Shown: piece after piece, positions 1-64,000 of the stretch
Layout: every line of letters begins with the position of its first letter
How positions within the stretch are numbered: position 1 is the first letter of the stretch
Source of the DNA: Planctomycetota bacterium
GTDB lineage: Bacteria; Planctomycetota; Planctomycetia; Pirellulales; Pirellulaceae
DNA length: 64,000 nucleotides
Direction of reading: 5' to 3'
Assembly (NCBI GenBank): GCA_024276655.1
Contig: JAJRWU010000141.1
Span: forward strand, 1-64,000
The notes under the pieces: model-generated
Seen by the model: the letters and a program-made list of their open reading frames with translations, nothing else
Databases searched by the model: none
What the model was told of the DNA's origin: nothing
Translations under genes and position numbers: made by a program

Positions 1-93
1 AGGGAAATTCGAGCTTTCATTGCCTATTACAATACGCAACGAAAGCACTCTTCAATCGGGTACTTGGCGCCAAGCCAGTTCGAGGCCATCTAG
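1..93 (+). CDS. IS3-family transposase, C-terminal end (partial)
   Basis: Frame 1 is open from the first base and encodes 30 residues ending ...FIAYYNTQRKHSSIGYLAP..FEAI before TAG. The YYN..R.HSSIGYLAP block is the characteristic C-terminus of the DDE integrase core of IS3-family (OrfB/InsF-like) transposases, which act in the cell on the IS ends. Most of the protein and its upstream OrfA lie outside the window, so completeness and activity cannot be judged. Confidence 0.85.
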   Translation, partial: REIRAFIAYYNTQRKHSSIGYLAPSQFEAI

Positions 94-140
94 GTGATAT
101 TCCTAGAGACTCGCCTGTCCGTGAAAGCGGCGCCACCTCA
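1..140. mobile_element. Right end of an IS3-family insertion sequence (boundary approximate)
   Basis: The transposase stop at 93 is followed by about 47 non-coding bases ending in ..CCACCTCA. IS3-family ends normally terminate in CA, and coherent coding sequence of a different gene starts at about 141. I therefore place the IS end near 140. The left inverted repeat is outside the window, so neither the terminal repeat nor the target duplication can be confirmed. Confidence 0.4.
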
Positions 141-437
141 TGGGACATCAACATCGAGACGGGAGAAGAAAGCGATACGTACCTGACAACCAATCTATAT
201 CCCGCCATATTTCTTAAGCCGGATGAGGACAAGAATCCTACTGCTGCACGTGAGTCAATCTCGGGGGTTCTTCTGTGTGCTTTTGGGATGGAGGAAATAC
301 CTCCGCTTGTCGTGCTCCATCCAAACGCCAATTGGCCATTCGATCCGACCGTACTTCCCAAACTTGAGTATGGAACAGTCGAGGTGGATCACGAACGCCG
401 CCAACTCAACGTGAATTGGTCGCGTGGGGAAGGCTGA
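141..437 (+). pseudogene. 3' fragment of an unrecognised gene, beheaded by the IS element
   Basis: From 141 to a TGA at 435-437 one forward frame stays open and reads as ordinary protein (DINIETGEESDTYLTTN..., then ..PTVLPKLEYGTVEVDHE..), but it has no credible start codon or ribosome site. The frame opens directly beside the IS end. The simplest reading is a gene whose 5' part was removed by the insertion. I do not recognise the family. Its stop codon lies inside a dispersed repeat that recurs 3' of other genes here. Confidence 0.45.
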
Positions 438-456
438 ACTCCAACGGTGGGCGGCT
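434..456 (+). repeat. Dispersed repeat, CTGAACTCCAACGGTGGGCG family
   Basis: The sequence GCTGAACTCCAACGGTGGGC recurs almost unchanged at 2284-2306, in both arms of an inverted repeat at 4238-4318, and partly at 37899-37929. This copy lies 3' of AbiEii (its stop is at 471 on the minus strand) and also carries the stop of the preceding fragment on the plus strand. Confidence 0.7.
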
Positions 457-470
457 GAATGCCATGGCGT

Positions 471-1499
471 CTACTGTTTGCGTTCGTTGATGCGATTCTC
501 CAACTCGGAAAGACGAGCCAAAATCTGCTCGAACGGCGGTGGCTCACGGAAGAACATCGGCTGCATCGCGCCGAAGTCCCGGGTGAGCGCATCAATGATC
601 TGTTTGTCGGGAACGAGCCGCAGCGTTCCTGGCCGCGCCTCCGCGTACTTGGCCCACGCCGCCTTGAAGAAGACTCCTTTGAAAACGGCGACTCTCTCCA
701 AGAGGTGCATCGCGTTGAGTGCTTGTTCCCAAACAGGACTGTGTGACAATTGGTAGACGTCGTAATAATGACGAGACATTCGCGGCGCGAGCTTCCTGCT
801 TGCGGGCTGATGATGAAGCATATGCAGGATAGTTGCCTTTTCCCAGAACGTTCGGACGGCCGTTAAAACTCGCACGTGAACATGCGCGTCACGCAATGCG
901 GTGGGGATGGCCTCCGACAAGTACGGCGTCACGGTCGCGTTCTCGACCGGAAAATGATCCGACCGGGCGCCCAGTTCGATCTTCACCGACGCCGCAAAGT
1001 AGGGACTCAATGTTTCAGTGAGCGCCGGCGGATACTGAAACAACAGCGTTTGTTTGTCTGGATCATCGAGATCGAGCCACATCTCCCAGCCAGTTTCCCG
1101 GCCGAGGGCCGCCGCAATCGCCTCTCGTAACCGTGGTTGGAGTCGATCCGCGACCGCTGCTTGGCACGCCAGTTTGAGCCGGTCTATGCGTCGGCGCTGT
1201 TCCTGTCCGCTGGCGCCTTTTTCTGGGTCGTTCTCACCGCCGAATCCCAGGAAGCTGCGTTCGATGGCTACGTCGACGTCCTCTGAAAACCGCTCGATCG
1301 CCCGGTACACCTTGGATAAAGACGTTCCGCCCTTGAACGTCAGGTGGTCGCGAAATTCATCCAGCGAGAACAGTCGACGCAGACTCCAGCAGACCCAGAA
1401 ATCCTTCTCGATGATCTGGACGCTGAGACCAAGACGCGTGGCGGCTTGCTCGAAATAGAGGCGGCGTTCATCGCTCGGCTGTTTGGCGAAATCGTCCAT
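471..1499 (-). CDS. AbiEii-type nucleotidyltransferase toxin (type IV toxin-antitoxin)
   Basis: This 342-residue protein matches the AbiEii/AbiGii (DUF1814) nucleotidyltransferase family. The N-terminal half has the FKGGTSLSK nucleotide-binding motif followed by FSEDVDVAI, the DxD metal site. Further along are WEKATILHML, with the conserved lysine, and SRHYYDVYQL, the family's C-terminal YYDxYxL motif. All key motifs are present and the length is normal, so the toxin looks intact. Family members transfer nucleotides to RNA substrates and arrest growth, often as an abortive-infection defence. It is the second gene of a leftward pair, 3 bp after the antitoxin. Confidence 0.88.
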   Translation of the reverse strand: MDDFAKQPSDERRLYFEQAATRLGLSVQIIEKDFWVCWSLRRLFSLDEFRDHLTFKGGTSLSKVYRAIERFSEDVDVAIERSFLGFGGENDPEKGASGQEQRRRIDRLKLACQAAVADRLQPRLREAIAAALGRETGWEMWLDLDDPDKQTLLFQYPPALTETLSPYFAASVKIELGARSDHFPVENATVTPYLSEAIPTALRDAHVHVRVLTAVRTFWEKATILHMLHHQPASRKLAPRMSRHYYDVYQLSHSPVWEQALNAMHLLERVAVFKGVFFKAAWAKYAEARPGTLRLVPDKQIIDALTRDFGAMQPMFFREPPPFEQILARLSELENRINERKQ

Positions 1500-1502
1500 G
1501 GT

Positions 1503-2114
1503 TTATTCGTCCTTTTCCGCTAGGCGTCGAAAGATCTCGCCTATCCAGGCCGGAGCGTGACGAATGTCTTTGAGTAGCTGACGACGATCGTCGGGATCGA
1601 GTCGCGCGGCTAGTCGGTCGATCACGCAATCGTCGACGTGCTCCCGCCCCAGATAACGCAGCGCTTGAATCACTAAGCCACTAGTGCGGCCCGCCGTGGC
1701 CATGTTCTTAGGTGTGGTCTGTTTGAGAATGATCTCCTGATTGCCGACCTTGATGGTGCGGTTGGTTCCGTCGGTTAGGAAAACAACCTTCGCCGGCACT
1801 TGCTCGGAAAGCCCCAAAAGGTTCGCGGCGTAGGCGCCTGAGGGCTGAATTCGCAGGTCATCCTTTCCGGCGAGCGCCTGGGCAATTTGATTGGGAGTGG
1901 GAGAAAGCACACCAAGCTGGGGATGCGTCTCCGGATAGAGGTACAGCCCCCGGGCAAGCCGGTGGATTGTCTTCCGGTCGGACAGGGTTTGGAGGGCCTT
2001 TCGGACGCCAGGATCGTTTCCTAAGTCTCGAAAATGGACCTGAGTGAAGACCCACCCCCTCTTCTTGCTGTAAATCCGGCTAAGTATTTTGTTAGATAGT
2101 GTTTGCGTCGACAT
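1503..2114 (-). CDS. AbiEi-type antitoxin / transcriptional autoregulator
   Basis: The protein has 203 residues. Residues 1-70 form a winged-helix-like N-terminus (LSNKILSRIYSKKRGWVF...RGLYLYP), as in the AbiEi antitoxin and DUF6088 families. The C-terminal domain continues with ..GRTSGLVIQALRYLG... In known AbiE systems the antitoxin neutralises by repressing the operon through its N-terminal domain, without stable toxin binding. It is encoded directly upstream of the AbiEii-like toxin. Six bases before its ATG lies a tandem 20-bp repeat that is the obvious candidate operator. Confidence 0.85.
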   Translation of the reverse strand: MSTQTLSNKILSRIYSKKRGWVFTQVHFRDLGNDPGVRKALQTLSDRKTIHRLARGLYLYPETHPQLGVLSPTPNQIAQALAGKDDLRIQPSGAYAANLLGLSEQVPAKVVFLTDGTNRTIKVGNQEIILKQTTPKNMATAGRTSGLVIQALRYLGREHVDDCVIDRLAARLDPDDRRQLLKDIRHAPAWIGEIFRRLAEKDE

Positions 2115-2120
2115 AAATGC

Positions 2121-2160
2121 ACCCTGTTTTCACGAATACTACCCTGTTTTCGTGAATAGT
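2121..2160. promoter_or_regulatory. Tandem 20-bp direct repeat, candidate AbiEi operator
   Basis: Two abutting 20-base units, 2121-2140 and 2141-2160, share ACCCTGTTTTCRYGAATA and differ at only three positions. They end six bases before the antitoxin ATG, where a repressor would block transcription or the ribosome site. AbiEi proteins of studied systems autoregulate by binding repeats in the operon promoter. Assigning this repeat as the operator is inference. Confidence 0.6.
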
Positions 2161-2194
2161 CAACTAGAGTTGCGCGTGACGGCCCCTTGCACGG

Positions 2195-2270
2195 CGGCGA
2201 TGATTACGCTACTGTCTTCTCTCAAGGCCTGTGAGAAAATAATGAGAAGACAGTAGCGTAATCATCGCCG
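2195..2270. terminator. Perfect 27-bp inverted repeat with 22-nt loop
   Basis: Arms 2195-2221 and 2244-2270 are exact reverse complements over 27 bases (arm begins CGGCGATGATTACGCTACTG). It lies between the 3' end of the leftward mutase gene and the AbiE promoter, so it may insulate them. There is no T-run, so the terminator role is uncertain; a MITE-like remnant or a protein-binding palindrome is equally possible. Confidence 0.5.
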
Positions 2271-2283
2271 GTCCTACAGGCAG

Positions 2284-2306
2284 GCTGAACTCCAACGGTG
2301 GGCGGC
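2284..2306 (-). repeat. Dispersed repeat directly after a stop codon
   Basis: On the minus strand the phosphohexomutase stop TAA is followed at once by GCCGCCCACCGTTGGAGTTC, the same family as at 434-456. Confidence 0.7.
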
Positions 2307-4130
2307 TTATGTGGATGCGGCTACTTGCTTCAGGTCTTGTTCGAAGGCGGTGAGGCGGGCGTCCATTGCTTCGCGGGTTTGGTCGAGATCGGCCAACATT
2401 TCGGCGGGCGTGTAGGTGAACATGTAGAACTTCACCTTGGGTTCGGTGCCGGAAGGCCGCACCGCGACATAGTTCCCGGCTTCCGCCAAATCGAGAATCA
2501 CGAGATCGTTTACCGGGCCAACCAACGGCTCCGGCGCCGCGCCGCCGCGGGTGATTTGGCTGTTTTGATAATCTCGCACGGCGGCCACTTTCAAGCCGCC
2601 CAACGATTCCGGCGGCTGGCTGCGAAAGCGGCTCATGAGCGTCTGCATTTTCTGCATGCCCTCGGAGCCTTCCATCTGCTGGTTCAACAATCGCTCGGCG
2701 TGATAACCATGCTGCCAGTAGAGCGAATCGAGTTTTTCGTGCAACGATTGCCCGGCGCTCTTCACGCCGGCGGCCAGTTCCGCCATCAGCATGCAAGCCA
2801 CTGCGGCGTCTTTATCGCGGGCGTATTGGCCGACCAAATAACCGTGCGACTCCTCCGCCCCAAAGACAAATTTCCCAGGACCGGCTTCGTCCATTTTCTT
2901 GGCGATCCATTTGAAACCTACCAGCAAATCGTCGTAGGTGGTCACGCCGTAGGAATCTCCGATGCGGCGCAGCATGCCGGTGCTGACCAGCGTCGTGACC
3001 AAATAATGTTCGCGGCTCAGGCTGCCGCGGCGCTGCTCCAAAACGTAGTCGGCCAACAGCACCGCGATTTGGTTGCCGGTGAACGCGCGCCACGCGCCGC
3101 CGGCGTTGGCTGTCAGCGGCGCGGCGCAGCCTAGTCGATCACAATCGGGGTCGGTGGCCAGAATCAGTTCGGCGCCGGTTTCTCGTGCTCGGGAAATGAT
3201 GGCGTCGAACACGGCCGGATTCTCCGGGTTCGATACATGATTCGGCACATTGGGAAAATCGCCGTTTGGTTCGGCGTGGGGGCCAAAAACTTCGACGTCT
3301 TCAAAACCGTCGGCCGCCAACACCGGGCAAACCGCCGACTCACCCACGCCATGCAGCGGCGAATAAATGATTTTCACTTCACGCGGACCGGGCGTCGCCT
3401 GCGACAGCACCGCCGTGGTGAAGGCCGCATCGACCTCCTCTTGGCAAAAATCGACCAGCCCCTTTTCAATCGCTTCGGCGAACGGCATGCAGGTAATATC
3501 TTCGACGCGGCCGACCTGCTCGATCACGGCTTTGTCGTGTGGCGGCGTCACTTGGGCGCCGTCCGACCAATACACTTTCACCGCGTTGTAGCTGGGAGGG
3601 TTGTGGCTGGCGGTAACCATCACGCCGCAATCGCACTTCTTATATCGCACCAAAAACGACAACTCCGGCGTGCTGCGGTAGCCGTCTAGAAAATAGACCT
3701 TCATGCCGGCCGCCGCCATCACGCCGGCGCATAACTCGGCGAACTCGCGCGATTTGTGCCGGGTGTCGTAGGCGATGGCGCAGGAAAGTTGCCCTTCGCC
3801 CGCCGCCTGGCTCTTCACATAATCGGCCAGCCCTTGGGCGCTCTCGCCAATGGTGCGCGTGTTGATGGCGTTGGTGCCGACCGGAAACATGCGCCCTCGA
3901 CGGCCGCCGGTGCCGAAGGGGATGATGGTCCAGAAGATGTCGTCCAACTGTTGCCATTGTTCGTCGGCAATCAGTTGCGCGACTTGCCGGGCGTATTCGG
4001 CGTAGCGTGGTTCGGTCAGCCAGATTTTGACGTTGGCTGCGGCTGCGGCGGTGATTTTTTCTTCGCGGCCCGCTTTTTCCAGCGAATCAAGAGCGGCTTC
4101 GGTGTTCAGGTCGGTGGATGTGTGCGACAT
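2307..4130 (-). CDS. Phosphoglucomutase/phosphomannomutase, long (PGM2-like) form
   Basis: An alpha-D-phosphohexomutase of about 607 residues that moves phosphate between C1 and C6 of hexose phosphates in the cytoplasm. In order are an N-terminal helical extension, the active-site serine loop TASHNP, the metal-binding loop DPDCDR, the sugar-binding GAEESHGY loop, and the phosphate-binding RPSGTEPK loop near the C-terminus. All four catalytic elements are intact. The EESHGY sugar loop and the length fit the phosphoglucomutase-2/phosphopentomutase branch. I chose the ATG at 4130 because GGAGTG lies 9 bases upstream; the open frame extends into a repeat without a better start. It diverges from a second mutase. 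Confidence 0.88.
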   Translation of the reverse strand: MSHTSTDLNTEAALDSLEKAGREEKITAAAAANVKIWLTEPRYAEYARQVAQLIADEQWQQLDDIFWTIIPFGTGGRRGRMFPVGTNAINTRTIGESAQGLADYVKSQAAGEGQLSCAIAYDTRHKSREFAELCAGVMAAAGMKVYFLDGYRSTPELSFLVRYKKCDCGVMVTASHNPPSYNAVKVYWSDGAQVTPPHDKAVIEQVGRVEDITCMPFAEAIEKGLVDFCQEEVDAAFTTAVLSQATPGPREVKIIYSPLHGVGESAVCPVLAADGFEDVEVFGPHAEPNGDFPNVPNHVSNPENPAVFDAIISRARETGAELILATDPDCDRLGCAAPLTANAGGAWRAFTGNQIAVLLADYVLEQRRGSLSREHYLVTTLVSTGMLRRIGDSYGVTTYDDLLVGFKWIAKKMDEAGPGKFVFGAEESHGYLVGQYARDKDAAVACMLMAELAAGVKSAGQSLHEKLDSLYWQHGYHAERLLNQQMEGSEGMQKMQTLMSRFRSQPPESLGGLKVAAVRDYQNSQITRGGAAPEPLVGPVNDLVILDLAEAGNYVAVRPSGTEPKVKFYMFTYTPAEMLADLDQTREAMDARLTAFEQDLKQVAAST

Positions 4131-4237
4131 CGCTCGTGTCACTCCAAGGAGGTGTGTGTCGATTGAGGTTCTCACTGATTTTACGACTGGCGGCGTATCG
4201 GTATCAAGGGCGCGTCGGCGGCGCGGCAGCGCACTTC

Positions 4238-4318
4238 GCCGCCCACCGTTGGAGTTCACGCTTTAGCGTGTTTTTGTCTTGGACGCACGCTGAAGCGTGA
4301 ACTCCAACGGTGGGCGGC
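4238..4318. repeat. Perfect 26-bp inverted repeat between two divergent mutase genes
   Basis: Arms 4238-4263 and 4293-4318 are exact reverse complements and each contains the AACTCCAACGGTGGGCGGC repeat. Each arm also joins a small palindrome, CACGCTTTAGCGTG (4257-4270) or CACGCTGAAGCGTG (4286-4299). It sits in the shared 5' region of the two genes, so it can affect both promoters. Confidence 0.7.
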
Positions 4319-4433
4319 AAGACATCAATTGCCGGTCCGCCGCCGCCCAGGTATATTGCCCGCCAGAGCCGAGATGGAAAAAGCATGGGCGGTGAACCTA
4401 CTCCAACCGGCGTGGAAAAATACACTCCGGTTC

Positions 4434-4466
4434 AGAAGCCCGGCTTTTTCAAAAAGCCGGGCTTCT
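4434..4466. repeat. Hairpin repeat, core AGAAGCCCGGCTTTTT
   Basis: 16-bp perfect arms separated by a single C. It is a member of the AAGCCCGGC hairpin family that recurs through the window. It lies 33 bases before the start of the next mutase, which supports that gene's late start codon. Confidence 0.75.
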
Positions 4467-4498
4467 CAGAACTTCCTAAGGCGGGAGCGAACATCAAA

Positions 4499-5842
4499 AT
4501 GAGTGAATTGATTATTAGCGTGTCGGGGTTGCGGGGCGTGATTGGCGAAGGGCTGACACCCGAAATTGCCGCCCGATACGCCTGTGCTTTCGCGGCCGAA
4601 TTGCCGCCGGGAAGTATTCTGATCACGCGCGACGGCCGCGCCTCCGGCCGCATGTTGGCCGACGCCATCGGCGCCGCACTGTGCGCCGTGGGTCGCAACG
4701 TATGTGATGCCGATATCGCGGCCACGCCCACCACCGGCGTACTGGTGCGGCATCTTGAAGCGGCTGGCGGCATTCAAATTTCCGCCAGTCACAACCCGGC
4801 GGAATTCAACGGCATGAAGCTCTTCTCGCCCGCCGGGTCGGTGCTCACGGCCGCTGCCGGAAAAAAAGTGCTCGCCCGTTACCACGAACAAACGCCGAAT
4901 TGGGTTGCGTCTGAAAATATCGGTCGGATGACGCGCGACACCGAATCGGCTGGCGTCCATCTCAGCCGGGTGCTGGAATGCGTCGACCAAACGCGTATCG
5001 CGGAGCAAAAATACCGCGTTCTACTCGATTCCAACCACGGCGCCGGCAGTTTGTTGGGGCGGCCTCTGTTGGAAGCACTCGGCTGCACGGTCACACTGCT
5101 GGGCGGGGAGCCCGACGGCCAATTTGAACACACGCCGGAGCCGACGGCCGAAAATTTGCAAACGGTTTGCCAACAAGCGGCGGCCGCGCGGTCGGACGTC
5201 GTCTTTTGCCAAGACCCCGACGCCGACCGCCTAGCCATTATCGACGAACAGAGCAACTACATCGGCGAAGAATTCACGCTGGCCCTGTGCGTGGAGCACG
5301 TGCTCAGCCAGACGCCGGGCGCCGTCGTGACAAACTGTTCCACCAGCCGCATGACCGCCGACCTGGCCGACAAATATGGCGCGACTTGTTTCCGTTCCGC
5401 CGTGGGCGAAGCCAACGTGGTGGAATGCATGCAACGCGAAAACGCCGTGTTCGGCGGCGAGGGAAATGGCGGACCGATCGATCCTCGCGTGGGCTATGTG
5501 CGCGATAGCCTGCTCGGCATGGCGTTGGTGTTGGATCTCATGGCCGCGCGGAACAAGCCGATCAGTGAAATCGTGGCCGACTTGCCGCATTATGAAATCC
5601 ACAAGACGAAAGTCTCGCTGGATCGCGATAAAATCCCCGCCGCGCTCAATGCCCTAGAAGCCACGTTCTCAGACGCCAAGGCGAATCGGCTGGACGGCTT
5701 GCGGCTCGATTGGGAGAACGCCTGGCTATTGGTTCGCGCCAGCAATACGGAGCCAGTAGTACGCGCTATTGCCGAAGCCGAAACCCGCGCCGCCGCCGAA
5801 CAACTTTGCCGCCGCGCGGGCGAAGTGCTGGCCGGCGTTTAG
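4499..5842 (+). CDS. Phosphoglucosamine mutase-like phosphohexomutase
   Basis: A 447-residue alpha-D-phosphohexomutase. It begins SELIISVSGLRGV, has the catalytic SASHNP loop near residue 95, DPDADR metal-binding loop, GGEGNGG sugar-binding loop and RASNTEP phosphate loop. The GGEGNGG form resembles archaeal-type GlmM/ManB proteins more than the GEQSGH of E. coli GlmM, so both glucosamine-phosphate and mannose-phosphate are plausible substrates. The ATG at 4499 is chosen because GGCGGGAG precedes it and the open frame upstream runs through a hairpin repeat. It diverges from the long mutase, so the pair probably supplies sugar phosphates for envelope polymers. Confidence 0.83.
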   Translation: MSELIISVSGLRGVIGEGLTPEIAARYACAFAAELPPGSILITRDGRASGRMLADAIGAALCAVGRNVCDADIAATPTTGVLVRHLEAAGGIQISASHNPAEFNGMKLFSPAGSVLTAAAGKKVLARYHEQTPNWVASENIGRMTRDTESAGVHLSRVLECVDQTRIAEQKYRVLLDSNHGAGSLLGRPLLEALGCTVTLLGGEPDGQFEHTPEPTAENLQTVCQQAAAARSDVVFCQDPDADRLAIIDEQSNYIGEEFTLALCVEHVLSQTPGAVVTNCSTSRMTADLADKYGATCFRSAVGEANVVECMQRENAVFGGEGNGGPIDPRVGYVRDSLLGMALVLDLMAARNKPISEIVADLPHYEIHKTKVSLDRDKIPAALNALEATFSDAKANRLDGLRLDWENAWLLVRASNTEPVVRAIAEAETRAAAEQLCRRAGEVLAGV

Positions 5843-5954
5843 TAACCATGCGGTTGGCGAAAGTTCCTCCAAGTTTTTTTCACCACAGAGAGCACCGAGT
5901 TGGGCGTTGTCTTCAGTTCATGAAATTCCGGGCTTCTCCGTGGTGAATCTTTTT

Positions 5955-6102
5955 AGGCGAGCGGCAGAAAATCACTTACCCGCACGCAGCGGGAGTCAGA
6001 GAGTTTTTTTGGGGTCCCGCCTGCGCGGGAATGACCGTTTGCTGATTCACTCGCTTGCGCATCGTGCTGGTATTTAGGTATATTTTTATCTGCCGCTCGC
6101 CT
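5955..6102. repeat. Small element with 14-bp terminal inverted repeats
   Basis: AGGCGAGCGGCAGA at 5955-5968 is exactly inverted at 6089-6102. Inside lies an imperfect hairpin, CCCGCACGCAGCGGGA with TCCCGCCTGCGCGGG. Single copies of AGGCGAGCG also occur at 32203 and 33493. The rest of the 300-base gap at 5843-6143 holds a weaker inverted repeat (TTCACCACAGAGA with CTCCGTGGTGAA, about 5880-5946) and no gene I can support. Confidence 0.45.
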
Positions 6103-6143
6103 TAGTCGTTCGTTTGTGGTTCGCATCGCGTAAAGAGTCCCGA

Positions 6144-7268
6144 CTAACGACGCCCGCGAGCTAGCGCCGCATACTGCTCGATCAAACCCGCCGCGGCGCG
6201 TTGCACGGAAAAGTGCGAGAGCATTCTCGCTCGCGCCGCCGAGGCGAGTTGTGTTCGCAAAGCGGGCGATTCCAACAGGCGGCCCGCCTGATGGGCCAGC
6301 GCGGCGGCGTTGTCGGGCGGGGCTAGGAAAGCAGCGAATTCGGCGGCGGGAAAAATTTCCTCCGTCCCGCCGACAGCCGTCGCCACGAGCGGAGTTTCCG
6401 CAGCGGCGGCTTCCAACAGCACGCGTCCTAGCGGCTCCTGGCGCGCCGCATGGACCAGCAACGTCAACTCGTTCAACAGACGCGGCATGTCGTCTCTAAA
6501 ACCAAGAAAATGAACGCGGTCCGCTAGCGGCGGTGCATGCTGCGCCCGGTGTAGGCGGGCTTCGTATTCGATGGCCTCCAACTTTTGCGATTGCCTCACG
6601 CCGGCGAGCACGAGATGGCAATCTGGACGAGAGGCCAACAACTCCTCCGCCGCACGCAATAGAACATCGAGCCCCTTGCGGGCGCCAAGCTGACCAATCG
6701 CCCCCAATAGCTTCGCTTCCGGCGGCAGGCCAAGCTCCCGGTGTAGGTAGCCCGTTGGCGGCTGTTTCCGGAAGCGGTTGGCGTCGACGCCATTGTAAAG
6801 CACGCGAGTTTTTTCAGCGGCCAGTCCTTGCGTGAGATGAAAATGTTGCGTCGCTTGAGAAACAGCCAAGAGCCGCGAATTCGTGTTGATGTCTTGCATG
6901 GCCCGCTTGCTCACGCCGACGATATCTCGCAAGTGGCCCAGCGAAGGCAGGCCCATTTTTTCAGCCAGCGGCCCCGCCAAACGGCTAATCGCGAGGCTGT
7001 TGGCATGGAGCACATCGGGCCTCACGCGCTGCACCACCGCCGCCAAACTCGCGCGGCGTTGTTCTGGGGCGGAACCCGGCGGCAAATCCAACAACGCTGT
7101 TTCCAAAGGCGCCTGTTGGAAAGCAGCGGTTACCGGCCCAGCGGGCGCCGCAACCGTGACACGAAACCCCGCCGAGAGCACCTCTGGCAACACGGCCAAA
7201 TACGATTGCTCCCCGCCGTTGAGCGAAGGATGCTCGCACAACAACAAAATGTGAGGACCAGCGGCCAT
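6144..7268 (-). CDS. Glycosyltransferase family 4 protein
   Basis: A 374-residue GT-B enzyme of the GT4 kind, which transfers a sugar from an activated donor at the cytoplasmic face. The N-terminal Rossmann half starts HILLLCEHPSLNGGEQ, with the GG loop typical of GT4. The linker carries LLGAIGQLGARKGLDVLLRA, and the C-terminal half has EPLGRVLLEAAAAETPLVAT followed by GGTEEI, the GT4 EX7E donor-binding region. Length is normal. Acceptor and product are unknown, and no polysaccharide cluster surrounds it. Confidence 0.85.
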   Translation of the reverse strand: MAAGPHILLLCEHPSLNGGEQSYLAVLPEVLSAGFRVTVAAPAGPVTAAFQQAPLETALLDLPPGSAPEQRRASLAAVVQRVRPDVLHANSLAISRLAGPLAEKMGLPSLGHLRDIVGVSKRAMQDINTNSRLLAVSQATQHFHLTQGLAAEKTRVLYNGVDANRFRKQPPTGYLHRELGLPPEAKLLGAIGQLGARKGLDVLLRAAEELLASRPDCHLVLAGVRQSQKLEAIEYEARLHRAQHAPPLADRVHFLGFRDDMPRLLNELTLLVHAARQEPLGRVLLEAAAAETPLVATAVGGTEEIFPAAEFAAFLAPPDNAAALAHQAGRLLESPALRTQLASAARARMLSHFSVQRAAAGLIEQYAALARGRR

Positions 7269-7339
7269 GGAGGTAGTCGGATTGTTCGCAAAGAAAGGGG
7301 GAACTTTCCCGCCTCTCGCCTCAGGAGCGTTCGAGAATT

Positions 7340-7425
7340 ACTTGCCTGATTTAACCAGTTTCGGGGACGACGCTATCAAAAGAGCCGGGCTTTTAATTCG
7401 GCAGGTAAATTCAGGACTGTTCCTA
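7340..7425 (-). terminator. Stop-anchored palindromic element (degenerate copy)
   Basis: On the minus strand the stop of the next gene reads TAGGAACAGTCCTGAA and continues TTTACCTGCCGAATTAAAAG, the left half of the roughly 100-bp element seen in full at 56983-57082. The distal half toward 7340 is degenerate. Confidence 0.6.
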
Positions 7426-8115
7426 ACGATGTTTTTTCAGGATCAGTGGAGGGTCGTCGTTCATAGGCAACCGGGAAGAAGGTGCGGCGGGAGCAAGCGG
7501 TTGGTGGGCGGCAGCCGCCGCGCCAGCACGCGCCGACGAGCGTTTGCCCGATGCACGAGACGATATCGTCTCGTTACGCAACCGCCACAGCCGTTCTTGC
7601 AGCACGCTCTGGGGAGGAGGCGAGTATCCTTGGAATCCGCCAACGACGGGCGTCACTCCGGCCACAAAGGAACGCGTCTGCCCGTGAAAGAAATACCCCG
7701 TGGCGCCATTGAGCACCGTAACCGAAGGCGACTGCGAAACAATCGAACTGCTCGCTCCCTGGCTGCCGAAGAAGTTGAGGCCGAACCCGCCCGCCCTGCC
7801 GTGCGCGCCAAAACCGAAGCCGCCGCCACGCGCTCCGCCGAACCCGCCGCCGCCCTGCTGGAATTGAAGGTGTGGCGTGAACAGACCGAATCGGTTTAAG
7901 CCCACCACCGACGAACGGCCGCCGTTCCCGCCCGGCAAACCGCCGCCGTGAATGCCAAAGCCGAAGCCGACTCCCATGCGTTCATTAAACTGATGATTGG
8001 CCCCGACGGCCGGCGCGGTTACGTGCGCCATTTGGGCGTCGGCCGCGGCAACGAAAAAACCGCACCCCGCAAGACAAGCCAGCAGATTTCGATGGATTGA
8101 CAAAAACACCTTCAT
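7423..8115 (-). CDS. Glycine-rich exported protein, function unknown
   Basis: The ATG at 8115 has AAGGAAC 9 bases upstream, better than an ATG seven codons earlier that contains this ribosome site. The N-terminus MKVFLSIHRNLLACLAGCG... is a signal peptide ending near ADAQ. The middle is very rich in glycine and phenylalanine (GVGFGFGIHGGG, GGARGGGFGFGAHG), and the C-terminal third is rich in Ala, Arg and Pro. This low-complexity pattern suggests an envelope or adhesive structural protein, but I recognise no domain. Its stop codon is formed by the first bases of a dispersed element. Confidence 0.6.
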   Translation of the reverse strand: MKVFLSIHRNLLACLAGCGFFVAAADAQMAHVTAPAVGANHQFNERMGVGFGFGIHGGGLPGGNGGRSSVVGLNRFGLFTPHLQFQQGGGGFGGARGGGFGFGAHGRAGGFGLNFFGSQGASSSIVSQSPSVTVLNGATGYFFHGQTRSFVAGVTPVVGGFQGYSPPPQSVLQERLWRLRNETISSRASGKRSSARAGAAAAAHQPLAPAAPSSRLPMNDDPPLILKKHR

Positions 8116-8180
8116 GCCACACGGTTCCTTCTGCACATCGCCAATAGGGCGAGCGGCGGATGAGAATTTACCAACCGCTA

Positions 8181-8280
8181 AGCAACAGTCCCGAATTTAC
8201 CTACCGCATTAAAAGCCCGGCATTTTGAAAATGCCGGGCTTTTCCGAGTTACAACCGAGAACTTATTTCGGGACTGCTCC
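8181..8280. repeat. Full-length ~100-bp palindromic element
   Basis: Outer arms CAACAGTCCCGAA and TTCGGGACTGCTCC flank a core hairpin at 8211-8243 (AAAAGCCCGGCATTTT, one base, then its complement). It matches 56983-57082 over the whole length. It lies in the gap 8116-8538, which has no gene. Confidence 0.75.
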
Positions 8281-8400
8281 CAACCTGTACGACGGACGCT
8301 CCCACCCGCCGAAAATGGCCGAACGCTACAAGAGCGCCCGTTCACCTGCCCACATTCTATCGGCGTTCGTGGCCAAACGTCAATAAAAATATGGGAAAGC

Positions 8401-8515
8401 ACCGCTCGATAAATAACGGTCGCATTTGTGTAGCCATCGTCGCCAGACGGTGGGTGAGCAGTGAACCATCCCACGCTCTCTGGCGAGCGTGGCTACGACA
8501 CTAATTTTCCGCTCG
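8401..8515. repeat. ~115-bp dispersed element, first copy
   Basis: The segment containing GTGTAGCCATCGTCGCCAGA and GGCGAGCGTGGCTACGACAC is nearly identical, in opposite orientation, to 59357-59471. Internal inverted repeats around CGCCAGA make it fold on itself, as in REP or MITE elements. Confidence 0.7.
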
Positions 8516-8538
8516 AAGCAAAGGCGAACCGCCCCGCG

Positions 8539-9615
8539 TTAGCGGCAGTGTCTGTGGCGACCGCCACAACCGCCGCACGACGAGCAGACCGGCACCCGAA
8601 TAACTTTCGTGACCGTCTTGCAGACGCGAACCTGTACTTCCTTCTTTACCGTGTGCGGCACACACACGGAGCGCGTTCGCGTGACCACTTCCGCGACAGG
8701 GCGACACACGCTGATTTGCCGCGTGTACGTGCGGGCTTCCGGAACGCAGTAGTTCTCGACGATATCTCGGCTACGTTGTTCGTGGCGATACGCACACACC
8801 TGAACCGTGCGTTCACGCTTTTCACGGCGAACCGAGCAAACCCGACGCGTTCCCGTGCGCTGTTCGGTTCGATAGCTGCAATGGCGCACCTCGCATGTGC
8901 GAGTTTCCTGCTTGCAGAGCGTCACGCAGTAGGTATAGGGAACATCGACGTATTCGGTTTTGTACGTCGTGCAGGGAACTTCTTCGGTGATCCATTTCGG
9001 AACCCAGACCCGGCAACAAACAGATCGCACGCCACAGCCGCCGCAGTCGGGAACCTCGCGTGTGTGCGTTTCCCAATGCCCCACGCATCGCCGCACGGTT
9101 CGCGTCGTTTGCACGGGAACCACGCGGCAAACCTTCCGCACGCCTTGTTTTTTCACCGTGTAGGGAATGTTTACCGTGTACTCTTTGACGGAAGTCGTCC
9201 AGACCGGAACCCGCACCGTGTATTGGTATTCGACATCGCGCCATTCGGGAATACAAACAACGGAGGTTTGCACCACATTTTTCGTGTAGGGGACGCAAAC
9301 CGTGTAGTTCACCGTGCGTGTCCGTTGCTTGGGAACCAGAACGGTGCATTGTTCGGTCACGTCGCGTGTTTCGTACACGTTGCGATACACCGTGCATTTA
9401 TATTCTCTCGGCTCCCAGCGGTATTCCGTGCAGGAAACGACGCGTGTTTCCGTAACCCATTGCGGCACACAAATGGTTTTTTCGACGTAGTCGACGCCGC
9501 AGTCTGAGTCGCTGCTGTTGGCGGCCTTGTGTTCCGCTGCGTGAACGGCGCCGGAAACGGCCAATACCAAAGTAATTGCGAACGATTTTGTCCAAAGTGA
9601 GTGAAACACGCTCAT
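8539..9615 (-). CDS. Cysteine-rich YTV-type cell-wall protein
   Basis: 358 residues with a clear signal peptide (MSVFHSLWTKSFAITLVLAV...VHA), so it is exported. The mature part is an irregular array of Cys-containing segments such as VNYTVCVPY, YTVRVPVW, YTVNIPYTV and RSVCVPHTVKKEV, rich in Cys, Thr, Val, Arg and Tyr. This matches the YTV-type proteins described from planctomycete cell walls (Rhodopirellula baltica), where disulfide cross-links are thought to stabilise the envelope. Arrays of Arg- and Tyr-rich strands separated by cysteines fit such a role. A larger relative lies at 39918-41915. Confidence 0.75.
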   Translation of the reverse strand: MSVFHSLWTKSFAITLVLAVSGAVHAAEHKAANSSDSDCGVDYVEKTICVPQWVTETRVVSCTEYRWEPREYKCTVYRNVYETRDVTEQCTVLVPKQRTRTVNYTVCVPYTKNVVQTSVVCIPEWRDVEYQYTVRVPVWTTSVKEYTVNIPYTVKKQGVRKVCRVVPVQTTRTVRRCVGHWETHTREVPDCGGCGVRSVCCRVWVPKWITEEVPCTTYKTEYVDVPYTYCVTLCKQETRTCEVRHCSYRTEQRTGTRRVCSVRREKRERTVQVCAYRHEQRSRDIVENYCVPEARTYTRQISVCRPVAEVVTRTRSVCVPHTVKKEVQVRVCKTVTKVIRVPVCSSCGGCGGRHRHCR

Positions 9616-9798
9616 ACCCTCCTGTCACACTGATGAAGATGCCTACGCCGAAAGTCAAACCCAGTCCGTGGCAATTTAGGTGGATTGCGCAAACGTTTCT
9701 GGAGCAAGTACGCAGGATAGGGGAAATATTCCGGCGTGCAAGCATGCAGTGGAAATTTTTTTCGGCGAGTTTTGAATTCCCTGAGCACTGGCTTGGCG

Positions 9799-11565
9799 TC
9801 AGTTGCTTCGAGAGAACACCAGGTTTCCGCCCACGTACGTTTGCAACACCTGCATGTTTCGCAACTGTGGCAGCGAGCAGGAAAGAATGTCGTCTTGGAG
9901 GACGATAAAATCGGCCAGCTTGCCCGCTTCGAGCGAGCCTTTGTCGTCTTCCTCAAACGACAGGTAAGCGTTATTGATTGTATAGAGGCGAATCGCTTGC
10001 TCCCGCGTGAGCGACTGTTCGGCATGGAGCGGGGCGTCCATTCCCCGAGGACGCCTCGTGAGCACGGTCCACATTCCTAGAAAAGGATTGTAAGGATTGA
10101 CCGCGCGTAAGCTGCCGATTTTTTGCATGTGGTCGGAGCCGCCGCCAATCACCACGCCAGCGTCGAACAACGATTTGTACGGTTGAAAATACGCCAGTCG
10201 ATCGTTGCCGAACTGCTTGAGCAACGTGGCGCCGTCGAGGTAGAGCCACGCCGGTTGTAAATCAGCGACGATCCCCAATTCCTTCATTTTCCGCACCGCT
10301 TCGGCGCTCATGAAATTGCAATGCGTGATGCAGGGGCGGTGCTCGCGAATGGGAAAGGTTTTGTTGACCTCCTCATAAGCGCTAATCAACGCATGCACGG
10401 CGCCGTCGCCCACGGAATGCGCTGTCATTTGCAAATTATTTTCCAGCACCAATTTGGAAATCTGGTAGAGACGCTCCGGCTCAATGTAGAGCGTGCCGCG
10501 GTAGTTGGGGTCGGTGATGGAATAGATCTTACTCACGCCCCACGGCTGGCGCATGTAAGCGCTGCCGGTGAGCATGCCGCCATCGAGAAACACCTTCACC
10601 CCGCGCAGCCACAGTTCGTGGTTTCGCGCATGCAGCGGATTTGCCGCCGCCTTCTCCACCCGCCGGCGAATTTCCGCCAGAGGCGCCTGCGCGTTAATGC
10701 TGTAGTACAAATACACGCGGCAGGGCAGCCGTTTTTCCCGGCGAAGGCGAGCATACAGCGCGATTTTGCTATCGCTCGCCGAACGGTCGGAAATGCTGGT
10801 AATGCCAACGGAGTTGTAATCTTGGAGCAGTGTTTCCAACGCGTCGGCGCGGTCGTCGGCCGAGGGCGATTTCTGGTTCGACTTCGCTTTCACGAACCGA
10901 CCCGCGCCGCGCAGGACACCCGTCGGTTCCCCGGTTTTGGAATCGCGCTCGATCAAGCCCGGTTTGCCATCCCGGATTTTGAAATCTTTATCGATCCCGC
11001 TCAACCGCAACGCGAGCGAATTCAGTGCTTGGTCGGGCCCCGTGCGAAACACGACCGGGTTGTTCGGCGCCGCCGTATCGAGTTCGGCGCGCGTGGGAAA
11101 ACGTTGGTCTTGCAACCGCGTGATGAACACCTGCGAGACGCGGATCCATTGGCCATCTTCCAGTTTTTCCGCCCGAGAACGAATGTATTTCAAGACATCG
11201 GCGATGGTTTGCATGTCGGGAACGCGATGATCATATTCGTACAACGCGGCGCTGGTGGAATGCACATGCGAATCGATCAGCCCTGGCAAAACGGTTTTAC
11301 CCGCCAGATTGATCTGCTTGGTTCGAGGACCGGCGAATTGGAGTACGTCGGCCGTGGCGCCGACCGCTAAAACGCGATCACCGGCAACCGCCATGGCCTC
11401 CGCGACGCGAAATTCCGAGTCGACGGTGATGATCTTGCCGTGGTGCAAAATCAGATCGGCCTTTTGCGCCCACGCCGGCAGCGCCACGCCAAGGAGAACC
11501 GCAACGCCCATGAAAGCATGCGAAAGAAACGCCAAACGCAAGGATCGGGTTCCGCGTGACACCAT
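9799..11565 (-). CDS. Exported amidohydrolase (amidohydrolase family 3, YtcJ-like)
   Basis: 588 residues, with an N-terminal signal peptide ending near PAWAQ. The composite beta-domain follows (LILHHGKIITVDSEF), then the metal-binding start of the TIM barrel, PGLIDSHVHS. A C-terminal return to the beta domain ends ..GSLEAGKLADFIVLQDD. These are the landmarks of YtcJ-type amidohydrolases, which hydrolyse C-N bonds with a metal in the active site. The substrate is unknown. GGAG lies 8 bases before the ATG. The gene stands alone among leftward genes. Confidence 0.85.
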   Translation of the reverse strand: MVSRGTRSLRLAFLSHAFMGVAVLLGVALPAWAQKADLILHHGKIITVDSEFRVAEAMAVAGDRVLAVGATADVLQFAGPRTKQINLAGKTVLPGLIDSHVHSTSAALYEYDHRVPDMQTIADVLKYIRSRAEKLEDGQWIRVSQVFITRLQDQRFPTRAELDTAAPNNPVVFRTGPDQALNSLALRLSGIDKDFKIRDGKPGLIERDSKTGEPTGVLRGAGRFVKAKSNQKSPSADDRADALETLLQDYNSVGITSISDRSASDSKIALYARLRREKRLPCRVYLYYSINAQAPLAEIRRRVEKAAANPLHARNHELWLRGVKVFLDGGMLTGSAYMRQPWGVSKIYSITDPNYRGTLYIEPERLYQISKLVLENNLQMTAHSVGDGAVHALISAYEEVNKTFPIREHRPCITHCNFMSAEAVRKMKELGIVADLQPAWLYLDGATLLKQFGNDRLAYFQPYKSLFDAGVVIGGGSDHMQKIGSLRAVNPYNPFLGMWTVLTRRPRGMDAPLHAEQSLTREQAIRLYTINNAYLSFEEDDKGSLEAGKLADFIVLQDDILSCSLPQLRNMQVLQTYVGGNLVFSRSN

Positions 11566-11787
11566 CTTATAAACTCCATGGCGAGGCTGGTGTTTTTGAA
11601 TGCGAGTGAAGTTTCAATGTAACAGCGCCGCATGCCGCCCGCTGCTCTCACCCGGCGACCGCCTGCGGGCGGAAACGAAAAAACACCCGGCAACGCCCCA
11701 ATAGGTTGAAAGTATGCGACTTACGACGATCAAACTGGAGGCCGGAGAGAAAAAAGCACCCATCTCGGCGAAATGCAAAAAAAATGT

Positions 11788-11814
11788 TTGACCCAGACCG
11801 CCATTTTATATAAA
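11788..11814 (+). promoter_or_regulatory. Possible sigma-70 promoter ahead of two micro-ORFs
   Basis: TTGACC at 11788-11793 and TATAAA at 11809-11814 are 15 bases apart, slightly short. It points toward the micro-ORFs at 11887 and 11991. Downstream, 11816-11821 is an AGGAGG with no start codon at normal distance. Confidence 0.3.
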
Positions 11815-11886
11815 CAGGAGGTTCGTTCAAAACGTTTATTCTCTTTCGGAATCGATAAATCGGTTCACCACCGAGGAGGACGTCAC

Positions 11887-11916
11887 GTGCAGGATCCCCC
11901 TTACCGTTTGCGATGA
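11887..11916 (+). CDS. Micro-ORF 1 (9 residues, starts GTG, xQDPPYRLR)
   Basis: GAGGAGG lies 8-14 bases before a GTG that opens nine codons (M/VQDPPYRLR) closed by TGA. The surrounding sequence aligns with micro-ORF 2 about 100 bases downstream, including the ribosome site, the QDPP codons and a trailing ACCGTTTG...GATGAG. Two matching ribosome-site-plus-peptide units in an otherwise gene-free stretch suggest leader peptides or toxin-like micropeptides. No homologue is known to me. Confidence 0.35.
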   Translation: MQDPPYRLR

Positions 11917-11990
11917 GACTCAGGCGCGGCGGCGAACCCCCGCGTCCCCTCGTTATTTACAGAGGGTGGTTATTCACAGGAGGGCGTTTT

Positions 11991-12020
11991 ATGCAAGATC
12001 CACCGGGTTGTCAGCCATAA
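11991..12020 (+). CDS. Micro-ORF 2 (9 residues, MQDPPGCQP)
   Basis: CAGGAGGG is 6-8 bases before an ATG opening MQDPPGCQP and TAA. It shares AGGAGG, spacing and the first five residues with micro-ORF 1. The rest of the 740-base gap 11566-12307 holds no longer ORF that I can support. Confidence 0.35.
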   Translation: MQDPPGCQP

Positions 12021-12243
12021 ACCGTTTGGCGGTCATGAGCCTATGCGATGAGCGGCAGTGTCGAGCTTCGCGACAATAAATAGTTGTGCTTGGCCACGCT
12101 GTGTGCGTTTTCGCCGCGCCGCCGCCTCGCGGTTACGCCGTGTTTCATACCCAACGAGAGATTCCTCGCCCCGTGTAGTCCCGCAACCACATGGGGTTTT
12201 TTATGCGCGGTTTACGTATTGGCGCGAAACCCATCGGCAAAAT

Positions 12244-12310
12244 AAAAAGCCCGGCATTGTGAAAATGTCGGGCTTTTTTAACAACTGGTAACGTTCGCGG
12301 CGACGCCTTA
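12244..12310 (-). terminator. Stop-anchored hairpin terminator of the WD40 gene
   Basis: On the minus strand the TAA of the WD40 gene is followed by ..GTTACCAGTTGTTAAAAAAG and then the hairpin CCCGACATTTTCACAATGCCGGG, ending in a T-run (12244-12279). It is a diverged member of the palindromic element family. Confidence 0.65.
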
Positions 12311-15300
12311 CCCGCCGGAGCCGTTGCTTTGCGGCGCCGGAGGGCTGAACTTGGCGAACTCCTTGCCGTCGCTGGTCCAGACGCGCAGCACGCTGTCTTG
12401 CCCGCCGGCGATGATCGTTTTTCCATCGGCGCTGACGCCAACCGCGTAGACGAAATCTGCCGGGCCGGCGAAGTTGCGAATGTTGCCGCCATTGCTGGTG
12501 TTCTTGATGCGAACGCTAGGATCTCCCGATGCCGCGACAACGGTATCACTATCGCCAATGAAATCGACCGACGTGACTTCCTTCTTGTAGCCGGCAATCG
12601 TGCGCAGTTGGTCGCCGGTTCTGGCGTCCCAGACTTTGATCACGTTGTCGGCGCCGCAGGTCGCGAGGCGGCGTCCATCGGCTTGCCAGGCGACGTCCAA
12701 TACGTGGTGCGTATGGCCTTCAAACGACCTCACCAACTCGCCGGTCGCGACGGTAAAGACTTTCATGAATCGATCGGCGCCGCAAGTGGCCAACTGTTTG
12801 TCGTTGGGTGAAAACTGTAAGCCGAAAACGGTATCGCTGTGGGCGTCTTTAATATCGAGCACCAACGCGCCCGTGGCAAGGTTCCAAATTTTAACTTCAC
12901 CGCTGCGCGAAGGTTCGCCGCCGCCGGTGGCCAGAAGTGTTCCGTCGGTGCTGATATCCAACGCCGTGACACGGTCGGCAAATTCGCCCGACGTCGCCGA
13001 ACCGATGGTTCTTTCCAATTTCCAGGCGGGCAGCAGATCTTGCACGACGATCTCTCCGTTGGCGGCCAGCGCGACCAGTTGATCGCCGCTGAAGGCGATC
13101 GTGTTCACGCCGCTCTTGCCCGCCGGCACGACAGCCAGAGGCGCCGAAGAGGCGACATCCCAGACGTGCAGTTGGCCGCCGCCATCGACCGCGGTGAGCA
13201 AATCGCCGGCGGCGGAAAAGGCAACCTTCGACCAAGGTCGTTCACTGGCAACGGCCGTCGCTTCAAGTTTTTTGAGATCGGCCTCGCGCGCTTTCAACGC
13301 TTCCTCAAACTGTTTGTGCGTGTTCTCCAACGGCGGAATGGCCGCGATCGATTGCTGTTCTGTTTTCTTGGCGCGCTCCTGGTTTCGCTTGGCGCCGGCC
13401 ACGGCGCGCTCGCCCGCTTTTTGGGCGGCCACGGCTTTATCGTAAGCGTCAGTGGTTTTTTTGGCAGCGGCTTCGGCCGTTTTGATTTCCTTCTCGACCG
13501 CCGTAACAGCCGCGACGGCCGTTTTCTTTCCCGCTTCTGATTTTGTCTTGGCGGCAACGGCCGCCTTAACCGCCGCTTCGGCGTCGACGATCGCCTTCTT
13601 TACTTGTGCGAGACGACGAGCTTTCGCCTGACTGACGAGCTTTTTGACATCCACAACGATCGCTGCCAAAAGAACATCTGCTTTATTGGCTGCCGCGGCC
13701 TTTTCGACGCTGGCCAGAAATTCCTGAGCAAGCTTGACGGCCGGACCGGGTAGCGTTGCTTCTTTCTTTGCGGCATCACGAGCTTTTTCAGCGACAGGCA
13801 CGGCCGCCACGGCCGCCGCAACGGTTTTGTCGGCCGCCACAACGGCCGCCTTGGCTTTTTCGAGCTTGGCTTTCGCCGCCACCACGACCTTTTCGGCGGC
13901 TTGTTTATCGGCCAGGGGTTTCTTCACCGCTTCCACACTCTTCGCCAACGCCTCTTCGGCCTTCTTGATCGCCTCGCCGGATTTCTTTACGTTTGCCTCT
14001 TCGGCCGTTTTGGTCTTGTTGGCCGCGTCGACATCGGCCTTCGCGCCGACAATATATTTCTTCGCCAGCGAGACCGCCCGTTGTCCCGCCGCCACTGATA
14101 GCCGCGTACGGTAATCGCCCCGCAGGTCGGCCAGCTTTTTGCCATCGGCTGCTTGCCAGAGTGTGAGTGTTTTGCCGCCGCCGGCGGTGGCGAGTGTTTT
14201 GCCATCGGCGGTCCAGGCCAGTCCGGTCACTGGCTCGCCATGGTTGATTTTGCGAATTTGCTTCTTTTGAGCGGCGTCCCAAATAATAACAATACCTTGC
14301 TCATCAGCAGTAGCGAACTGTTCGGCCTGCGCGGCGGTGAGTGCGATTGCGTGAACCGCCTTGGCGTGGCCTTTCAGCTCCGCGACGGCTTCCAGCGTGG
14401 CGGAGGGCGTATCCTGGCCTTCCACTTTTTCACCAGCCTTGATCGACCACAATCGCACGACGCCATCATCGCGGCCGACGGCAATTTGCCCGGCGGAGCC
14501 GACAAAAGCCACGGCGTGGGAAACTGCGGCCAGTTCGGCGTTGGCAACAGGTTTGCCATCGGCCACGTTCCAAAGCCGCAACGACTTATCGGCCGCAATC
14601 GCCGCCAGCGTGGCGTTGTCCTTGGAAAACGCCAGCCCCAGCACATCGCTCGCTGGTCCTTGGAGCGTGTGTTTTACGGCGCCATCGGCAAGTTGCACGA
14701 TTTTGATCTGGCCATTCGGTTGGGCCAGAGCACACAAAGCTCCGTTGGCGCTCACAACGCCGACCTTCCACTCGCCGGCGCCCACGCTCCATTGCTTCAC
14801 CGCCGCGGCGGGTGTGCGGCGCCAGATTTTCACGGTGCGATAACCGCCGGATACGAGCGTGTTTCCGTCGGGGGAAAAGGTCAGGGCTTGCACCAAGTCG
14901 AGGTGGGCGGGGCCATACTCGTTCGGCGAAGCCGCCAAGGCGGGATCACTCAAGCGGCCCAAGCTGCGTTTGCTCGGTCCTTGATGCAGGAAGACTTGGT
15001 TCGCGCGGCCGGTGGCGATGGTCTGACCGTCGGCGGAAATGGCCGCGGAGTAAATAGGATTCACCCCCGCCGGCAATGGCCGCCAACGCACAGGACCGCC
15101 GCCGGTCACTTCACCCTTGGCGCCTTGGTCGATCCAGAGTTTGAGCAGGCCCAATTCCTGGGGGGTGAGGTCCTTGGCGCCGACGTCGTTATCTTCCGGG
15201 GGCATGAACGATTCCCGCTGGTGGGCGGCGAGTTGCAGAATCAGGCTTTCGTCGCCTTTTCCGGCCACTGCGCCGGGCCCTTCCGCGCCGCCGGCCAATA

Positions 15301-15583
15301 TCGTTTTCGGGGTTTCCAGGATGAGGTCGCTTTCGGCTTCGGCCGTGTTGTGGCAAGCCAGACAGCTGCGCCGCAGAATGGGCAGCACCTCTTTTTCGAA
15401 GTCGACTTCGCCTTCGTGTTTGACGGCCGCGATTTCGAGCGGTTTTTCATCATCGGCTCGCACCGACGCATTGTTTGAAACAACGCCAGTAAGTACGACG
15501 CCCGTTAGCACGACGCATTCCAGCGTGGCGTTGGCGAGAAACGGCAAGGTGAAAAAACGACTAAAGCGCGATCGATGAAACAT
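12308..15583 (-). CDS. Exported WD40-repeat protein with planctomycete cytochrome c (PSCyt1) domain and a coiled-coil insert
   Basis: About 1091 residues. After a long signal peptide comes a PSCyt1 domain with the haem motif CLACH and the later FMPPED methionine region. WD40 repeats follow (..LVSGGYRTVKIWRR, LRLWNVADG..), then an Ala/Lys-rich helical stretch at about residues 508-774, then more WD40 repeats (HVWDVASS, VKIWNLATG, IKVWDARTG). The propeller is thus interrupted by a long coiled coil. Planctomycetes encode many such proteins beside DUF1549/DUF1553 genes; their role is thought to be periplasmic or surface redox work but is unproven. The ATG at 15583 gives the best signal peptide; the frame extends to 15637. 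Confidence 0.8.
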   Translation of the reverse strand: MFHRSRFSRFFTLPFLANATLECVVLTGVVLTGVVSNNASVRADDEKPLEIAAVKHEGEVDFEKEVLPILRRSCLACHNTAEAESDLILETPKTILAGGAEGPGAVAGKGDESLILQLAAHQRESFMPPEDNDVGAKDLTPQELGLLKLWIDQGAKGEVTGGGPVRWRPLPAGVNPIYSAAISADGQTIATGRANQVFLHQGPSKRSLGRLSDPALAASPNEYGPAHLDLVQALTFSPDGNTLVSGGYRTVKIWRRTPAAAVKQWSVGAGEWKVGVVSANGALCALAQPNGQIKIVQLADGAVKHTLQGPASDVLGLAFSKDNATLAAIAADKSLRLWNVADGKPVANAELAAVSHAVAFVGSAGQIAVGRDDGVVRLWSIKAGEKVEGQDTPSATLEAVAELKGHAKAVHAIALTAAQAEQFATADEQGIVIIWDAAQKKQIRKINHGEPVTGLAWTADGKTLATAGGGKTLTLWQAADGKKLADLRGDYRTRLSVAAGQRAVSLAKKYIVGAKADVDAANKTKTAEEANVKKSGEAIKKAEEALAKSVEAVKKPLADKQAAEKVVVAAKAKLEKAKAAVVAADKTVAAAVAAVPVAEKARDAAKKEATLPGPAVKLAQEFLASVEKAAAANKADVLLAAIVVDVKKLVSQAKARRLAQVKKAIVDAEAAVKAAVAAKTKSEAGKKTAVAAVTAVEKEIKTAEAAAKKTTDAYDKAVAAQKAGERAVAGAKRNQERAKKTEQQSIAAIPPLENTHKQFEEALKAREADLKKLEATAVASERPWSKVAFSAAGDLLTAVDGGGQLHVWDVASSAPLAVVPAGKSGVNTIAFSGDQLVALAANGEIVVQDLLPAWKLERTIGSATSGEFADRVTALDISTDGTLLATGGGEPSRSGEVKIWNLATGALVLDIKDAHSDTVFGLQFSPNDKQLATCGADRFMKVFTVATGELVRSFEGHTHHVLDVAWQADGRRLATCGADNVIKVWDARTGDQLRTIAGYKKEVTSVDFIGDSDTVVAASGDPSVRIKNTSNGGNIRNFAGPADFVYAVGVSADGKTIIAGGQDSVLRVWTSDGKEFAKFSPPAPQSNGSGG

Positions 15584-15640
15584 CGCAATTACCTGCATTC
15601 CGCATGGGTCTAATGTCGAACAGAGATTCTGTAGCACGAA

Positions 15641-18600
15641 CTACTTTTTCGGAGCTTCGGCGGCGGCTTGAACCGCTAGCGGCGCCTCCAACGACGACTC
15701 CAGAGCAACGTTGTTGAATTTGAGCGTTCCCTTTACCGAGAACTTGTGTTCGCCGACCGAAGCGTCGGCCGCCACGGCCACCGCCAGCTTGCCTTCGGTT
15801 TGTCCTTCCGCCACCGTGATTTTACTCACCGCCACGCCCTTCACCCCGCTGGGAGCCGTGGCTTGCAATGTGACCGGGCCCGTGAAGCCAAACAGCCGCT
15901 CCACCTTGACCACCAATTCGCCGGCGGCGCCTTGTTTCAATTGCGGCGCGGCGGCCACCGAAAGGCGAACCGGCGTGGCGTGGATATTGAGCCGCACGGG
16001 AGTGGACACAACCGCGAACGTTACATCCTTGGCGGCGTTGGCTTTGTTCAACGCGGCGATTTTTGCATCGGCCGCCTTGATGCGGGCGTCGACCTGTTTG
16101 GTCAGCGCTTGCAGCGACTTTTCCTTTTGCGCCGCCGCCGTTAGTGCGGCTTTGTTCTTGGCCAGGGCGGCGTCGGCGTCGGTTTTGGCCTTGGTGGCGG
16201 CGGTCGCCTTGGCCTGGGCGTCTTTCTGAGCAGCCTGTGCTTTTTCGAGTGCTTGGCGAGCCGCCGCTACCGCCTTGGCTTTTTCTTCGGGCGGCGTTTC
16301 GGTTTTTTCCAAGGCCGCCAGTTTTTTGGCGAGGCCGGCCGCTGTTGCTTCAGCCGCTTTGACGGCCGCCGCCGTGGTTGGCAGTTGCGCGGCGGCGGTA
16401 TTGACTTGTTTTTGGGCGGCTTGCACGTCGGCCGCACTCTTGGTTTTCGCCGCCGTGGCCTGTTTCGTTTCTGTTGCGATGGCGGCCTTGCGCTTGGCCA
16501 ACAGTTCCTTCTCAGCTGCGACCGCCTTGACCGCTTCCGGGTTGCGACTGTATTTGAACTTGGGCGTGGCTTGCAGATAAAAAGTTTGTTCGCCCAAGGG
16601 CGTTTTTGCGTTGGCCAAACTGAACACTAGTTTGCCTTCACCTTCAGCCGCCTTGATCGTCACGTCGGCGGGCTTGAATTCCTTCGGGGCGCCGATCGGC
16701 TTAAGCACCAGATCGACCTTGAATTCGCCGCGCCGCGCGACCTTAATCGGCACTTCAAATTTGGCGCCTTTACAGGTCTCGACCACTGCCTCCGGCATGC
16801 TGACTTGCGCCGGCGCCGCTTCACGGTCAGACACCGAAATGGTGAACGTGCGAGCCACGCGGGAAACGGCTGGAGCCAGGACGCGATTGCCCGTGGCCCA
16901 TACCAAAGAGGTCGCGCGTGCTTGACGCTCCACTTTCTGGCCATTTATTTCCGCCGAGCCAACGATGGTGATCTCGCCCGACCAAGCCGGAGCATCTTCG
17001 GCGGTGACCAGAAAAAGAGAGGCCTTCGTGGCGGCGCCGGCCAACAGCACCGGTCGGCATGTCACGCCCGCCGGCAAGCCGGTGGCGGAAACACTAATAT
17101 CGCCTTTGAAACCGTCGCGCCGCTCCACCGTCAGGTTGACCAGCGTGATGTCGCCCCGGCGCAAGGCGGTTGATGATTGCACCGCTTGCGCGGCGTTGGC
17201 CGTAAAGCCCGGTTGCGGCGACGCAACGAGGCGGAAATCGGGGGCTTCGCGGCGAATGATCAGCCGATACAAATTGCCGAAATCGTCTTGCGTGGCGCCG
17301 AATTGATCGCGAATCATGATGACATAGTCGCCGTCTTCCTTTACGGCCAAGCGGTATTGCGGATCGTCGCTGGTGAAATCGAGGTCGGCCTTGATGCCCG
17401 CGTTTCGCGCGCCGGCGTCGTCAACTTGCGCCAATTCCTTGGTCGCTTCGCCGACCACGCTGCGAATCGAGAGGTAGGGGTCGCAGGCGGCGCCCAAACG
17501 CTGCGCGACGACTTCAATCGTATAGACTTCATCCTTCTTGGCGCTGAACACGAACCAGTCGTCATCGTTGCGAGGGTAAAATCGCCCCACGATTTCGCAA
17601 GGCGCCGAAACCCGCTGTGCTGAATCGGCGGCGGCATTGGGTTCTTTTTCCTCCACCAAGGCCGCTTGGGCGACATACAGCCGCAATGGTTCGCGTAGTT
17701 CACCCGCAACGGGCGTGACCAGTTCGGAATCGAGCATGGCGGCCGACGTCGAACCGAAGGCGGCGTTCGCGGCGTCGGCGGCGGGCATGGAAACTTCCGC
17801 TTGCAGCACCTGCAAACCGTCGGGCAAACCGGCGGCCGGTTTTCCACCCGGCAAATTCCAGCCGAAAATCGAGACTGTCTGTTTCGCGCCCGGCGGCAAT
17901 GAGGGCGGAAACACCTGCTGAATTTTGGGACCGACATGCACCTGCAAGCGGTAGAAGTATTCACCGCCGCCGCGGAAAATAAAATCGTGCAGGGCGAGTG
18001 TGTAGACGCCGTCATGCGGCGCCTCGAATTGCAGGAATTGGTCCGACTCAAGTTCGCCCCGCGAGCGTTTGAGCTCAGCGCCTTGGTCGTCGTAAATCGC
18101 CAACGAAGGGCGCAGCCGCGAATCGATGCGCTGGGCCAAACAATCGGCAATCAGCCGCTGGCCTGCTTTCAGTTGGATTTTGAAATGGTCGATCACGTCG
18201 CCGTCGGTCCGACCATTGACCACCGAACCCAGAGCCAATTCCGGGGCCTTTTCCAGCACGACATTCGCGCCGGCGTCGGTCGTTTCCTCCAGCCGGCCCA
18301 CGGCAAAGGCGCGCGGGTTCGACGCGCCGAAACGACCCACCACGCGAACATCGTACACGCCGGGCGGCGTGTCGGGAGCGATGGTCACGGCAAATTTATT
18401 ATCGACCGGCGTGTCGCGGTTTAGTAGGTCGTCATGCTGTGTTTGCTGCTTGGCTGTAATTCCAGGATGGGAAAACAGCAAACGCGAAGCTTCATCGAGC
18501 GAAGCGCCGCCAATCACGACATCGAACGTGGCGCCCACCTTGCCGCCCGCCGGCGAGATGGTGGTCAGGTTCGTGACCGGCAACTGCGCCAGAGCAACAG

Positions 18601-18745
18601 ACGCCGGAAACAACAGCGCCGCGGCGAACAAGGCGATGACAAACATCGCTCGGGATGACAGCCAAAAAGGCGCCGATAACGGCCAACACCGAGGGGAAGG
18701 CGTTCTGGAAGAGAAGCCCATTCTGGAAGAGAAGCTATGTTGCAT
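15641..18745 (-). CDS. Exported PPC-domain protein with Ala/Lys-rich coiled coil
   Basis: About 1034 residues. AGGATC lies 9 bases before the ATG at 18745, and the extended n-region leads to the signal core MFVIALFAAALLFPA. The mature protein starts with an IPT-like domain (SPAGGKVGATFDVVIGG). Bacterial pre-peptidase C-terminal (PPC) beta-sandwiches follow (DVIDHFKIQLKAGQRLIADC; EPNAAADSAQRV...DDDWFVFSAKKDEVYTIEV). Around residues 735-907 lies a long helical segment of Ala, Lys and Gln heptads, like the one in the WD40 protein encoded next. It is a likely surface or periplasmic structural protein; no peptidase site is visible. Confidence 0.75.
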   Translation of the reverse strand: MQHSFSSRMGFSSRTPSPRCWPLSAPFWLSSRAMFVIALFAAALLFPASVALAQLPVTNLTTISPAGGKVGATFDVVIGGASLDEASRLLFSHPGITAKQQTQHDDLLNRDTPVDNKFAVTIAPDTPPGVYDVRVVGRFGASNPRAFAVGRLEETTDAGANVVLEKAPELALGSVVNGRTDGDVIDHFKIQLKAGQRLIADCLAQRIDSRLRPSLAIYDDQGAELKRSRGELESDQFLQFEAPHDGVYTLALHDFIFRGGGEYFYRLQVHVGPKIQQVFPPSLPPGAKQTVSIFGWNLPGGKPAAGLPDGLQVLQAEVSMPAADAANAAFGSTSAAMLDSELVTPVAGELREPLRLYVAQAALVEEKEPNAAADSAQRVSAPCEIVGRFYPRNDDDWFVFSAKKDEVYTIEVVAQRLGAACDPYLSIRSVVGEATKELAQVDDAGARNAGIKADLDFTSDDPQYRLAVKEDGDYVIMIRDQFGATQDDFGNLYRLIIRREAPDFRLVASPQPGFTANAAQAVQSSTALRRGDITLVNLTVERRDGFKGDISVSATGLPAGVTCRPVLLAGAATKASLFLVTAEDAPAWSGEITIVGSAEINGQKVERQARATSLVWATGNRVLAPAVSRVARTFTISVSDREAAPAQVSMPEAVVETCKGAKFEVPIKVARRGEFKVDLVLKPIGAPKEFKPADVTIKAAEGEGKLVFSLANAKTPLGEQTFYLQATPKFKYSRNPEAVKAVAAEKELLAKRKAAIATETKQATAAKTKSAADVQAAQKQVNTAAAQLPTTAAAVKAAEATAAGLAKKLAALEKTETPPEEKAKAVAAARQALEKAQAAQKDAQAKATAATKAKTDADAALAKNKAALTAAAQKEKSLQALTKQVDARIKAADAKIAALNKANAAKDVTFAVVSTPVRLNIHATPVRLSVAAAPQLKQGAAGELVVKVERLFGFTGPVTLQATAPSGVKGVAVSKITVAEGQTEGKLAVAVAADASVGEHKFSVKGTLKFNNVALESSLEAPLAVQAAAEAPKK

Positions 18746-18993
18746 AGCGAAAGATCCTGAACCTGAAGGAAGACGCGCGGGCGTCTCGATGGTTGGCGGG
18801 GGCGCGTCTTGCGGTTTGAACGATTTGCTCAAACCGAAGTGATGCGCCGGAAACTCTATTTTACTCACGGGAAGGCGGCGGTGCGGGTAAAAATTAAGGG
18901 TGGTGGGATTTTTACGGCTTTTTTGAGGAAGTTTGAGGAAGGTGGGCGGCCGTGTTGTATTTTAGGTAAGCGTGGAAAAACGACATCCGGGTT

Positions 18994-19010
18994 GAGAAGC
19001 CGGGCTTCTC
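18994..19010. repeat. Short palindrome GAGAAGCCGGGCTTCTC
   Basis: Perfect 8-bp arms around one G; a shortened relative of the AAGCCCGGC hairpins. It lies in the 400-base gap 18746-19146, which otherwise holds only the terminator element at 19085 and no gene. Confidence 0.6.
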
Positions 19011-19084
19011 AAGCGGAAGGCGGGCGCCCGCGTTTTGCGAGCGAGGGGAGAGCCTTGTAAAAAAATACGCCGATGATCGTTCAG

Positions 19085-19149
19085 AAAAGCCCGGCATTTT
19101 CAAAATGCCGGGCTTTTGATCCGGCAATTAAATTTCAGACGATTCCTTA
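19085..19149 (-). terminator. Stop-anchored palindromic element, terminator of the DUF1549/1553 gene
   Basis: On the minus strand the stop TAA begins TAAGGAATCGTCTGAAATTT, followed by ATTGCCGGATC and the hairpin AAAAGCCCGGCATTTT/complement (19085-19117). It matches the family consensus from the stop codon onward. Confidence 0.7.
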
Positions 19150-21702
19150 GTGGTTGAACAAAAACTCTTTGGTGTTGATCAACGCCCAGACGATATCTTC
19201 GTACGCCTGAGCCGGCTTTTCCGACTTCTCAATATGCGCCATCGCGATTTTGATTTCGTCGTCGGTCGGTTGGCGGGAAAAAGCCAGGAGGTAGAGGTCT
19301 CGAAGTTTTTCGACGTGCGAACGCTCCTTGTCGTTGCCGAACTTGGCCGCGCGGCCAGTTCCGGCGGTCAACTTACCTTGAATTTCCGCCGAGTTTAATA
19401 AGTGCAAGCTCTGGGCAAGGTTCGCTTCCGACGACCGCTCGCACTCGCATGCACTGCTCGATTCCGGCCGGCCGAACACCGTCAGGAAGTACGAGTTGAA
19501 ACCGTTATCGGGCAACTGCGTGGCCCGAGTGGTGGCCGGCGTGCCGCCAAAACGCGTGCTGGAATCGGTCACTTGGTTGATCGCGTCGAGCAATACTTCC
19601 GCCTTCAAACGGCTGGGGTAATAACGCGAGAAGTTTTGCTTGTCGTTCTGGTTCCATTGGTTCGGCTCCGAACTCAACTGGTACACCTGCGAATTACAGA
19701 TGGTTCGCACCAAGTACTTCAGATCGAACTTGTGTTCGATGAAATCTTGTGCGAGGGCGTCGAGCAAGGCCGGGTTCGTGGCGGGGTTGGTTACGCGCAT
19801 GTCGTCTTCAGGATCGACCAAACCACGGCCGAAGAAATGCTTCCAATACCGATTCACCAAGGCCCGCGCGAAGAAGGGGTTGTCGGGGTTGGCCATCCAG
19901 TCGGCGAGTTGATGGCGAGGATCGTCTTCGGCGGGAATTTCGAGTGCTTCGCCGCCCAAGCCGGTCGGTTTGATGTTTTCGCCCGTTTTGGGGTTTTTCG
20001 CCTGGGCCACGCCGCGACGATGGTAGATGCGGTCGGCGCCGGGGAAGCGGCTTGGCTTGCGGCCCACTTGGGCGAAGAAGGCGGAGAATCCATAATAATC
20101 TCGCTGGCTCCACTTCTCGAACGGATGGTGGTGGCAGCGGGCGCATTGAATTCTCAGGCCGAGAAATAACTGCGCTGTATCTTCCACTTGGGCGCTTTGA
20201 TCTTTCACCTCACGATACCAAGCCACCGGCGGATGCACGCCCGCTTGCCCCGTGGCGGTGATCACCTCCCGCACGAACTGATCGTAGGGCGTGTTCCGCA
20301 TCAGGCTATCGCGGATCCAGGAGTGGAAGGCGTAGGTGGCGGCTTTGTCGGACGCGACGCGACGCTTGTTGCGAAGAATGGCGTTCCATTTGTTGGCGAA
20401 ATAGTCGGCGTAATCGGAACTGGCGAGCAAGCGGTCGATCAAGACGCTGCGTTTATCGGCGGTGGTGTCTTCGAGGAACGCTTTCGACTCCTCTAGCGTG
20501 GGCAACCGGCCCGCGATATCGATGCTTGCGCGACGGAGGAAGGCGGCGTCGGTTGCGATCTTGGAGGGCGGCAGCCCAAGTTTTTTCAATTTATCGAAGA
20601 CCAGGTCGTCGATGGCGTTGTGCGAGGGCGGCAACGTATCGACTTTAATACCCAGCGGAACCGTGGCGCGAAACACCCCGACCTGCCCCTGGTACCGGGC
20701 CATGACCGCCACGCTGCCCGTTAGTTTCGCGGTTTCGACCAAGCCGGTTTCGCTGACCTCGGCCATCTCTTGATCGTTCGATTCGAACTTCGTCATGCGG
20801 GTGACGTCTTCGGTGTGGCCATCGCTGTAGTAGGCCACCGCAGCCAACTGCTGGAGGCCATCGCGCGGCATGACCGATTCCTTGGGAAAGACTTCAATGC
20901 GAACCACGGTTGGGTCGTCGTCGTTGCCGTATGGCATGCCTTGTTCGATCCAACGCAAGATCACGCTGTAGGCGGGCGAACCGGTGTCGAGGCGGCGTCC
21001 TCCGCCGTGCGGCACTTCGGCCACGGCCTTGGTCAGCAAGAGGCTGCGCTCGGGCGCGGCGGGGAAGAGACGTCGGCCACGGCCTTCTTTCAACAGGTGC
21101 TCGTAATCTTCGCCGGGCTCAAAACCGAGCAGCGAGAGACGAAAGCCGTTTTGGCCGCTGGCCTTGCCATGGCAGCCGCCGCCGTTGCAGCCGTACTTGG
21201 TAAAAATCGGCGTTACTTGGTTAGGGAAATTGACCGGGGCGTCTTGTTCGATATGCGTAACCTGCACCGTTACCGACGCCTCTTGTCCGGTTGCCGAACG
21301 AGCTAGCACCGTTGTTTGGCCTTCCTTGATGGGCGTCAACCAACCGGTTTTATCGACCGACGCCACGCCTTCGGGCGAGGTGGCGTAGGTGACGTCGCGC
21401 GTTTGATCACGCGTTTGGCCGGTTGAATACTTACCGATAACAATCAATTGTTGTCCGGCGTCGCGGCCTGAAACGACCACCGCTTCTCCAGCGGCGCGCC
21501 CCGTTTCGACGATGATCGCCTGCAACTGGCCAGGGTCGCCCAAGCCTGGCGCTTCGAGTTTGGGTGTTGCGGCGGGGGCGGCTTCGGCGCCGGCAGCCGT
21601 CGACGCTAAAAACAGCGACGCTAAAAACAGCGACGCCGTGTATAACGCCGCAGTGAATAACACCGTGGCGAACGAGCTACGGGTGCGTTTAGAAATTAAC
21701 AT
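19147..21702 (-). CDS. Exported DUF1549/DUF1553 (PSCyt2-PSD1) protein with BIG2-like domain
   Basis: About 851 residues starting at the ATG at 21702 (GGAAGGG upstream), with a signal peptide. A BIG2-like Ig fold (VASVDKTGWLTPIKEGQTTV) comes first. A cytochrome-like segment follows with GCNGGGCHG and PHGGGRRLD. DUF1549 comes next (IDDLVFDKLKKLGLPPSKIA), including the CARCHHHPFEKWSQRDYYG motif, and then DUF1553 at the C-terminus to ..INTKEFLFNH. This architecture is a planctomycete hallmark, of unproven biochemical function, expected outside the cytoplasmic membrane. It is closely related to the gene at 21930-24443. Confidence 0.88.
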   Translation of the reverse strand: MLISKRTRSSFATVLFTAALYTASLFLASLFLASTAAGAEAAPAATPKLEAPGLGDPGQLQAIIVETGRAAGEAVVVSGRDAGQQLIVIGKYSTGQTRDQTRDVTYATSPEGVASVDKTGWLTPIKEGQTTVLARSATGQEASVTVQVTHIEQDAPVNFPNQVTPIFTKYGCNGGGCHGKASGQNGFRLSLLGFEPGEDYEHLLKEGRGRRLFPAAPERSLLLTKAVAEVPHGGGRRLDTGSPAYSVILRWIEQGMPYGNDDDPTVVRIEVFPKESVMPRDGLQQLAAVAYYSDGHTEDVTRMTKFESNDQEMAEVSETGLVETAKLTGSVAVMARYQGQVGVFRATVPLGIKVDTLPPSHNAIDDLVFDKLKKLGLPPSKIATDAAFLRRASIDIAGRLPTLEESKAFLEDTTADKRSVLIDRLLASSDYADYFANKWNAILRNKRRVASDKAATYAFHSWIRDSLMRNTPYDQFVREVITATGQAGVHPPVAWYREVKDQSAQVEDTAQLFLGLRIQCARCHHHPFEKWSQRDYYGFSAFFAQVGRKPSRFPGADRIYHRRGVAQAKNPKTGENIKPTGLGGEALEIPAEDDPRHQLADWMANPDNPFFARALVNRYWKHFFGRGLVDPEDDMRVTNPATNPALLDALAQDFIEHKFDLKYLVRTICNSQVYQLSSEPNQWNQNDKQNFSRYYPSRLKAEVLLDAINQVTDSSTRFGGTPATTRATQLPDNGFNSYFLTVFGRPESSSACECERSSEANLAQSLHLLNSAEIQGKLTAGTGRAAKFGNDKERSHVEKLRDLYLLAFSRQPTDDEIKIAMAHIEKSEKPAQAYEDIVWALINTKEFLFNH

Positions 21703-21929
21703 AAGAGGTGGTCCCTTCCTCGATTTTTTATGCCGAGCCATCGCACCGCCAGCACTGCGGCGATGCATCGACTCGTATTTGCGTTTCTGGCGTGGGGTTG
21801 TTTAAGGGGTGTGTCGTCTACCGTGGGGCGTGGGTCTACCGTGGGGCGTGGGTCGTCTAATGGCGTATAGCCTTCGACGATTAGCCGATTATCGTATTTT
21901 CACCGGTCGATTGCAACAAAACAACTCTT

Positions 21930-24443
21930 TTAGTGGTTGAACAAAAACTCACGACTATTACATAGAGCCCAGAGCACATCCTCCAAGCCCTCCCGCCGAT
22001 TGGCGGCCGCAGCCACGATTTTCAAACACTTCGCCGTTTCCTCCTCACGCGGAGAACGACTAAACGTGGCCAGATACAACTGCCGCACGATGTTCGCATC
22101 GTTATTGGCTGCGCCATCGGTGGCGCCGGCTTTCGCCGCCAAAAGTTGCGACACCCGCCCCGTCTTGGCGCTGATTTTTCGTTGCAGCAAATCGCCGTTG
22201 GCCACGTGCAACACTTGCGCCAAGTTCGGCTCCGCCGTGCGTTCGCACTCGCAGGTGATCACTCTCGCCGGACGGCCCAGCGTGTCGAGGAAATACGAGG
22301 CAAAGTTTGGGTCGGGCAGTTCGACAGCGTGCGTGCCGGCGGGAATGCCCGAGTATTTTTCCTGCGTGCCGCAAGCGGAATCGATGGCGTCGAGCAACAC
22401 TTCCGCCGGCAAACGCTTCACGTTGTAATGCGTGTAAAAACGGGTGTCAGCCGCATTCTCGGCCGTCAACGCCGAACTCAATTGGTACGTGCGCGAGACC
22501 ATGATATCGCGCATGAGTTGTTTGAGATCAAATCCGCTGCCGACGAAATGGTCGGCCAAGGCATCGAGCAAGGCGGGATTCGCCGGCGGATTCGTGGCCC
22601 GCATGTCATCGATCGGCTCCACCAAACCGGTCCCCATGAAATAGCCCCAAAATCGATTGGCGATATTTCGCGAGAACAGCCGGTTCTCCGCGGATGTCAG
22701 CCAATCGGCCAATGGGCGCCGCAAATCGCGATACTCATCGGCAATGATCGATTTACCGCCCAACGGCGTGGGCGGCACGACTTTGCGCGAACGCGGATGT
22801 TTGATGCTGCCGGTCCGACGCACCGTGACGATGGTATCGCCGCCCAGGGCGCCGAAATCCAAACTGCCCTTGGAACTGACGCGGGTAAAAAACGCCGCCA
22901 AGCCGTAATAGTCTTGTTGGCTATAGGTCTCGAACGGATGGTGGTGGCATTTTGCGCAAGCCAGTCGCACGCCGAGAAAGTTTTGCGCCGTGGCCTCCGC
23001 CAAGTCTTCGGGTTTTTTGGCGATCTTGTAATAGTTCGCCGGCCCGCTCTCAAAAACCGAGCCTTGCGCGGTAATCAATTCTCGCACGAATTGGTCGACC
23101 GGCTTATTTTCTCGCAGCGAACCGCGAATCCAATTGTAGAGCGCCCACATGCCGCCATCGCCCAGCGTATTGCGGTTGTTGCGAAGCAGGTCGCCCCATT
23201 TGAGCGTCCAGTAGGCGCTCCATTCATTATGATAGACATCGCGATTCGCATCGCCGGTCAAACCGAGCAGTTCGTCCACCAACTGGGTGCGTTTATCGGG
23301 CGCCCGCGAAGCCACGAACGATTCAATTTTTTCCGCCGGGGGCAGGGCGCCCAGGCAATCGAGAAACGCACGGCGGAGAAAGACTTCATCGCTACACAAC
23401 CCCGATGGCGGCAAGTTTAGTTTTTGCCAACGCTCCATCACCAGGGCGTCAATGTAATTCACCGGCGTGATGCCGCTGAGGTCGATGCTGCGGTCGAACG
23501 GAACCACCACCATCGAGATTTTTGCCTGCCCCTGAAAACGGACCATGATCGAAGTTTGGCCGGCGGAATCTGCGGTAATATGGCCCCGCCCATCGACGCC
23601 CGCCACCGATTCGTTCATGGAATCGTACTGCGCCAAATGCGTGACATCGCTTTGTCGGCCGTCGTCATACACCGCGGTCACACGGAGTTGGCGTGTTTCA
23701 TTCGTGCGATAAACCCATTCCGGCGGCGCCACTTGGAGGTCGACCAGTTGGGGCTCTTGGCCGCTTGGCGCCGCGGCGCCTTCCTTGAGCCAGGCGACGA
23801 TTGTTTGGTAGTCTTCCGAATCGGCGTCGAAACGTTTGCCGCCGCCATGCGAAAGAGCCAGCGTGGCTTTGGCAAGCAATAAGCTGTCTTGCGGCGCGAC
23901 CATGGAAACCCGCCGCTGTAGTGCGTCGCGCACGATGGCGGGGTGGTCGGTTTTGGGGTCGAAACCGAAGAGCGAAATTTTGAAGCCCGCCTTGCCAAAT
24001 TGCGAACCGTGGCAACCGCCGCCGTTGCAGCCGTTGCGCGTGAAGACCGGCATCACGTCGTAGACAAAACCGACGGGGCGGTCGAAATCGGCCACCGAGA
24101 TTTTCACGACCGCTTCCTGTTTTTCCCAGCGAACGCGAACGCTTCCTTGGCCTTCGCCGACCGGCGTGATGCGTCCCCAGCGGTCGACCTGAACGACATC
24201 CGGCGCGAGGCTTTCATAGGCGGCGCTGCGCGTGGCGTCTGTTTGTTGGTCGCCCGCCGACACCGCCAATTGCAGCCGCGCCATCTTACCAGTCAACTGA
24301 TGTTCCAGAGGCGCCACCGCCAGACCCGGCACTTGCGCGCCAGATAACGGCAACGAAGAGTCCGCCGCCCAACACGGCGCCAGCGCAAAATATCCCCACA
24401 GCAGCGCGAGGGCAAACCTTGCAGCGGTGGTGTTGCCGTACAT
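21930..24443 (-). CDS. Exported DUF1549/DUF1553 (PSCyt2-PSD1) paralogue
   Basis: 837 residues with signal peptide MYGNTTAARFALALLWGYFA.. and the same order as its neighbour: Ig-like segment, NGCNGGGCHG motif, DUF1549 with CAKCHHHPFETYSQQDYYG, DUF1553, and the family end ..CNSREFLFNH. GGAG lies before the ATG. The two paralogues follow each other in the same direction with about 230 bases between them, so they arose by duplication. They probably act with the divergent DUF1501 gene, a pairing seen throughout planctomycete genomes. Confidence 0.88.
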   Translation of the reverse strand: MYGNTTAARFALALLWGYFALAPCWAADSSLPLSGAQVPGLAVAPLEHQLTGKMARLQLAVSAGDQQTDATRSAAYESLAPDVVQVDRWGRITPVGEGQGSVRVRWEKQEAVVKISVADFDRPVGFVYDVMPVFTRNGCNGGGCHGSQFGKAGFKISLFGFDPKTDHPAIVRDALQRRVSMVAPQDSLLLAKATLALSHGGGKRFDADSEDYQTIVAWLKEGAAAPSGQEPQLVDLQVAPPEWVYRTNETRQLRVTAVYDDGRQSDVTHLAQYDSMNESVAGVDGRGHITADSAGQTSIMVRFQGQAKISMVVVPFDRSIDLSGITPVNYIDALVMERWQKLNLPPSGLCSDEVFLRRAFLDCLGALPPAEKIESFVASRAPDKRTQLVDELLGLTGDANRDVYHNEWSAYWTLKWGDLLRNNRNTLGDGGMWALYNWIRGSLRENKPVDQFVRELITAQGSVFESGPANYYKIAKKPEDLAEATAQNFLGVRLACAKCHHHPFETYSQQDYYGLAAFFTRVSSKGSLDFGALGGDTIVTVRRTGSIKHPRSRKVVPPTPLGGKSIIADEYRDLRRPLADWLTSAENRLFSRNIANRFWGYFMGTGLVEPIDDMRATNPPANPALLDALADHFVGSGFDLKQLMRDIMVSRTYQLSSALTAENAADTRFYTHYNVKRLPAEVLLDAIDSACGTQEKYSGIPAGTHAVELPDPNFASYFLDTLGRPARVITCECERTAEPNLAQVLHVANGDLLQRKISAKTGRVSQLLAAKAGATDGAANNDANIVRQLYLATFSRSPREEETAKCLKIVAAAANRREGLEDVLWALCNSREFLFNH

Positions 24444-24527
24444 GACAACTCCGTCGGTTGGAGAGTGGTGGTGGGGGGAAGATCGGTTGGGAGGAAGATC
24501 GCGGCGTGGAACGGTTGGATGGCGTTC

Positions 24528-24550
24528 GTTCGCTTGTTAAACAAGCGAAC
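24528..24550. promoter_or_regulatory. 10-bp palindrome in the divergent promoter region
   Basis: GTTCGCTTGT, TAA, ACAAGCGAAC: perfect arms, three-base centre, between the divergent starts at 24443 and 24849. Its size suits a dimeric repressor site; no regulator can be named. The rest of the 400-base gap shows nothing else I can support. Confidence 0.4.
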
Positions 24551-24848
24551 GGGGTAGGAGAACTCTCTCTCGGCGCGGCAATTTTATCGCACCCAAACTA
24601 CAAGTCGCAATTCGAGGCAGCCACCGCCAAGGGATTTCATTCCCTCATAGTATCTCAAGTTATGGGAGCAATTTCAACCGAAAATCCATCAACGGCCATA
24701 AATATGTTGGCTCGAACGGCGAAAATCGTGTAAAATCGATTCCGGCCTTCACCCCCGCCATTGTTCTCGGTTCTCCTGAGAACTGAATGAGAACAGCCCG
24801 CCCCGCCATACGAACCCCGTTCAAGAGCACCCGACAGGAGTCGCCCTG

Positions 24849-26168
24849 ATGCTCAAATTCTTTCCCACCCGTGTTTCCGATTGCCAAAAAAGCTCTCGCC
24901 GCCAATTTCTGCTGCAAATCGGCGCCTTGGCGCCCTTGGGGCTGACGCTGCCAACCCTGCTTGCCCAGAGCGCCCAGGCTGCGGGCGAGCGGCGCGACGT
25001 CAACTGTATTCTTATCTGGACGCGCGGCGGCACCAGCCATCACGAAACATTCGACCCCAAACCCGAAGCCTCCGACGATGTGCGCGGGGAGTTTGGCGTC
25101 ACGCAAACCACGGTTCCCGGCGTGGTGTTTTCCGACCAACTCCCCAATTTCGCCCGGGAGTTGGGACTCTTCAGCGTGATGCGAAACCTGAATCCTAAAA
25201 ACGGCAGCCACGGCGCGGCCGACGCATATATGATGTCGGGCCACAAAATGAACCCGGCGATCACGTATCCTTGTTACGGTTCGGTGGTTTCCAAGGAGCG
25301 TGGCGGACGCGAAAACCTGCCGGCGTATGTTCAGTTGGGCACGAATGTTGATCGGCGTTTCGGCGGCGGCGTGGCGGGATATTTGGGAATCGCCCACAAC
25401 CCCTTTGAACTGCCCAGCGACCCCAGCAAAAAGAATTTCAAGGTGCGCGATGTCACGCCGCCGGCCGGTGTCGATTTAGCCCGTGTTTCCCGCCGCCGTC
25501 AGGCGCTGGCCGCAATCGATACGCTGCAGCGCGATGTCGAACAGCAGGCCGATGCATTCAACGCGATAGATCAATATTACCAAAGCGCCTTCGACATGAT
25601 CATGGCGCCCAACACGCAGCGCGCCTTCGATTTGAACCGCGAACCCGACACCGTGCGCGACCGATACGGCCGCCACCATTTCGGCCAAAGCTGTTTGCTG
25701 GCCCGGCGTTTGATTGAATCGGGCGTTCGATTCGTGACCGTCACGAGCGGCGGTTGGGATACGCACCGCAATAATTTCAGCGGTCTGAAAAAACTGCTGC
25801 CACCGGTCGACCAGGGCCTGCCGGTCTTGGTGCGAGACCTCAAACAACGCGGCATGCTCGACAACACACTGGTCGTCTGGCTGACCGATTTCGGCCGCAC
25901 GCCGATCATCAACTCCGCCGCCGGACGCGACCACTGGTCCTCCGCCGGCATGGCATGCTTCGCCGGCGCCGGCTGCCCCGGAGGCGCGGTGATCGGCCAA
26001 ACCGACGAAACCGGCGCCAAGCCGGTCGGCGGCGAGTACTATCCTGAAGATATTGCCGCCACCATTTACAGCAAATTGGGAATCTCGCTCGATACGGTGC
26101 ATGCCAATCCCGATGGCCGTCCGCAACGTTTGTGCGAAGGCCAGCCGATTCCGGAGTTGATCGGCTGA
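24849..26168 (+). CDS. DUF1501 protein, Tat-exported
   Basis: 439 residues. The N-terminus carries the twin-arginine signal SRRQFLLQIGALAPLG, so it is exported folded. The rest is the DUF1501 family (alkaline-phosphatase/sulfatase-like fold): ILIWTRGGTSHHETFDPKPE near the start, SGHKMNPAI in the middle, VTVTSGGWDTHRNN, and LTDFGRTPIIN followed by GRDHW, which would hold metal ligands. Full length. In planctomycetes DUF1501 genes pair with DUF1549/DUF1553 genes, as here, with the partner divergent across a 400-base gap. Confidence 0.88.
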   Translation: MLKFFPTRVSDCQKSSRRQFLLQIGALAPLGLTLPTLLAQSAQAAGERRDVNCILIWTRGGTSHHETFDPKPEASDDVRGEFGVTQTTVPGVVFSDQLPNFARELGLFSVMRNLNPKNGSHGAADAYMMSGHKMNPAITYPCYGSVVSKERGGRENLPAYVQLGTNVDRRFGGGVAGYLGIAHNPFELPSDPSKKNFKVRDVTPPAGVDLARVSRRRQALAAIDTLQRDVEQQADAFNAIDQYYQSAFDMIMAPNTQRAFDLNREPDTVRDRYGRHHFGQSCLLARRLIESGVRFVTVTSGGWDTHRNNFSGLKKLLPPVDQGLPVLVRDLKQRGMLDNTLVVWLTDFGRTPIINSAAGRDHWSSAGMACFAGAGCPGGAVIGQTDETGAKPVGGEYYPEDIAATIYSKLGISLDTVHANPDGRPQRLCEGQPIPELIG

Positions 26169-26204
26169 GATATTTCCGACCACTCCTTCTCCGTGAGCCC
26201 ACCG

Positions 26205-27092
26205 ATGTTTCGATTTCTTAGACCCGCGTTGTGCTTCGCCCTTGTTTTGGCCTGCGGTTCGGCGGCCTTTGGGAAAATTGGCTTCCGCCAACTGACCCAT
26301 ACCTTTCCCGTGGCGGTGCAGCGGGGAACAACCGCCGACGTGAAACTCCATTCCAATTTCACGCTCGATGAAACGTACGGCGTCTTTTTCGACCGGGGCG
26401 AAATCAAGATGACCTTCCTGGAAACCGAGCCCATTAAGGCGCCGCGCGGCGGCCGAGGGTCGAAAGGCACGCCCTTTCGTTTTCGCGTGGAAGTTCCTGA
26501 AGAGCAATTGCCCGGCGTGTATGAGTATCGGGTCGCGACGAAGCAGGCGGTTTCCAGCGTCGCCCAGATTCTCGTCACCGATTTTCCCGTCGCCTTGGAA
26601 GAGAAGCAGGAGAATGGAACGCCCGAAACGGCGCAGCAGGTCGAACTGCCGGTCGCGATTTGCGGCGTTTGCGAGAAGTTTGAAGACGTCGACGTCTTTA
26701 GTTTTGACGCCGCCGAAGGCGCTGAACTCACTTTTCAAATGTACGCCCAGCGCGTCACCAACAAACTGCACGGCATGACCGTTCGAGGACCGCGCATTTA
26801 TTTGATGGATCCGATCCTCACGCTGCGCAATCCTCAAGGGCAGGTGATTGCGCAGAACGATAATTTTTACGGCGGCGATTCATTTCTCTTCATGCGCATT
26901 CCGACGGCTGGCCGCTATTCGCTCGAACTGCGCGACGCACGCTACGCTGGCGATGTTCGCTACACCTACTGTTTGGAAATCGCGGAGCGGCCGTACGTGC
27001 ATGGCGTGTTTCCGATGGCGGTGCAAAAAGATACCACGGCGGAACTGGCGCTGGTGGGTCATCACTTGGGAAAGACGCCACGGTCTCCCTGA
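26205..27092 (+). CDS. PPC-domain exported protein, N-terminal part of a frameshifted gene
   Basis: Signal peptide MFRFLRPALCFALVLACGSA.., then ..VQRGTTADVKLHSNFTLDET and a PPC domain with DVDVFSFDAAEGAELTFQMY. The frame breaks in ALVGHHLG, near 27060-27075, and ends at a chance TGA. The protein sense continues in the +2 frame as GKDATVSLKAEDTQTSGW and runs into the next ORF, so one base is missing here. The intact gene would be about 710 codons (to 28330). An in-frame GTG at 26193 is an alternative start. It is 37 bases after DUF1501 and probably co-transcribed with it. Confidence 0.7.
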   Translation: MFRFLRPALCFALVLACGSAAFGKIGFRQLTHTFPVAVQRGTTADVKLHSNFTLDETYGVFFDRGEIKMTFLETEPIKAPRGGRGSKGTPFRFRVEVPEEQLPGVYEYRVATKQAVSSVAQILVTDFPVALEEKQENGTPETAQQVELPVAICGVCEKFEDVDVFSFDAAEGAELTFQMYAQRVTNKLHGMTVRGPRIYLMDPILTLRNPQGQVIAQNDNFYGGDSFLFMRIPTAGRYSLELRDARYAGDVRYTYCLEIAERPYVHGVFPMAVQKDTTAELALVGHHLGKTPRSP

Positions 27093-27124
27093 AAGCCGAA
27101 GATACGCAAACGTCGGGATGGCGG

Positions 27125-28330
27125 GTGCGCCGCTTCGACACACAGTTCGGCCCTTCCTGCCCCGCGCCGCTCTTGGTGAGCGACTTTCCGCAAATCGTGG
27201 AAGAAGAAGAAAATAACTCCGCCGAAACGGCCACCGCTCTTCCTTCCATTCCGCTGGGCGTCAACGGACGTCTCACCGAAGCCGACGATATCGACTTTTA
27301 CGCCTTCACCGCGCAGCAAGGAAAAATCTACCATTTGGAAGTCGTCGCCCGACGTCGCGGTTCGCCGCTCGACAGCGTGTTGGAAGTTTACAACGAGCAA
27401 GGCAAGCTGTTGGTCGAGAACGACGATATCGCCAAACCGGCATCCAAGGACTCCCGCCTCTACTGGACCGCGCCCGCCGACGGAACCTTTTATCTCGCCG
27501 TTCGCGACCTTCACGGACGCAGCGGCGAGCGTTACCTTTATCATTTGCGAGTGGAGTTCGCCCAGCCCGATTTCGCCCTGTTTGGCGAATACTATTACGC
27601 CCTGCTGGCGCCGGGAACTTCAACCCTTTGGTTCGCAAACGTTGAACGTTACAACGGTTTCAAAGGGCCTATCACGATCGGCGTGGAGAACTTGCCGCCG
27701 GGCGTCACGGCCACACCCGTAACCATTCCCAGCGGCATGGTGCATTGCGGAATCATTCTCACCGCTGGGGACGACGCCAAAATCGACGCCTCGCTGGCGC
27801 GTGTCTTCGGCAAGGCGGCAATCAAAACCGACAATGGCAAGGAAACAGAAATCGTTCGCTGGGGACACGTCACCTGTGAGCAGCAATCGAGCGGCGGCGG
27901 TCAGGCGCGGTGGCCGATTGAAACGCAAATCGTGGGCGTGACCAAACCGCTCGACTTGGTAAAAGTCAGCGCGCAGCCAACGGAAGTAACACTGGCGCCC
28001 GGAGGCAAGGCGGAAATTGAAGTCACGATCCAGCGCGCCGAAGGTTTCAAAGACGCCGTGATTTTGGCGCTGTCGTTCGATTATTTCACCTCGAAGTTTG
28101 GCGAACAGCTGCCGCCGGGCGTGAAGATTTCCAGCAAGAGCAAAACCCGCCTCACCGGCAACACGCTTACTGGCAAACTCATTCTGGAGGCTGACAAAAA
28201 AAAGGCCCTACCGGTAAAGCGGCTGACGATTGCCGCCATGGCGCGGGTCTCGATCACATTCTCGATCACGACGAATTATGCCTCCAACCCCATTTGGCTC
28301 ACCGTCACCGACGGCGCTGCAAAGGAGTAG
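27125..28330 (+). CDS. PPC-domain exported protein, C-terminal part of a frameshifted gene
   Basis: The frame is open from about 27062; the GTG at 27125 is only the first start-like codon, not a genuine start. It contains a second PPC domain (NNSAETATALPSIPLGVNGR..DDIDFYAFTAQQGKIYHLEV) and a beta-rich C-terminal region (..LPPGVTATPVTIPSGMVHCG; APGGKAEIEVTIQRAEGFKD). Joined to the preceding ORF it gives the usual layout of planctomycete PPC proteins. Without its signal peptide this half could not be exported, so the gene is either inactive or carries a sequencing error. Its stop TAG lies inside a palindromic element. Confidence 0.65.
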   Translation: MRRFDTQFGPSCPAPLLVSDFPQIVEEEENNSAETATALPSIPLGVNGRLTEADDIDFYAFTAQQGKIYHLEVVARRRGSPLDSVLEVYNEQGKLLVENDDIAKPASKDSRLYWTAPADGTFYLAVRDLHGRSGERYLYHLRVEFAQPDFALFGEYYYALLAPGTSTLWFANVERYNGFKGPITIGVENLPPGVTATPVTIPSGMVHCGIILTAGDDAKIDASLARVFGKAAIKTDNGKETEIVRWGHVTCEQQSSGGGQARWPIETQIVGVTKPLDLVKVSAQPTEVTLAPGGKAEIEVTIQRAEGFKDAVILALSFDYFTSKFGEQLPPGVKISSKSKTRLTGNTLTGKLILEADKKKALPVKRLTIAAMARVSITFSITTNYASNPIWLTVTDGAAKE

Positions 28331-28394
28331 TCCTGAAATAAGTTCCCGGCTGTCGCTCAAAAAAGCCCGGCATTTTGGAAATGCCGGGCTTTTT
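28322..28394 (+). terminator. Palindromic element at the stop codon of the PPC gene
   Basis: AAGGAGTAGTCCTGAAATAA contains the gene's TAG and matches the outer arm of the element family. The hairpin AAAAAGCCCGGCATTT with complement and T-run is at 28359-28394. The next gene (minus strand) ends at 28400, so the hairpin can terminate from both sides. Confidence 0.7.
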
Positions 28395-28399
28395 GGCGC

Positions 28400-30280
28400 T
28401 TAGTCTTGATCGTACGGTTGGTACGACTTCTCCTCCACGATGTCGGCATGCAGCAGATCGTTGATTTGCCGCTTCAGCGCTGCGCGTTGGTCGTTGGTTT
28501 TGTAAACCGAACGGGCCAGTTCGATGAAGCGGGCGCCGAAATCTTGCCGCTGTTCGCAGAGGCGGATCGCGTCTTCGATATCCCACAATTGTTCGTTGAC
28601 GTTTTTTAGCTGCGTTTGCAAACGCTCCACTTCGGCGCTGGGTGGAATGGCTTCTCGCTGCGTGGCTTCCAACACGGTTTTTTCATGGTTCACGTTTCGA
28701 CGTTTCTGTTCATCGTCGATGCGTTCCGATTTGATTTGCAAGATCGTGATTTTGTCGATCAACTCTCCCGGCGCCATTGCCGCTTGAATGGACGCCGCTT
28801 GAATGGACGCCGCTTGAATGGACGCCGCTTGAATGGGGGCTGCTTGAGTTGCCAGGTTCGATTTTTGATCGTCTTGAAAACTTTCCACCCGGCGTGCTTG
28901 CAGAGCGTTGCCAACGCGCACGAACACGTCGGTCCAATCGCCGTGGCTGGTCTGCCGAAACAGCCGCACCGACGGATACCAAGGCGTATCGTCGCGACCC
29001 AGCAGCCAACGCCAGTCGGGCGCCAGCGGCAACACCAGCCAGGTTTCCACGCCCAAGGCGCCGGCCAGGTGCGCGATGGCCGTATCGGTGGTGAGCACTA
29101 AGTCGAGCGATTGCATGATGGCGGCGGTGTCCATGAAGGCGCCGGCGCGGGTGTCGACGTCGTCGCCCAATTGCCGCAACGGGAACGGCGGCGAGAGCGT
29201 CTCGACCTGCTCCACGCCGAATCCTTTTTGCAAACAGATTAACTCCACATGCGGGATTCGCGCCAAGCCGCGAAAGGCCTCCAGCGGCGCCGAGCGTTGT
29301 CGGTCGAGAGCATGGTCGGGGTTGCCTTGCCAGGAAACGCCCACGCGCAATTTTTTATGCTCGCCCAACGCCAGCCGCCACTTGGCCGTGAGCGCGGGGT
29401 CGGCCCGCAAATAAGACGTTTCGGCCGGTATGGAATCGAGCCTGGTTTGGAACACGCCGGGTAAACTGAGCAGCGGGCAGTAGGCGTCGAACGGCAGGGT
29501 GAGGTCGTCTTGGGCGAGCAGTTGGTCGACGTCCAAAAAACTCGCCAAGAGCGGCAGCAGCGGCTTTTGCACGGCCGCCACGACGCGCGCCCCTTTCACC
29601 AACGACGCATAGCGAATGAACTGAATCGTATCGCCCAACCCCTGTTCGGCCCACAGCAGCAGCGTTTTTCCAGCAAGGTCTTCACCATTCCAACGCGGCG
29701 CTTCGATCTGCGGAAGTTGAAGCGCGTCGGAATGCAGGCGCCATTCGTAGGCCGGCCAGCCGTTTTCAAAATCGCCCTGGAGCAACATCACGATGGCGCG
29801 ATTTTTATGGGCGTCGGCGAATTTGGGATCGAGCCGCAAGGCTTCTTCGTTGCTGGCTTGGGCGTCGTCGAAGCGGCCTTGTTGCACGAACGCCGCGCCC
29901 CGATTACTCAACGCCGAGGCATATTGAGGATTCAACCGCAGCGCGTCGTCGAACCGCTCAACAGCCTCCGCCAAACGGCCCTGCGCAACGAGCGCCGCTC
30001 CCAAATTATTGTAGGGCGAGGCGTAATCGGGTTGGAGCGTTATGGCCCGCAGGCAACTCGCCTCCGCTTCGCCATGCCGCCCCAAGGCGTTGAGCGTGTT
30101 TCCCAGGTTGCTCAACGCGATCGGGAATTTCGGCTGGTGCGCAAGTGCGTTTTGATACGCGGCAATCGCTTCGGCGAACTGCTTTCGATCATGCAAGGCA
30201 ATACCCAAATAGCACCAGGCATTGGCATTTTGAGGATGAAGCTGCAACACCTGCCGATACATCTGCTCCGCCGCCGCCAC
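28400..30280 (-). CDS. TPR protein with glycosyltransferase domain and C-terminal DUF6165
   Basis: About 626 residues. Residues 1-150 are TPR repeats (AEQMYRQVLQLHPQNANAWC; SNLGNTLNALGRHGEAEASC). A GT-B-like domain of the O-GlcNAc-transferase/heptosyltransferase kind follows (LLLWAEQGLGDTIQFIRYAS; LRVGVSWQGNPDH; LVLTTDTAIAHLAGALGVET). A low-complexity (IQAAS) linker of 15-bp repeats leads to a DUF6165 domain (APGELIDKITILQIKSERI). TPR-GT proteins usually glycosylate proteins or glycans. The GTG at 30280 is a poor start: the TPR frame continues upstream past an in-frame TAG at 30314-30316 to an ATG at 30337 (MDAINQH, stop, AQAWRTHQQGG). Confidence 0.8.
   Translation of the reverse strand: MAAAEQMYRQVLQLHPQNANAWCYLGIALHDRKQFAEAIAAYQNALAHQPKFPIALSNLGNTLNALGRHGEAEASCLRAITLQPDYASPYNNLGAALVAQGRLAEAVERFDDALRLNPQYASALSNRGAAFVQQGRFDDAQASNEEALRLDPKFADAHKNRAIVMLLQGDFENGWPAYEWRLHSDALQLPQIEAPRWNGEDLAGKTLLLWAEQGLGDTIQFIRYASLVKGARVVAAVQKPLLPLLASFLDVDQLLAQDDLTLPFDAYCPLLSLPGVFQTRLDSIPAETSYLRADPALTAKWRLALGEHKKLRVGVSWQGNPDHALDRQRSAPLEAFRGLARIPHVELICLQKGFGVEQVETLSPPFPLRQLGDDVDTRAGAFMDTAAIMQSLDLVLTTDTAIAHLAGALGVETWLVLPLAPDWRWLLGRDDTPWYPSVRLFRQTSHGDWTDVFVRVGNALQARRVESFQDDQKSNLATQAAPIQAASIQAASIQAASIQAAMAPGELIDKITILQIKSERIDDEQKRRNVNHEKTVLEATQREAIPPSAEVERLQTQLKNVNEQLWDIEDAIRLCEQRQDFGARFIELARSVYKTNDQRAALKRQINDLLHADIVEEKSYQPYDQD
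28779..28845. repeat. 15-bp tandem repeat encoding IQAAS
   Basis: GAATGGACGCCGCTT occurs three times in exact tandem with a diverged fourth copy (GAATGGGGGCTGCTT). It forms the linker between the glycosyltransferase and DUF6165 domains and may vary in length by slippage without breaking frame. Confidence 0.8.
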
Positions 30281-30659
30281 GCCGCCCTGTTGGTGCGTTC
30301 GCCAAGCCTGGGCCTAATGTTGATTGATCGCATCCATGACTTTTTTAATGGCCGAATCGAGTTCGATTCACTTGAACGACGCGTATTGATGAGAGCGAGG
30401 CGGAATGGTTGCGCAAAAGCCGTGCGGGCGAACCATGAACCGACGGCAAGTCCGGCAACGGTGGCTTGGGCGGTTCGACAAAATACCTGATTCCATGTGC
30501 GATGAGGTTGGTCGCCTTCGGCTGTTGTCGCTTTCGTCATGCATTTGTGGAGCCAGTTCGGATATAAGCAAAGATTGAGGCGACGAACGATCGAGCTAAC
30601 CGAGCGGCATTATGGAGTAAAACGTGAACAACCAATCGATGTTGCCGAAGGAGACAATG

Positions 30660-30860
30660 TCAATCCACCGAGCGATTGCCGCTCGCGTTCGCCGCTTTGT
30701 TCGCCGACGTTCCGCGCCACGTTGGACGGCCCGACGCAGCCTGTCGCTGCCGCGCATCCTCAAGGATGGCCTTGATATCGCCGCCAAACTTTTCAGCCAG
30801 TCGCTCCCGTGTTCGATGAATATCATCGATTGTCGTATCGATGTCAGCTTTTTGGATCAT
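30660..30860 (-). CDS. Small antitoxin-like protein partnered with the PIN toxin
   Basis: 66 residues. Residues 1-43 (ADIDTTIDDIHRTRERLAEK..DIKAILEDARQRQAASGR) resemble the short helical proteins encoded beside PIN-domain toxins in cyanobacteria and planctomycetes, typified by a R..R..IA.E...D...I..DAR.RQ..SGR pattern. Its start overlaps the last 17 bases of the PIN gene, so the two are translationally coupled, with the putative antitoxin second. The tail after SGR looks foreign: its DNA resembles a stretch at 31366-31395, so the C-terminus may be altered. Confidence 0.6.
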   Translation of the reverse strand: MIQKADIDTTIDDIHRTRERLAEKFGGDIKAILEDARQRQAASGRPTWRGTSANKAANASGNRSVD

Positions 30861-31326
30861 CTTCGACCATCTCCTCGGGCGTGCAAATGATTGGTATTGG
30901 AACCGATAGATCGTTCAAAACCGCATGGATTCTCGGGAGAATCTTCGCATTCGCAATGTGTCGGCAATTCCAGGTCAACAAATAGTTTATCCGGTGGTGA
31001 GCCGTGATCGCGATGTGAAGCGCATCAATAACCGCTTTTTGCGGAAGAATTGCACGGGATATGATCTCATTGGCGATGATTTCGATGTCAGGATCGGCAG
31101 GCAGCAACGGTATGCCGTCGAGCGACTCAAGACGTTCGTCGGCAAGGTCGGGGTCGCCGTCCGAGGCTTCATCGATCACGTATTGGGACGTCACAAGTTC
31201 GTAGTTGGCTCGTTCGTGATTCCACCACTGATGAGTAAGAACTTGACGAGCAACCGTAATAACCTGCGTGCTTGGTTGCTGCCGAAGATAGCTCACGATA
31301 GATGTTTCAATGTAGATCGTCGGCAT
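30844..31326 (-). CDS. PIN-domain protein, VapC-like toxin
   Basis: 160 residues with the acidic layout of PIN ribonucleases: IYIETSIVSYL at the N-terminus (E in place of the usual first Asp), VIDEASDGDP in the middle, and KAVIDALHIAITAHHRINYL then LTWNCRHIANAK toward the C-terminus, the family's D.LHIA...... ..LLTWN.RHI.N form. This subfamily is common as a toxin beside small antitoxins. The glutamate at the first metal ligand is normal for it. Expected to cleave RNA in the cytoplasm when unpaired. Confidence 0.75.
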   Translation of the reverse strand: MPTIYIETSIVSYLRQQPSTQVITVARQVLTHQWWNHERANYELVTSQYVIDEASDGDPDLADERLESLDGIPLLPADPDIEIIANEIISRAILPQKAVIDALHIAITAHHRINYLLTWNCRHIANAKILPRIHAVLNDLSVPIPIICTPEEMVEDDPKS

Positions 31327-31456
31327 GAGTTTTCTTCAGTCGGAGAACGTTCGAGACAACGCGTGTTCCCGCTCGCGTTCATCGCTTTGTTCGTTGCGGA
31401 ATCAATTTCACCACGAGGGACGGCGGGGTGGCGCTGTTGAATGGGTTTGTGCGCTA

Positions 31457-31593
31457 CTGGCTCCGCCAGTGTTTTTCAGTTTCGGTCTGGGATACTCGTA
31501 TCGGATAGTTCAGGGCGCCAAATCAAATTTGATTATCGTGACTAGGAAGTCATGGAACCCGTGCAGCCAAAGGCACTGGCAGAGCCAGTGGCA
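31457..31593. repeat. Two palindromes, ACTGGCTCCGCCAGT and CACTGGCAGAGCCAGTG
   Basis: The copies at about 31458-31472 and 31570-31588 share the ACTGGC...GCCAGT core. The second forms the 3' end of the HNH-like gene (its tail GVPLALPVPLAARVP derives from it), so that C-terminus may be repeat-derived. Confidence 0.5.
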
Positions 31594-32035
31594 CACCAGA
31601 AACACCCCCGAGAGCGCCACCCCGCCGCCGAGCGAAGTGTTCGAGGTCGGGAATCGGAATAGGCGTATCAGATCCACGAAAGCGATCCGCCAAGGTGCAG
31701 ATCATTGTTTTGAATTCAGTATCATTAAGATCGGTTTTCATGTCATTGATAACAGCAGCGCATGCGGCAATGTCGTCTTCATCGTTGGGGGTTAGGTGTT
31801 CCCACGTAAAGTACAATGGGCCTCCATGTATCGTAGTGTTGAGCGGCCATCCAGTGTAGTGACATCGGAAGCAAGAGCCATCCCACGCATCCTTAAGTGC
31901 GGCACGTCGGGCAGCCTTGTTAGTATTTGCATTGGGTCGTGTGTCAATACGGTCAAGCAGTTTCTTACACGGTTTACAGCAGTACGCTTGCGCGTGACAT
32001 GGCGAGCCGCACGCTTCGCATTCGTTGGCAGTCAT
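31550..32035 (-). CDS. HNH-like zinc-finger protein
   Basis: 161 residues from the ATG at 32035. The N-terminus is a Cys-rich knuckle (CEACGSPCHAQAYCCKPCKK). The middle has CFRCHYTGWPLN, and YFTWEHLTPNDEDDI carries the histidine expected of an HNH nuclease core with Asn/Asp downstream. It may be a small endonuclease or a DNA/RNA-binding zinc protein. The last 25 residues are low complexity (GGALGGVSGVPLALPVPLA) and coincide with a dispersed palindrome. No clear partner; the neighbours are a toxin pair and an amidohydrolase. Confidence 0.5.
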   Translation of the reverse strand: MTANECEACGSPCHAQAYCCKPCKKLLDRIDTRPNANTNKAARRAALKDAWDGSCFRCHYTGWPLNTTIHGGPLYFTWEHLTPNDEDDIAACAAVINDMKTDLNDTEFKTMICTLADRFRGSDTPIPIPDLEHFARRRGGALGGVSGVPLALPVPLAARVP

Positions 32036-32215
32036 GATTCTACGCCTGAGGGGGATAAATACTGTTTCTCTCAATCGAATGAATTGAGAGTAGCAGATGT
32101 CGATGGTATGTCAAAATTTTGCCGCGATGTGGGTTGCGGCGAATTTCAGCATGTGAATTGGCCGATCCATTCTTGTGCGACACGCTGCGGGATGAAGCTT
32201 TTAGGCGAGCGATTC

Positions 32216-33433
32216 TTATTGGTTATCCAGCAAACCTTGCGCGGCCAGTTTTTTGCGCACGCCGGGAATAATTTCCATGGCGTTTTGGAAGTAGATTTTT
32301 TTGAGCACGTCGTCGGGAAGGCCGACGCCGTAAATGTTCCAAAACCCTTGCGGCGGGAACGGCTTTTCCGAGTAGGGGAAGTTTTCATCGAAGGTTTCCA
32401 GAAAACGCCAATACAATCCGACGCGCGTTTCCGGCCAGGGGCCGTCGGTGCCGAACAACACGCGGTCGGCATATTTGATCAGAAACTTTCTCGCCGTAAA
32501 TGGCTGCCGGCCCAGTTCGCCGATGCGCGAAGCGAATTCCACATACAAGTTAGGATATTGCTCCAGCCATTTCCCCACGACTTGCAAATCTTCAGGATTG
32601 TTAGCCATGTGAGCGCCGATGAACACCGTTTCAGGATGCCTCGCAATCACCCGATTTCTGGCCGCCAGCAACGCTTCTCTCTGCGGCCATTGCGGGCCGA
32701 AAAAACTCCATTCAGGATGCCGATGCAACTCCTCCCAGCGTTCGTTGGTTTCATCGATGGGAAGAAAAAAAGCCACGGGGTCGGCGGTGTGAATGATCAC
32801 GGGCAGGCCCAGTTCGCCGCAAACTTGCCAGATCGGGTCCCACCGCGGGCCGTCGATTTTGAGCAGCGAGCCATCGCTATTTCGATAACCCAGCCCAAAC
32901 TGCTTGAAAAGTTTTAGTCCGCTGACGCCCGCCCGCTTGGCTTCGCGCAGGGCTTTGACCATGCGTCTGGCGAAATCGGGCCGTTGGCAATCCCAGGTGG
33001 CGGGGTCTTTTGGGTCGCCGGCGCCGCGCCAATCGAGGTTCGCGTAAATAACGAACCGGTGGGAGTGTTTCGTCCAGAGGTATTTTTTATGCTCTTCGAG
33101 GTTGTCGCCCAACTGTCCGTCGAGACTCACGCAAATGGCGATATTGTGCCGATCCATCACGTCGAGAAAGCGCGTTAGCTCCTTGTTCGAGTGATGCAGC
33201 CGATGCCGAAAATGGGTGTGGACATCGACCACCGGAAATTTCGCCCGTCCAGGCGCGTTCGATTTCGTTCGCAGTTGGGGGATCGGGCGGAAGAGCGGCA
33301 GTTCCAGCGTGCGGCCATCGCGGCCATCGAGAGGCGGCGCGGGCGTTTTCTCTTGGGCGAACGACGGTGTTGTGGCAAACGGCGCGGCCAAGGTCAGCGC
33401 GACCGCAATGAGCAGGAAGAGTGTGTGTCGCAT
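32216..33433 (-). CDS. Exported metal-dependent hydrolase, amidohydrolase family 2
   Basis: 405 residues from the ATG at 33433, with a signal peptide (MRHTLFLLIAVALTLAAPFA). Metal-site landmarks of amidohydrolase family 2 TIM barrels are present: VVDVHTHFRH (first HxH), KLFKQFGLGY, LPVIIHTADP, VFIGAHMANNP and RVLFGTDGPWP (the final Asp). Family members include decarboxylases and lactonases; the substrate here is unknown. Its ends are flanked by single copies of TTAGGCGAGCG (32201 and 33491), the terminal motif of the element at 5955. Confidence 0.8.
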   Translation of the reverse strand: MRHTLFLLIAVALTLAAPFATTPSFAQEKTPAPPLDGRDGRTLELPLFRPIPQLRTKSNAPGRAKFPVVDVHTHFRHRLHHSNKELTRFLDVMDRHNIAICVSLDGQLGDNLEEHKKYLWTKHSHRFVIYANLDWRGAGDPKDPATWDCQRPDFARRMVKALREAKRAGVSGLKLFKQFGLGYRNSDGSLLKIDGPRWDPIWQVCGELGLPVIIHTADPVAFFLPIDETNERWEELHRHPEWSFFGPQWPQREALLAARNRVIARHPETVFIGAHMANNPEDLQVVGKWLEQYPNLYVEFASRIGELGRQPFTARKFLIKYADRVLFGTDGPWPETRVGLYWRFLETFDENFPYSEKPFPPQGFWNIYGVGLPDDVLKKIYFQNAMEIIPGVRKKLAAQGLLDNQ

Positions 33434-33560
33434 TGTTTTCCAGAGGAATATCATGGGTGGTCATTTTCTAGAAGGATGGGTATTGCGTTGTTAGGCGAGC
33501 GGCGGATGGGCGTGACCGGCATCCCGCCAGTTTGTTGAAAAGGCTTGAAGCTTTCATTTG

Positions 33561-33633
33561 TCAATAGTTATTTGTGAATTGTCATTTGCCATCGGAGGGA
33601 GTGATCGAATGACAAATGACAAATAACTATTGA
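33561..33633. repeat. Imperfect long inverted repeat
   Basis: TCAATAGTTATTTGT (33561-33575) is exactly inverted at 33619-33633, and GTCATTTG pairs with CAAATGAC inside. AT-rich, unlike its surroundings, and without genes: the gap 33434-33855 holds nothing else I can support. Confidence 0.6.
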
Positions 33634-33855
33634 TCATTTTCTGAGCAAACCGCTTCTATTTCCTTGGCGGGTTGCTGGTTACCCACCAACAGATTGCAAA
33701 GATTGAATTCGTCGGCCGCTCTGATACTATAACCCGTATCGCGATGCAGCGCGCCAGAGGGGCGTTCCCGCCGAGGGCGTTGTGCGATCGACGCCGCCAG
33801 TTTGTTCTCCCTACCTTTGGCGGCGGTAGGATTCACCGTCATCTTATGATCGCCC

Positions 33856-34980
33856 ATGTCATCCGACCACACGCAAGCACAATCTGAGGAAGAACTCCGC
33901 CGCGCCCAGCAGATGAGCGCGCGTCATTCGGCGCCGCCTACCGAAGCCCCCGGCTATAGCGTGCAACAACAACTCGGCGCGGGCGCTTTTGGCGAAGTGT
34001 GGCTGGGCTTTGAAAAAAAGACCGGCCGCCGAGTCGCGATCAAGTTCTACGCACACGAGCAAAGCGTGAATTGGTCGAACATTTCTCGGGAAGTCGAAAA
34101 ACTGGTGTTTCTTTCGGCGGATCGATATGTGGTGCAATTGCTCGACGTCGGTTGGGACGCCACCCCTCCGTATTATGTGATGGAATACCTCGAACACGGT
34201 TCGCTCGACGAACTCATCACGCGGCAAGGTTCGCTGCCGGTGGCCGAAGCGGCCGACATATTTCGAGAAGTCGCGATCGGCCTCACCCGCGCACACGGCA
34301 AGGCCGTGCTGCACTGCGACCTCAAACCCGGCAACATTTTATTAGACCAAGACCACCAACCTCGTTTGGCTGATTTTGGCCAGGCCCGAATGTCGAACGA
34401 ACAAAAGCCCGCCTTGGGCACGCTGTTTTACATGGCGCCCGAGCAGGCTGATTTGCAAGCCCTGCCCGACGCCCGCTGGGATGTCTACGCGCTCGGCGCT
34501 GTGATGCACGCCATGCTCACCGGCGAACCTCCGTATCGGGATTCCGATTCGATTGCCGAAATCGCCTCCTCCGGCGCGCTCTCCCAACGTCTGGAAAAAT
34601 ACCGGCAGGTCATCAACACCCAACCTCCGCTCGACCTCCGCCGGCGATGCCGGGGCCTGGACCGCCCCCTCGCCGAGATCATCGAACGCTGCTTGGCTGT
34701 GAACCCCAACGAACGATTCGCCGGTCCGCAACAGGTGCTTGAAGCCTTGGCGGAGCGGGCCGAAGCGCGGTCGAGTCGTCCGCTAATGGTGTCCCTTTTT
34801 GTGGCGCCGTTGTTGTTGTTTTTGGTGATGGCTTTTTTCGGTTGGCGCGGTTTCCAGGAGGCCATCCGCCAGACCGATAGGGGTCTGACCAAGCAAGCAC
34901 AGGAGTCGAACGACTGGGCGGCGCAGTTCGCCGCGGGGCTCGTCTCGCATGAAATTGAACGGTACTTCGTCGCCGTGTAG
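33856..34980 (+). CDS. Transmembrane Ser/Thr protein kinase (cytoplasmic part), cut by an in-frame TAG
   Basis: A Hanks-type kinase: glycine loop LGAGAFGEVW at 40-49, VAIKF with K63, HCDLKPGN catalytic loop at 153-160 (Cys replaces the usual Arg before Asp155), ADFG at 172-175, APEQ, and the F-helix Asp in WDVYALG. A membrane segment follows at about 315-336 (VSLFVAPLLLFLVMAFFGW). The frame then meets TAG at 34978-34980, but the identical frame continues for 366 codons as a sensor domain. The natural product was therefore a receptor kinase of about 741 residues. As read here, the protein ends shortly after its membrane helix. Confidence 0.85.
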   Translation: MSSDHTQAQSEEELRRAQQMSARHSAPPTEAPGYSVQQQLGAGAFGEVWLGFEKKTGRRVAIKFYAHEQSVNWSNISREVEKLVFLSADRYVVQLLDVGWDATPPYYVMEYLEHGSLDELITRQGSLPVAEAADIFREVAIGLTRAHGKAVLHCDLKPGNILLDQDHQPRLADFGQARMSNEQKPALGTLFYMAPEQADLQALPDARWDVYALGAVMHAMLTGEPPYRDSDSIAEIASSGALSQRLEKYRQVINTQPPLDLRRRCRGLDRPLAEIIERCLAVNPNERFAGPQQVLEALAERAEARSSRPLMVSLFVAPLLLFLVMAFFGWRGFQEAIRQTDRGLTKQAQESNDWAAQFAAGLVSHEIERYFVAV

Positions 34981-36081
34981 CAAGTGGCCGCCGCTCCTGG
35001 TTTTCGCGCCCTTGTGGCGGAAGTGGAGGAAGCCGCCGGGCGAACGCCGGAGTTTCAATTGCTGGACGATCCTCACAACAACAACCTCCAGGACGACGTG
35101 CGAAAAGAGTTCGCCGCCCTTCCGCAGCGCCTGGAATTGCAAGCGCGCGTGGAAGCGTTGATGCGTTCGGCCGATTTGCCCCGCGCGGCGAGTTGGTTTG
35201 TCTGCAATACGCAGGGCACGCACTTGGCGGCCGCTTTCGACACGCAACCTTCGCGCACGCCGATCGGCCGCAACTTTTCCTACCGTACGTATTTCCACGG
35301 CGGCCGCCAAGATGTTAGCCTCGACGCCAGCCAGCAGGCGCCGCGCCAACACATTCGCCAGACGCACCTTTCAGCCGCTTTCCCCAGCACCGCGACCGAC
35401 GCCTGGAAAGTCGCGGTGTCGACGCCGATCATAAAAGACGGGCAGTTTGTGGGTATTCTGGCTTTGACCGTCGAGCTAGGCGACTTCATGAAATTCGAAG
35501 GCGGCTCGACACAATTCGCCGTCCTGGTTGATAACCGCCCCGGCGCCCAACACGGCGTCATTTTGCAACACCCGCTGTTCAACGAAGTGCTGAAGAAACA
35601 GGAAAAACTCCCCGCGCGTTTCTCGAAATACCGCGTCGACCTAGACGACCTTGTCGCGCGCCATTCACTGCTGTATCGCGACCCGCTAGGTGACGATGAA
35701 GCCGGCGCCGCCTACGCCAAGGATTGGATCGTGGCCCAGGCGCCGGTTTTTCAATCGCATGATCACGCGGTCTCGGACGGGCGAAATTCAGACGGGCGAC
35801 ATGAATCAGGGAAACACCAGCACGTTGATTCGGGGCTGGTGGTGTTGGTGCAGGAAGATTACGAAGCCGCGATCGCGCCGGTGCATCGACTCAGCGAGAG
35901 GCTGATCCGCGAAGGCGTTTCGGCGTTGCTAGTATTTTTGGCGGTGGTTGTCGCGTTGTGGTATTTTGTGCAACGGATGTTTATCGGCTCGCGCTCGGCG
36001 ACGAAACGAGCCGCCCTGGGGCCCCACGCCACCACCTCGTTGCACAAACAAGAAACGCTTGAGACGCCGCCAAACGACTGA
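34981..36081 (+). CDS. Cache-type sensor part of the same receptor kinase
   Basis: In frame with the kinase, straight after its TAG (first start-like codon GTG at 34984). It contains a double-Cache-like extracytoplasmic ligand domain: ASWFVCNTQGTHLAAAFD, then RTPIGRNFSYRTYFHGGR, then VAVSTPIIKDGQFVGILALT. A second membrane helix near the C-terminus follows (LLVFLAVVVALWYFVQR) and a short cytoplasmic tail. There is no ribosome site of its own, so it would be made only by readthrough or if the TAG is a sequence error. The 17-base gap to the FHA-cyclase suggests one signalling operon. Confidence 0.65.
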   Translation, partial: QVAAAPGFRALVAEVEEAAGRTPEFQLLDDPHNNNLQDDVRKEFAALPQRLELQARVEALMRSADLPRAASWFVCNTQGTHLAAAFDTQPSRTPIGRNFSYRTYFHGGRQDVSLDASQQAPRQHIRQTHLSAAFPSTATDAWKVAVSTPIIKDGQFVGILALTVELGDFMKFEGGSTQFAVLVDNRPGAQHGVILQHPLFNEVLKKQEKLPARFSKYRVDLDDLVARHSLLYRDPLGDDEAGAAYAKDWIVAQAPVFQSHDHAVSDGRNSDGRHESGKHQHVDSGLVVLVQEDYEAAIAPVHRLSERLIREGVSALLVFLAVVVALWYFVQRMFIGSRSATKRAALGPHATTSLHKQETLETPPND

Positions 36082-36098
36082 AGAGAGCAGAAACAGTC

Positions 36099-37889
36099 AT
36101 GCCTGATCTGGTTGCCCAGGGAATGCATCCCCACCATCGTTGGCGGCGCGTCCTCAAGGAAGACGCGGCATTTGTTATCGGTCGCGAAGGCGGGCCCTGG
36201 GCCACTCCCTGGGACGACCGCATCTCGCGGCGGCACGCCGCCGCCATCTGGGATGGGCGGCGGCTGCGCGTCGAGCGATTACCCACCGCCGCTAACCCGA
36301 TTTTTTTTCGCGGCGCCCCCAGCGATCGGTTCCTCGTACGGCCCGGCGAGCATTTCGTGATCGGCGGCGCAACCTTCACCGTCACCGAACAACAGGCGGA
36401 AATCACGCTGGAGGCGCCTTCCCCCCGCTGCGAGGAAACGCTCAGTCCGGAGTTTCTGCACGACGCGCCTTTTCGCGACACCGAGCAGAGAATCGATATC
36501 CTCAGCCGCCTGCCGGAAATCATCCAGAGTGCGTCGAACGACGAAGACCTGTGCGCGAAACTGATCACGGCGTTGCTGCGAGGCATTCCTCGCGCCACGG
36601 CGGCGGCGATCATCGCCCAAACGTCCGACGAACCGTTCGAGGTGTTGCATTGGGATCGTCGTACGCTGACGCACGATGACTTCCACCCCAGCCGCCAGCT
36701 GCTGGAGCGGGCTCTTGAATCGCGGGAATGCGTGTTGCATGTTTGGAGCCCGGCGGCCGAAAAGTCGACGGCGGAAAGTCAGACCGGTTTCACCCAGCGC
36801 CCCGATGTTGATTGGGCGATCTGTACGCTGGCGCCGCAAAACAACAACCAGCAGTGGTTGGTGTATATTGCCGGCCGCGCCGAGGAGCACGGTTCCGACG
36901 CCCACGGCCAAACGCCGCTGGCGCTGAACGCCGACAACCTGCGCGACGAATTCAAGTTCGTGCAACTGGTGGCTTCCACCGTTGGCGCGTTGCGTTCGTT
37001 GCAGCGATTGGAGCGGCGCAACGCGTCGTTGGGTCAGTTTTTCTCACCACTGGTTCTCGACGCGCTCCGAGACCAAGACCCCGAGCAGGTGCTGGCGCCG
37101 CGTGAAACCGATATCACGACGCTGTTCTGCGACTTGCGAGGTTTTTCCCGGCACTCGGAAGAATCGGCCGACGATTTATTGGGGCTGTTGGAGCGCGTCA
37201 GCCGGGCGTTGGGCGTCATGACACACGCCATCCACGAGCATGGCGGCGTGGTGGGCGACTTTCACGGCGACGCCGCCATGGGCTTCTGGGGTTGGCCGTT
37301 CGAGCAAGCCGACGGCATCGAACGCGCCTGCCGGGCGGCGCTCGATATCCGTTCGCATTTTGCGGCTGCCGCGGCGCAAAGCGAACACCCGTTGCACGCC
37401 TTTCGCATGGGCATCGGCATCGCTTCTGGTCGGGCGGTGGCCGGAAAAATGGGCGCCGCCGACCAAGTGAAAGTGACCGTGTTTGGACCGGTGGTGAATT
37501 TGGCGTCGCGTTTGGAAGGGCTGACAAAACTGCTGCGGGCGCCGATTCTGCTCGACGAACCGACTGCGGAAAAAATACGGCGGGTTTCCTTGGACGGCGT
37601 GCGCGTGCGGCGGCTGGCGGTCATCCAACCGCCCGGCATGACGACCTCTTTGGAGGTCAGCGAATTGCTGCCTAGCGAAGCGGAGCTTCCCAGTCTGCGA
37701 GATGAACATCTGGCCGCTTATGAGCAGGCGCTGCAAGCCTTCCTAGCGGGCGATTGGAATCTGGCATATGAACGGTTGCACCAAGTTCCCGCCGCCGACT
37801 TCGCCAAGGATTTTCTCCTGGTGCAAATCGCCCGGCGAAACCGCGCCGCACCGGCCAACTGGGACGGCGTAATCCGATTCGACGCCTGA
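36099..37889 (+). CDS. FHA-GAF-class III nucleotidyl cyclase
   Basis: 596 residues. An FHA domain comes first (FVIGREGG...DDRISRRHAAAIWD), which binds phosphothreonine, then a GAF-like region (about 140-310), then a class III cyclase domain (about 340-500) and a short C-terminal extension. The cyclase keeps metal Asp residues (TTLFCDLRGFS; GDAAMGFWGWP) and the Asn/Arg pair in NLASRLEG. The two purine-selecting positions look altered, with Asp where Lys is usual (VVGDFHGD) and Pro where Asp is usual (VTVFGPVVN). Directly downstream of the receptor kinase, its FHA domain is the natural partner for that kinase's phosphorylation. Confidence 0.82.
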   Translation: MPDLVAQGMHPHHRWRRVLKEDAAFVIGREGGPWATPWDDRISRRHAAAIWDGRRLRVERLPTAANPIFFRGAPSDRFLVRPGEHFVIGGATFTVTEQQAEITLEAPSPRCEETLSPEFLHDAPFRDTEQRIDILSRLPEIIQSASNDEDLCAKLITALLRGIPRATAAAIIAQTSDEPFEVLHWDRRTLTHDDFHPSRQLLERALESRECVLHVWSPAAEKSTAESQTGFTQRPDVDWAICTLAPQNNNQQWLVYIAGRAEEHGSDAHGQTPLALNADNLRDEFKFVQLVASTVGALRSLQRLERRNASLGQFFSPLVLDALRDQDPEQVLAPRETDITTLFCDLRGFSRHSEESADDLLGLLERVSRALGVMTHAIHEHGGVVGDFHGDAAMGFWGWPFEQADGIERACRAALDIRSHFAAAAAQSEHPLHAFRMGIGIASGRAVAGKMGAADQVKVTVFGPVVNLASRLEGLTKLLRAPILLDEPTAEKIRRVSLDGVRVRRLAVIQPPGMTTSLEVSELLPSEAELPSLRDEHLAAYEQALQAFLAGDWNLAYERLHQVPAADFAKDFLLVQIARRNRAAPANWDGVIRFDA

Positions 37890-37898
37890 TGCGTTCGA

Positions 37899-37929
37899 CC
37901 GCGCCGTTGGAGTTCATGCTTTAGCATGT
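37899..37929 (+). repeat. Dispersed repeat 3' of the cyclase gene
   Basis: GCGCCGTTGGAGTTCATGCT then TTAGCATG: a diverged copy of the AACTCCAACGG family with its small hairpin, ten bases after the cyclase stop. The rest of 37930-38293 shows no gene or other structure I can support. Confidence 0.55.
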
Positions 37930-38293
37930 TTCGTCGTGGAAAAAAACATGCAGACGCGTACGTTCCAACCCCACTCCAACAGCTCGGTCAAAAAGCAGAA
38001 GAAAACGTGGCCAAAAGGGTCGGCGGCGCCGAAGACACCCTGACGGCTGGGAAAAATCGGGCTAGGTAAATGCACCACCTATAGATTAGGTTGGTAAATC
38101 TTACAAATGACTTCCGCCAAGCCGGGCCGGCAAAAACAAGTTGCTCGACGCAAACTGTGTAGTACACAGAGGTTTGAGCGTTCGGTCAGCGGCAGGGAGG
38201 TTGTTTGGCCCGCTGTTTGCTCCCGTAGGCAAACTTCGGTAGCGCCGGCGAAGGAATCGTCGTGCGAAGGATGCCCACCAAGTTTAGGAGCGA

Positions 38294-39505
38294 ATGAGCA
38301 TGGAAGCTCGAATTCTCCGCGTCTGCTGCGCGGCCCTGGCGATGCTATCACTCGGCGCCAATTACAGGACCCCGAATTTTATCGTCGACGCCCCGACCGT
38401 CGAACTGGCGCGTGAAATCGGCCAACACGCCGAACGCTTCCGCAAGGATCTGGCCCTGGAGTGGCTAGGACACGAACTCGCGCCTTGGCGGCGCCCCTGC
38501 CCGATTCGCGCCAATGTGAATGCTAGTTTAGGCGCGGGAGGCGCCACCAGCTTCATTTTTCGAGGACGAGGACCTTCCGGCTGGCGGATGACGATTCAAG
38601 GCTCGCGCCAGCGCGTGCTCGATTCCGTGTTGCCGCACGAAATCACGCACACGATTTTCGCCACCCACTTCGGCCAACCGTTGCCCCGCTGGGCCGATGA
38701 AGGCGCCTGCACGACGGTCGAACATGTGAGCGAAAAACAGAAACAAGAACATCTGCTCACCGAATTTCTCACCACGGGGCGGGGCATCGCTTTCAATCGA
38801 ATGTTCGCCATGACGGAATACCCCGCCGATATCATGCCCTTGTATTCGCAAGGATATGCGTTGGCGCAATTCCTAATCGCACAGGGCGGCAAGCGCCGCT
38901 TCGTGGCCTTTGTGGGCGAAGGCCTAAAGACCGACAACTGGCCCGCCGCCACGCACCATCATTACGACTTTCAAAGTCTTTCGGAGTTGCAGGTCACGTG
39001 GCTGGAATGGGTCCGGCAGGGCCGCCCGACCAACCAACAAGCGATTGCCTCGATTCGCGGCCGCAATACTCGCACGACTCCAGTGCAGTTGGCTTCGGCG
39101 CGAAGGGAGCATTCCCCGTCTTCCGCTTCAAGAGAAGATGATTCGGCGCCGGGAAAAGTTATGGCGCCTATTGCATCGGCCGCCAAGAGCACCTCGAAAG
39201 GCTGGTACGCTTCGCGAAAAAAAGGCGGTCACGACACGGTGTCTTCCACGACTGCCGCCCCGGCCGCGGAGCCAAATGAAACAGCGGCGCTAACGGACAC
39301 GGTCGCAACGACCTACACGCCCGGTTCGACGGCCGCAGTGGCGCCGCTTTCGGTCACGCTGACACGTCCTCAACCACCGGGCCATCCCCGGCAAACCGTG
39401 CTGCAATGGGAACATACAACGCCTGGCGGGCAAACAACGGAAATCTCACAACTGCAATCCCGCCGCCCCTCCCGCACGCGTTTGGCCCCGGCGACCCGGT
39501 ACTAA
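38294..39505 (+). CDS. Exported gluzincin-like metallopeptidase (peptidase MA-like)
   Basis: 403 residues; AGGAG is 4 bases before the ATG. A signal peptide (MSMEARILRVCCAALAMLSLG) leads to a domain with HEITH at 115-119 and the third ligand in RWADEG at 132-137, the HExxH...E spacing of peptidase MA / DUF1570-type gluzincins. A helical segment follows (YSQGYALAQFLIAQGGKRRF). From about residue 255 the tail is a low-complexity Ser/Thr/Ala/Pro-rich stretch, as in wall-associated proteins. Peptidase activity is inferred from motifs only. Confidence 0.7.
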   Translation: MSMEARILRVCCAALAMLSLGANYRTPNFIVDAPTVELAREIGQHAERFRKDLALEWLGHELAPWRRPCPIRANVNASLGAGGATSFIFRGRGPSGWRMTIQGSRQRVLDSVLPHEITHTIFATHFGQPLPRWADEGACTTVEHVSEKQKQEHLLTEFLTTGRGIAFNRMFAMTEYPADIMPLYSQGYALAQFLIAQGGKRRFVAFVGEGLKTDNWPAATHHHYDFQSLSELQVTWLEWVRQGRPTNQQAIASIRGRNTRTTPVQLASARREHSPSSASREDDSAPGKVMAPIASAAKSTSKGWYASRKKGGHDTVSSTTAAPAAEPNETAALTDTVATTYTPGSTAAVAPLSVTLTRPQPPGHPRQTVLQWEHTTPGGQTTEISQLQSRRPSRTRLAPATRY

Positions 39506-39755
39506 TACACGGCGCCTATAAACGCCGGGGCCGACTAATTTCCGGTACCCGTGTGATTGGCGTCTTTGTATAACTTTCGACAGACGCAACGTGTGCCCAA
39601 ACCCCGAGACGTCTTCCAATTCCTGATGGAGCGACGATTCGCATGAACAAGGAAATCCCCTTCGGTATTCCTTGTTTGGCGGATGTCCCTGGGGAACTCC
39701 AGTCGACGGACACGCTCTCTTGTTTGTAGACAAAACCGCTGGTAACGCAAGAACG

Positions 39756-39793
39756 AAAAATGGCGGCCTGATCAAAGAGTGATCAGACCGCCA
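39756..39793 (-). terminator. Intrinsic terminator of the large YTV gene
   Basis: TGGCGGCCTGATCA / TGATCAGACCGCCA form a GC-rich stem with a five-base loop. Read on the minus strand the stem is followed by TTTTT. It lies about 125 bases past the YTV stop. The remainder of 39506-39917 has no gene. Confidence 0.7.
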
Positions 39794-39917
39794 TTCGATA
39801 TCCCAGACCAGTTTTTTTACGTCGTACGGCTTAAGTAGCGATCTTGCATCGAATCAAATCAATACCAAAATCAGTATTCGGCCGCCTGAGGTAAAGGCCC
39901 TTTGAGGCCGACGAAGT

Positions 39918-41915
39918 TTAGCCGCCACAGCAAGATGTGGGGCAGCAAACCTTCACGGGTACTTGCTTGCAAACCACTTTTCGCACGCAACGTGTGACCG
40001 TGTAGGGAACCTTGGTGGCCACGCGGCGAGCCACTTTCACGACTTTCGTGTAGTGAACCGGCTTGCAGACCGTGTAAGGAACTTTCTTGGTCACGATGTG
40101 CTTTTCGTAGCTGCAGACCGTGTAGGGAACTTCTTTCGTGTGGTGCTCCTTGACCATGTGGCACACCTTGTAGGTGCAGGTCTTGGTGCGTTTCTCGGGA
40201 ACCATGTGGCAGACTTTGTAGGTGCAAGTCTTGACACGCTTCTCGGGAACCATGTGGCACACCTTGTAGGTGCAGGTCTTGGTGCGTTGCTCCTTGACCA
40301 TGTGGCACACCTTGTAGGTGCAAGTCTTGGTGCGTTGCTCCTTGACCATATGGCAGACTTTGTAGGTGCAAGTCTTGACACGCTTCTCGGGCACCATGTG
40401 GCACACCTTGTAGGTGCAAGTCTTGACACGCTTCTCGGGCACCATGTGGCACACCTTGTAGGTGCAAGTCTTGGTGCGATGCTCCTTGACCATGCGGCAC
40501 ACTTTGTAGGTGCAGGTCTTGGTGCGTTGCTCCTTGACCATGTGGCAGACTTTGTAGGTGCAAGTCTTGACACGCTTCTCGGGCACCATGTGGCACACCT
40601 TGTAGGTGCAGGTCTTGGAGCGTTGCTCCTTGACCATGCGGCACACTTTGTAGGTGCAGGTCTTGGTGCGTTTCTCGGGAACCATGCGGCAGACCGTGTA
40701 CGGCACCATCTTCTTCACGACTTCACGCTCGTAGCGAACGCAGTTGATCGTGCGAACCTTGATTTCCGGAACCCAGACTTTCTTGCAGATTTTGCGAGGC
40801 GGGCACTGAACTTCGACGACCTTGCAGGCGCCGGGAACGTACACGCAGCAGCATCGGCAAGGATCCCATTTCCAGCATCCTGGCTCTTGCACGCTCTTCT
40901 TAATGATACGACCAGGGCACTCCGTAATTTGAGTTTCCCAGTGGCCGCCGCACTGCTTCACTTCCTTCGTGTAGTGAACCGGCTTGCAAACCACGTGGCA
41001 CACTTCGCGTTCACGAGTTTCATAAACCGGCTTGCAGACGGTGTAGCAGATTTCCTTGGTTTTGGTTTCCCAAACCGGCTTGCAGACGGTGTAGCAGATT
41101 TCCTTGGTTTTGGTTTCCCAAACCGGCTTGCAGACCGTGTAGCAAATTTCCTTGGTTTTGGTTTCCCAAACCGGCTTGCAGACCGTGTAGCAGATTTCCT
41201 TGGTTTTGGTTTCCCAAACCGGCTTGCAAACGGTGTAGTGCGTCACTTTGGTTTTGGTTTCCCAAACCGGCTTGCAGACGGTGTAGCAAATTTCCTTGGT
41301 TTTGGTTTCCCAAACCGGTTTGCAGACGGTGTAGCAAATTTCCTTGGTTTTGGTTTCCCAAACCGGCTTGCAAACGGTGTAGCAGATTTCCTTGGTTTTG
41401 GTTTCCCAAACTGGCTTGCAAACGGTGTAGTGCGTCACTTTGGTTTTGGTTTCCCAAACCGGCTTGCAGACCGTGTAGCAAATTTCCTTGGTTTTGGTTT
41501 CCCAAACCGGTTTGCAGACGGTGTAGCAAATTTCCTTGGTTTTGGTTTCCCAAACCGGCTTGCAAGTTGTGTAATGGCACGTGCGATGACGCGTTTCATA
41601 CACTGGCTTGCAGACCGTGTAGGAGCAATCGCGGTAACGAGTTTCCGCGACATGCTTGACACAGTCGATTGTTTTGTCTTCGTAGACAGTTTCGTAGCAG
41701 GTCTTGTAACAAGTGTACTGCTGCTTTTCGTACACAACCTCTTTGCACGTCTTCATTACTGTGTGGCATTGCTGTTTGGCGACGCAATACGTTGCCGGTT
41801 CGCAATTACCGCAACTTCGGTAGCTTGCGGCTCCACAGTAGGCGGCGGAGGCTGTGCCTGCCGAGATCGCAGTCAACAGGACTGCGAGGATCGGCACACC
41901 CAAAAACGTTCTCAT
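39918..41915 (-). CDS. Large repetitive cysteine-rich YTV-type cell-wall protein
   Basis: About 665 residues; AAGGAG precedes the ATG at 41915. Signal peptide MRTFLGVPILAVLLTAISAG.. ends near ASA. The mature protein is two repeat arrays around a Cys-rich centre. The N-terminal array has about a dozen near-identical copies of ICYTVCKPVWETKTKE (16 residues). The C-terminal array repeats KTCTYKVCHMVPEKRV or KTCTYKVCHMVKEQRT (14-residue period). Between them is CQ-type Cys cluster DPCRCCCVYVPG. The Cys-YTV pattern matches planctomycete cell-wall YTV proteins, so I infer a secreted, disulfide-linked structural protein. DNA repeats are nearly exact, which implies recent expansion or conversion. Confidence 0.78.
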   Translation of the reverse strand: MRTFLGVPILAVLLTAISAGTASAAYCGAASYRSCGNCEPATYCVAKQQCHTVMKTCKEVVYEKQQYTCYKTCYETVYEDKTIDCVKHVAETRYRDCSYTVCKPVYETRHRTCHYTTCKPVWETKTKEICYTVCKPVWETKTKEICYTVCKPVWETKTKVTHYTVCKPVWETKTKEICYTVCKPVWETKTKEICYTVCKPVWETKTKEICYTVCKPVWETKTKVTHYTVCKPVWETKTKEICYTVCKPVWETKTKEICYTVCKPVWETKTKEICYTVCKPVWETKTKEICYTVCKPVYETREREVCHVVCKPVHYTKEVKQCGGHWETQITECPGRIIKKSVQEPGCWKWDPCRCCCVYVPGACKVVEVQCPPRKICKKVWVPEIKVRTINCVRYEREVVKKMVPYTVCRMVPEKRTKTCTYKVCRMVKEQRSKTCTYKVCHMVPEKRVKTCTYKVCHMVKEQRTKTCTYKVCRMVKEHRTKTCTYKVCHMVPEKRVKTCTYKVCHMVPEKRVKTCTYKVCHMVKEQRTKTCTYKVCHMVKEQRTKTCTYKVCHMVPEKRVKTCTYKVCHMVPEKRTKTCTYKVCHMVKEHHTKEVPYTVCSYEKHIVTKKVPYTVCKPVHYTKVVKVARRVATKVPYTVTRCVRKVVCKQVPVKVCCPTSCCGG

Positions 41916-42620
41916 TGTGCATTTCTCCTTCGCTGACAAACTCACGGTCGGTAAGGGCTTCTGGTCTGGGACGAAACGCTGCGTTCCGCTCCTGGAGGCC
42001 GCGCGGTCCATCTGTTCGGCCTTTCCCGCGTAACGAACGCAGGACGATCTTCTCCTAGGTTTCGGTGGGCCGAACAGTCCAAGGGACAGTGCACACACAC
42101 ACCGAATGCCGTTCTACATCGTCAATATGGGATACTGGCTTGAGATAAGAAGTTTAGGGGGGAATAGTCGGGTGTACTGTAAAAACACGCTGGAGCGACT
42201 GGGTTTTAAGGGGGATGCAGGGGAGAGACGTCGCATAAGGAAAATACGAAAACTTTTGATTTAGAGGCGAATGTGCCGGTTGTCTGGGTTATCTGGCCGG
42301 CGCCGTGGAAATTGCCCCTGGAAACGCCATCGCTTACGCATCACACGGAGTAATCCCCTTCGGGCAACCGCCCCGCCCCCAGGACGAGTGAGTTTCTCCG
42401 GGTGCAATTTCTTGACCCGGCGCCGTTAGCAACGTAAGTACGTGTAGCGAAGAATTGCTTGCACGCCGTGGGCACAACTTTCGCCTGGGAATACGAGAAA
42501 CAACAAGCCGTCGCGTGTACAGGGAAAGCCGACGCGGCCAAAGAAAGTCCTACTCAAAAATAGACGCCGCCGCCAATGTGTGGACGGCCATCGGATGTCG
42601 ACTTTAGAAGAGAATTCACA
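41916..42620. other. 700-base gap without a supported gene
   Basis: Between the divergent YTV and pseudopilin genes I see no convincing coding frame, hairpin with T-run, or repeat of the named families. It must carry both promoters, but no clear -35/-10 pair stands out. Confidence 0.5.
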
Positions 42621-43061
42621 ATGAAATCGCGCAGGAAATTAGGGTTTACCCTTGTTGAAGTTCTGATCGTTGTCGTGATTATGGCGGTATTGGCGGCGGC
42701 CATTATCCCCCAATTCGCCGATTCCACAGCCGATGCGAAAGCAAACACAGCTATTTTCAATTTGCATACGCTTCGCTCGCAGATCGAACTTTACAAAGCC
42801 CAACACGACAGCAAATACCCGACTGCGGGTTTGGTCGAGTTGACAAAAAAAACCAATGCCGCCGGTGAAGTGGGAACATCGACTGCCTACCGGTATGGCC
42901 CCTACGTTCGCACCATTCCGGAAAATCCTATTAATGGTCTGAATTCCGTTGTCGCGCCGGCCGCCAATCCTCCCGTGGCCGAAGAGGCGGACGCCGGCTG
43001 GCTATACGACGCAGTCAAGGGCGAGGTCTGGATCAACAGCACCAAATACCTAACCAAATAA
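42621..43061 (+). CDS. Type II secretion-type pseudopilin (GspG-like)
   Basis: 146 residues from the ATG at 42621 (AAGAG upstream). The short basic leader MKSRRKLG is followed by the class III prepilin cleavage site and hydrophobic helix G/FTLVEVLIVVVIMAVLAA, with the essential Glu at +5. The C-terminal domain has ..YGPYVRTIPENPINGL and a GWLYDAVKGEVW strand, as in GspG major pseudopilins. It would be cut by a prepilin peptidase and assembled at the inner membrane. No other secretion genes are adjacent. Confidence 0.82.
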   Translation: MKSRRKLGFTLVEVLIVVVIMAVLAAAIIPQFADSTADAKANTAIFNLHTLRSQIELYKAQHDSKYPTAGLVELTKKTNAAGEVGTSTAYRYGPYVRTIPENPINGLNSVVAPAANPPVAEEADAGWLYDAVKGEVWINSTKYLTK

Positions 43062-43178
43062 TTCTGCTTCCGGCAAAGTTCTTACTTCGCACAGCGTTTC
43101 ATTCAGGCCTCGAACCGGTTGCCGTCCGGTCGGGGCCCTTTTTCTTTCTTGGAAGTTGGCCGAAATCTATTTTGGAAA

Positions 43179-43211
43179 AAAAGCCCGGCGTTTTGAAAAT
43201 GCCGGGCTTTT
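43179..43211 (+). terminator. Hairpin AAAAGCCCGGCGTTTT with complement
   Basis: 16-bp arms around one G, ending in a T-run, about 120 bases past the pseudopilin stop. Member of the dispersed hairpin family. Confidence 0.65.
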
Positions 43212-43402
43212 AGGCACAACAACCGCTTGCTCGCTTTCTTGGCCATCGCCAGACCGTAATTCCTGCTGATCGGCGAGACGTTTGGTACGATAGGTTGCCG
43301 CCCGACGGTCCTGCGTCTAGAGTGAATTGAAGATCGTCCCCTCGACATTCGCCGTAGAACCCGCCCGACAGAAAAAAATCCTGTATTTGCGCCGGACGAA
43401 CA

Positions 43403-44071
43403 ATGGCTGAATCCAAGAGCAAATCGAACCCGAATCCCGCCGATGCGCCGAAAGCGGTTGTTGGCAGGCTCAGTTTGTATTTGCGAGAGTTGCAGCACCT
43501 AGTTCGCGACGGACACGAAACCATCAGCTCCACCCGGCTGGGCAAAATTCTCGGTTTCTCCGACGCACAGGTTCGCAAGGATCTGGCCTACTTCGGGCAA
43601 TTTGGTTATCCCGGCATCGGCTACCGCTGCCATGAATTGATTCACGCCATCAAGCAAATTTTCGGCACCGACCGGCAATGGCCGGTGGCCATCATAGGCA
43701 CCGGTAACCTGGGGCGTGCGTTGGTCGGTTATAAGGGTTTCGATAACCAGGGCTTCAAAATTGTTGCGGCCTTCGACATCGACCCGGCGAAAGTCGGCGG
43801 CGCCATCGAAGAGGCGCCTATCCACCATCTGGACGACCTCGAAAGAATTGTTCAGGAAAAGCAGATCAAACTCGCCATCATTGCCGTGCCCGCCTCCGCC
43901 GCGCAGTCGGTGGCCGATCGACTCGGAGCGTCGGGGATTGACGGCATTCTCAATTTCGCGCCGGTCACCGTAACTGCTCCCCCAAACGCCAGCATGGTCG
44001 GCGTCGACTTGGCGATCGAAATGGAGCAGTTGACGTTTGATGTCGTGAAACGGTCGGGCGAGAAAAAATGA
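43403..44071 (+). CDS. rex: Redox-sensing transcriptional repressor Rex
   Basis: 222 residues. The N-terminal winged helix has SLYLRELQHLVRDGHETISS and LGFSDAQVRKDLAYFG with the Rex hallmark GYPGIGYRC. The C-terminal Rossmann domain has VAIIGTGNLGRALVGYKGF and ends with the domain-swapped helix GVDLAIEMEQLTFDV. Rex represses fermentative and respiratory genes and lets go of DNA when NADH is high. A 17-residue Pro/Asn/Ser tail precedes the core. It stands alone; no Rex box was recognised nearby. Confidence 0.92.
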   Translation: MAESKSKSNPNPADAPKAVVGRLSLYLRELQHLVRDGHETISSTRLGKILGFSDAQVRKDLAYFGQFGYPGIGYRCHELIHAIKQIFGTDRQWPVAIIGTGNLGRALVGYKGFDNQGFKIVAAFDIDPAKVGGAIEEAPIHHLDDLERIVQEKQIKLAIIAVPASAAQSVADRLGASGIDGILNFAPVTVTAPPNASMVGVDLAIEMEQLTFDVVKRSGEKK

Positions 44072-44103
44072 GGCTGCGTTAAGCATCTAGCGGGAAAATG
44101 CTG

Positions 44104-44135
44104 CGGTACGATGGCCTTCCAAAGCCATCGTACCG
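44104..44135. terminator. Perfect 12-bp hairpin after rex
   Basis: CGGTACGATGGC and GCCATCGTACCG separated by eight bases, about 30 bases past the rex stop. There is no T-run, so it may be a dispersed palindrome as much as a terminator. Confidence 0.5.
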
Positions 44136-44165
44136 GTAAACAGGACACTGCATTCCTGCTCGATG

Positions 44166-44453
44166 CTACCCGGCTTCCGCCTTGCGTTTTTCCAGCTCGG
44201 CGCGTTTGATCGCCATTTCGAGCAGCAGCGAGAATTCGTCGACCAGATCGAGCCCGCGAGTGATTTTCGTCACGCCATCAAGCCGCACCGACGAAGCCCC
44301 CTGCTCTTCCATCGCTTGGGCAAGCGCTTCCAGATTGAGCCGTTGCGTATTGATTCTCTCGGCGTACTGGCGCACATCGTGGGGAGTTTTTTCCCCCACG
44401 CGTTTCGAGGGCGCGGCGGCTTTTTCGCTACGCGGGTTTTTTTTCTTGGCCAT
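44166..44453 (-). CDS. Small charged helical protein, function unknown
   Basis: 95 residues with GGAGAC before the ATG at 44453. The N-terminus is basic (MAKKKNPRSEKAAAPSKR), then a helical body (QYAERINTQRLNLEALAQAM; LDLVDEFSLLLEMAIKRAEL). No family recognised. It diverges from the phage-like operon across a region holding a strong rightward promoter, a position often taken by a regulator, but there is no HTH I can point to. Confidence 0.6.
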   Translation of the reverse strand: MAKKKNPRSEKAAAPSKRVGEKTPHDVRQYAERINTQRLNLEALAQAMEEQGASSVRLDGVTKITRGLDLVDEFSLLLEMAIKRAELEKRKAEAG

Positions 44454-44567
44454 GCGGGGTGTCTCCTTCTTTATGTAAGTCTAGTCTCTGATGCGAGTAT
44501 CGTAAAGAGTGCATGTTCACGTCATGTATTGATTAAAGGTAATCCATAATAAGTTCGTTACGAAGTG

Positions 44568-44595
44568 TTGACAAAGATCGAATTGTTTGTATGAT
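44568..44595 (+). promoter_or_regulatory. Strong sigma-70-type promoter of the phage-like operon
   Basis: TTGACA at 44568-44573, 16-base spacer, TATGAT at 44590-44595: a perfect -35 and a near-perfect -10. It reads into the small gene at 44652, after which every gene to 62985 is on the plus strand with short gaps. It is the best-matching promoter in the window. Confidence 0.7.
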
Positions 44596-44651
44596 GCGTG
44601 TGTTCAGTCGAGCAACGGCAGTCGCCAGGCACTGAAGTACGGAGAGCCGCC

Positions 44652-44891
44652 ATGCAAAACTTATGCGATACCGTCGTCTGGCGAGACGCCCACGATCAAG
44701 ACACCATCGTCTTTGGCCGGGCCTACGCCAGCCGCCACGACAAGCCGCTGTATGTCGCTTGGTTTACCTGCCATATCGACGCCCTGCTCGATATGTTCGG
44801 ACAGGATGTTTTCCAACACGTGCGAAACGCGGCGGCCGATGAGTTTCCGCTGCCAGTGGCTTTCGCCGTTTCGTTCGACATCGAATCCTAA
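44652..44891 (+). CDS. First gene of the phage-like operon, 79 residues, unknown
   Basis: ATG at 44652 with GGAGAG 6-11 bases upstream; about 56 bases after the promoter -10. The sequence (..CDTVVWRDAHDQDTIVFGRA.., ..YVAWFTCHIDALLDMFG..) is compact and folded-looking, with no signal peptide or membrane helix. I do not recognise the family. Confidence 0.6.
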   Translation: MQNLCDTVVWRDAHDQDTIVFGRAYASRHDKPLYVAWFTCHIDALLDMFGQDVFQHVRNAAADEFPLPVAFAVSFDIES

Positions 44892-44937
44892 ACCACTTGC
44901 GCCGACAATCACCGCTCCCACAAGAAGGACACAGCCC

Positions 44938-45243
44938 ATGGATATCACCACGATCTTGGAACTCGCCCTGAAAATTGGGCGGCAAATCGCCAACCAATCG
45001 AATACCAAAATTGACGACGAACTGCTCGACTTGCTGGAGGTTGTGTATCGCGACGCCTGGCTGCGTGAATGGCTGGCGGGAAAATCGTTGCAGCCGGTGG
45101 GGAGCCTAGCGATTGAAGCGGCGCCGAGCGAGCAGTTTCGCCTGGCGCTCAAACGCAACAACCTTAGTTGGACAGCGCTACTTTCCAAGTTGCCGGAACT
45201 ACTGCAACTGATCCAACTCATTCGCGCGTTCGCCAAAAAATAA
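44938..45243 (+). CDS. Small helical protein of the phage-like operon, 101 residues
   Basis: AAGGAC precedes the ATG at 44938; the frame is open further upstream but without a better start. The protein is almost entirely helical (MDITTILELALKIGRQIANQ; LLSKLPELLQLIQLIRAFAK) and ends in a hydrophobic helix with a Lys-Lys tail. The C-terminal helix is amphipathic and could associate with membrane. No family recognised. Confidence 0.6.
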   Translation: MDITTILELALKIGRQIANQSNTKIDDELLDLLEVVYRDAWLREWLAGKSLQPVGSLAIEAAPSEQFRLALKRNNLSWTALLSKLPELLQLIQLIRAFAKK

Positions 45244-45308
45244 GCGAACGCCGGCCCGCGATTCTGTAACCTCTTCATTTCCCTGTAGATGCGAATCGAC
45301 ACGAAACC

Positions 45309-46115
45309 ATGAGCGAACGCTACGAGATGAACCGGCAGAGCTTGGCGGAGCAACTGTGCGCCAGGGGCTATCTGTTGCATGGGTCGCCCGCCAAGAACGA
45401 ACTTGCCGAAGCAGTTGGCCGCTACCAGCGAAGTCATGGTTTGGCGGTCGATCATTGGGCCGGTCCACAAACCGAGCGATCGTTGTTCGATCCTCATAGC
45501 CGCGTTTGCGGCGTGGCCGACCATTTGGAAATGTCGGACGGCGCCTGCAAGTGGCCGCAAAAAGAAATCACCTGGACAATCGACGGCCAACTGCCTCGTC
45601 TTTCGGCGCTCGACCAAAAGCAGGCGTATTTCGAGGCTTGGGCGTATTGGTCGTCGGTTTGTGGCGTGGAGCCTTCGTATGTAGCCAATGTGCGTACGGC
45701 CAACATCGTGATGGGCGTCGGTCGGATCGACCGCGGCGGGGGAACGTTGGCCTGGAGTGAACTGCCGTGCGGGCAGGTTGAGCGCGTCCAACAGAAATAC
45801 GACACCGCCGAGACGTGGGTGATCGATGAAAACCCCCAGCGGTATGAGATCGACTTGGTCCGCGTGGCCTGTCATGAAATCGGCCATGCCCTGGGGATTC
45901 CACACATCGACGAAGGCAACCTGATGGCCGCCGCCTACAGTCCTCAGATTCGCCGTCCGCAAGTGGGCGATATCGTGGAGGCCGTGAAACGATACGGGCG
46001 GCCACGTTATTCGCCGAGCAATCCGGCGCCGGGCGAACAACCCGACTTCTCCGACGAAACGATGATTTTGGAAGTCGGCGGTCGGCGATATTCGCTGCAA
46101 GTGACGCCCGGTTGA
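45309..46115 (+). CDS. Matrixin-like zinc protease with PG-binding pro-domain
   Basis: 268 residues. Residues 5-60 look like a peptidoglycan-binding-1 fold (LAEQLCARGYLL...AVGRYQRSHGLAVDHWAGPQT). Next comes RVCGVADH at 65-72, resembling the cysteine switch (PRCGVPD) by which animal matrix metalloprotease pro-domains cap the zinc. The catalytic domain has HEIGHALGIPH at 189-199, the three-His matrixin site, and a Met turn in NLMAAAY at 204-210. There is no signal peptide. Within a phage-derived operon it may be a virion or wall-penetration protease; both cargo and structural roles are possible. Confidence 0.78.
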   Translation: MSERYEMNRQSLAEQLCARGYLLHGSPAKNELAEAVGRYQRSHGLAVDHWAGPQTERSLFDPHSRVCGVADHLEMSDGACKWPQKEITWTIDGQLPRLSALDQKQAYFEAWAYWSSVCGVEPSYVANVRTANIVMGVGRIDRGGGTLAWSELPCGQVERVQQKYDTAETWVIDENPQRYEIDLVRVACHEIGHALGIPHIDEGNLMAAAYSPQIRRPQVGDIVEAVKRYGRPRYSPSNPAPGEQPDFSDETMILEVGGRRYSLQVTPG

Positions 46116-46182
46116 CGTTCGCATGCCGAGACGTGTTGGTCACTCTGTTCGTCCACGTGTTCCGTAAATCGGTTGTCCGATC

Positions 46183-47472
46183 ATGCAGACATTCTGTGCG
46201 GCAATGCTGGCCATCGCGGCCAGCGCCGGTGATCTCGAATGTGCTCGGCAAGACAGGGCGTCGATTCCCACTGCCGAGTGGGGCTACATTTTTTATTTGT
46301 CGACCAGCGGTGTTCCAGAAGAGATGCAGGCGGAGCTGGCGGGCGTGGTTGCTTTCGTGGCGGCTTCGGCAAGTCGCGAAGTGCTACTTGAGCGGCAGTT
46401 GCCGCAACGTGTGGAGAACAGCAATTTGTGGCGGATCGACCTTCGCCGTTTGCAGTGGGATTGGCGCGACTGGCGGCGTGTGTTGAAACGCTACCCGTAC
46501 GCACCGGGGAATTCCTACCCGCTGGTGATCCGGGCCGATTGGCTGGTTGTGGAGCTGACCGACGCATTTTCCAGCGACAGCTACTACCGGCTGCTGTATG
46601 GCGGACGCAATATTCCCAAAACGCGAGATCAGTTTCTGCGTTTTTGGAAAGTTGACAACGACAAAACATTTCGTTTTGGTTTGATCGAAGGGGCCAGCGG
46701 CGTCTCGGTGGCTCGAACGCGTTGGATTGAAAATCGTCCCACGGCGAATCGAGGATACGCCTGGGGAACGCGAGATTCCTCGGTCATTGAAAATCGGACC
46801 GATCCTTTGGAAAACCTTGGCGGTGGTTTTCAACACGAAGCCGAGGAATGGATCGTGGGCATTCCCAAATGGTCGGAAACAGGCGCCAGAGGCGCGCTTC
46901 AGGTTTACTTCCTCGCCAATCAGAAAGGCGAGCGGCAAGAGCGGGCGCCGGTAAGTATCGTCGAGGATCATACACGATTCCGAGGACTCGCCGAAATTCG
47001 CAATGCCGGTTCGTGCATGCAGTGCCACGCCACGGGAATAAATGAGCCGACAACCAATCAACTGCGAGCTCTGATTTCCTCGGGGGTGGACCTGTACGCC
47101 GAACAAAAACTCCAGCAGGCGTTGGAGCGGTTTCATTTTTCAGATATCGACAAGGAGATTCGCCGCAATCGTGAAGACTTTGCCGATGCAATGCGAGTGT
47201 GTAACGGTTGGGCGCCCGAGGAAAACGCCCGCCGCTTTCGGAAATGCGTCGACCGATACGACCAGGACCTAACGCTTGAGCAAGCGGCGCGAGAATTGTC
47301 GCTGCCGCCGTTGGAACTACGTTTGGCGTTGGCGTATGCATCGGCCCGCAATGTTCAATTGGGCGCTCGGCTTTCGGCCTTGGCGCATGGCCGACCCATT
47401 CCGAGATCGGTTTGGGAGGGCCGATTTCACGATGCCGCCGCCGTTGTGCAGTTGTGGAAATCAAAGCAATAG
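46183..47472 (+). CDS. CxxCH-containing exported protein, cytochrome c-like
   Basis: 429 residues with a short signal peptide (MQTFCAAMLAIAASAG). One haem-attachment motif, CMQCH at 278-282, lies in SCMQCHATGINEPTTNQLRA. The upstream region (..IDLRRLQWDWRDWRRVLKRY; YYRLLYGGRNIPKTRDQFLRF) is conserved-looking but not a named domain. The form is that of planctomycete cytochrome-containing proteins. It sits in a phage-like operon, 12 bases before a second CxxCH gene, which is unusual. Confidence 0.65.
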   Translation: MQTFCAAMLAIAASAGDLECARQDRASIPTAEWGYIFYLSTSGVPEEMQAELAGVVAFVAASASREVLLERQLPQRVENSNLWRIDLRRLQWDWRDWRRVLKRYPYAPGNSYPLVIRADWLVVELTDAFSSDSYYRLLYGGRNIPKTRDQFLRFWKVDNDKTFRFGLIEGASGVSVARTRWIENRPTANRGYAWGTRDSSVIENRTDPLENLGGGFQHEAEEWIVGIPKWSETGARGALQVYFLANQKGERQERAPVSIVEDHTRFRGLAEIRNAGSCMQCHATGINEPTTNQLRALISSGVDLYAEQKLQQALERFHFSDIDKEIRRNREDFADAMRVCNGWAPEENARRFRKCVDRYDQDLTLEQAARELSLPPLELRLALAYASARNVQLGARLSALAHGRPIPRSVWEGRFHDAAAVVQLWKSKQ

Positions 47473-47484
47473 GAAGGAATTGTC

Positions 47485-48000
47485 GTGCGTAAATCAAAAT
47501 GGCTCGCCCTCGTGATGGGCTCGGCGGCGATGGTTTTGTTATTGCAAAACGCGCGGCCATCGTACGGCGGTGGTTGTCGACGGATCGTGCAAGTCGCGCA
47601 ACCATTGCAGCAGTTTTTCTATTTTGTCGGCCAACCGGTGCGGCTGGAAGCGGTGCTGGAAAAACAGCAACGAGACGACCCCAGCTATCAGGAATTCCTG
47701 GAATTCAAGCAGTATCGAAAACGATTGGCGCTGCAGACCAATAATACGCCGAAGGCGGAATTGAAAGCAGAGCGGCCATCGTTGCTGCAACGCAAATGCG
47801 GGCGCTGTCATACCGGACCCAAGCCGCGCGGCGGCATTCGTTTCGACGAAAAGCAAACGTTGCCTGCGGAACAGATTATCAACGCGCAACGCATGATGTT
47901 GGCTGGAGAGATGCCTCCGGCGTCCGACGCTCGATTGTCGCCGGAGGAAATGGGAGATCTGATTCAAGAACTTTTGAACCTAGTAGGAGAGACACAATGA
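47485..48000 (+). CDS. Exported mono-haem cytochrome c-like protein
   Basis: 171 residues starting with GTG; AGGAAGGAA is directly upstream. Signal peptide MRKSKWLALVMGSAAMVLLL.., then a helical part and the haem motif CGRCH at 105-109 followed by TGPKPRGGIRF. A methionine-containing MLAGEMPPASD segment could give the sixth ligand, as in PSCyt1 domains (..GEMPP..). Its TGA overlaps the ATG of the next gene (ATGA), so the two are translationally coupled. Confidence 0.7.
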   Translation: MRKSKWLALVMGSAAMVLLLQNARPSYGGGCRRIVQVAQPLQQFFYFVGQPVRLEAVLEKQQRDDPSYQEFLEFKQYRKRLALQTNNTPKAELKAERPSLLQRKCGRCHTGPKPRGGIRFDEKQTLPAEQIINAQRMMLAGEMPPASDARLSPEEMGDLIQELLNLVGETQ

Positions 48001-48332
48001 AACGTTTCGTACTTTTGGCGGCGGTTGTTTTTATGGTGGGTGCGCCCAACCGGGGACGCGCCGAAAATTGCGGTCGGCAAGTTTTGAGCTTCAACGCTCC
48101 GCTGTCGCTGCCGCTGGCGGCGTTGGGCGGCCGCCGAGTGTTTGTTCAACCGCTGGTTGTCGAGCCGCTGGCGGTGCGTTCCTACGTACTTCCGTTGCAG
48201 ACATCGCTCCAGCCGCAACAGATTGTCGTTCAACAACGGCAAAGAGTTGCCGTTGTGCGGAGGCGGGCGGTGGTGCGAAGCAGCCGTCGGCGCAGACCCC
48301 GCGTTCGCTCACGGTTGATCATTGTCCGGTGA
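47997..48332 (+). CDS. Small exported basic protein
   Basis: 111 residues; AGGAGAG precedes the ATG, which overlaps the preceding stop by four bases. Signal peptide MKRFVLLAAVVFMVGAPNRG.., then a Pro/Leu/Gln-rich middle and a very basic tail (VAVVRRRAVVRSSRRRRP). No family recognised. The tail could bind nucleic acid or anionic wall polymers. Confidence 0.6.
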   Translation: MKRFVLLAAVVFMVGAPNRGRAENCGRQVLSFNAPLSLPLAALGGRRVFVQPLVVEPLAVRSYVLPLQTSLQPQQIVVQQRQRVAVVRRRAVVRSSRRRRPRVRSRLIIVR

Positions 48333-48395
48333 CGATTCAAATGGTGCGATGTCGTTGCCGGGAGTTTCACCAACCATTTCGATGAGGCGGGGTCC

Positions 48396-48947
48396 ATGCG
48401 TTTTCGTGATCGAATCAAGGAGTTGCGGCGGGTTCGCGTTTCCGAATTGGAGCCGCATCCGCTGAATTGGCGGGTTCATCCTGAATCGCAACGCAAAGCG
48501 CTTAAGGGCGTGTTGGAGCAAATCGGTTTCGCCAACGCTCTGTTGGTTCGTGAAACCGACGGCGGCCGCTTGCAGTTGATCGACGGGCACCTTCGCGCGG
48601 CGGTTGCAGATGAACAGTGGGCGCCGGCGCTGGTGCTTGATGTCAGCGAAGAGGAAGCGGCGCAGCTCTTGGCCACGCTCGATCCCTTGGCGGCGATGGC
48701 CGAGACCGATGTAGAAAAACTAGAACAGCTCCAACAAAGTTTTACCGTCAACGACGAAGCCGTTCAAAAGATGTTGGCCGATCTGACAAACGCGGCGGCG
48801 AAAAAAGACGGCCGGCCGTCGCGCCCCGAAGTCGCGCTGGACGATTCCTATCAGGTGCTCGTTGAGTGCCAAAATGAATCCGACCAGCAAGCCGTCTACG
48901 AACAGATGACAAACGCCGGGTACGCCTGCCGAGTGCTCACCCTTTGA
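48396..48947 (+). CDS. ParB/sulfiredoxin-fold nuclease-like protein of the phage module
   Basis: 183 residues. Residues 10-90 are a ParB-N-like domain: RVSELEPHPLNWRVHPESQR, then LKGVLEQIGFANALLVRE, then LIDGHLRAAVADE (the GHxR signature). A helical extension with DVEKLEQLQQSF follows, and a C-terminal part reading VLVECQNESDQQAVYEQM. Proteins of this type stand just upstream of terminase genes in many phages, where they are thought to bind DNA or CTP; they are not partition genes. Confidence 0.8.
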   Translation: MRFRDRIKELRRVRVSELEPHPLNWRVHPESQRKALKGVLEQIGFANALLVRETDGGRLQLIDGHLRAAVADEQWAPALVLDVSEEEAAQLLATLDPLAAMAETDVEKLEQLQQSFTVNDEAVQKMLADLTNAAAKKDGRPSRPEVALDDSYQVLVECQNESDQQAVYEQMTNAGYACRVLTL

Positions 48948-48985
48948 CCCTGCCTGCAACAAGATAGACCGAAGGGAGGAAGGAA

Positions 48986-50101
48986 ATGCCGCAAGCCATA
49001 CACGTCGAACTGAGTTGCCCCATGCAAGAGAGTTTTCGCGTGCAGCAGGTTGTCGGCATGTTCGGCCTGGAAACCGGCTCGCTTCCCGAAACCGTATTCG
49101 ACGTCGAGCTGCCCGACGCCAAGGAAGATTGGAGCATCGGCGCCATTGTGGGTCCTTCGGGAAGCGGGAAGTCGACCATCGCCCACGCCGCGTTCGGCGA
49201 GGCGGTTTATCGATCACGAACTTGGCGCGACGACGTCGCCGTGGTCGACGACATCGGCGGTCGTTCCGTGAAGCAGGCCGTCAAGATTCTCACCGCCGTC
49301 GGCTTTGGCAGTCCTCCCGCCTGGCTGCGGCCGTATCGTACGCTCTCCGGCGGCGAACAATTTCGTTGCGATTTGGCGCGAGCCTTGTTGGAAAACCCGC
49401 CGCTATTGGCGTTTGACGAATTCACCAGCGTGGTGGACCGAACCGTGGCGCAAATTGCCTCGGCGGCTTTGGCCAAGGCGGTGCGGAAAAGAGACGTCTG
49501 TAAAAAATTTGTCGCCGTGACCTGCCATTACGATGTGCTTCCTTGGCTCGAGCCGGATTGGGTTCTCGATATGGCCCAACAACGGCTCGACTGGAGGCGG
49601 CTTCGGCGACCGCAGCTCCGGCTTCGCGTTTCCCGATGCAAACAAACAATGTGGCGAATGTTTGCCCGGCATCATTATCTGAGCAGCAGCTTGCCTCGCT
49701 CGGCAACCTGCTTCGTGGCTTGCCGCGGCGGCCAGCCGGTCGCCTTTTGCGCCACGGCGGGCATGTACGGCGTGAAGGGGCGCAAGCGGATCAGTCGGAT
49801 CGTCACCTTGCCGGATTACCAAGGTTTGGGAATCGGCGTTCGTCTGACGGAGCGCGTCGCCGATTACGAAGCCGCCCGGGGTTTTGGCGTGCATCTGACC
49901 GCCAGCCATCCGGCCATCATCGGCTATTGCCGCAACTCGAAACGCTGGCGCACGGCGCATGTGGCGAAGTGCGGCCATCGTGGCGAACAGTGGTTCGGAA
50001 AAATCAAAGTGAAGAACTCAGCGGGTCGGAGCGTGGTCTCGTTTGCTTATCAGGGCGCAGCGGCGCCGAATGCGGAACATTGCGGTAACAGTGTGTGTTG
50101 A
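48986..50101 (+). CDS. ABC-type ATPase fused to an acetyltransferase-like domain
   Basis: 371 residues. The N-terminal ABC ATPase has Walker A GPSGSGKST at 56-64, signature LSGGEQFRCDLARALL from 120, and Walker B LLAFDEF at 140-146, with a switch His in VTCHYD. From about 215 a GNAT-like domain follows (MFARHHYLSSSLP; VAFCATAGMYGVKGRKRISR; LPDYQGLGIGVRLTERV, the acetyl-CoA loop). This is the architecture of COG2401. There are no membrane segments, so it is not a transporter. It is placed between the ParB-like gene and terminase, as in several phages; a DNA-processing or modifying role is likely but unproven. Confidence 0.82.
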   Translation: MPQAIHVELSCPMQESFRVQQVVGMFGLETGSLPETVFDVELPDAKEDWSIGAIVGPSGSGKSTIAHAAFGEAVYRSRTWRDDVAVVDDIGGRSVKQAVKILTAVGFGSPPAWLRPYRTLSGGEQFRCDLARALLENPPLLAFDEFTSVVDRTVAQIASAALAKAVRKRDVCKKFVAVTCHYDVLPWLEPDWVLDMAQQRLDWRRLRRPQLRLRVSRCKQTMWRMFARHHYLSSSLPRSATCFVACRGGQPVAFCATAGMYGVKGRKRISRIVTLPDYQGLGIGVRLTERVADYEAARGFGVHLTASHPAIIGYCRNSKRWRTAHVAKCGHRGEQWFGKIKVKNSAGRSVVSFAYQGAAAPNAEHCGNSVC

Positions 50102-50115
50102 ACCTGGAACAAACC

Positions 50116-50703
50116 ATGTCTACAGCAAACGGCAAGGCGAAACCGCCCCGCGAGAAACACCACGCAGCGCCGTCGGAACAACAGTTGGCGTTTCATCATG
50201 ACGCCGCGTTGGGAAAATCGGCGGCCGAAATTGCTCGCAGTCGCGGTGTGTCGGTCAGCCTGGTGGAAGAGGGGCTGGAATGTGTCGAAGCCTCGATATT
50301 GAAAGACTACACCGCCGATTCTCAACGAGGCCTGATTCGCCAGACCGAGCTTCTGAATTGGATTTGTCGCGAGTCGTTGCGGGCCTGGGAGGCCAGCCAA
50401 CAGCCGCAAGAATCGACCAAGGTCAGCACCGACGGCTCAGGACCTGAGAGTAAAACAAAAGCCGAACGCACCACGCGCCAACAGCCCGGCGACCCTCGGT
50501 ATCTTTCTCACGCCATGGCGGCAATGGCGGCTGTTCGCCGCATCTGGGGATTGGACGAACCGCAGCCGGCGTCGGCCGCGCCGCACAGCGACAAGGTAAG
50601 AGTGCTCGAAGATGAAGACTGGTACGGAAACAGCGCGCATGGTTTGTCTGCCCAAGCCGCTGCCGCATCAGATTCCGATCTTGAAGTCGTCGGCTCGACA
50701 TAA
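50116..50703 (+). CDS. Terminase small subunit-like protein
   Basis: 195 residues from the ATG at 50116. The N-terminal half has an HTH-like segment, GKSAAEIARSRGVSVSLVEE, suited to recognising packaging sites. The second half is low complexity with a helical stretch HAMAAMAAVRRIWGL. Its 3' end overlaps the large terminase gene by 92 bases in another frame. The assignment rests on the HTH and the position just before TerL. Confidence 0.65.
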   Translation: MSTANGKAKPPREKHHAAPSEQQLAFHHDAALGKSAAEIARSRGVSVSLVEEGLECVEASILKDYTADSQRGLIRQTELLNWICRESLRAWEASQQPQESTKVSTDGSGPESKTKAERTTRQQPGDPRYLSHAMAAMAAVRRIWGLDEPQPASAAPHSDKVRVLEDEDWYGNSAHGLSAQAAAASDSDLEVVGST

Positions 50704-51889
50704 AATCGCCTCCTGTGGACGCCGTTGGGGAAAGACGGCCATGGGTTTAATGGCCGCGCTTCGCGGGCATGGCGCGTATCGCGGCGAACGCCGGGGCGCG
50801 ATCGACGGCGCCAATATTTGGTGGGTGGCGCCCACGTATGGCGTGGGCGCGAAAATTTGGAGAGATTTGAAAAAAGCCTGTCACGCCGGGTGGTCGGGGA
50901 AATGGGAGAGCGATCGTCGGATCGAACTTCCTGGCGGCGGCTGCATTGTTGTCAAATCGGCCGACGCGCCCGCCGCACTGCGCGGCGAAGGTTTAGACGG
51001 CCTGATCGTCGATGAAGCGGCCTACATGCGAGAGAGCGTCTGGCGCGACGCCCTCCGCCCGGCGCTTTCCGACGCCCAAGGTTGGACGATCTTCACCAGC
51101 ACGCCCAACGGACGCAACTGGTTCTACAAACTCTTTGAAGCAGCCCAAGAAGAAAACGAATGGCAACGCTGGCAACTACCCACCAACCAAAACCCACTCG
51201 TTCCAGGGAACGAGTTTGCGGCGGCCCGCCGGGAAATGGGCGCGCGAGCCTTTGCTCAGGAATACCTCGCCCGGTTTGTCGAGACGCAAGGCGCGGAATT
51301 CAGCGGCGCCTATTTTCACCAAGACATTTGGTTCGACCACTGGCCGCCCGACAACAGGATTCGCTGGCGCGTGATGGCGCTCGATCCTTCCAAGGGCGGA
51401 ACCGAACGCAGCGACTACTCCGCCTTCGTAATGGTGGCGCTCGACGACAACGGCGTGATGTGGGTCGACGCCGACCTCAAACGACGCGACCCAGTGCAGA
51501 TCGTCGCCGATGGTTTGCGACTGGCTCACTGGTTCCAGCCCGACGCCTTCGGTGTGGAGGTGAATCAATACCACGGGATTCTCGCCGGTATTTTCGCCGA
51601 GCGCTCCAAGACCGAGGGAATGATGTTGCCGCTGCATGGCATTCGCAACCATGAAAACAAAGTCACGCGAATTCGCGCCACGCTGACGCCCTATTTGGCT
51701 AGAGGCGAATTCCGATTTCAAGCCGGTTCGCCTGGAGCAAAACTGCTCGTGGAACAACTGGCCGCGTTCCCGCTCGATAAACACGACGATGGCCCCGACG
51801 CACTCGAAATGGCTGTCCGGCTGCTGCGGCATGTTTTCGAATTTGGACCAAACGCTCACCACTATTCCGTGGAAAGGATTTACACCTGA
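50612..51889 (+). CDS. Phage terminase large subunit
   Basis: 425 residues: the ATP-driven DNA-packaging motor. Walker A CGRRWGKT at 35-42, Walker B with catalytic Glu in GLIVDEAAYM, a coupling motif in WTIFTSTPNG, then the RNase H-like nuclease domain whose first metal Asp is in VMALDPSKGGTERSDYSA and whose last is in HDDGPDALEMAV. All elements of a working terminase are present. Its last base is the first of the portal start codon. Confidence 0.92.
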   Translation: MKTGTETARMVCLPKPLPHQIPILKSSARHKIASCGRRWGKTAMGLMAALRGHGAYRGERRGAIDGANIWWVAPTYGVGAKIWRDLKKACHAGWSGKWESDRRIELPGGGCIVVKSADAPAALRGEGLDGLIVDEAAYMRESVWRDALRPALSDAQGWTIFTSTPNGRNWFYKLFEAAQEENEWQRWQLPTNQNPLVPGNEFAAARREMGARAFAQEYLARFVETQGAEFSGAYFHQDIWFDHWPPDNRIRWRVMALDPSKGGTERSDYSAFVMVALDDNGVMWVDADLKRRDPVQIVADGLRLAHWFQPDAFGVEVNQYHGILAGIFAERSKTEGMMLPLHGIRNHENKVTRIRATLTPYLARGEFRFQAGSPGAKLLVEQLAAFPLDKHDDGPDALEMAVRLLRHVFEFGPNAHHYSVERIYT

Positions 51890-53376
51890 TGCCAACTTCA
51901 GGACGTCCTCTCGATAAGCCCGCCGAGACAGACATTCACCTCTCCGCCGCCCGCATGGAAAGCATTTTGGAAGCCTGGGGCGATTTGATCGATCCTCTCG
52001 AATATTTGCGCGACGACCCCGATTTCGGCTACGGCGAGCCGGTGGTTAGTCGGCGGGGTGATCGCGCCGGCGGCGCCAATCGTCCTTTCCTGCAGAACGA
52101 ATCCGACCTAGCCATGATGCGCGCCGCCGGCCGATTATTGGTCGAGACGAGTCCAGCCGCCATCGGCGTGGTGCGCTGCCTGGGGAACTACGTGATCGGT
52201 TCGGGGTTCTCCTACAAAGCGGCGCAGCGCACGTCGGATTTGCAAGCACAACGCGCCGCCAGCGTGGCTCAAGAGGTGATCGACGAGTTTCTCGACGACA
52301 ACGATTGGGTGGGAGATTTAGAACGAGAACTGTTCCTCCGCTCGCGCCGCGATGGCGAGTATTTTCTCACGCTGAACGCCGACGAAGCAGGCCGCACCCA
52401 TGCCCGCTTGATCGAACCGGAGCAGATCACGGAGCCCGACAACCGCCGCGCTCTCGACGACTGGCTGCAAATCGAGGAGCCCACAAGCTGGACGTTAGGC
52501 ATCCATACTGCGGAGTCGGATGTTGAACGGCGGCTCGGTTATTTCGTCAAATGGAACGCTTCGGGAACCGATTGGGATTATTTGCCGGCCGCCGGCGTGG
52601 AGCACGCCAAGTTGAACGTCGACCGCAACATCAAACGCGGCGTGTCCGACTTTTACGCCGTGCGGCAACACCTGGAAGACGCCGAGAAACTTTTGCGAAA
52701 CACGCGCCGCGGTGCGGCGGTGCAAGCCGCGATTGCTTTCATTCGCGAGCATGCGCCGGGCGTCGCGCCGGCGCAAATTTCGACGCTCCGCGCCACCGAA
52801 GCCGAAGCAACCTACAACGAACCGTCGTTCAACGGCGCGCGCCGCCGCTACATTCAAAAGTACGAGCCCGGCACGATTATTGACGTCGGCAAGGGGCAGC
52901 AGTACAAACCGGGTCCGCTGGGGGCGTCGCACGGTCCTAACTTTATTGCGATCGAGCAAGCAACTTTGCGCATGGCCGGCGTTCGTTGGTGCATGCCGGA
53001 ATACATGATCAGCGGCGATGCCAGCAACAACAACCATGCCAGCATCCTGGAGGCCGGAGCGCCCTTCACTCGTAATGCGGAGGCGGAGCAGGCATTCTAT
53101 GTGCGGCGGTTCCAACGCATTATTTGGAAAGTGCTGGCGAACGCGCAGCGCGCCGGCCGGTTTCAAGGCGTAGACCCCAAAAGCAAACACATCGGCGAAT
53201 TACGGCGTCTGCTGCGTGTGAATATCGAACCGCCGTCGGTGGCGGTGCGCGACCGCCATCAGGAAACGCTGCGGCGAAAAATGCTGTTCGACGCCGGCGT
53301 GCTTTCGGCGCGCACTTGGGCGGCGCAGGAGTCGCTCGATTACGACAAGGAACAGCGGCACGCCGAACTGCGGTAG
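51889..53376 (+). CDS. Phage portal protein
   Basis: 495 residues following TerL directly. Landmarks of portal proteins are ..LVETSPAAIGVVRCLGNYVIGSGF, EFLDDNDWVGDLERELFLR, THARLIEPEQI, RGVSDFYAVRQHLEDAEKLL and GVRWCMPEYMISGDASNNNH. Portals form the dodecameric ring through which DNA enters the head. Length is typical and the gene looks intact. Confidence 0.87.
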   Translation: MPTSGRPLDKPAETDIHLSAARMESILEAWGDLIDPLEYLRDDPDFGYGEPVVSRRGDRAGGANRPFLQNESDLAMMRAAGRLLVETSPAAIGVVRCLGNYVIGSGFSYKAAQRTSDLQAQRAASVAQEVIDEFLDDNDWVGDLERELFLRSRRDGEYFLTLNADEAGRTHARLIEPEQITEPDNRRALDDWLQIEEPTSWTLGIHTAESDVERRLGYFVKWNASGTDWDYLPAAGVEHAKLNVDRNIKRGVSDFYAVRQHLEDAEKLLRNTRRGAAVQAAIAFIREHAPGVAPAQISTLRATEAEATYNEPSFNGARRRYIQKYEPGTIIDVGKGQQYKPGPLGASHGPNFIAIEQATLRMAGVRWCMPEYMISGDASNNNHASILEAGAPFTRNAEAEQAFYVRRFQRIIWKVLANAQRAGRFQGVDPKSKHIGELRRLLRVNIEPPSVAVRDRHQETLRRKMLFDAGVLSARTWAAQESLDYDKEQRHAELR

Positions 53377-53492
53377 TTGTTGCCGTCAACCCTCGCGCCG
53401 CGACATCCCCGTTTTGTATTTCCCGATGAAAGATGACCGCGTCGGCGTTGTGCGCCGATGCGGCGTCCGAAAACCTGAACTAAGGAGCTACG

Positions 53493-54461
53493 ATGTCTGA
53501 AACAATTACGCTTCGAGAAGTCACACACAGTAAAGACGTGCGCATCGACCGAGAGAACGGCGTCATTCTCGGCGTGAAAGTGGTCGGCTTGCAATCGTCC
53601 AACGGGCGCCGGTATCGTCGCGAAGCGTTGCGTCTGGCTCGCGGACTGTACGAAGGCGTGCGCGTCAATATCGACCATCCTCAACACGGCGGGAGCGGCG
53701 CCCGAAAGTTGGCCGACCGCTTCGGCGTGCTCAAGTCGGTGGTCGAGCGAGACGACGGCCTTTACGCCGACCTGCATTTTCTCCGCAGCCACCCACTGGC
53801 CGAAATGACCGCTGAGGCGGCTGAGCGCATGCCCGAAACACTGGGGCTTTCGCATAATGTCGAAGGAAAAGTCCGCCGTGAAAATGGCGAAACGATCGTG
53901 GAGGAAATCGTTCGGGTGCGGAGTGTCGATGTTGTCAGCGACCCGGCCACCTCTCGAAGTCTGTTTGAGCAGTATCCGGAGAATGCAGGAACGACATGCC
54001 GCCAGTTGCTTGAATCTCTGCCTCGGCAAAGTCGATTGTCGGCGTTGGTGCAAGGGTTGCTGGCCGACGGGTTGCTCAACGAAGACGCTTTGCTACCGGC
54101 GCCGATATCAAATCCGGCCGACGAAAATGCATCGCTGGTGTCGGTCGTTCAAACCTTCTTGAGAGAAATGGCCGCAGTGGAAGGAGTTTCTCCGGCGGCG
54201 CTGGTAGAGCAACTCGATCGGTTTTTAGAGCGATGGCGAATGTCTCGGCAGCCTGGGGAAGGCCATCGGCAGCGTTCTCTAGCAGCAGACGCTCTGTCTA
54301 GGGAAAACCAAGCGGCGAACCAGTCGGTTGTGGAACAGGCCGATCGTTTGGCGGCTTCGCTGCGTATGCGTCCTCGCAGCACCGACGTCTTCCGCGCGAC
54401 CACCTCATCCGCCGCCGAACTGCCGACCGACGGAAGAAGTTTCGCGCGCGCCATTCGCTAA
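53493..54461 (+). CDS. Prohead protease / scaffold-like protein
   Basis: 322 residues; AAGGAG is 8 bases before the ATG. The N-terminal domain resembles phage prohead proteases: NIDHPQHGG (candidate catalytic His), DGLYADLHFLRSHPLA and ETLGLSHNVEG (candidate Ser), then VRSVDVVSDPATSRSLF. The C-terminal 150 residues are helical and Gln/Glu-rich, as expected of a fused scaffold. Together they would shape and mature the capsid. The position between portal and capsid genes supports this. Confidence 0.75.
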   Translation: MSETITLREVTHSKDVRIDRENGVILGVKVVGLQSSNGRRYRREALRLARGLYEGVRVNIDHPQHGGSGARKLADRFGVLKSVVERDDGLYADLHFLRSHPLAEMTAEAAERMPETLGLSHNVEGKVRRENGETIVEEIVRVRSVDVVSDPATSRSLFEQYPENAGTTCRQLLESLPRQSRLSALVQGLLADGLLNEDALLPAPISNPADENASLVSVVQTFLREMAAVEGVSPAALVEQLDRFLERWRMSRQPGEGHRQRSLAADALSRENQAANQSVVEQADRLAASLRMRPRSTDVFRATTSSAAELPTDGRSFARAIR

Positions 54462-54540
54462 CAACACTCGGCGCGTCGCTTTTCCAATCAATCAGAACTG
54501 TTACGGGCAACCAGACACTTTTACAGGTACGAGGAACACT

Positions 54541-55236
54541 ATGACCAAACTGCTAAACACTCCGGAGCACTTGCTTTTGGGTCGTCAAATTCACGGCTTC
54601 CACGACGACTTTTATTCTTTCACCGCCGGCGCGCTCTGGACGCTGAGCACCGATATCGATGGCGCCGCCGCCGTGCAAGACGCGGCCGGCGGCAAGGTTT
54701 CCATCTCTTCCGCCGTGGCGACCGCCGGCAATGAAGGCGCCTATTTGGCGAACACGAAAGAAAGTTTTCTGTTTGCCGACGACAAGCCGCTGGTGTGTGA
54801 AGCACTGCTCGACTACACCGAAGCAGCGACAAATCAGGCCAATGTGATTGTCGGTCTGATGGACGCCGTCGGTGTGACGGCGCTCGGAAACGATGGCGCG
54901 GGCCCCAAGGCGAGCTATTCCGGCGCCGTGTTTTATAAGGCCGATGGCGAAACCGTTTGGCGTTGCGAGTCGTCGGTCGCGACCGCGCAAGTAACCACCG
55001 TTACGGCAAGTACGGCAGGCGGCGCCGCAGCGCAACGTCTGCGGATTGAATTCCAGCCGGTCACCTCCAGCGACGGCGAAGTGAAATTCTTCATCGACGA
55101 CATTCTCGTCGCCAAGCACAACATCACCTTCACCAGCGCCACGGAAATGCAAATGGTGCTGGGCGTGAAAGACGGCGGCGCGGCAGCGCAAGAGACCATT
55201 CTCGCCGACTACGCGACCTGTTACCAAGTCCGGTAG
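54541..55236 (+). CDS. Head decoration or accessory virion protein (predicted)
   Basis: 231 residues; GAGGAACACT precedes the ATG at 54541. It is beta-rich (FHDDFYSFTAGALWTLSTDI; VKFFIDDILVAKHNITF), with the look of a jelly-roll, lectin-like fold. It lies between protease and capsid genes, the usual place of decoration proteins. The functional call is positional. Confidence 0.55.
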   Translation: MTKLLNTPEHLLLGRQIHGFHDDFYSFTAGALWTLSTDIDGAAAVQDAAGGKVSISSAVATAGNEGAYLANTKESFLFADDKPLVCEALLDYTEAATNQANVIVGLMDAVGVTALGNDGAGPKASYSGAVFYKADGETVWRCESSVATAQVTTVTASTAGGAAAQRLRIEFQPVTSSDGEVKFFIDDILVAKHNITFTSATEMQMVLGVKDGGAAAQETILADYATCYQVR

Positions 55237-55345
55237 CGATTCTTTCCTTGCGACCGCGCGCAGCAAAAATCGTCGTCGCCATTTGAGTGGCGAAACACAT
55301 CCTTTCCACACGCAACCCCAGCTAATATCGAGGAGCATTTTCTCC

Positions 55346-56494
55346 ATGCCACGTGCAATTAACTACGATTCGGTGAAACGTTTTTACGAGATCGATCCGC
55401 TGCGCACCTGCGACGATCTGTTGGAAGGCATCGAACAACGCCATCTGCGAGCGGAGGAGTTCTCGCTGCGGCAGTTGTTTGAATCGCTGGTTCCCAATGG
55501 CGGCGAACTGATCCGAACGTTGGATCCTCGGCAACCCGGCGGCGTCAACTTGTTGGAAGCCGGCGGCGCGGTTGATATGTCGGCCTTTTCCAATATTACC
55601 GGGCAGATCGTGTACTCCAAGGTGTTGGAGGCGTTTGAAGACCCGGCCTTCCTTTGGCCGCACTTGGTGTCTTCCACGCCCACGCCGTTCAACGGTGAAA
55701 AGATCGCGGGCATCGGTCGGTTGGGCGATGAGGCGGAATCGATTGCCGAAGCGCAGCCGTATCCTCTGGCGGGGCTCAGCGAAGAGTATGTGGAAACTCC
55801 CAAGACAACCAAAACCGGCATGATCGTGCCGATCACGAAGGAGGCCATCTTCTTCGATCAAACCGGAACCATTCTCAGCCGAGCGGCGGAGGTTGCGCGG
55901 TGGCTGGGAGTGCGGAAGGAAAAACGCGTGTTGGATGTCGTCTTGGGCGTTACCAATACGTACAAACGCAACGGCACCACGACCAACACCTACCTGGCTT
56001 CGGGCGCGTATGTGAACCTCAAGGCCGCCAATGGCCTGACCGATTGGACGAACGTCGAGGGCGCGGAACTGTTGTTCGATGCGATGTCCGATCCCAACAC
56101 CGGCGAGCCGATTGCCGTCAAGGCCGATGCGTTGATCGTGCCCACGGCGCTGAAACACACGGCCCGCCGCATTTTGCGCGCGGAGTTTGTCGAACAGGTC
56201 GACAACCAGGCCAATGCCGATACCGTGCGCACCACTTCGGGAAATCCGTTACCGCCTTACAGTGTGTTGTCGAGTCCTTATGTCAAGCAGCGCACCGGCA
56301 GCGACACCACCTGGTTCTTTGGGCAGCCGAGGAAAGCGTTTGCGTACATGGAAAACTGGCCGATCACGGTGGTGCAGGCGCCCAGCAACAGCGAAGCGGA
56401 ATTCACGCAAGACATCGTGATGCGCTACAAGGTGAGCGAACGCGGCGCCGTGGCGGTTGTGGAGCCTCGCGGCATGGTGAAGTCAACCGCCTAG
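55346..56494 (+). CDS. Major capsid protein
   Basis: 382 residues from the ATG at 55346 with GAGGAG 10 bases upstream. The sequence has an N-arm (MPRAINYDSVKRFYEIDPLR), then EEYVETPKTTKTGMIVPITKEAIFFDQ, and a P-domain-like segment (RTTSGNPLPPYSVLSSPYV; WFFGQPRKAFAYMENWPITV). An HK97-like fold is expected from size and gene order after protease and before connector genes. Fold assignment is inference. Confidence 0.8.
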   Translation: MPRAINYDSVKRFYEIDPLRTCDDLLEGIEQRHLRAEEFSLRQLFESLVPNGGELIRTLDPRQPGGVNLLEAGGAVDMSAFSNITGQIVYSKVLEAFEDPAFLWPHLVSSTPTPFNGEKIAGIGRLGDEAESIAEAQPYPLAGLSEEYVETPKTTKTGMIVPITKEAIFFDQTGTILSRAAEVARWLGVRKEKRVLDVVLGVTNTYKRNGTTTNTYLASGAYVNLKAANGLTDWTNVEGAELLFDAMSDPNTGEPIAVKADALIVPTALKHTARRILRAEFVEQVDNQANADTVRTTSGNPLPPYSVLSSPYVKQRTGSDTTWFFGQPRKAFAYMENWPITVVQAPSNSEAEFTQDIVMRYKVSERGAVAVVEPRGMVKSTA

Positions 56495-56556
56495 CCACGC
56501 TCTCCATGAAGAACTTGTGAATTGCAGTTATCTCTTACGCGATAGGAACCCTTTCA

Positions 56557-56760
56557 ATGGCTGGAAAACGAACATGCAAATTTACGGTCTCGTTGCCCTT
56601 CTTCCCGCGTATGTCGGTCAAGGCGCCCGATAAATCGGCGGCGCTCGAGGCGTATCGCCATTACTTCGGCATTCTCGACACCGACCACGAATACACCGTC
56701 GGCAACGGCGGCGGCGATTGCGCCTCGATCGATATCGGCGCTCCGGCGCCCGTGGGATAA
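56557..56760 (+). CDS. Small phage-module protein, 67 residues
   Basis: AGGAACC precedes the ATG. Basic N-terminus (MAGKRTCKFTVSLPFFPRMS), then a helical part and ..HEYTVGNGGGDCASIDIG. It lies in the capsid-to-tail connector region; no family recognised. Confidence 0.6.
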   Translation: MAGKRTCKFTVSLPFFPRMSVKAPDKSAALEAYRHYFGILDTDHEYTVGNGGGDCASIDIGAPAPVG

Positions 56761-56770
56761 GGAGTGAAGC

Positions 56771-56983
56771 ATGGCGACTGATTTACAAAACCTGCAAACG
56801 CGGCGCTCGGCCGTGTTGGCGGAGCTGGCGACTCTTAGTCCCACGCGAACGTACAGCATCGATGGGCAGTCGGTCGACCACGACCGCTACCGCGCATCGT
56901 TGTTGGACGAAGCCGCGCAGCTCAACGCGTTGATCGCCGCCTTGGCGGGACCGATCGAACTGAAGTCGAGAGGCGTTACCTGA
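56771..56983 (+). CDS. Small coiled-coil phage-module protein, 70 residues
   Basis: AAGGAG precedes the ATG. Two helices (DLQNLQTRRSAVLAELATL; RASLLDEAAQLNALIAALAG) around TYSIDGQSVDHDRY, reminiscent of short head-tail connector proteins. Its TGA is the first triplet of a dispersed palindromic element. Confidence 0.6.
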   Translation: MATDLQNLQTRRSAVLAELATLSPTRTYSIDGQSVDHDRYRASLLDEAAQLNALIAALAGPIELKSRGVT

Positions 56984-57082
56984 GGAACAGTCCTGAATTC
57001 ACATGCCGAATTAAAGTCCGGCATTTTCAAAATGCCGGGCTTTTCTGAACCACATTCGGTAACTCATTTCAGGACTCTTCCT
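56983..57082 (+). terminator. Reference copy of the ~100-bp palindromic element, inside the phage operon
   Basis: Outer arms AGGAACAGTCCTGAA (56983-56997) and TTCAGGACTCTTCCT (57068-57082) match at 14 of 15 positions. The core hairpin is at 57012-57044 with a T-run. It starts at the preceding gene's stop codon and ends 17 bases before the next ATG, so it could attenuate transcription between head and tail genes. Confidence 0.75.
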
Positions 57083-57099
57083 AGTGCAAGGGGGAGGAC

Positions 57100-57441
57100 A
57101 TGACTTTAGCAGCGCAGATGGCGAACGACTGGCAATTTATTGACGGCGTCGAAGATGTTTCCCTCACGCCGCGCAATCCCGCCGGCGCTGCGGTAACCGG
57201 CGTCAAGGCGCTGCGGCGCGTGCAGCAAGCCGATGAATTCGCCCTGGTCGGTAAAACACTCGGCTTGGAGCCGAACGATATGGCGTGGCACCTTTGGGCC
57301 AGCACGTTGGCGGGAACTACGCCGAAGAACGGCGACACTATCACGGATAGCGGCGGCATCGTGTGGACGATCAAGTCCGTCGCGAACACAACCTTGGGCA
57401 CGCGCTGGCGGACGCTCTGTCGTCGGCAAGCAACCGCCTGA
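57100..57441 (+). CDS. Head-tail connector-type protein, 113 residues (predicted)
   Basis: GGGGGAGG precedes the ATG. Contains ..DWQFIDGVEDVSLTPRNPAG and PKNGDTITDSGGIVWTIKSV, a small beta-barrel pattern seen in head-closure or stopper proteins. The call depends on position between capsid and tail genes. Confidence 0.55.
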   Translation: MTLAAQMANDWQFIDGVEDVSLTPRNPAGAAVTGVKALRRVQQADEFALVGKTLGLEPNDMAWHLWASTLAGTTPKNGDTITDSGGIVWTIKSVANTTLGTRWRTLCRRQATA

Positions 57442-57462
57442 TAGGCTGAAAGGCGAGCAACC

Positions 57463-57921
57463 ATGGCGGATGCAATCTTGCTGCAAATTCTGAATGCGGT
57501 GCAAACCGTAATCGCGGGGCTTCTGTTGGACGGAATCGGTTCGGCGGCCGATATCAAGGTGCGGAAAATCCCGCTCAATCGCGACGCACTCAAGCCGGGG
57601 ATTTTTCTCACGCCGTTGCCCGAGAAAATCGAGGGCGTGACCAACACCCGAGACGATATCGCCTACAGCGTGCTGGTCACGATGTGTCAAATTTCGAATG
57701 AAGACCTCACCAGCGACTTTGGCCGCTTGCTGCTCTGGCGGGAATCGATTCGCAAGGCGTTTCGCGACAAGCCGGGCTACCAGCCGTTGGCGGCTGTGGC
57801 GGAGGTGCATTCGGTGGCCGTCGAACCGCGGGCGGTGGTCGACGCCGAAGCGTTTCGCAATCAATACGATGTCAGCCTGCTGGTGGTGAAAGTCACCACG
57901 CGCGAGCAACGCGGCGTGTAG
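57463..57921 (+). CDS. Tail-completion-like protein, 152 residues (predicted)
   Basis: AAGGCGAG precedes the ATG. An N-terminal helix (LQILNAVQTVIAGLLLDGIG) is followed by alternating strands (RDDIAYSVLVTMCQ; NQYDVSLLVVKVTT). Size, fold pattern and place just before the tail tube suit a tail-completion or tail-terminator protein. Confidence 0.55.
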   Translation: MADAILLQILNAVQTVIAGLLLDGIGSAADIKVRKIPLNRDALKPGIFLTPLPEKIEGVTNTRDDIAYSVLVTMCQISNEDLTSDFGRLLLWRESIRKAFRDKPGYQPLAAVAEVHSVAVEPRAVVDAEAFRNQYDVSLLVVKVTTREQRGV

Positions 57922-57935
57922 GACGGCGGCAGATG

Positions 57936-57968
57936 AGAAGCCCGGATTTTTGAAAAAGCCGGGCTTCT
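57936..57968 (+). terminator. Hairpin AGAAGCCCGGATTTTT with near-complement
   Basis: 16-bp arms with one mismatch around a single G, between the tail-completion gene and the tail tube gene. It is the second palindrome of this family inside the operon and lies just after a TAGGA stop context. Confidence 0.65.
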
Positions 57969-58025
57969 GAACCGGGACGTAGCTGTTCCACTTTCTTAAA
58001 CCATAGCTGAGAGAGGATAAACATT

Positions 58026-58910
58026 ATGGGTAGTCCTTCAATGGGGCACGCCGCGCAACTGGGTTTGGGCGCTGCTTCTCCGGTGGATGAGGCGTATGAA
58101 TTTGTAGCTTGCGATGTCGGCAAAACGGCCACGCACGTGCAGACCGAAGGCATTCGAGGAACGCGGTCGAGAATCGCGGAGACCGTCGTCGAGGGAACCT
58201 ACTCCGTCGGCGGAAGCATTCTGATGCGGCCCACGCCCGACGAGATCGACAAACTCCTGCCAAGAATTTTGGGCGGCGCCGAATCGCTCGACACCTTCCC
58301 GTTGGCGGAAACGCTGCCGGAGTTTTTTTTGACCGTCGACAAAGTGGCCAAGGTCTACACTTACGCCGGTTGCAAGGTGGCCCGGGCTTCATTTCGCAGC
58401 GCCGCCGGCGCCGACTTGGAGCTGTCGCTCGAAGTCGAAGGAAAAACGGAAGCCGAAGCGGCGGCGGGATCCTTTCCTTCAGGACTGGCGCTGTCGGCCG
58501 CGCAGCCGTACGTGCATCATCAGGCGGTCCTCACCTTGGGAGGAACGTCGTACGAAATGGATAACGTTGAAATCGTGATCGACAACCAGTTGATCACCAA
58601 TCGTTATTTCAACTCGCAAACACGCACCGCCCTGCCGGAAGGCGACCGCACCATTACCGTGAGCTGCGATCTGCCCTTTAGCAGCACCGAAACATCGCTC
58701 TACGACATGGCGATTGCCGGCGTGACGGGCAGCGTGGTGTTCACCAACGGCGGTAAATCGTTGACGTTCACGTTCGCCAATTTGAAGGCGCCGGCGCTGC
58801 CGCTTGGCGTAAGAGGCCGCAACCAAGAAATTCCGCTGCGTTTGGAAATGACCGCCTACAAAAGCGGAATCACCGATGAGCTGGTCGTTGTTAACGATGT
58901 TACGGCGTAA
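58026..58910 (+). CDS. Phage tail tube protein
   Basis: 294 residues; GAGAGGAT is upstream of the ATG. A two-fold beta pattern is visible: YEFVACDVGKTATHVQTEGI, RPTPDEIDKLLPRILGG, YAGCKVARASFRSAAGADLE, and TLGGTSYEMDNVEIVIDNQL. The second half ends ..GRNQEIPLRLEMTAYKSGIT. This is the usual shape of long-tail tube proteins. It is followed, after two other genes, by the tail-assembly chaperone and tape measure. Confidence 0.75.
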   Translation: MGSPSMGHAAQLGLGAASPVDEAYEFVACDVGKTATHVQTEGIRGTRSRIAETVVEGTYSVGGSILMRPTPDEIDKLLPRILGGAESLDTFPLAETLPEFFLTVDKVAKVYTYAGCKVARASFRSAAGADLELSLEVEGKTEAEAAAGSFPSGLALSAAQPYVHHQAVLTLGGTSYEMDNVEIVIDNQLITNRYFNSQTRTALPEGDRTITVSCDLPFSSTETSLYDMAIAGVTGSVVFTNGGKSLTFTFANLKAPALPLGVRGRNQEIPLRLEMTAYKSGITDELVVVNDVTA

Positions 58911-58946
58911 CGATTTCGCTAACTGACCGAACCGGAAAGGCGCCGC

Positions 58947-59138
58947 ATGGCGACGTTACTTGCAATCGCGGCGGACTTCATTCGCAGCGGGTGCTGGGCG
59001 ATGCTGCTGGCGGGAGTTGTGGCCGATGATCCAAAAGAACGGGCCGCAGACGTCGACCTGATCGAACTAAACCACAGCTTCGACGAACATGGCAAGCTGG
59101 TTTTTCATCAGATCATTTTTTGGCGATGGAGCCCGTAG
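58947..59138 (+). CDS. Small conserved planctomycete protein, interrupted by an in-frame TAG
   Basis: AAAGGCGCC precedes the ATG. 63 residues end ..GKLVFHQIIFWRWSP at TAG (59136-59138), but the same frame continues AARFQVCAWRIVKLSAARLR...QFRETWTQHDPEVDDREFLP and stops only at 59352-59354. The continuation keeps the pattern I recall for a small planctomycete protein family (..VFDQ.IFY.W....V.AWR...RETWTQ.DPE...REFLP), so the TAG splits a gene of about 135 codons. Function unknown. Confidence 0.6.
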   Translation: MATLLAIAADFIRSGCWAMLLAGVVADDPKERAADVDLIELNHSFDEHGKLVFHQIIFWRWSP

Positions 59139-59356
59139 GCCGCGAGGTTTCAGGTCTGTGCCTGGAGGATTGTCAAGCTGTCCGCCGCGCGGCTGCGGCG
59201 CACGGCGAAAGGTTGGCGATATCAATGGTGGGAGCGGGAGCATTTGCAGCAAGTTCGGGCGCCACAGTTTCGAGAAACCTGGACCCAACACGACCCCGAG
59301 GTCGACGACCGTGAGTTTCTTCCCCAAAACAAAAGAGCCGGTTTGCGTCCTTAGCA

Positions 59357-59471
59357 TTGAGCGGACAATTAGTGTCGTAGCCATGCTCGCCAGAGCATGG
59401 GATGGTTCATCGCTCACCCACCGTCTGGCGATGATGGCTACACAAATGCGACCGTTATTTATCGAGCGGTA
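59357..59471. repeat. ~115-bp dispersed element, second copy
   Basis: Nearly identical in reverse orientation to 8401-8515 (shared GTCTGGCGATGATGGCTACA region and GTGTCGTAGCCATGCTCGCC). It begins immediately after the stop at 59354 and ends 36 bases before the next gene. Small ORFs across it are not genes. Confidence 0.7.
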
Positions 59472-59506
59472 CTTAATCAATATGGTTTACCTGTTAAAAG
59501 AGGCGC

Positions 59507-60157
59507 ATGGCGCTGATGCTGTTGATTGACCCTGCCTTTCGCCAAACGCACGTCGAATACCTGTTCGACAAGGCGCCGTATGGATGCGCCTTGCTGGCGC
59601 TCGATGGCCGTTGGCTGAAGGTCAACGCCGCGCTCACCCAGATCGTGGGATACACGGAGTCGGAACTGTTGGAGCGCACGTTCCAAAGCATGACGCATCC
59701 TGACGACGTAGCGCCGGAAGTCGAAATGCTGGGAAAACTCCAACGCAGCGCCTTGCCCGCCGACTTTTTTCAAATGTACAAACGTTTCATTCACAAACTT
59801 TCGGGGCGCTCCATTCCCATCGTGCTGACAGCGCGGCCCGTGCGAAACGAGCAAGGCTTGGCCATGCACTACCTCTCCGTCATTCAAACCTTGCCCAACG
59901 AAACCTTTGGACCGGCCAGAATGTCGGCCGACGCGGCCATCGAACTGCGTCCCATCACGACGCCGGCGGAGTTTGTGCGTCGGCATTGGAAGTGGCTCTT
60001 GGGTGGAATAGCGACGCTCGTAATCGCGGCGGCGCCGGCGTTCTGGACGGCGGGGCGTTACCTCGTGGCAAGCCATTATGAACAACAGAAATTGAAACAC
60101 ATGGTGCTGGAGTTGCGGCAAACATTGGTGGAATTGCAATCGCAACCATCTGATTAA
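59507..60157 (+). CDS. PAS-domain protein with C-terminal membrane anchor, inside the tail module
   Basis: 216 residues; AGAGG precedes the ATG. Residues 15-130 form a PAS fold: LFDKAPYGCALLALDGRWLK, ALTQIVGYTESELLERTFQS, and THPDDVAPEVEM..., then MYKRFIHKLSGRSIPIVLTA. A linker leads to a membrane helix (WLLGGIATLVIAAAPAFWTA) and a short coiled coil (ASHYEQQKLKHMVLELRQTL). No kinase or other output domain is present. A PAS membrane protein between tail tube and tail chaperone is not a usual phage gene; it may sense or anchor the particle at the host membrane. Confidence 0.7.
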   Translation: MALMLLIDPAFRQTHVEYLFDKAPYGCALLALDGRWLKVNAALTQIVGYTESELLERTFQSMTHPDDVAPEVEMLGKLQRSALPADFFQMYKRFIHKLSGRSIPIVLTARPVRNEQGLAMHYLSVIQTLPNETFGPARMSADAAIELRPITTPAEFVRRHWKWLLGGIATLVIAAAPAFWTAGRYLVASHYEQQKLKHMVLELRQTLVELQSQPSD

Positions 60158-60216
60158 CCCACTCGCTTACGAAACGAAATCAACCTTACCTCTTCCCACG
60201 GGAGCATGAGCAAAAC

Positions 60217-60639
60217 ATGGTGGATCTCATCCGAGATGGCTACACGCAAGAGGGTTACATCGCCGCCGCCGAGCGGTTGCACGGCGAGCTGTCGTTTTCA
60301 TTTCGGCCGATGCTGGTCGATCAGCGCGACGCCCTGCTGGAACTGTTGGAGAAAAAGCCGGCGCGGGAGCGCAGCCGGTACATCGCCTTGCAGCTTGTCA
60401 AGCAGGTTCAAGAGTGGGACGCCCAGGAGCCGGGCGGCGCCTGCGTTCCGTTGGATGTGTCGCATTTGAAAATGCTGCCGCCGAACCTGTTCAATATCGT
60501 GGCGGGCTATGTCGCCTCCGACGCCAAGCCGGGCCAAGAACCGGAAAACGCGGCCGACGATTACGAAGCGGAGTTGGAAGCGTTGGCAGCCGGCGCCAGT
60601 CTGGGAGAAAGCAAGGAGAGGCGTGCGGAAAAAAACTAA
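60217..60639 (+). CDS. Tail-assembly chaperone, G-type product
   Basis: 140 residues. VDLIRDGYTQEGYIAAAERL, then LSFSFRPMLVDQRDALLELL, and ..LKMLPPNLFNIVAGYVAS, then an acidic tail. The pattern (DGYT..GYI....LHG.L.F.FRPML) and the position between tail tube and tape measure fit the tail-assembly chaperone of long-tailed phages. The last codons read GAA AAA AAC TAA, placing a canonical A AAA AAC slippery heptamer directly before the stop. The frame entered by -1 slippage is exactly that of the next ORF, as in lambda G/GT. Confidence 0.75.
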   Translation: MVDLIRDGYTQEGYIAAAERLHGELSFSFRPMLVDQRDALLELLEKKPARERSRYIALQLVKQVQEWDAQEPGGACVPLDVSHLKMLPPNLFNIVAGYVASDAKPGQEPENAADDYEAELEALAAGASLGESKERRAEKN

Positions 60640-60680
60640 GGCGGGGCGCCTCCCTGTTGTTGTTCCATCCTGGGGTGGCG
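60613..60680 (+). promoter_or_regulatory. Programmed -1 frameshift site of the tail chaperone
   Basis: The slippery heptamer A AAA AAC occupies 60630-60636 in the correct phase. An internal AAGGAG (60613-60618) lies 11 bases upstream, the distance at which a Shine-Dalgarno-like element stimulates -1 slippage. The zero-frame stop TAA is the next codon (60637). Downstream, a stem CGCCTCCC (60647-60654) with GGGGTGGCG (60672-60680) is possible, as is a short AGGCG-GGG-CGCCT hairpin (60639-60651). Slippage leads into CTA AGG CGG and on to the stop at 61037. Confidence 0.75.
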
Positions 60681-61037
60681 AGCATCCGCTGTAAGGACTG
60701 CCAAAAGTACGATTACAATTTCCAGACCGGCCGCCGCAAGAAGTTCGCCCAAGGAACGCAAGATCGGCTGCGGGTCGTGCCGCCGCCGTGCGAGCGTAAA
60801 CAGGGATGCCCCAAGGGCGGCCCCGAAGAAGAGCGGAGTTGTGAATTGACCGACGCCAATTACGCCACGCTGATGCTGTTCATGGCCAACGAATCGATGG
60901 CCGGAGGATGTTTGACCGAATACGAGCGAGCCGATTCCCTGGTCCGCCGACATTTCGCGATTTTGGCTTCGGTCTATCAGGAGTGGCGGCGGCGGCGGGA
61001 AGCCGACGCACTGGCCGCGGCAATGTTGGGGAGATAA
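60675..61037 (+). CDS. T-type extension of the tail-assembly chaperone (reached by -1 frameshift)
   Basis: From the -1 frame at 60636 the sequence is open to 61037, giving a GT-like fusion of about 273 residues; the GTG at 60675 is the first plausible independent start but has no ribosome site. Contents: SIRCKDCQKYDYNFQTGRRK, then VVPPPCERKQGCPKGG, a four-cysteine zinc-knuckle pattern, and a helical C-terminus (DSLVRRHFAILASVYQEWRR). In lambda the T domain recruits tail subunits while G coats the tape measure. The call rests on frame, position and slippery site. Confidence 0.7.
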   Translation: MASIRCKDCQKYDYNFQTGRRKKFAQGTQDRLRVVPPPCERKQGCPKGGPEEERSCELTDANYATLMLFMANESMAGGCLTEYERADSLVRRHFAILASVYQEWRRRREADALAAAMLGR

Positions 61038-61041
61038 AACA

Positions 61042-62985
61042 ATGAGCAACCATCCTACTGATATTACGGTCAATGTCTCGATGCAGCTCGATCAGTCGGT
61101 GACGGTCGTGTTTGCCGATATTAACAAGCGCGTGGCCGAGCAGCAGCGGAAAATGACCGCCGCCTACACCAAGGGTTTTGCCGACCTGGCCAAGCAACAA
61201 AAGCGTTCCGCCGACGCCGCCATCAAACTCAACAAGAGCGTGGCCGATTTCAAAATCGCGGCCGACAAACGCGCCGCCAATGAAGCCGCCAAGGCGGCGG
61301 AAAAAGAGTCGCAGAGAAAGACGGCGCTCATCGCCAAGGAGGCGCAAGAGCGTCGCGATGCGATCCAAAAGTCCGTGCGAGAGCACGAACAGGCGTTGGC
61401 GAAACAGGCGGCGGCTAACAGGGCGGTGACCGATGGTCTGGTCCAGGCGAGCGAGAGCGTCGTCAAACTAAGCCGAGGTTTCGCGGCGTTGGGAGTCGTC
61501 AGCGATGAAAACGCCAAAAAGATCCTGGAAGTGACGAATCAGGTGGAAGCCGCCATTGAAGTCGCGAAGGGCGCGATTGGCGTCTATCGCGGAGTTGCGG
61601 GCGCTGTTGCCGCGTATCGCACCAGCGTGGCTGCCGCAGCCGCGGCGGAGAAAGCGTTGGGGAAGGCAAGAGCGGCAACGGCGGCGGCGGGCGGAGTTGG
61701 CAAGGTGATAGGCGGCGTTTCCGGCGCGGCGGGATTGGCGGGCGGCGCGGCAGGCGCAACGGGCCTTGCGAGCGCTGCCGCCGCCGCCGCCCCGATTGCC
61801 GCAGTGATTGCCGGCCTTGCCGCGCTGGCGGCGGCGATTGTTTTGGCGACGGAGTCCATTACGGGGGCCACTGGTCCAGGTTCGGCGTCGAATGCGGTTG
61901 GCGGTTTTTTGGCGAGAACGTCGACATCGCTCGACAGAAACACGCGCGGCGGCTTTGGAGGAGTACTGGCCGACACAGCGTTGAAGACCGTCGTTCCCCT
62001 CGGGGGACTGTTACCGAACGGGAGTGCGAACCGGTTGCTTCGCGCCACCGGCATGTCGGCCGCCGATTCGGAGATTGCCGCCGAGAAGCGAGCCAAAAAG
62101 GCGGCCCGGGAGAGAGAGAAAAATATCCGCATTGACCGCCTTGGCCGGTCGGAGCTAGGCGCCACGCGGCAGCGCATCGCGATTCGTGATTCCGCCGAGC
62201 AAGGCGTGTTGCAAGTGAATGACACCAAACAGGCGCAACTCGACCGGAGCGACGCCCGTTTGAGCCAAGTCCAGCAGGACCGCGCGGGATTTCGCGGCGT
62301 GGAACAAGGCGCGAAAACCGATGGACTTAAAAATGAAGCGCGTCAGGACATCATCAAGACACTTGAAAAAGAACGCGGGATCATCAGTCAGCAGTTTAAT
62401 CTCGTCAAGCAAATCAGCGCCGAGAAAATCGCCGGCGTACAGCGGGCGATTGCCGGGGAGCAGCAGCAGCTTGAAATATCGCAGCAGCGCATCGACCAAC
62501 TGAAGGAGAGCTTGCGTTCTGGCGCGCAACGGTTTGCGAGGGCGTCGAAAGAGGACCGCGAAGATGCGATCGAAATCCAACGTAAGCTGCTTAACAATGA
62601 GTACGTTAACGCCGAAGGCCGAACCAAGGCCGAGCGTTTCGGCTTGTCTAATACTTTCGAGGCAACAGCTAAACTTGACCAAGCCGATGCCAAAGAGTAT
62701 GGCTATTTTGATAATTTCGGTGGCGCGGAGCAACGTCGGTTAGAAGACGAAAGGCGGAAACAAGAGGCAATCAAAGCATCAATCGAAGTGAACCAAAAGA
62801 TTGAGGTTGATGTAAAAATTGACACCGAGGAAGTTCTTACACAACTAGCCGAAGCCACGGATAAAGCCCTCAAAGAGCAGGCGACCCTACTAAAGGCGGA
62901 CTTGCAGGGAACGCTCGACAAGATGCAAGGCGACAACAACAACGGCAATGAGGCGCGCGAGCGAGGATTCAGTCATCCGCTATGA
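61042..62985 (+). CDS. Tape-measure-like tail protein
   Basis: 647 residues, four bases after the chaperone. The N-terminus is a long helical region (ADINKRVAEQQRKMTAAYTK; LNKSVADFKIAADKRAANEA). A Gly/Ala-rich hydrophobic stretch follows at about 165-275 (VIGGVSGAAGLAGGAAGATG; IAAVIAGLAALAAAIVLATE), then a charged coiled coil to the end. This helix-hydrophobic-helix plan is that of tape-measure proteins, which set tail length. At 647 residues it would suit a short long-tail. No tail-tip or baseplate genes follow. Confidence 0.78.
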   Translation: MSNHPTDITVNVSMQLDQSVTVVFADINKRVAEQQRKMTAAYTKGFADLAKQQKRSADAAIKLNKSVADFKIAADKRAANEAAKAAEKESQRKTALIAKEAQERRDAIQKSVREHEQALAKQAAANRAVTDGLVQASESVVKLSRGFAALGVVSDENAKKILEVTNQVEAAIEVAKGAIGVYRGVAGAVAAYRTSVAAAAAAEKALGKARAATAAAGGVGKVIGGVSGAAGLAGGAAGATGLASAAAAAAPIAAVIAGLAALAAAIVLATESITGATGPGSASNAVGGFLARTSTSLDRNTRGGFGGVLADTALKTVVPLGGLLPNGSANRLLRATGMSAADSEIAAEKRAKKAAREREKNIRIDRLGRSELGATRQRIAIRDSAEQGVLQVNDTKQAQLDRSDARLSQVQQDRAGFRGVEQGAKTDGLKNEARQDIIKTLEKERGIISQQFNLVKQISAEKIAGVQRAIAGEQQQLEISQQRIDQLKESLRSGAQRFARASKEDREDAIEIQRKLLNNEYVNAEGRTKAERFGLSNTFEATAKLDQADAKEYGYFDNFGGAEQRRLEDERRKQEAIKASIEVNQKIEVDVKIDTEEVLTQLAEATDKALKEQATLLKADLQGTLDKMQGDNNNGNEARERGFSHPL

Positions 62986-62993
62986 TTCGAGGG

Positions 62994-63857
62994 TTACTTT
63001 TCAACCTCTTTCATAGCGGCAACAGGATCAAACAGCACAAGAAAAAAGACCGGAAACTCTGGAGCACTGCCGACATTCGCGTAGATACAGAAGAATCCTT
63101 TAACGCGAACATTCGATCCCTTTTTCCAGCCATCTGTGGGTATTCCTCGCAGCACAAACGACGCCCCACTTACTCGATACTCTTTGTTCCGCGAAAAATA
63201 AACGACGGCAGTTTGGTCATCGTAGACATCACGCACGGTCAGATTCGTGCGATCCGTGCCGGGCGCGGGAAGCAGCCCAAGTTGGCCAATCTCAAATTGG
63301 CCGACACCGCTTTCGTTTGGAATCATGAGCATGAAGTGCTCAACTAGCGGAGACTCTTTCATCTCCCTAATCAGTTTTTCCAGTTTTTGCCTTCGACCAC
63401 GAAATGCTTTTTGGAATTCCTCCTGATTGCGTTTGATATACGCCAGCGATACGCGTACTTTGGTTGCTTGCTTCTTGACTTCCCGTTTTTCAGAACGGTC
63501 AAGCTCACGACTAGAAGACAGTTTTACCAACCTCGTCAATTCCTTTTGTAACCGGGGAGTAAGGGTGTCAGGATCGGATATCCCCAAGTGTTCCTTCGCC
63601 GGGGCATCCAACGCTGGAGCTTCAGACGCATCTTTGCTTTTGTCTTCTCCTGGAAGTCGCATTGTTTTTTCAAAGCGATCGCGCCAACGGGCCTCAATTT
63701 CATCAGCCAGCTTCGCCCTCGCGGCAAGATACATCCGTGTGATCTTGACCTTTCGTGTGATCGCAGCTTTCCGAGCGATCTCTGCCGCGTCTTGTGCGAG
63801 AGCGACGGAAGCAACGACACATAAGGCCGCAACAAGTAAAAGAAATCGACGGTTCAT
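62994..63857 (-). CDS. Exported protein of unknown function beside the phage module
   Basis: 287 residues from the ATG at 63857 (AGGA about 12 bases upstream). Signal peptide MNRRFLLLVAALCVVASVAL ends near ALAQ. A charged helical region (AAITRKVKITRMYLAARAKL; LTRLVKLSSSRELDRSEKRE) precedes a beta-rich C-terminal half (VGQFEIGQLGLLPAPGTDRT; SFVLRGIPTDGWKKGSNVRV). I know no family. It converges on the tape-measure gene with 8 bases between stops, marking the abrupt end of the phage-like block. Confidence 0.7.
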   Translation of the reverse strand: MNRRFLLLVAALCVVASVALAQDAAEIARKAAITRKVKITRMYLAARAKLADEIEARWRDRFEKTMRLPGEDKSKDASEAPALDAPAKEHLGISDPDTLTPRLQKELTRLVKLSSSRELDRSEKREVKKQATKVRVSLAYIKRNQEEFQKAFRGRRQKLEKLIREMKESPLVEHFMLMIPNESGVGQFEIGQLGLLPAPGTDRTNLTVRDVYDDQTAVVYFSRNKEYRVSGASFVLRGIPTDGWKKGSNVRVKGFFCIYANVGSAPEFPVFFLVLFDPVAAMKEVEK

Positions 63858-64000
63858 GGCTCTAATTCCTGAAAATACGTTGTTCTTCACCCGAGCATTA
63901 TGGCGTCGCAATAACCAGAACGCAACTGCATAATGCACGGCGCCGCTGAATGAGGCGTCCACAGAATCGCAAGAACGCAATGCGATCAAAAATTCGGTCC

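Follow-up and report, generated by a model that had tools for sequence, protein, structure and literature searches.

A phage-like module in planctomycete DNA, two overlapping frames

The window (the whole 64,000-nt stretch analysed, positions 1 to 64,000 of contig JAJRWU010000141.1 of a Planctomycetota bacterium) carries two overlapping chaperone ORFs between a tail tube gene and the tape measure position, raising the question of whether these are two genes or a single gene read through a programmed −1 ribosomal frameshift, as in the G/GT system of phage lambda. The surrounding module, encoded on the plus strand, consists of a large terminase (50612–51889; PF03237), a portal (51889–53376; PF05136), a major capsid protein (55283–56494; PF25209), a tail tube protein (58026–58910; PF18906 Phage_tube_2, E=1.9e-22) and a candidate tape measure protein of 647 aa (61042–62985), which was assigned from its long ORF and its position. 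The window is derived from a draft assembly of 328 contigs, and its contig ends 1.6 kb past the window. The locus very probably encodes a G/GT-type tail assembly chaperone that is expressed by a −1 ribosomal frameshift, as detailed below.

The 0-frame, G-like ORF (60217–60639, plus strand) encodes 140 aa, starting with ATG at 60217 and terminating with TAA at 60637–60639; it is supported by homologues and by a predicted structure. Its terminal codons are GCG GAA AAA AAC TAA, in which the heptamer A AAA AAC (60630–60636) is in the X XXY YYZ phase and the stop codon follows immediately 3' of it. The −1 frame, which is open upstream to position 60207, provides 133 sense codons from the slip onwards (60636–61037, plus strand; stop codon at 61035–61037), and the candidate tape measure gene starts 4 nt beyond it. 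This T-like part contains four cysteine codons in a zinc-knuckle-like arrangement (60690–60692, 60699–60701, 60789–60791 and 60807–60809, spanning 60690–60809). A Shine-Dalgarno (SD)-like AAGGAG (60613–60618, plus strand) is located 11 nt 5' of the heptamer as a possible stimulator. The only start codons near the junction in the −1 frame are TTG at +20 and +23 and GTG at +38, and no SD sequence precedes any of these (60656, 60659 and 60674, respectively). An earlier, sequence-only reading of this DNA had described the gene end, the in-phase heptamer with its adjacent stop codon, the AAGGAG at this distance, an open −1 frame encoding a Cys-rich domain and a poor independent start; the gene end was correct to the base, and the other elements are likewise present, the open frame amounting to 133 sense codons and a stop codon. 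As the window contains ten copies of A AAA AAC on its plus strand, the heptamer alone is common, and its phase, position and conservation are therefore decisive.

In the proposed mechanism, most ribosomes would translate positions 60217–60636 and stop at TAA, yielding a 140-aa short form. A minority would slip by −1 at A AAA AAC, with the P-site tRNA-Lys and the A-site tRNA-Asn re-pairing to AAA AAA, and would resume at CTA to produce a 273-aa fusion (...A-E-K-N-L-R-R...) with 133 added residues, among which are the four cysteines. The short form would then coat the tape measure protein, while the long form would recruit tube subunits, by analogy with lambda G and GT.

Conservation of the frame relation and the heptamer

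Homologues were collected by searching 241 genomes of the same family with the 273-aa slipped product, followed by a search with a profile of 12 homologues against the order and the phylum, with approximately 400 genomes for each, and against IMG/VR. The profile matched members of several families as well as 20 viral contigs from IMG/VR. Removal of near-identical sites left 38 non-redundant loci from the same family, other families and IMG/VR, most of which exhibit 25–40% protein identity to the window. The C part was found in the −1 frame in every two-frame locus, including all 38 of this set. The junction heptamer is A AAA AAC in 31 loci, G GGA AAC in six and A AGA AAC in one, so that a canonical heptamer is present in 37/38 loci. 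Elsewhere in the same genes, A AAA AAC or G GGA AAC was observed at 3 of 10,650 in-phase positions, placing the in-phase junction heptamer far above chance expectation.

The base that ends the codon before the triplet was shown to track the type of heptamer regardless of the encoded amino acid, with A before AAA (GCA, GAA, CTA, GTA, CGA, TCA, TTA, CAA or AGA) and G before GGA (GAG, TCG, TTG or GTG). The first codon past the slip encodes Leu in all 38 loci (through CTA, CTG or CTC), including those in which the 0-frame continues; the 0-frame ends immediately past the heptamer in most loci and extends further in the remaining ones, usually by 4–9 codons. The distance from the site to the first Cys codon is 53 nt in 36/38 loci. 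The same junction was also identified in a viral locus (L110) with an N part below the detection level of the profile.

The seven consecutive A residues of the window bring to mind transcriptional slippage as the source of the fusion, since A-runs can cause slippage of RNA polymerase. Six homologues, however, use G GGA AAC at the same place, where the heptamer contains no run of more than three identical bases, and a conserved hairpin lies downstream at a ribosome-type spacing; we regard this explanation as highly improbable. The draft state of the window assembly suggested that the frame change might stem from a sequencing error or from a pseudogene mutation confined to one genome. This reading is refuted by independent assemblies, as the same frame relation and site were found in 38 separately assembled loci, some of them in single-contig genomes, and as purifying selection acts on the module genes of relatives; its probability is negligible.

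If the two parts were instead separate genes, the C part would be translated by termination-reinitiation or from a weak start of its own (in the window, TTG at 60656 or 60659, or GTG at 60674). Start-like codons are indeed present in most loci, among them GTG or ATG at +11 in 16/38 and a codon of this kind at +23 in 15/38, and an SD-like tetramer precedes a start-like codon in 9/38 loci. Against this, start positions vary among relatives, and five of the 38 loci contain no ATG, GTG or TTG in the stretch from 60 nt before the site up to the first Cys codon; no independent conserved start codon for the second part was thus observed among the 38 loci. Moreover, the −1 frame is conserved from the codon that immediately follows the heptamer, ahead of all candidate starts, and the +11 GTG belongs to the coding sequence of a conserved GV motif and is situated within the hairpin. 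Separate genes would also leave the alternation between A AAA AAC and G GGA AAC, the hairpin and the existence of single-frame fusions (described below) unexplained. Separate translation is accordingly considered very unlikely, its standing being only marginally better than that of transcriptional slippage.

The −1 frameshift proposed by the sequence-only reading was therefore upheld by the frame relation (38/38), the heptamer (37/38), the lack of a conserved start, the hairpin and three fusions, and the comparison that this reading had proposed, between a heptamer kept in the same phase and two genes each with a ribosome site, clearly favoured the frameshift. At the level of sequence comparison, the reading frames, the heptamer and its phase, and a predicted −1 translation from the first post-slip codon were demonstrated, as were the location between the tail tube and tape measure genes and, for most homologues, a predicted 3' hairpin. 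By comparison alone the frameshift could not be made more secure; slipping itself, by a minority of the ribosomes, is inferred from it.

RNA elements flanking the proposed slip site

To assess the downstream structure, the folding of 48 nt starting 2 nt past the heptamer was set against that of shuffled sequences that preserve the −1 frame protein and its codon use. The homologues displayed a mean z-score of −1.87, compared with +0.06 in 146 control windows further downstream in the same genes (p=3e-13, a descriptive value because related sequences are not independent, as for all hairpin p-values). The typical stem comprises 6–12 bp (GGGGTG...CACCCC) and begins approximately 8 nt past the heptamer. 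In the common stem register, 253 of 380 pairs were formed, compared with 212.6 ± 5.5 expected and at most 218 in slid registers; as the excess pairing occurs at pairs with wobble positions, the GV...HP protein motif alone is an insufficient explanation. The downstream stem put forward in the sequence-only reading thus has a conserved counterpart in homologues, whereas the window's own candidate hairpin (60647–60680, plus strand; first pair 11 nt past the heptamer) was no stronger than shuffles (z=0.1–0.3). The related stem of a sister genome, G202, folds better (z=−1.8).

Upstream of the site, most homologues contain a purine-rich stretch able to pair with the anti-SD sequence, AAGGAG itself not being strictly conserved. 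Pairing was calculated at −7.2 kcal/mol upstream of the site versus −3.9 kcal/mol elsewhere in the gene. Codon shuffles largely reproduced this pairing (mean z=−0.34), so AAGGAG was rejected as a conserved stimulator; since the stretch is mostly explained by Glu and Asp codons, an SD-like stimulator is not claimed.

Predicted structures and relationship to known families

AlphaFold models of the two parts, constructed with the window and viral homologues, attained a pLDDT of 87.6 for the N part and 92.3 for the C part. Foldseek comparison of the N model with BFVD retrieved several proteins annotated as tail assembly or tape measure chaperones, among them those of Bacillus phage Gemini and Serratia phage Scapp, with best probabilities of 0.96–0.99, at modest TM-scores (approximately 0.3–0.45) and with 11–16% sequence identity. 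The N part thus models as a tail assembly chaperone fold, its predicted similarity to the BFVD chaperones being one of fold, with no Pfam or PHROG family in common. Against the PDB, its best fold match was YqbN (3klu), which was not significant. The C part matched no fold in BFVD, and its fold can be termed unmatched with respect to this viral library. Its four cysteines are invariant among homologues and may bind a metal.

Sequence searches of Pfam, PHROGs and NCBIfam yielded no usable match above the family cut-off for either part, whether from the window or from homologues; PDB sequence searches with both parts, and tblastn with three queries against 50,697 phage records, returned nothing usable. 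When lambda G and T were aligned to the family with hhalign, probabilities of 1.5% and 0.3%, respectively, were obtained with single lambda sequences as targets. The protein family is consequently new to the libraries searched, while its kind of frameshift is already known; annotation pipelines will split or miss such a gene unless informed of the shift.

Comparison with lambda and other G/GT systems

The lambda-type G/GT frameshift was described by Levin et al. (1993) and by Xu, Hendrix and Duda (2004), as cited in PMC5009743. According to the latter source, lambda G and GT are produced at a ratio of approximately 30:1, with G binding the tape measure protein and T binding the tube protein (PMC5009743). 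The present locus and lambda have in common the gene order V-G-T-H, a G protein of 140 aa, a −1 slip close to where G ends and a T part that extends to the tape measure gene. Neither part displays detectable sequence similarity to its lambda counterpart, and the likeness is one of architecture only; the designation 'lambda-GT-like' given in the sequence-only reading is thus apt for the arrangement and not for the proteins. Features that distinguish the family from lambda are the four invariant cysteines of the T part, the conserved 3' hairpin and a 0-frame stop that usually lies directly after the heptamer. The heptamer also differs, being A AAA AAC here and G GGA AAG in lambda. The g-t genes of the haloarchaeal siphoviruses HCTV-1, -2 and -5 employ the same two heptamers as the present family; these are archaeal viruses, unlike the family described here, and this likeness is drawn from the heptamers, not from the proteins. 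With the present findings, the lambda G/GT rule would also cover a chaperone family not described before, from Planctomycetes and from uncultivated viruses, which has a four-cysteine T part, with a predicted fold unmatched in the viral library, and the conserved hairpin.

Genomic context

The order TerL-portal-protease-capsid-tube-N-C-TMP was observed in most relatives with sufficient flanking sequence. In the window, the order of tube, chaperone and tape measure genes that had been noted from the sequence holds, but the tube gene is not adjacent to the chaperone gene: a gap of approximately 1.3 kb separates them, within the tail operon, and holds a gene for a PAS-domain protein with a hydrophobic segment (59507–60157). 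Among the loci examined, this gene was common only to a sister contig from Planctomycetaceae bacterium SZUA-33, which encodes a 98% identical capsid protein, and it was not found in the tube-chaperone interval of more distant relatives.

Behind the tape measure gene, the minus strand carries a gene without a Pfam match (62994–63989), and a second, diverged tape-measure-like ORF (G000:C61, 63934–65469; 34% identity over 549 aa) crosses the window end. The capsid family of the window was found in at least 80 planctomycete loci (L113–L192), with 43–98% identity. Among the 80 capsid-relative loci, many of them short, the chaperone was detected only in L160 and L171, and the capsid was rejected as a means of finding further relatives; the 21-kb capsid loci that were inspected contain neither chaperone nor tube gene.

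Single-frame fusions, a broken heptamer and short tape-position genes

Three loci, G038a (L031), L171 and L209, encode both parts in a single frame and lack a slippery heptamer; L171 matches weakly in its N part, and the N part of L209 was identified by visual inspection only. In G038a the heptamer has been lost and the junction has one additional nucleotide, which results in DLTN-LIEG where slipping relatives have DLKN-LxEG and creates the same Asn-Leu junction as slipping. A further locus, G028b (L036/L099), retains two frames and the hairpin with the broken heptamer A AGA AAC. This broken heptamer in a two-frame homologue and the three fusions indicate that some lineages can do without the frameshift. 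The G028b genome also contains a second element with an intact heptamer.

These four loci (G038a, L171, L209 and G028b) all carry a short ORF of 169–285 aa in the tape measure position; for L171 and L209, position suggests that these ORFs are tape measure genes. Conversely, all 26 loci with a long tape-position ORF (at least 410 aa, in some cases truncated where the contig or locus ends) possess a canonical heptamer. Heptamer loss was thus associated with short ORFs (4/11 versus 0/26 loci with long ORFs; Fisher p=0.005, in a test that ignores phylogeny). Long tapes occur with the frameshift, and short tapes either with the frameshift or with a fusion; this range renders the question of what the two-form ratio is for testable by comparison.

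Tape-position genes of 170–300 aa were recorded in L031, L033, L034, L036, L037, L038, L039 and L041. Several short tape-position genes retain the N- and C-terminal motifs of long tape measure proteins and lack the hydrophobic middle.

Vertically inherited relatives resembling gene transfer agents

The chaperone was present in 4/4 genomes of genus g8 and in 5/9 genomes of genus g9, the loci concerned being G027, G028b, G029 and G030 (g8), G031, G034, G038a and G032/G033 (g9), and L213–L232. In sister species of g8 and g9, the module is flanked on both sides by host genes in the same order. Most of its structural genes exhibit dS values close to those of flanking host genes, with a pN/pS of about 0.06–0.3; faster evolution was seen in the tape-position gene and in two genes for the tail tip. 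The conserved flanks, similar dS and low pN/pS indicate a fixed chromosomal place, vertical inheritance and purifying selection, so that the g8 and g9 modules look, as judged from their genes, vertically inherited and selected, like gene transfer agents or other domesticated particles.

Phage modules that are inherited vertically and carry short tape-position genes point to possible gene transfer agents, and the g8 and g9 modules are candidate planctomycete gene transfer agents. Full-text literature searches for gene transfer agents with Planctomycetes or Pirellula-type names listed no paper on one from this phylum. The vertically inherited relatives, and not the window element, share with RcGTA a phage-derived terminase, portal, capsid and tail module and a short tape measure, a likeness based on module make-up, not on protein comparison. 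The tape measure of RcGTA amounts to approximately 216 residues, by the parts listed (PMC7296036). The window element differs from the short-tape relatives in its long tape measure.

A tentative reading, to which we would give clearly less than even weight, is that the module belongs to a vertically inherited, gene-transfer-agent-like particle in which shrinkage of the tape measure to 170–300 residues made an excess of the short chaperone form unnecessary, the frameshift having been lost several times independently and kept where tapes are long. If true, this would constitute a natural test of why phages produce two chaperone forms.

The terminase gene of G032/G033 is inverted and located far upstream. 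Just upstream of the terminase gene of the window, a gene at 48986–50101 displays ABC-ATPase-like and GNAT acetyltransferase matches; homologues of this gene (42–46%) are also located upstream of the g8 and g9 modules, representing either a shared integration neighbourhood or a part of the module.
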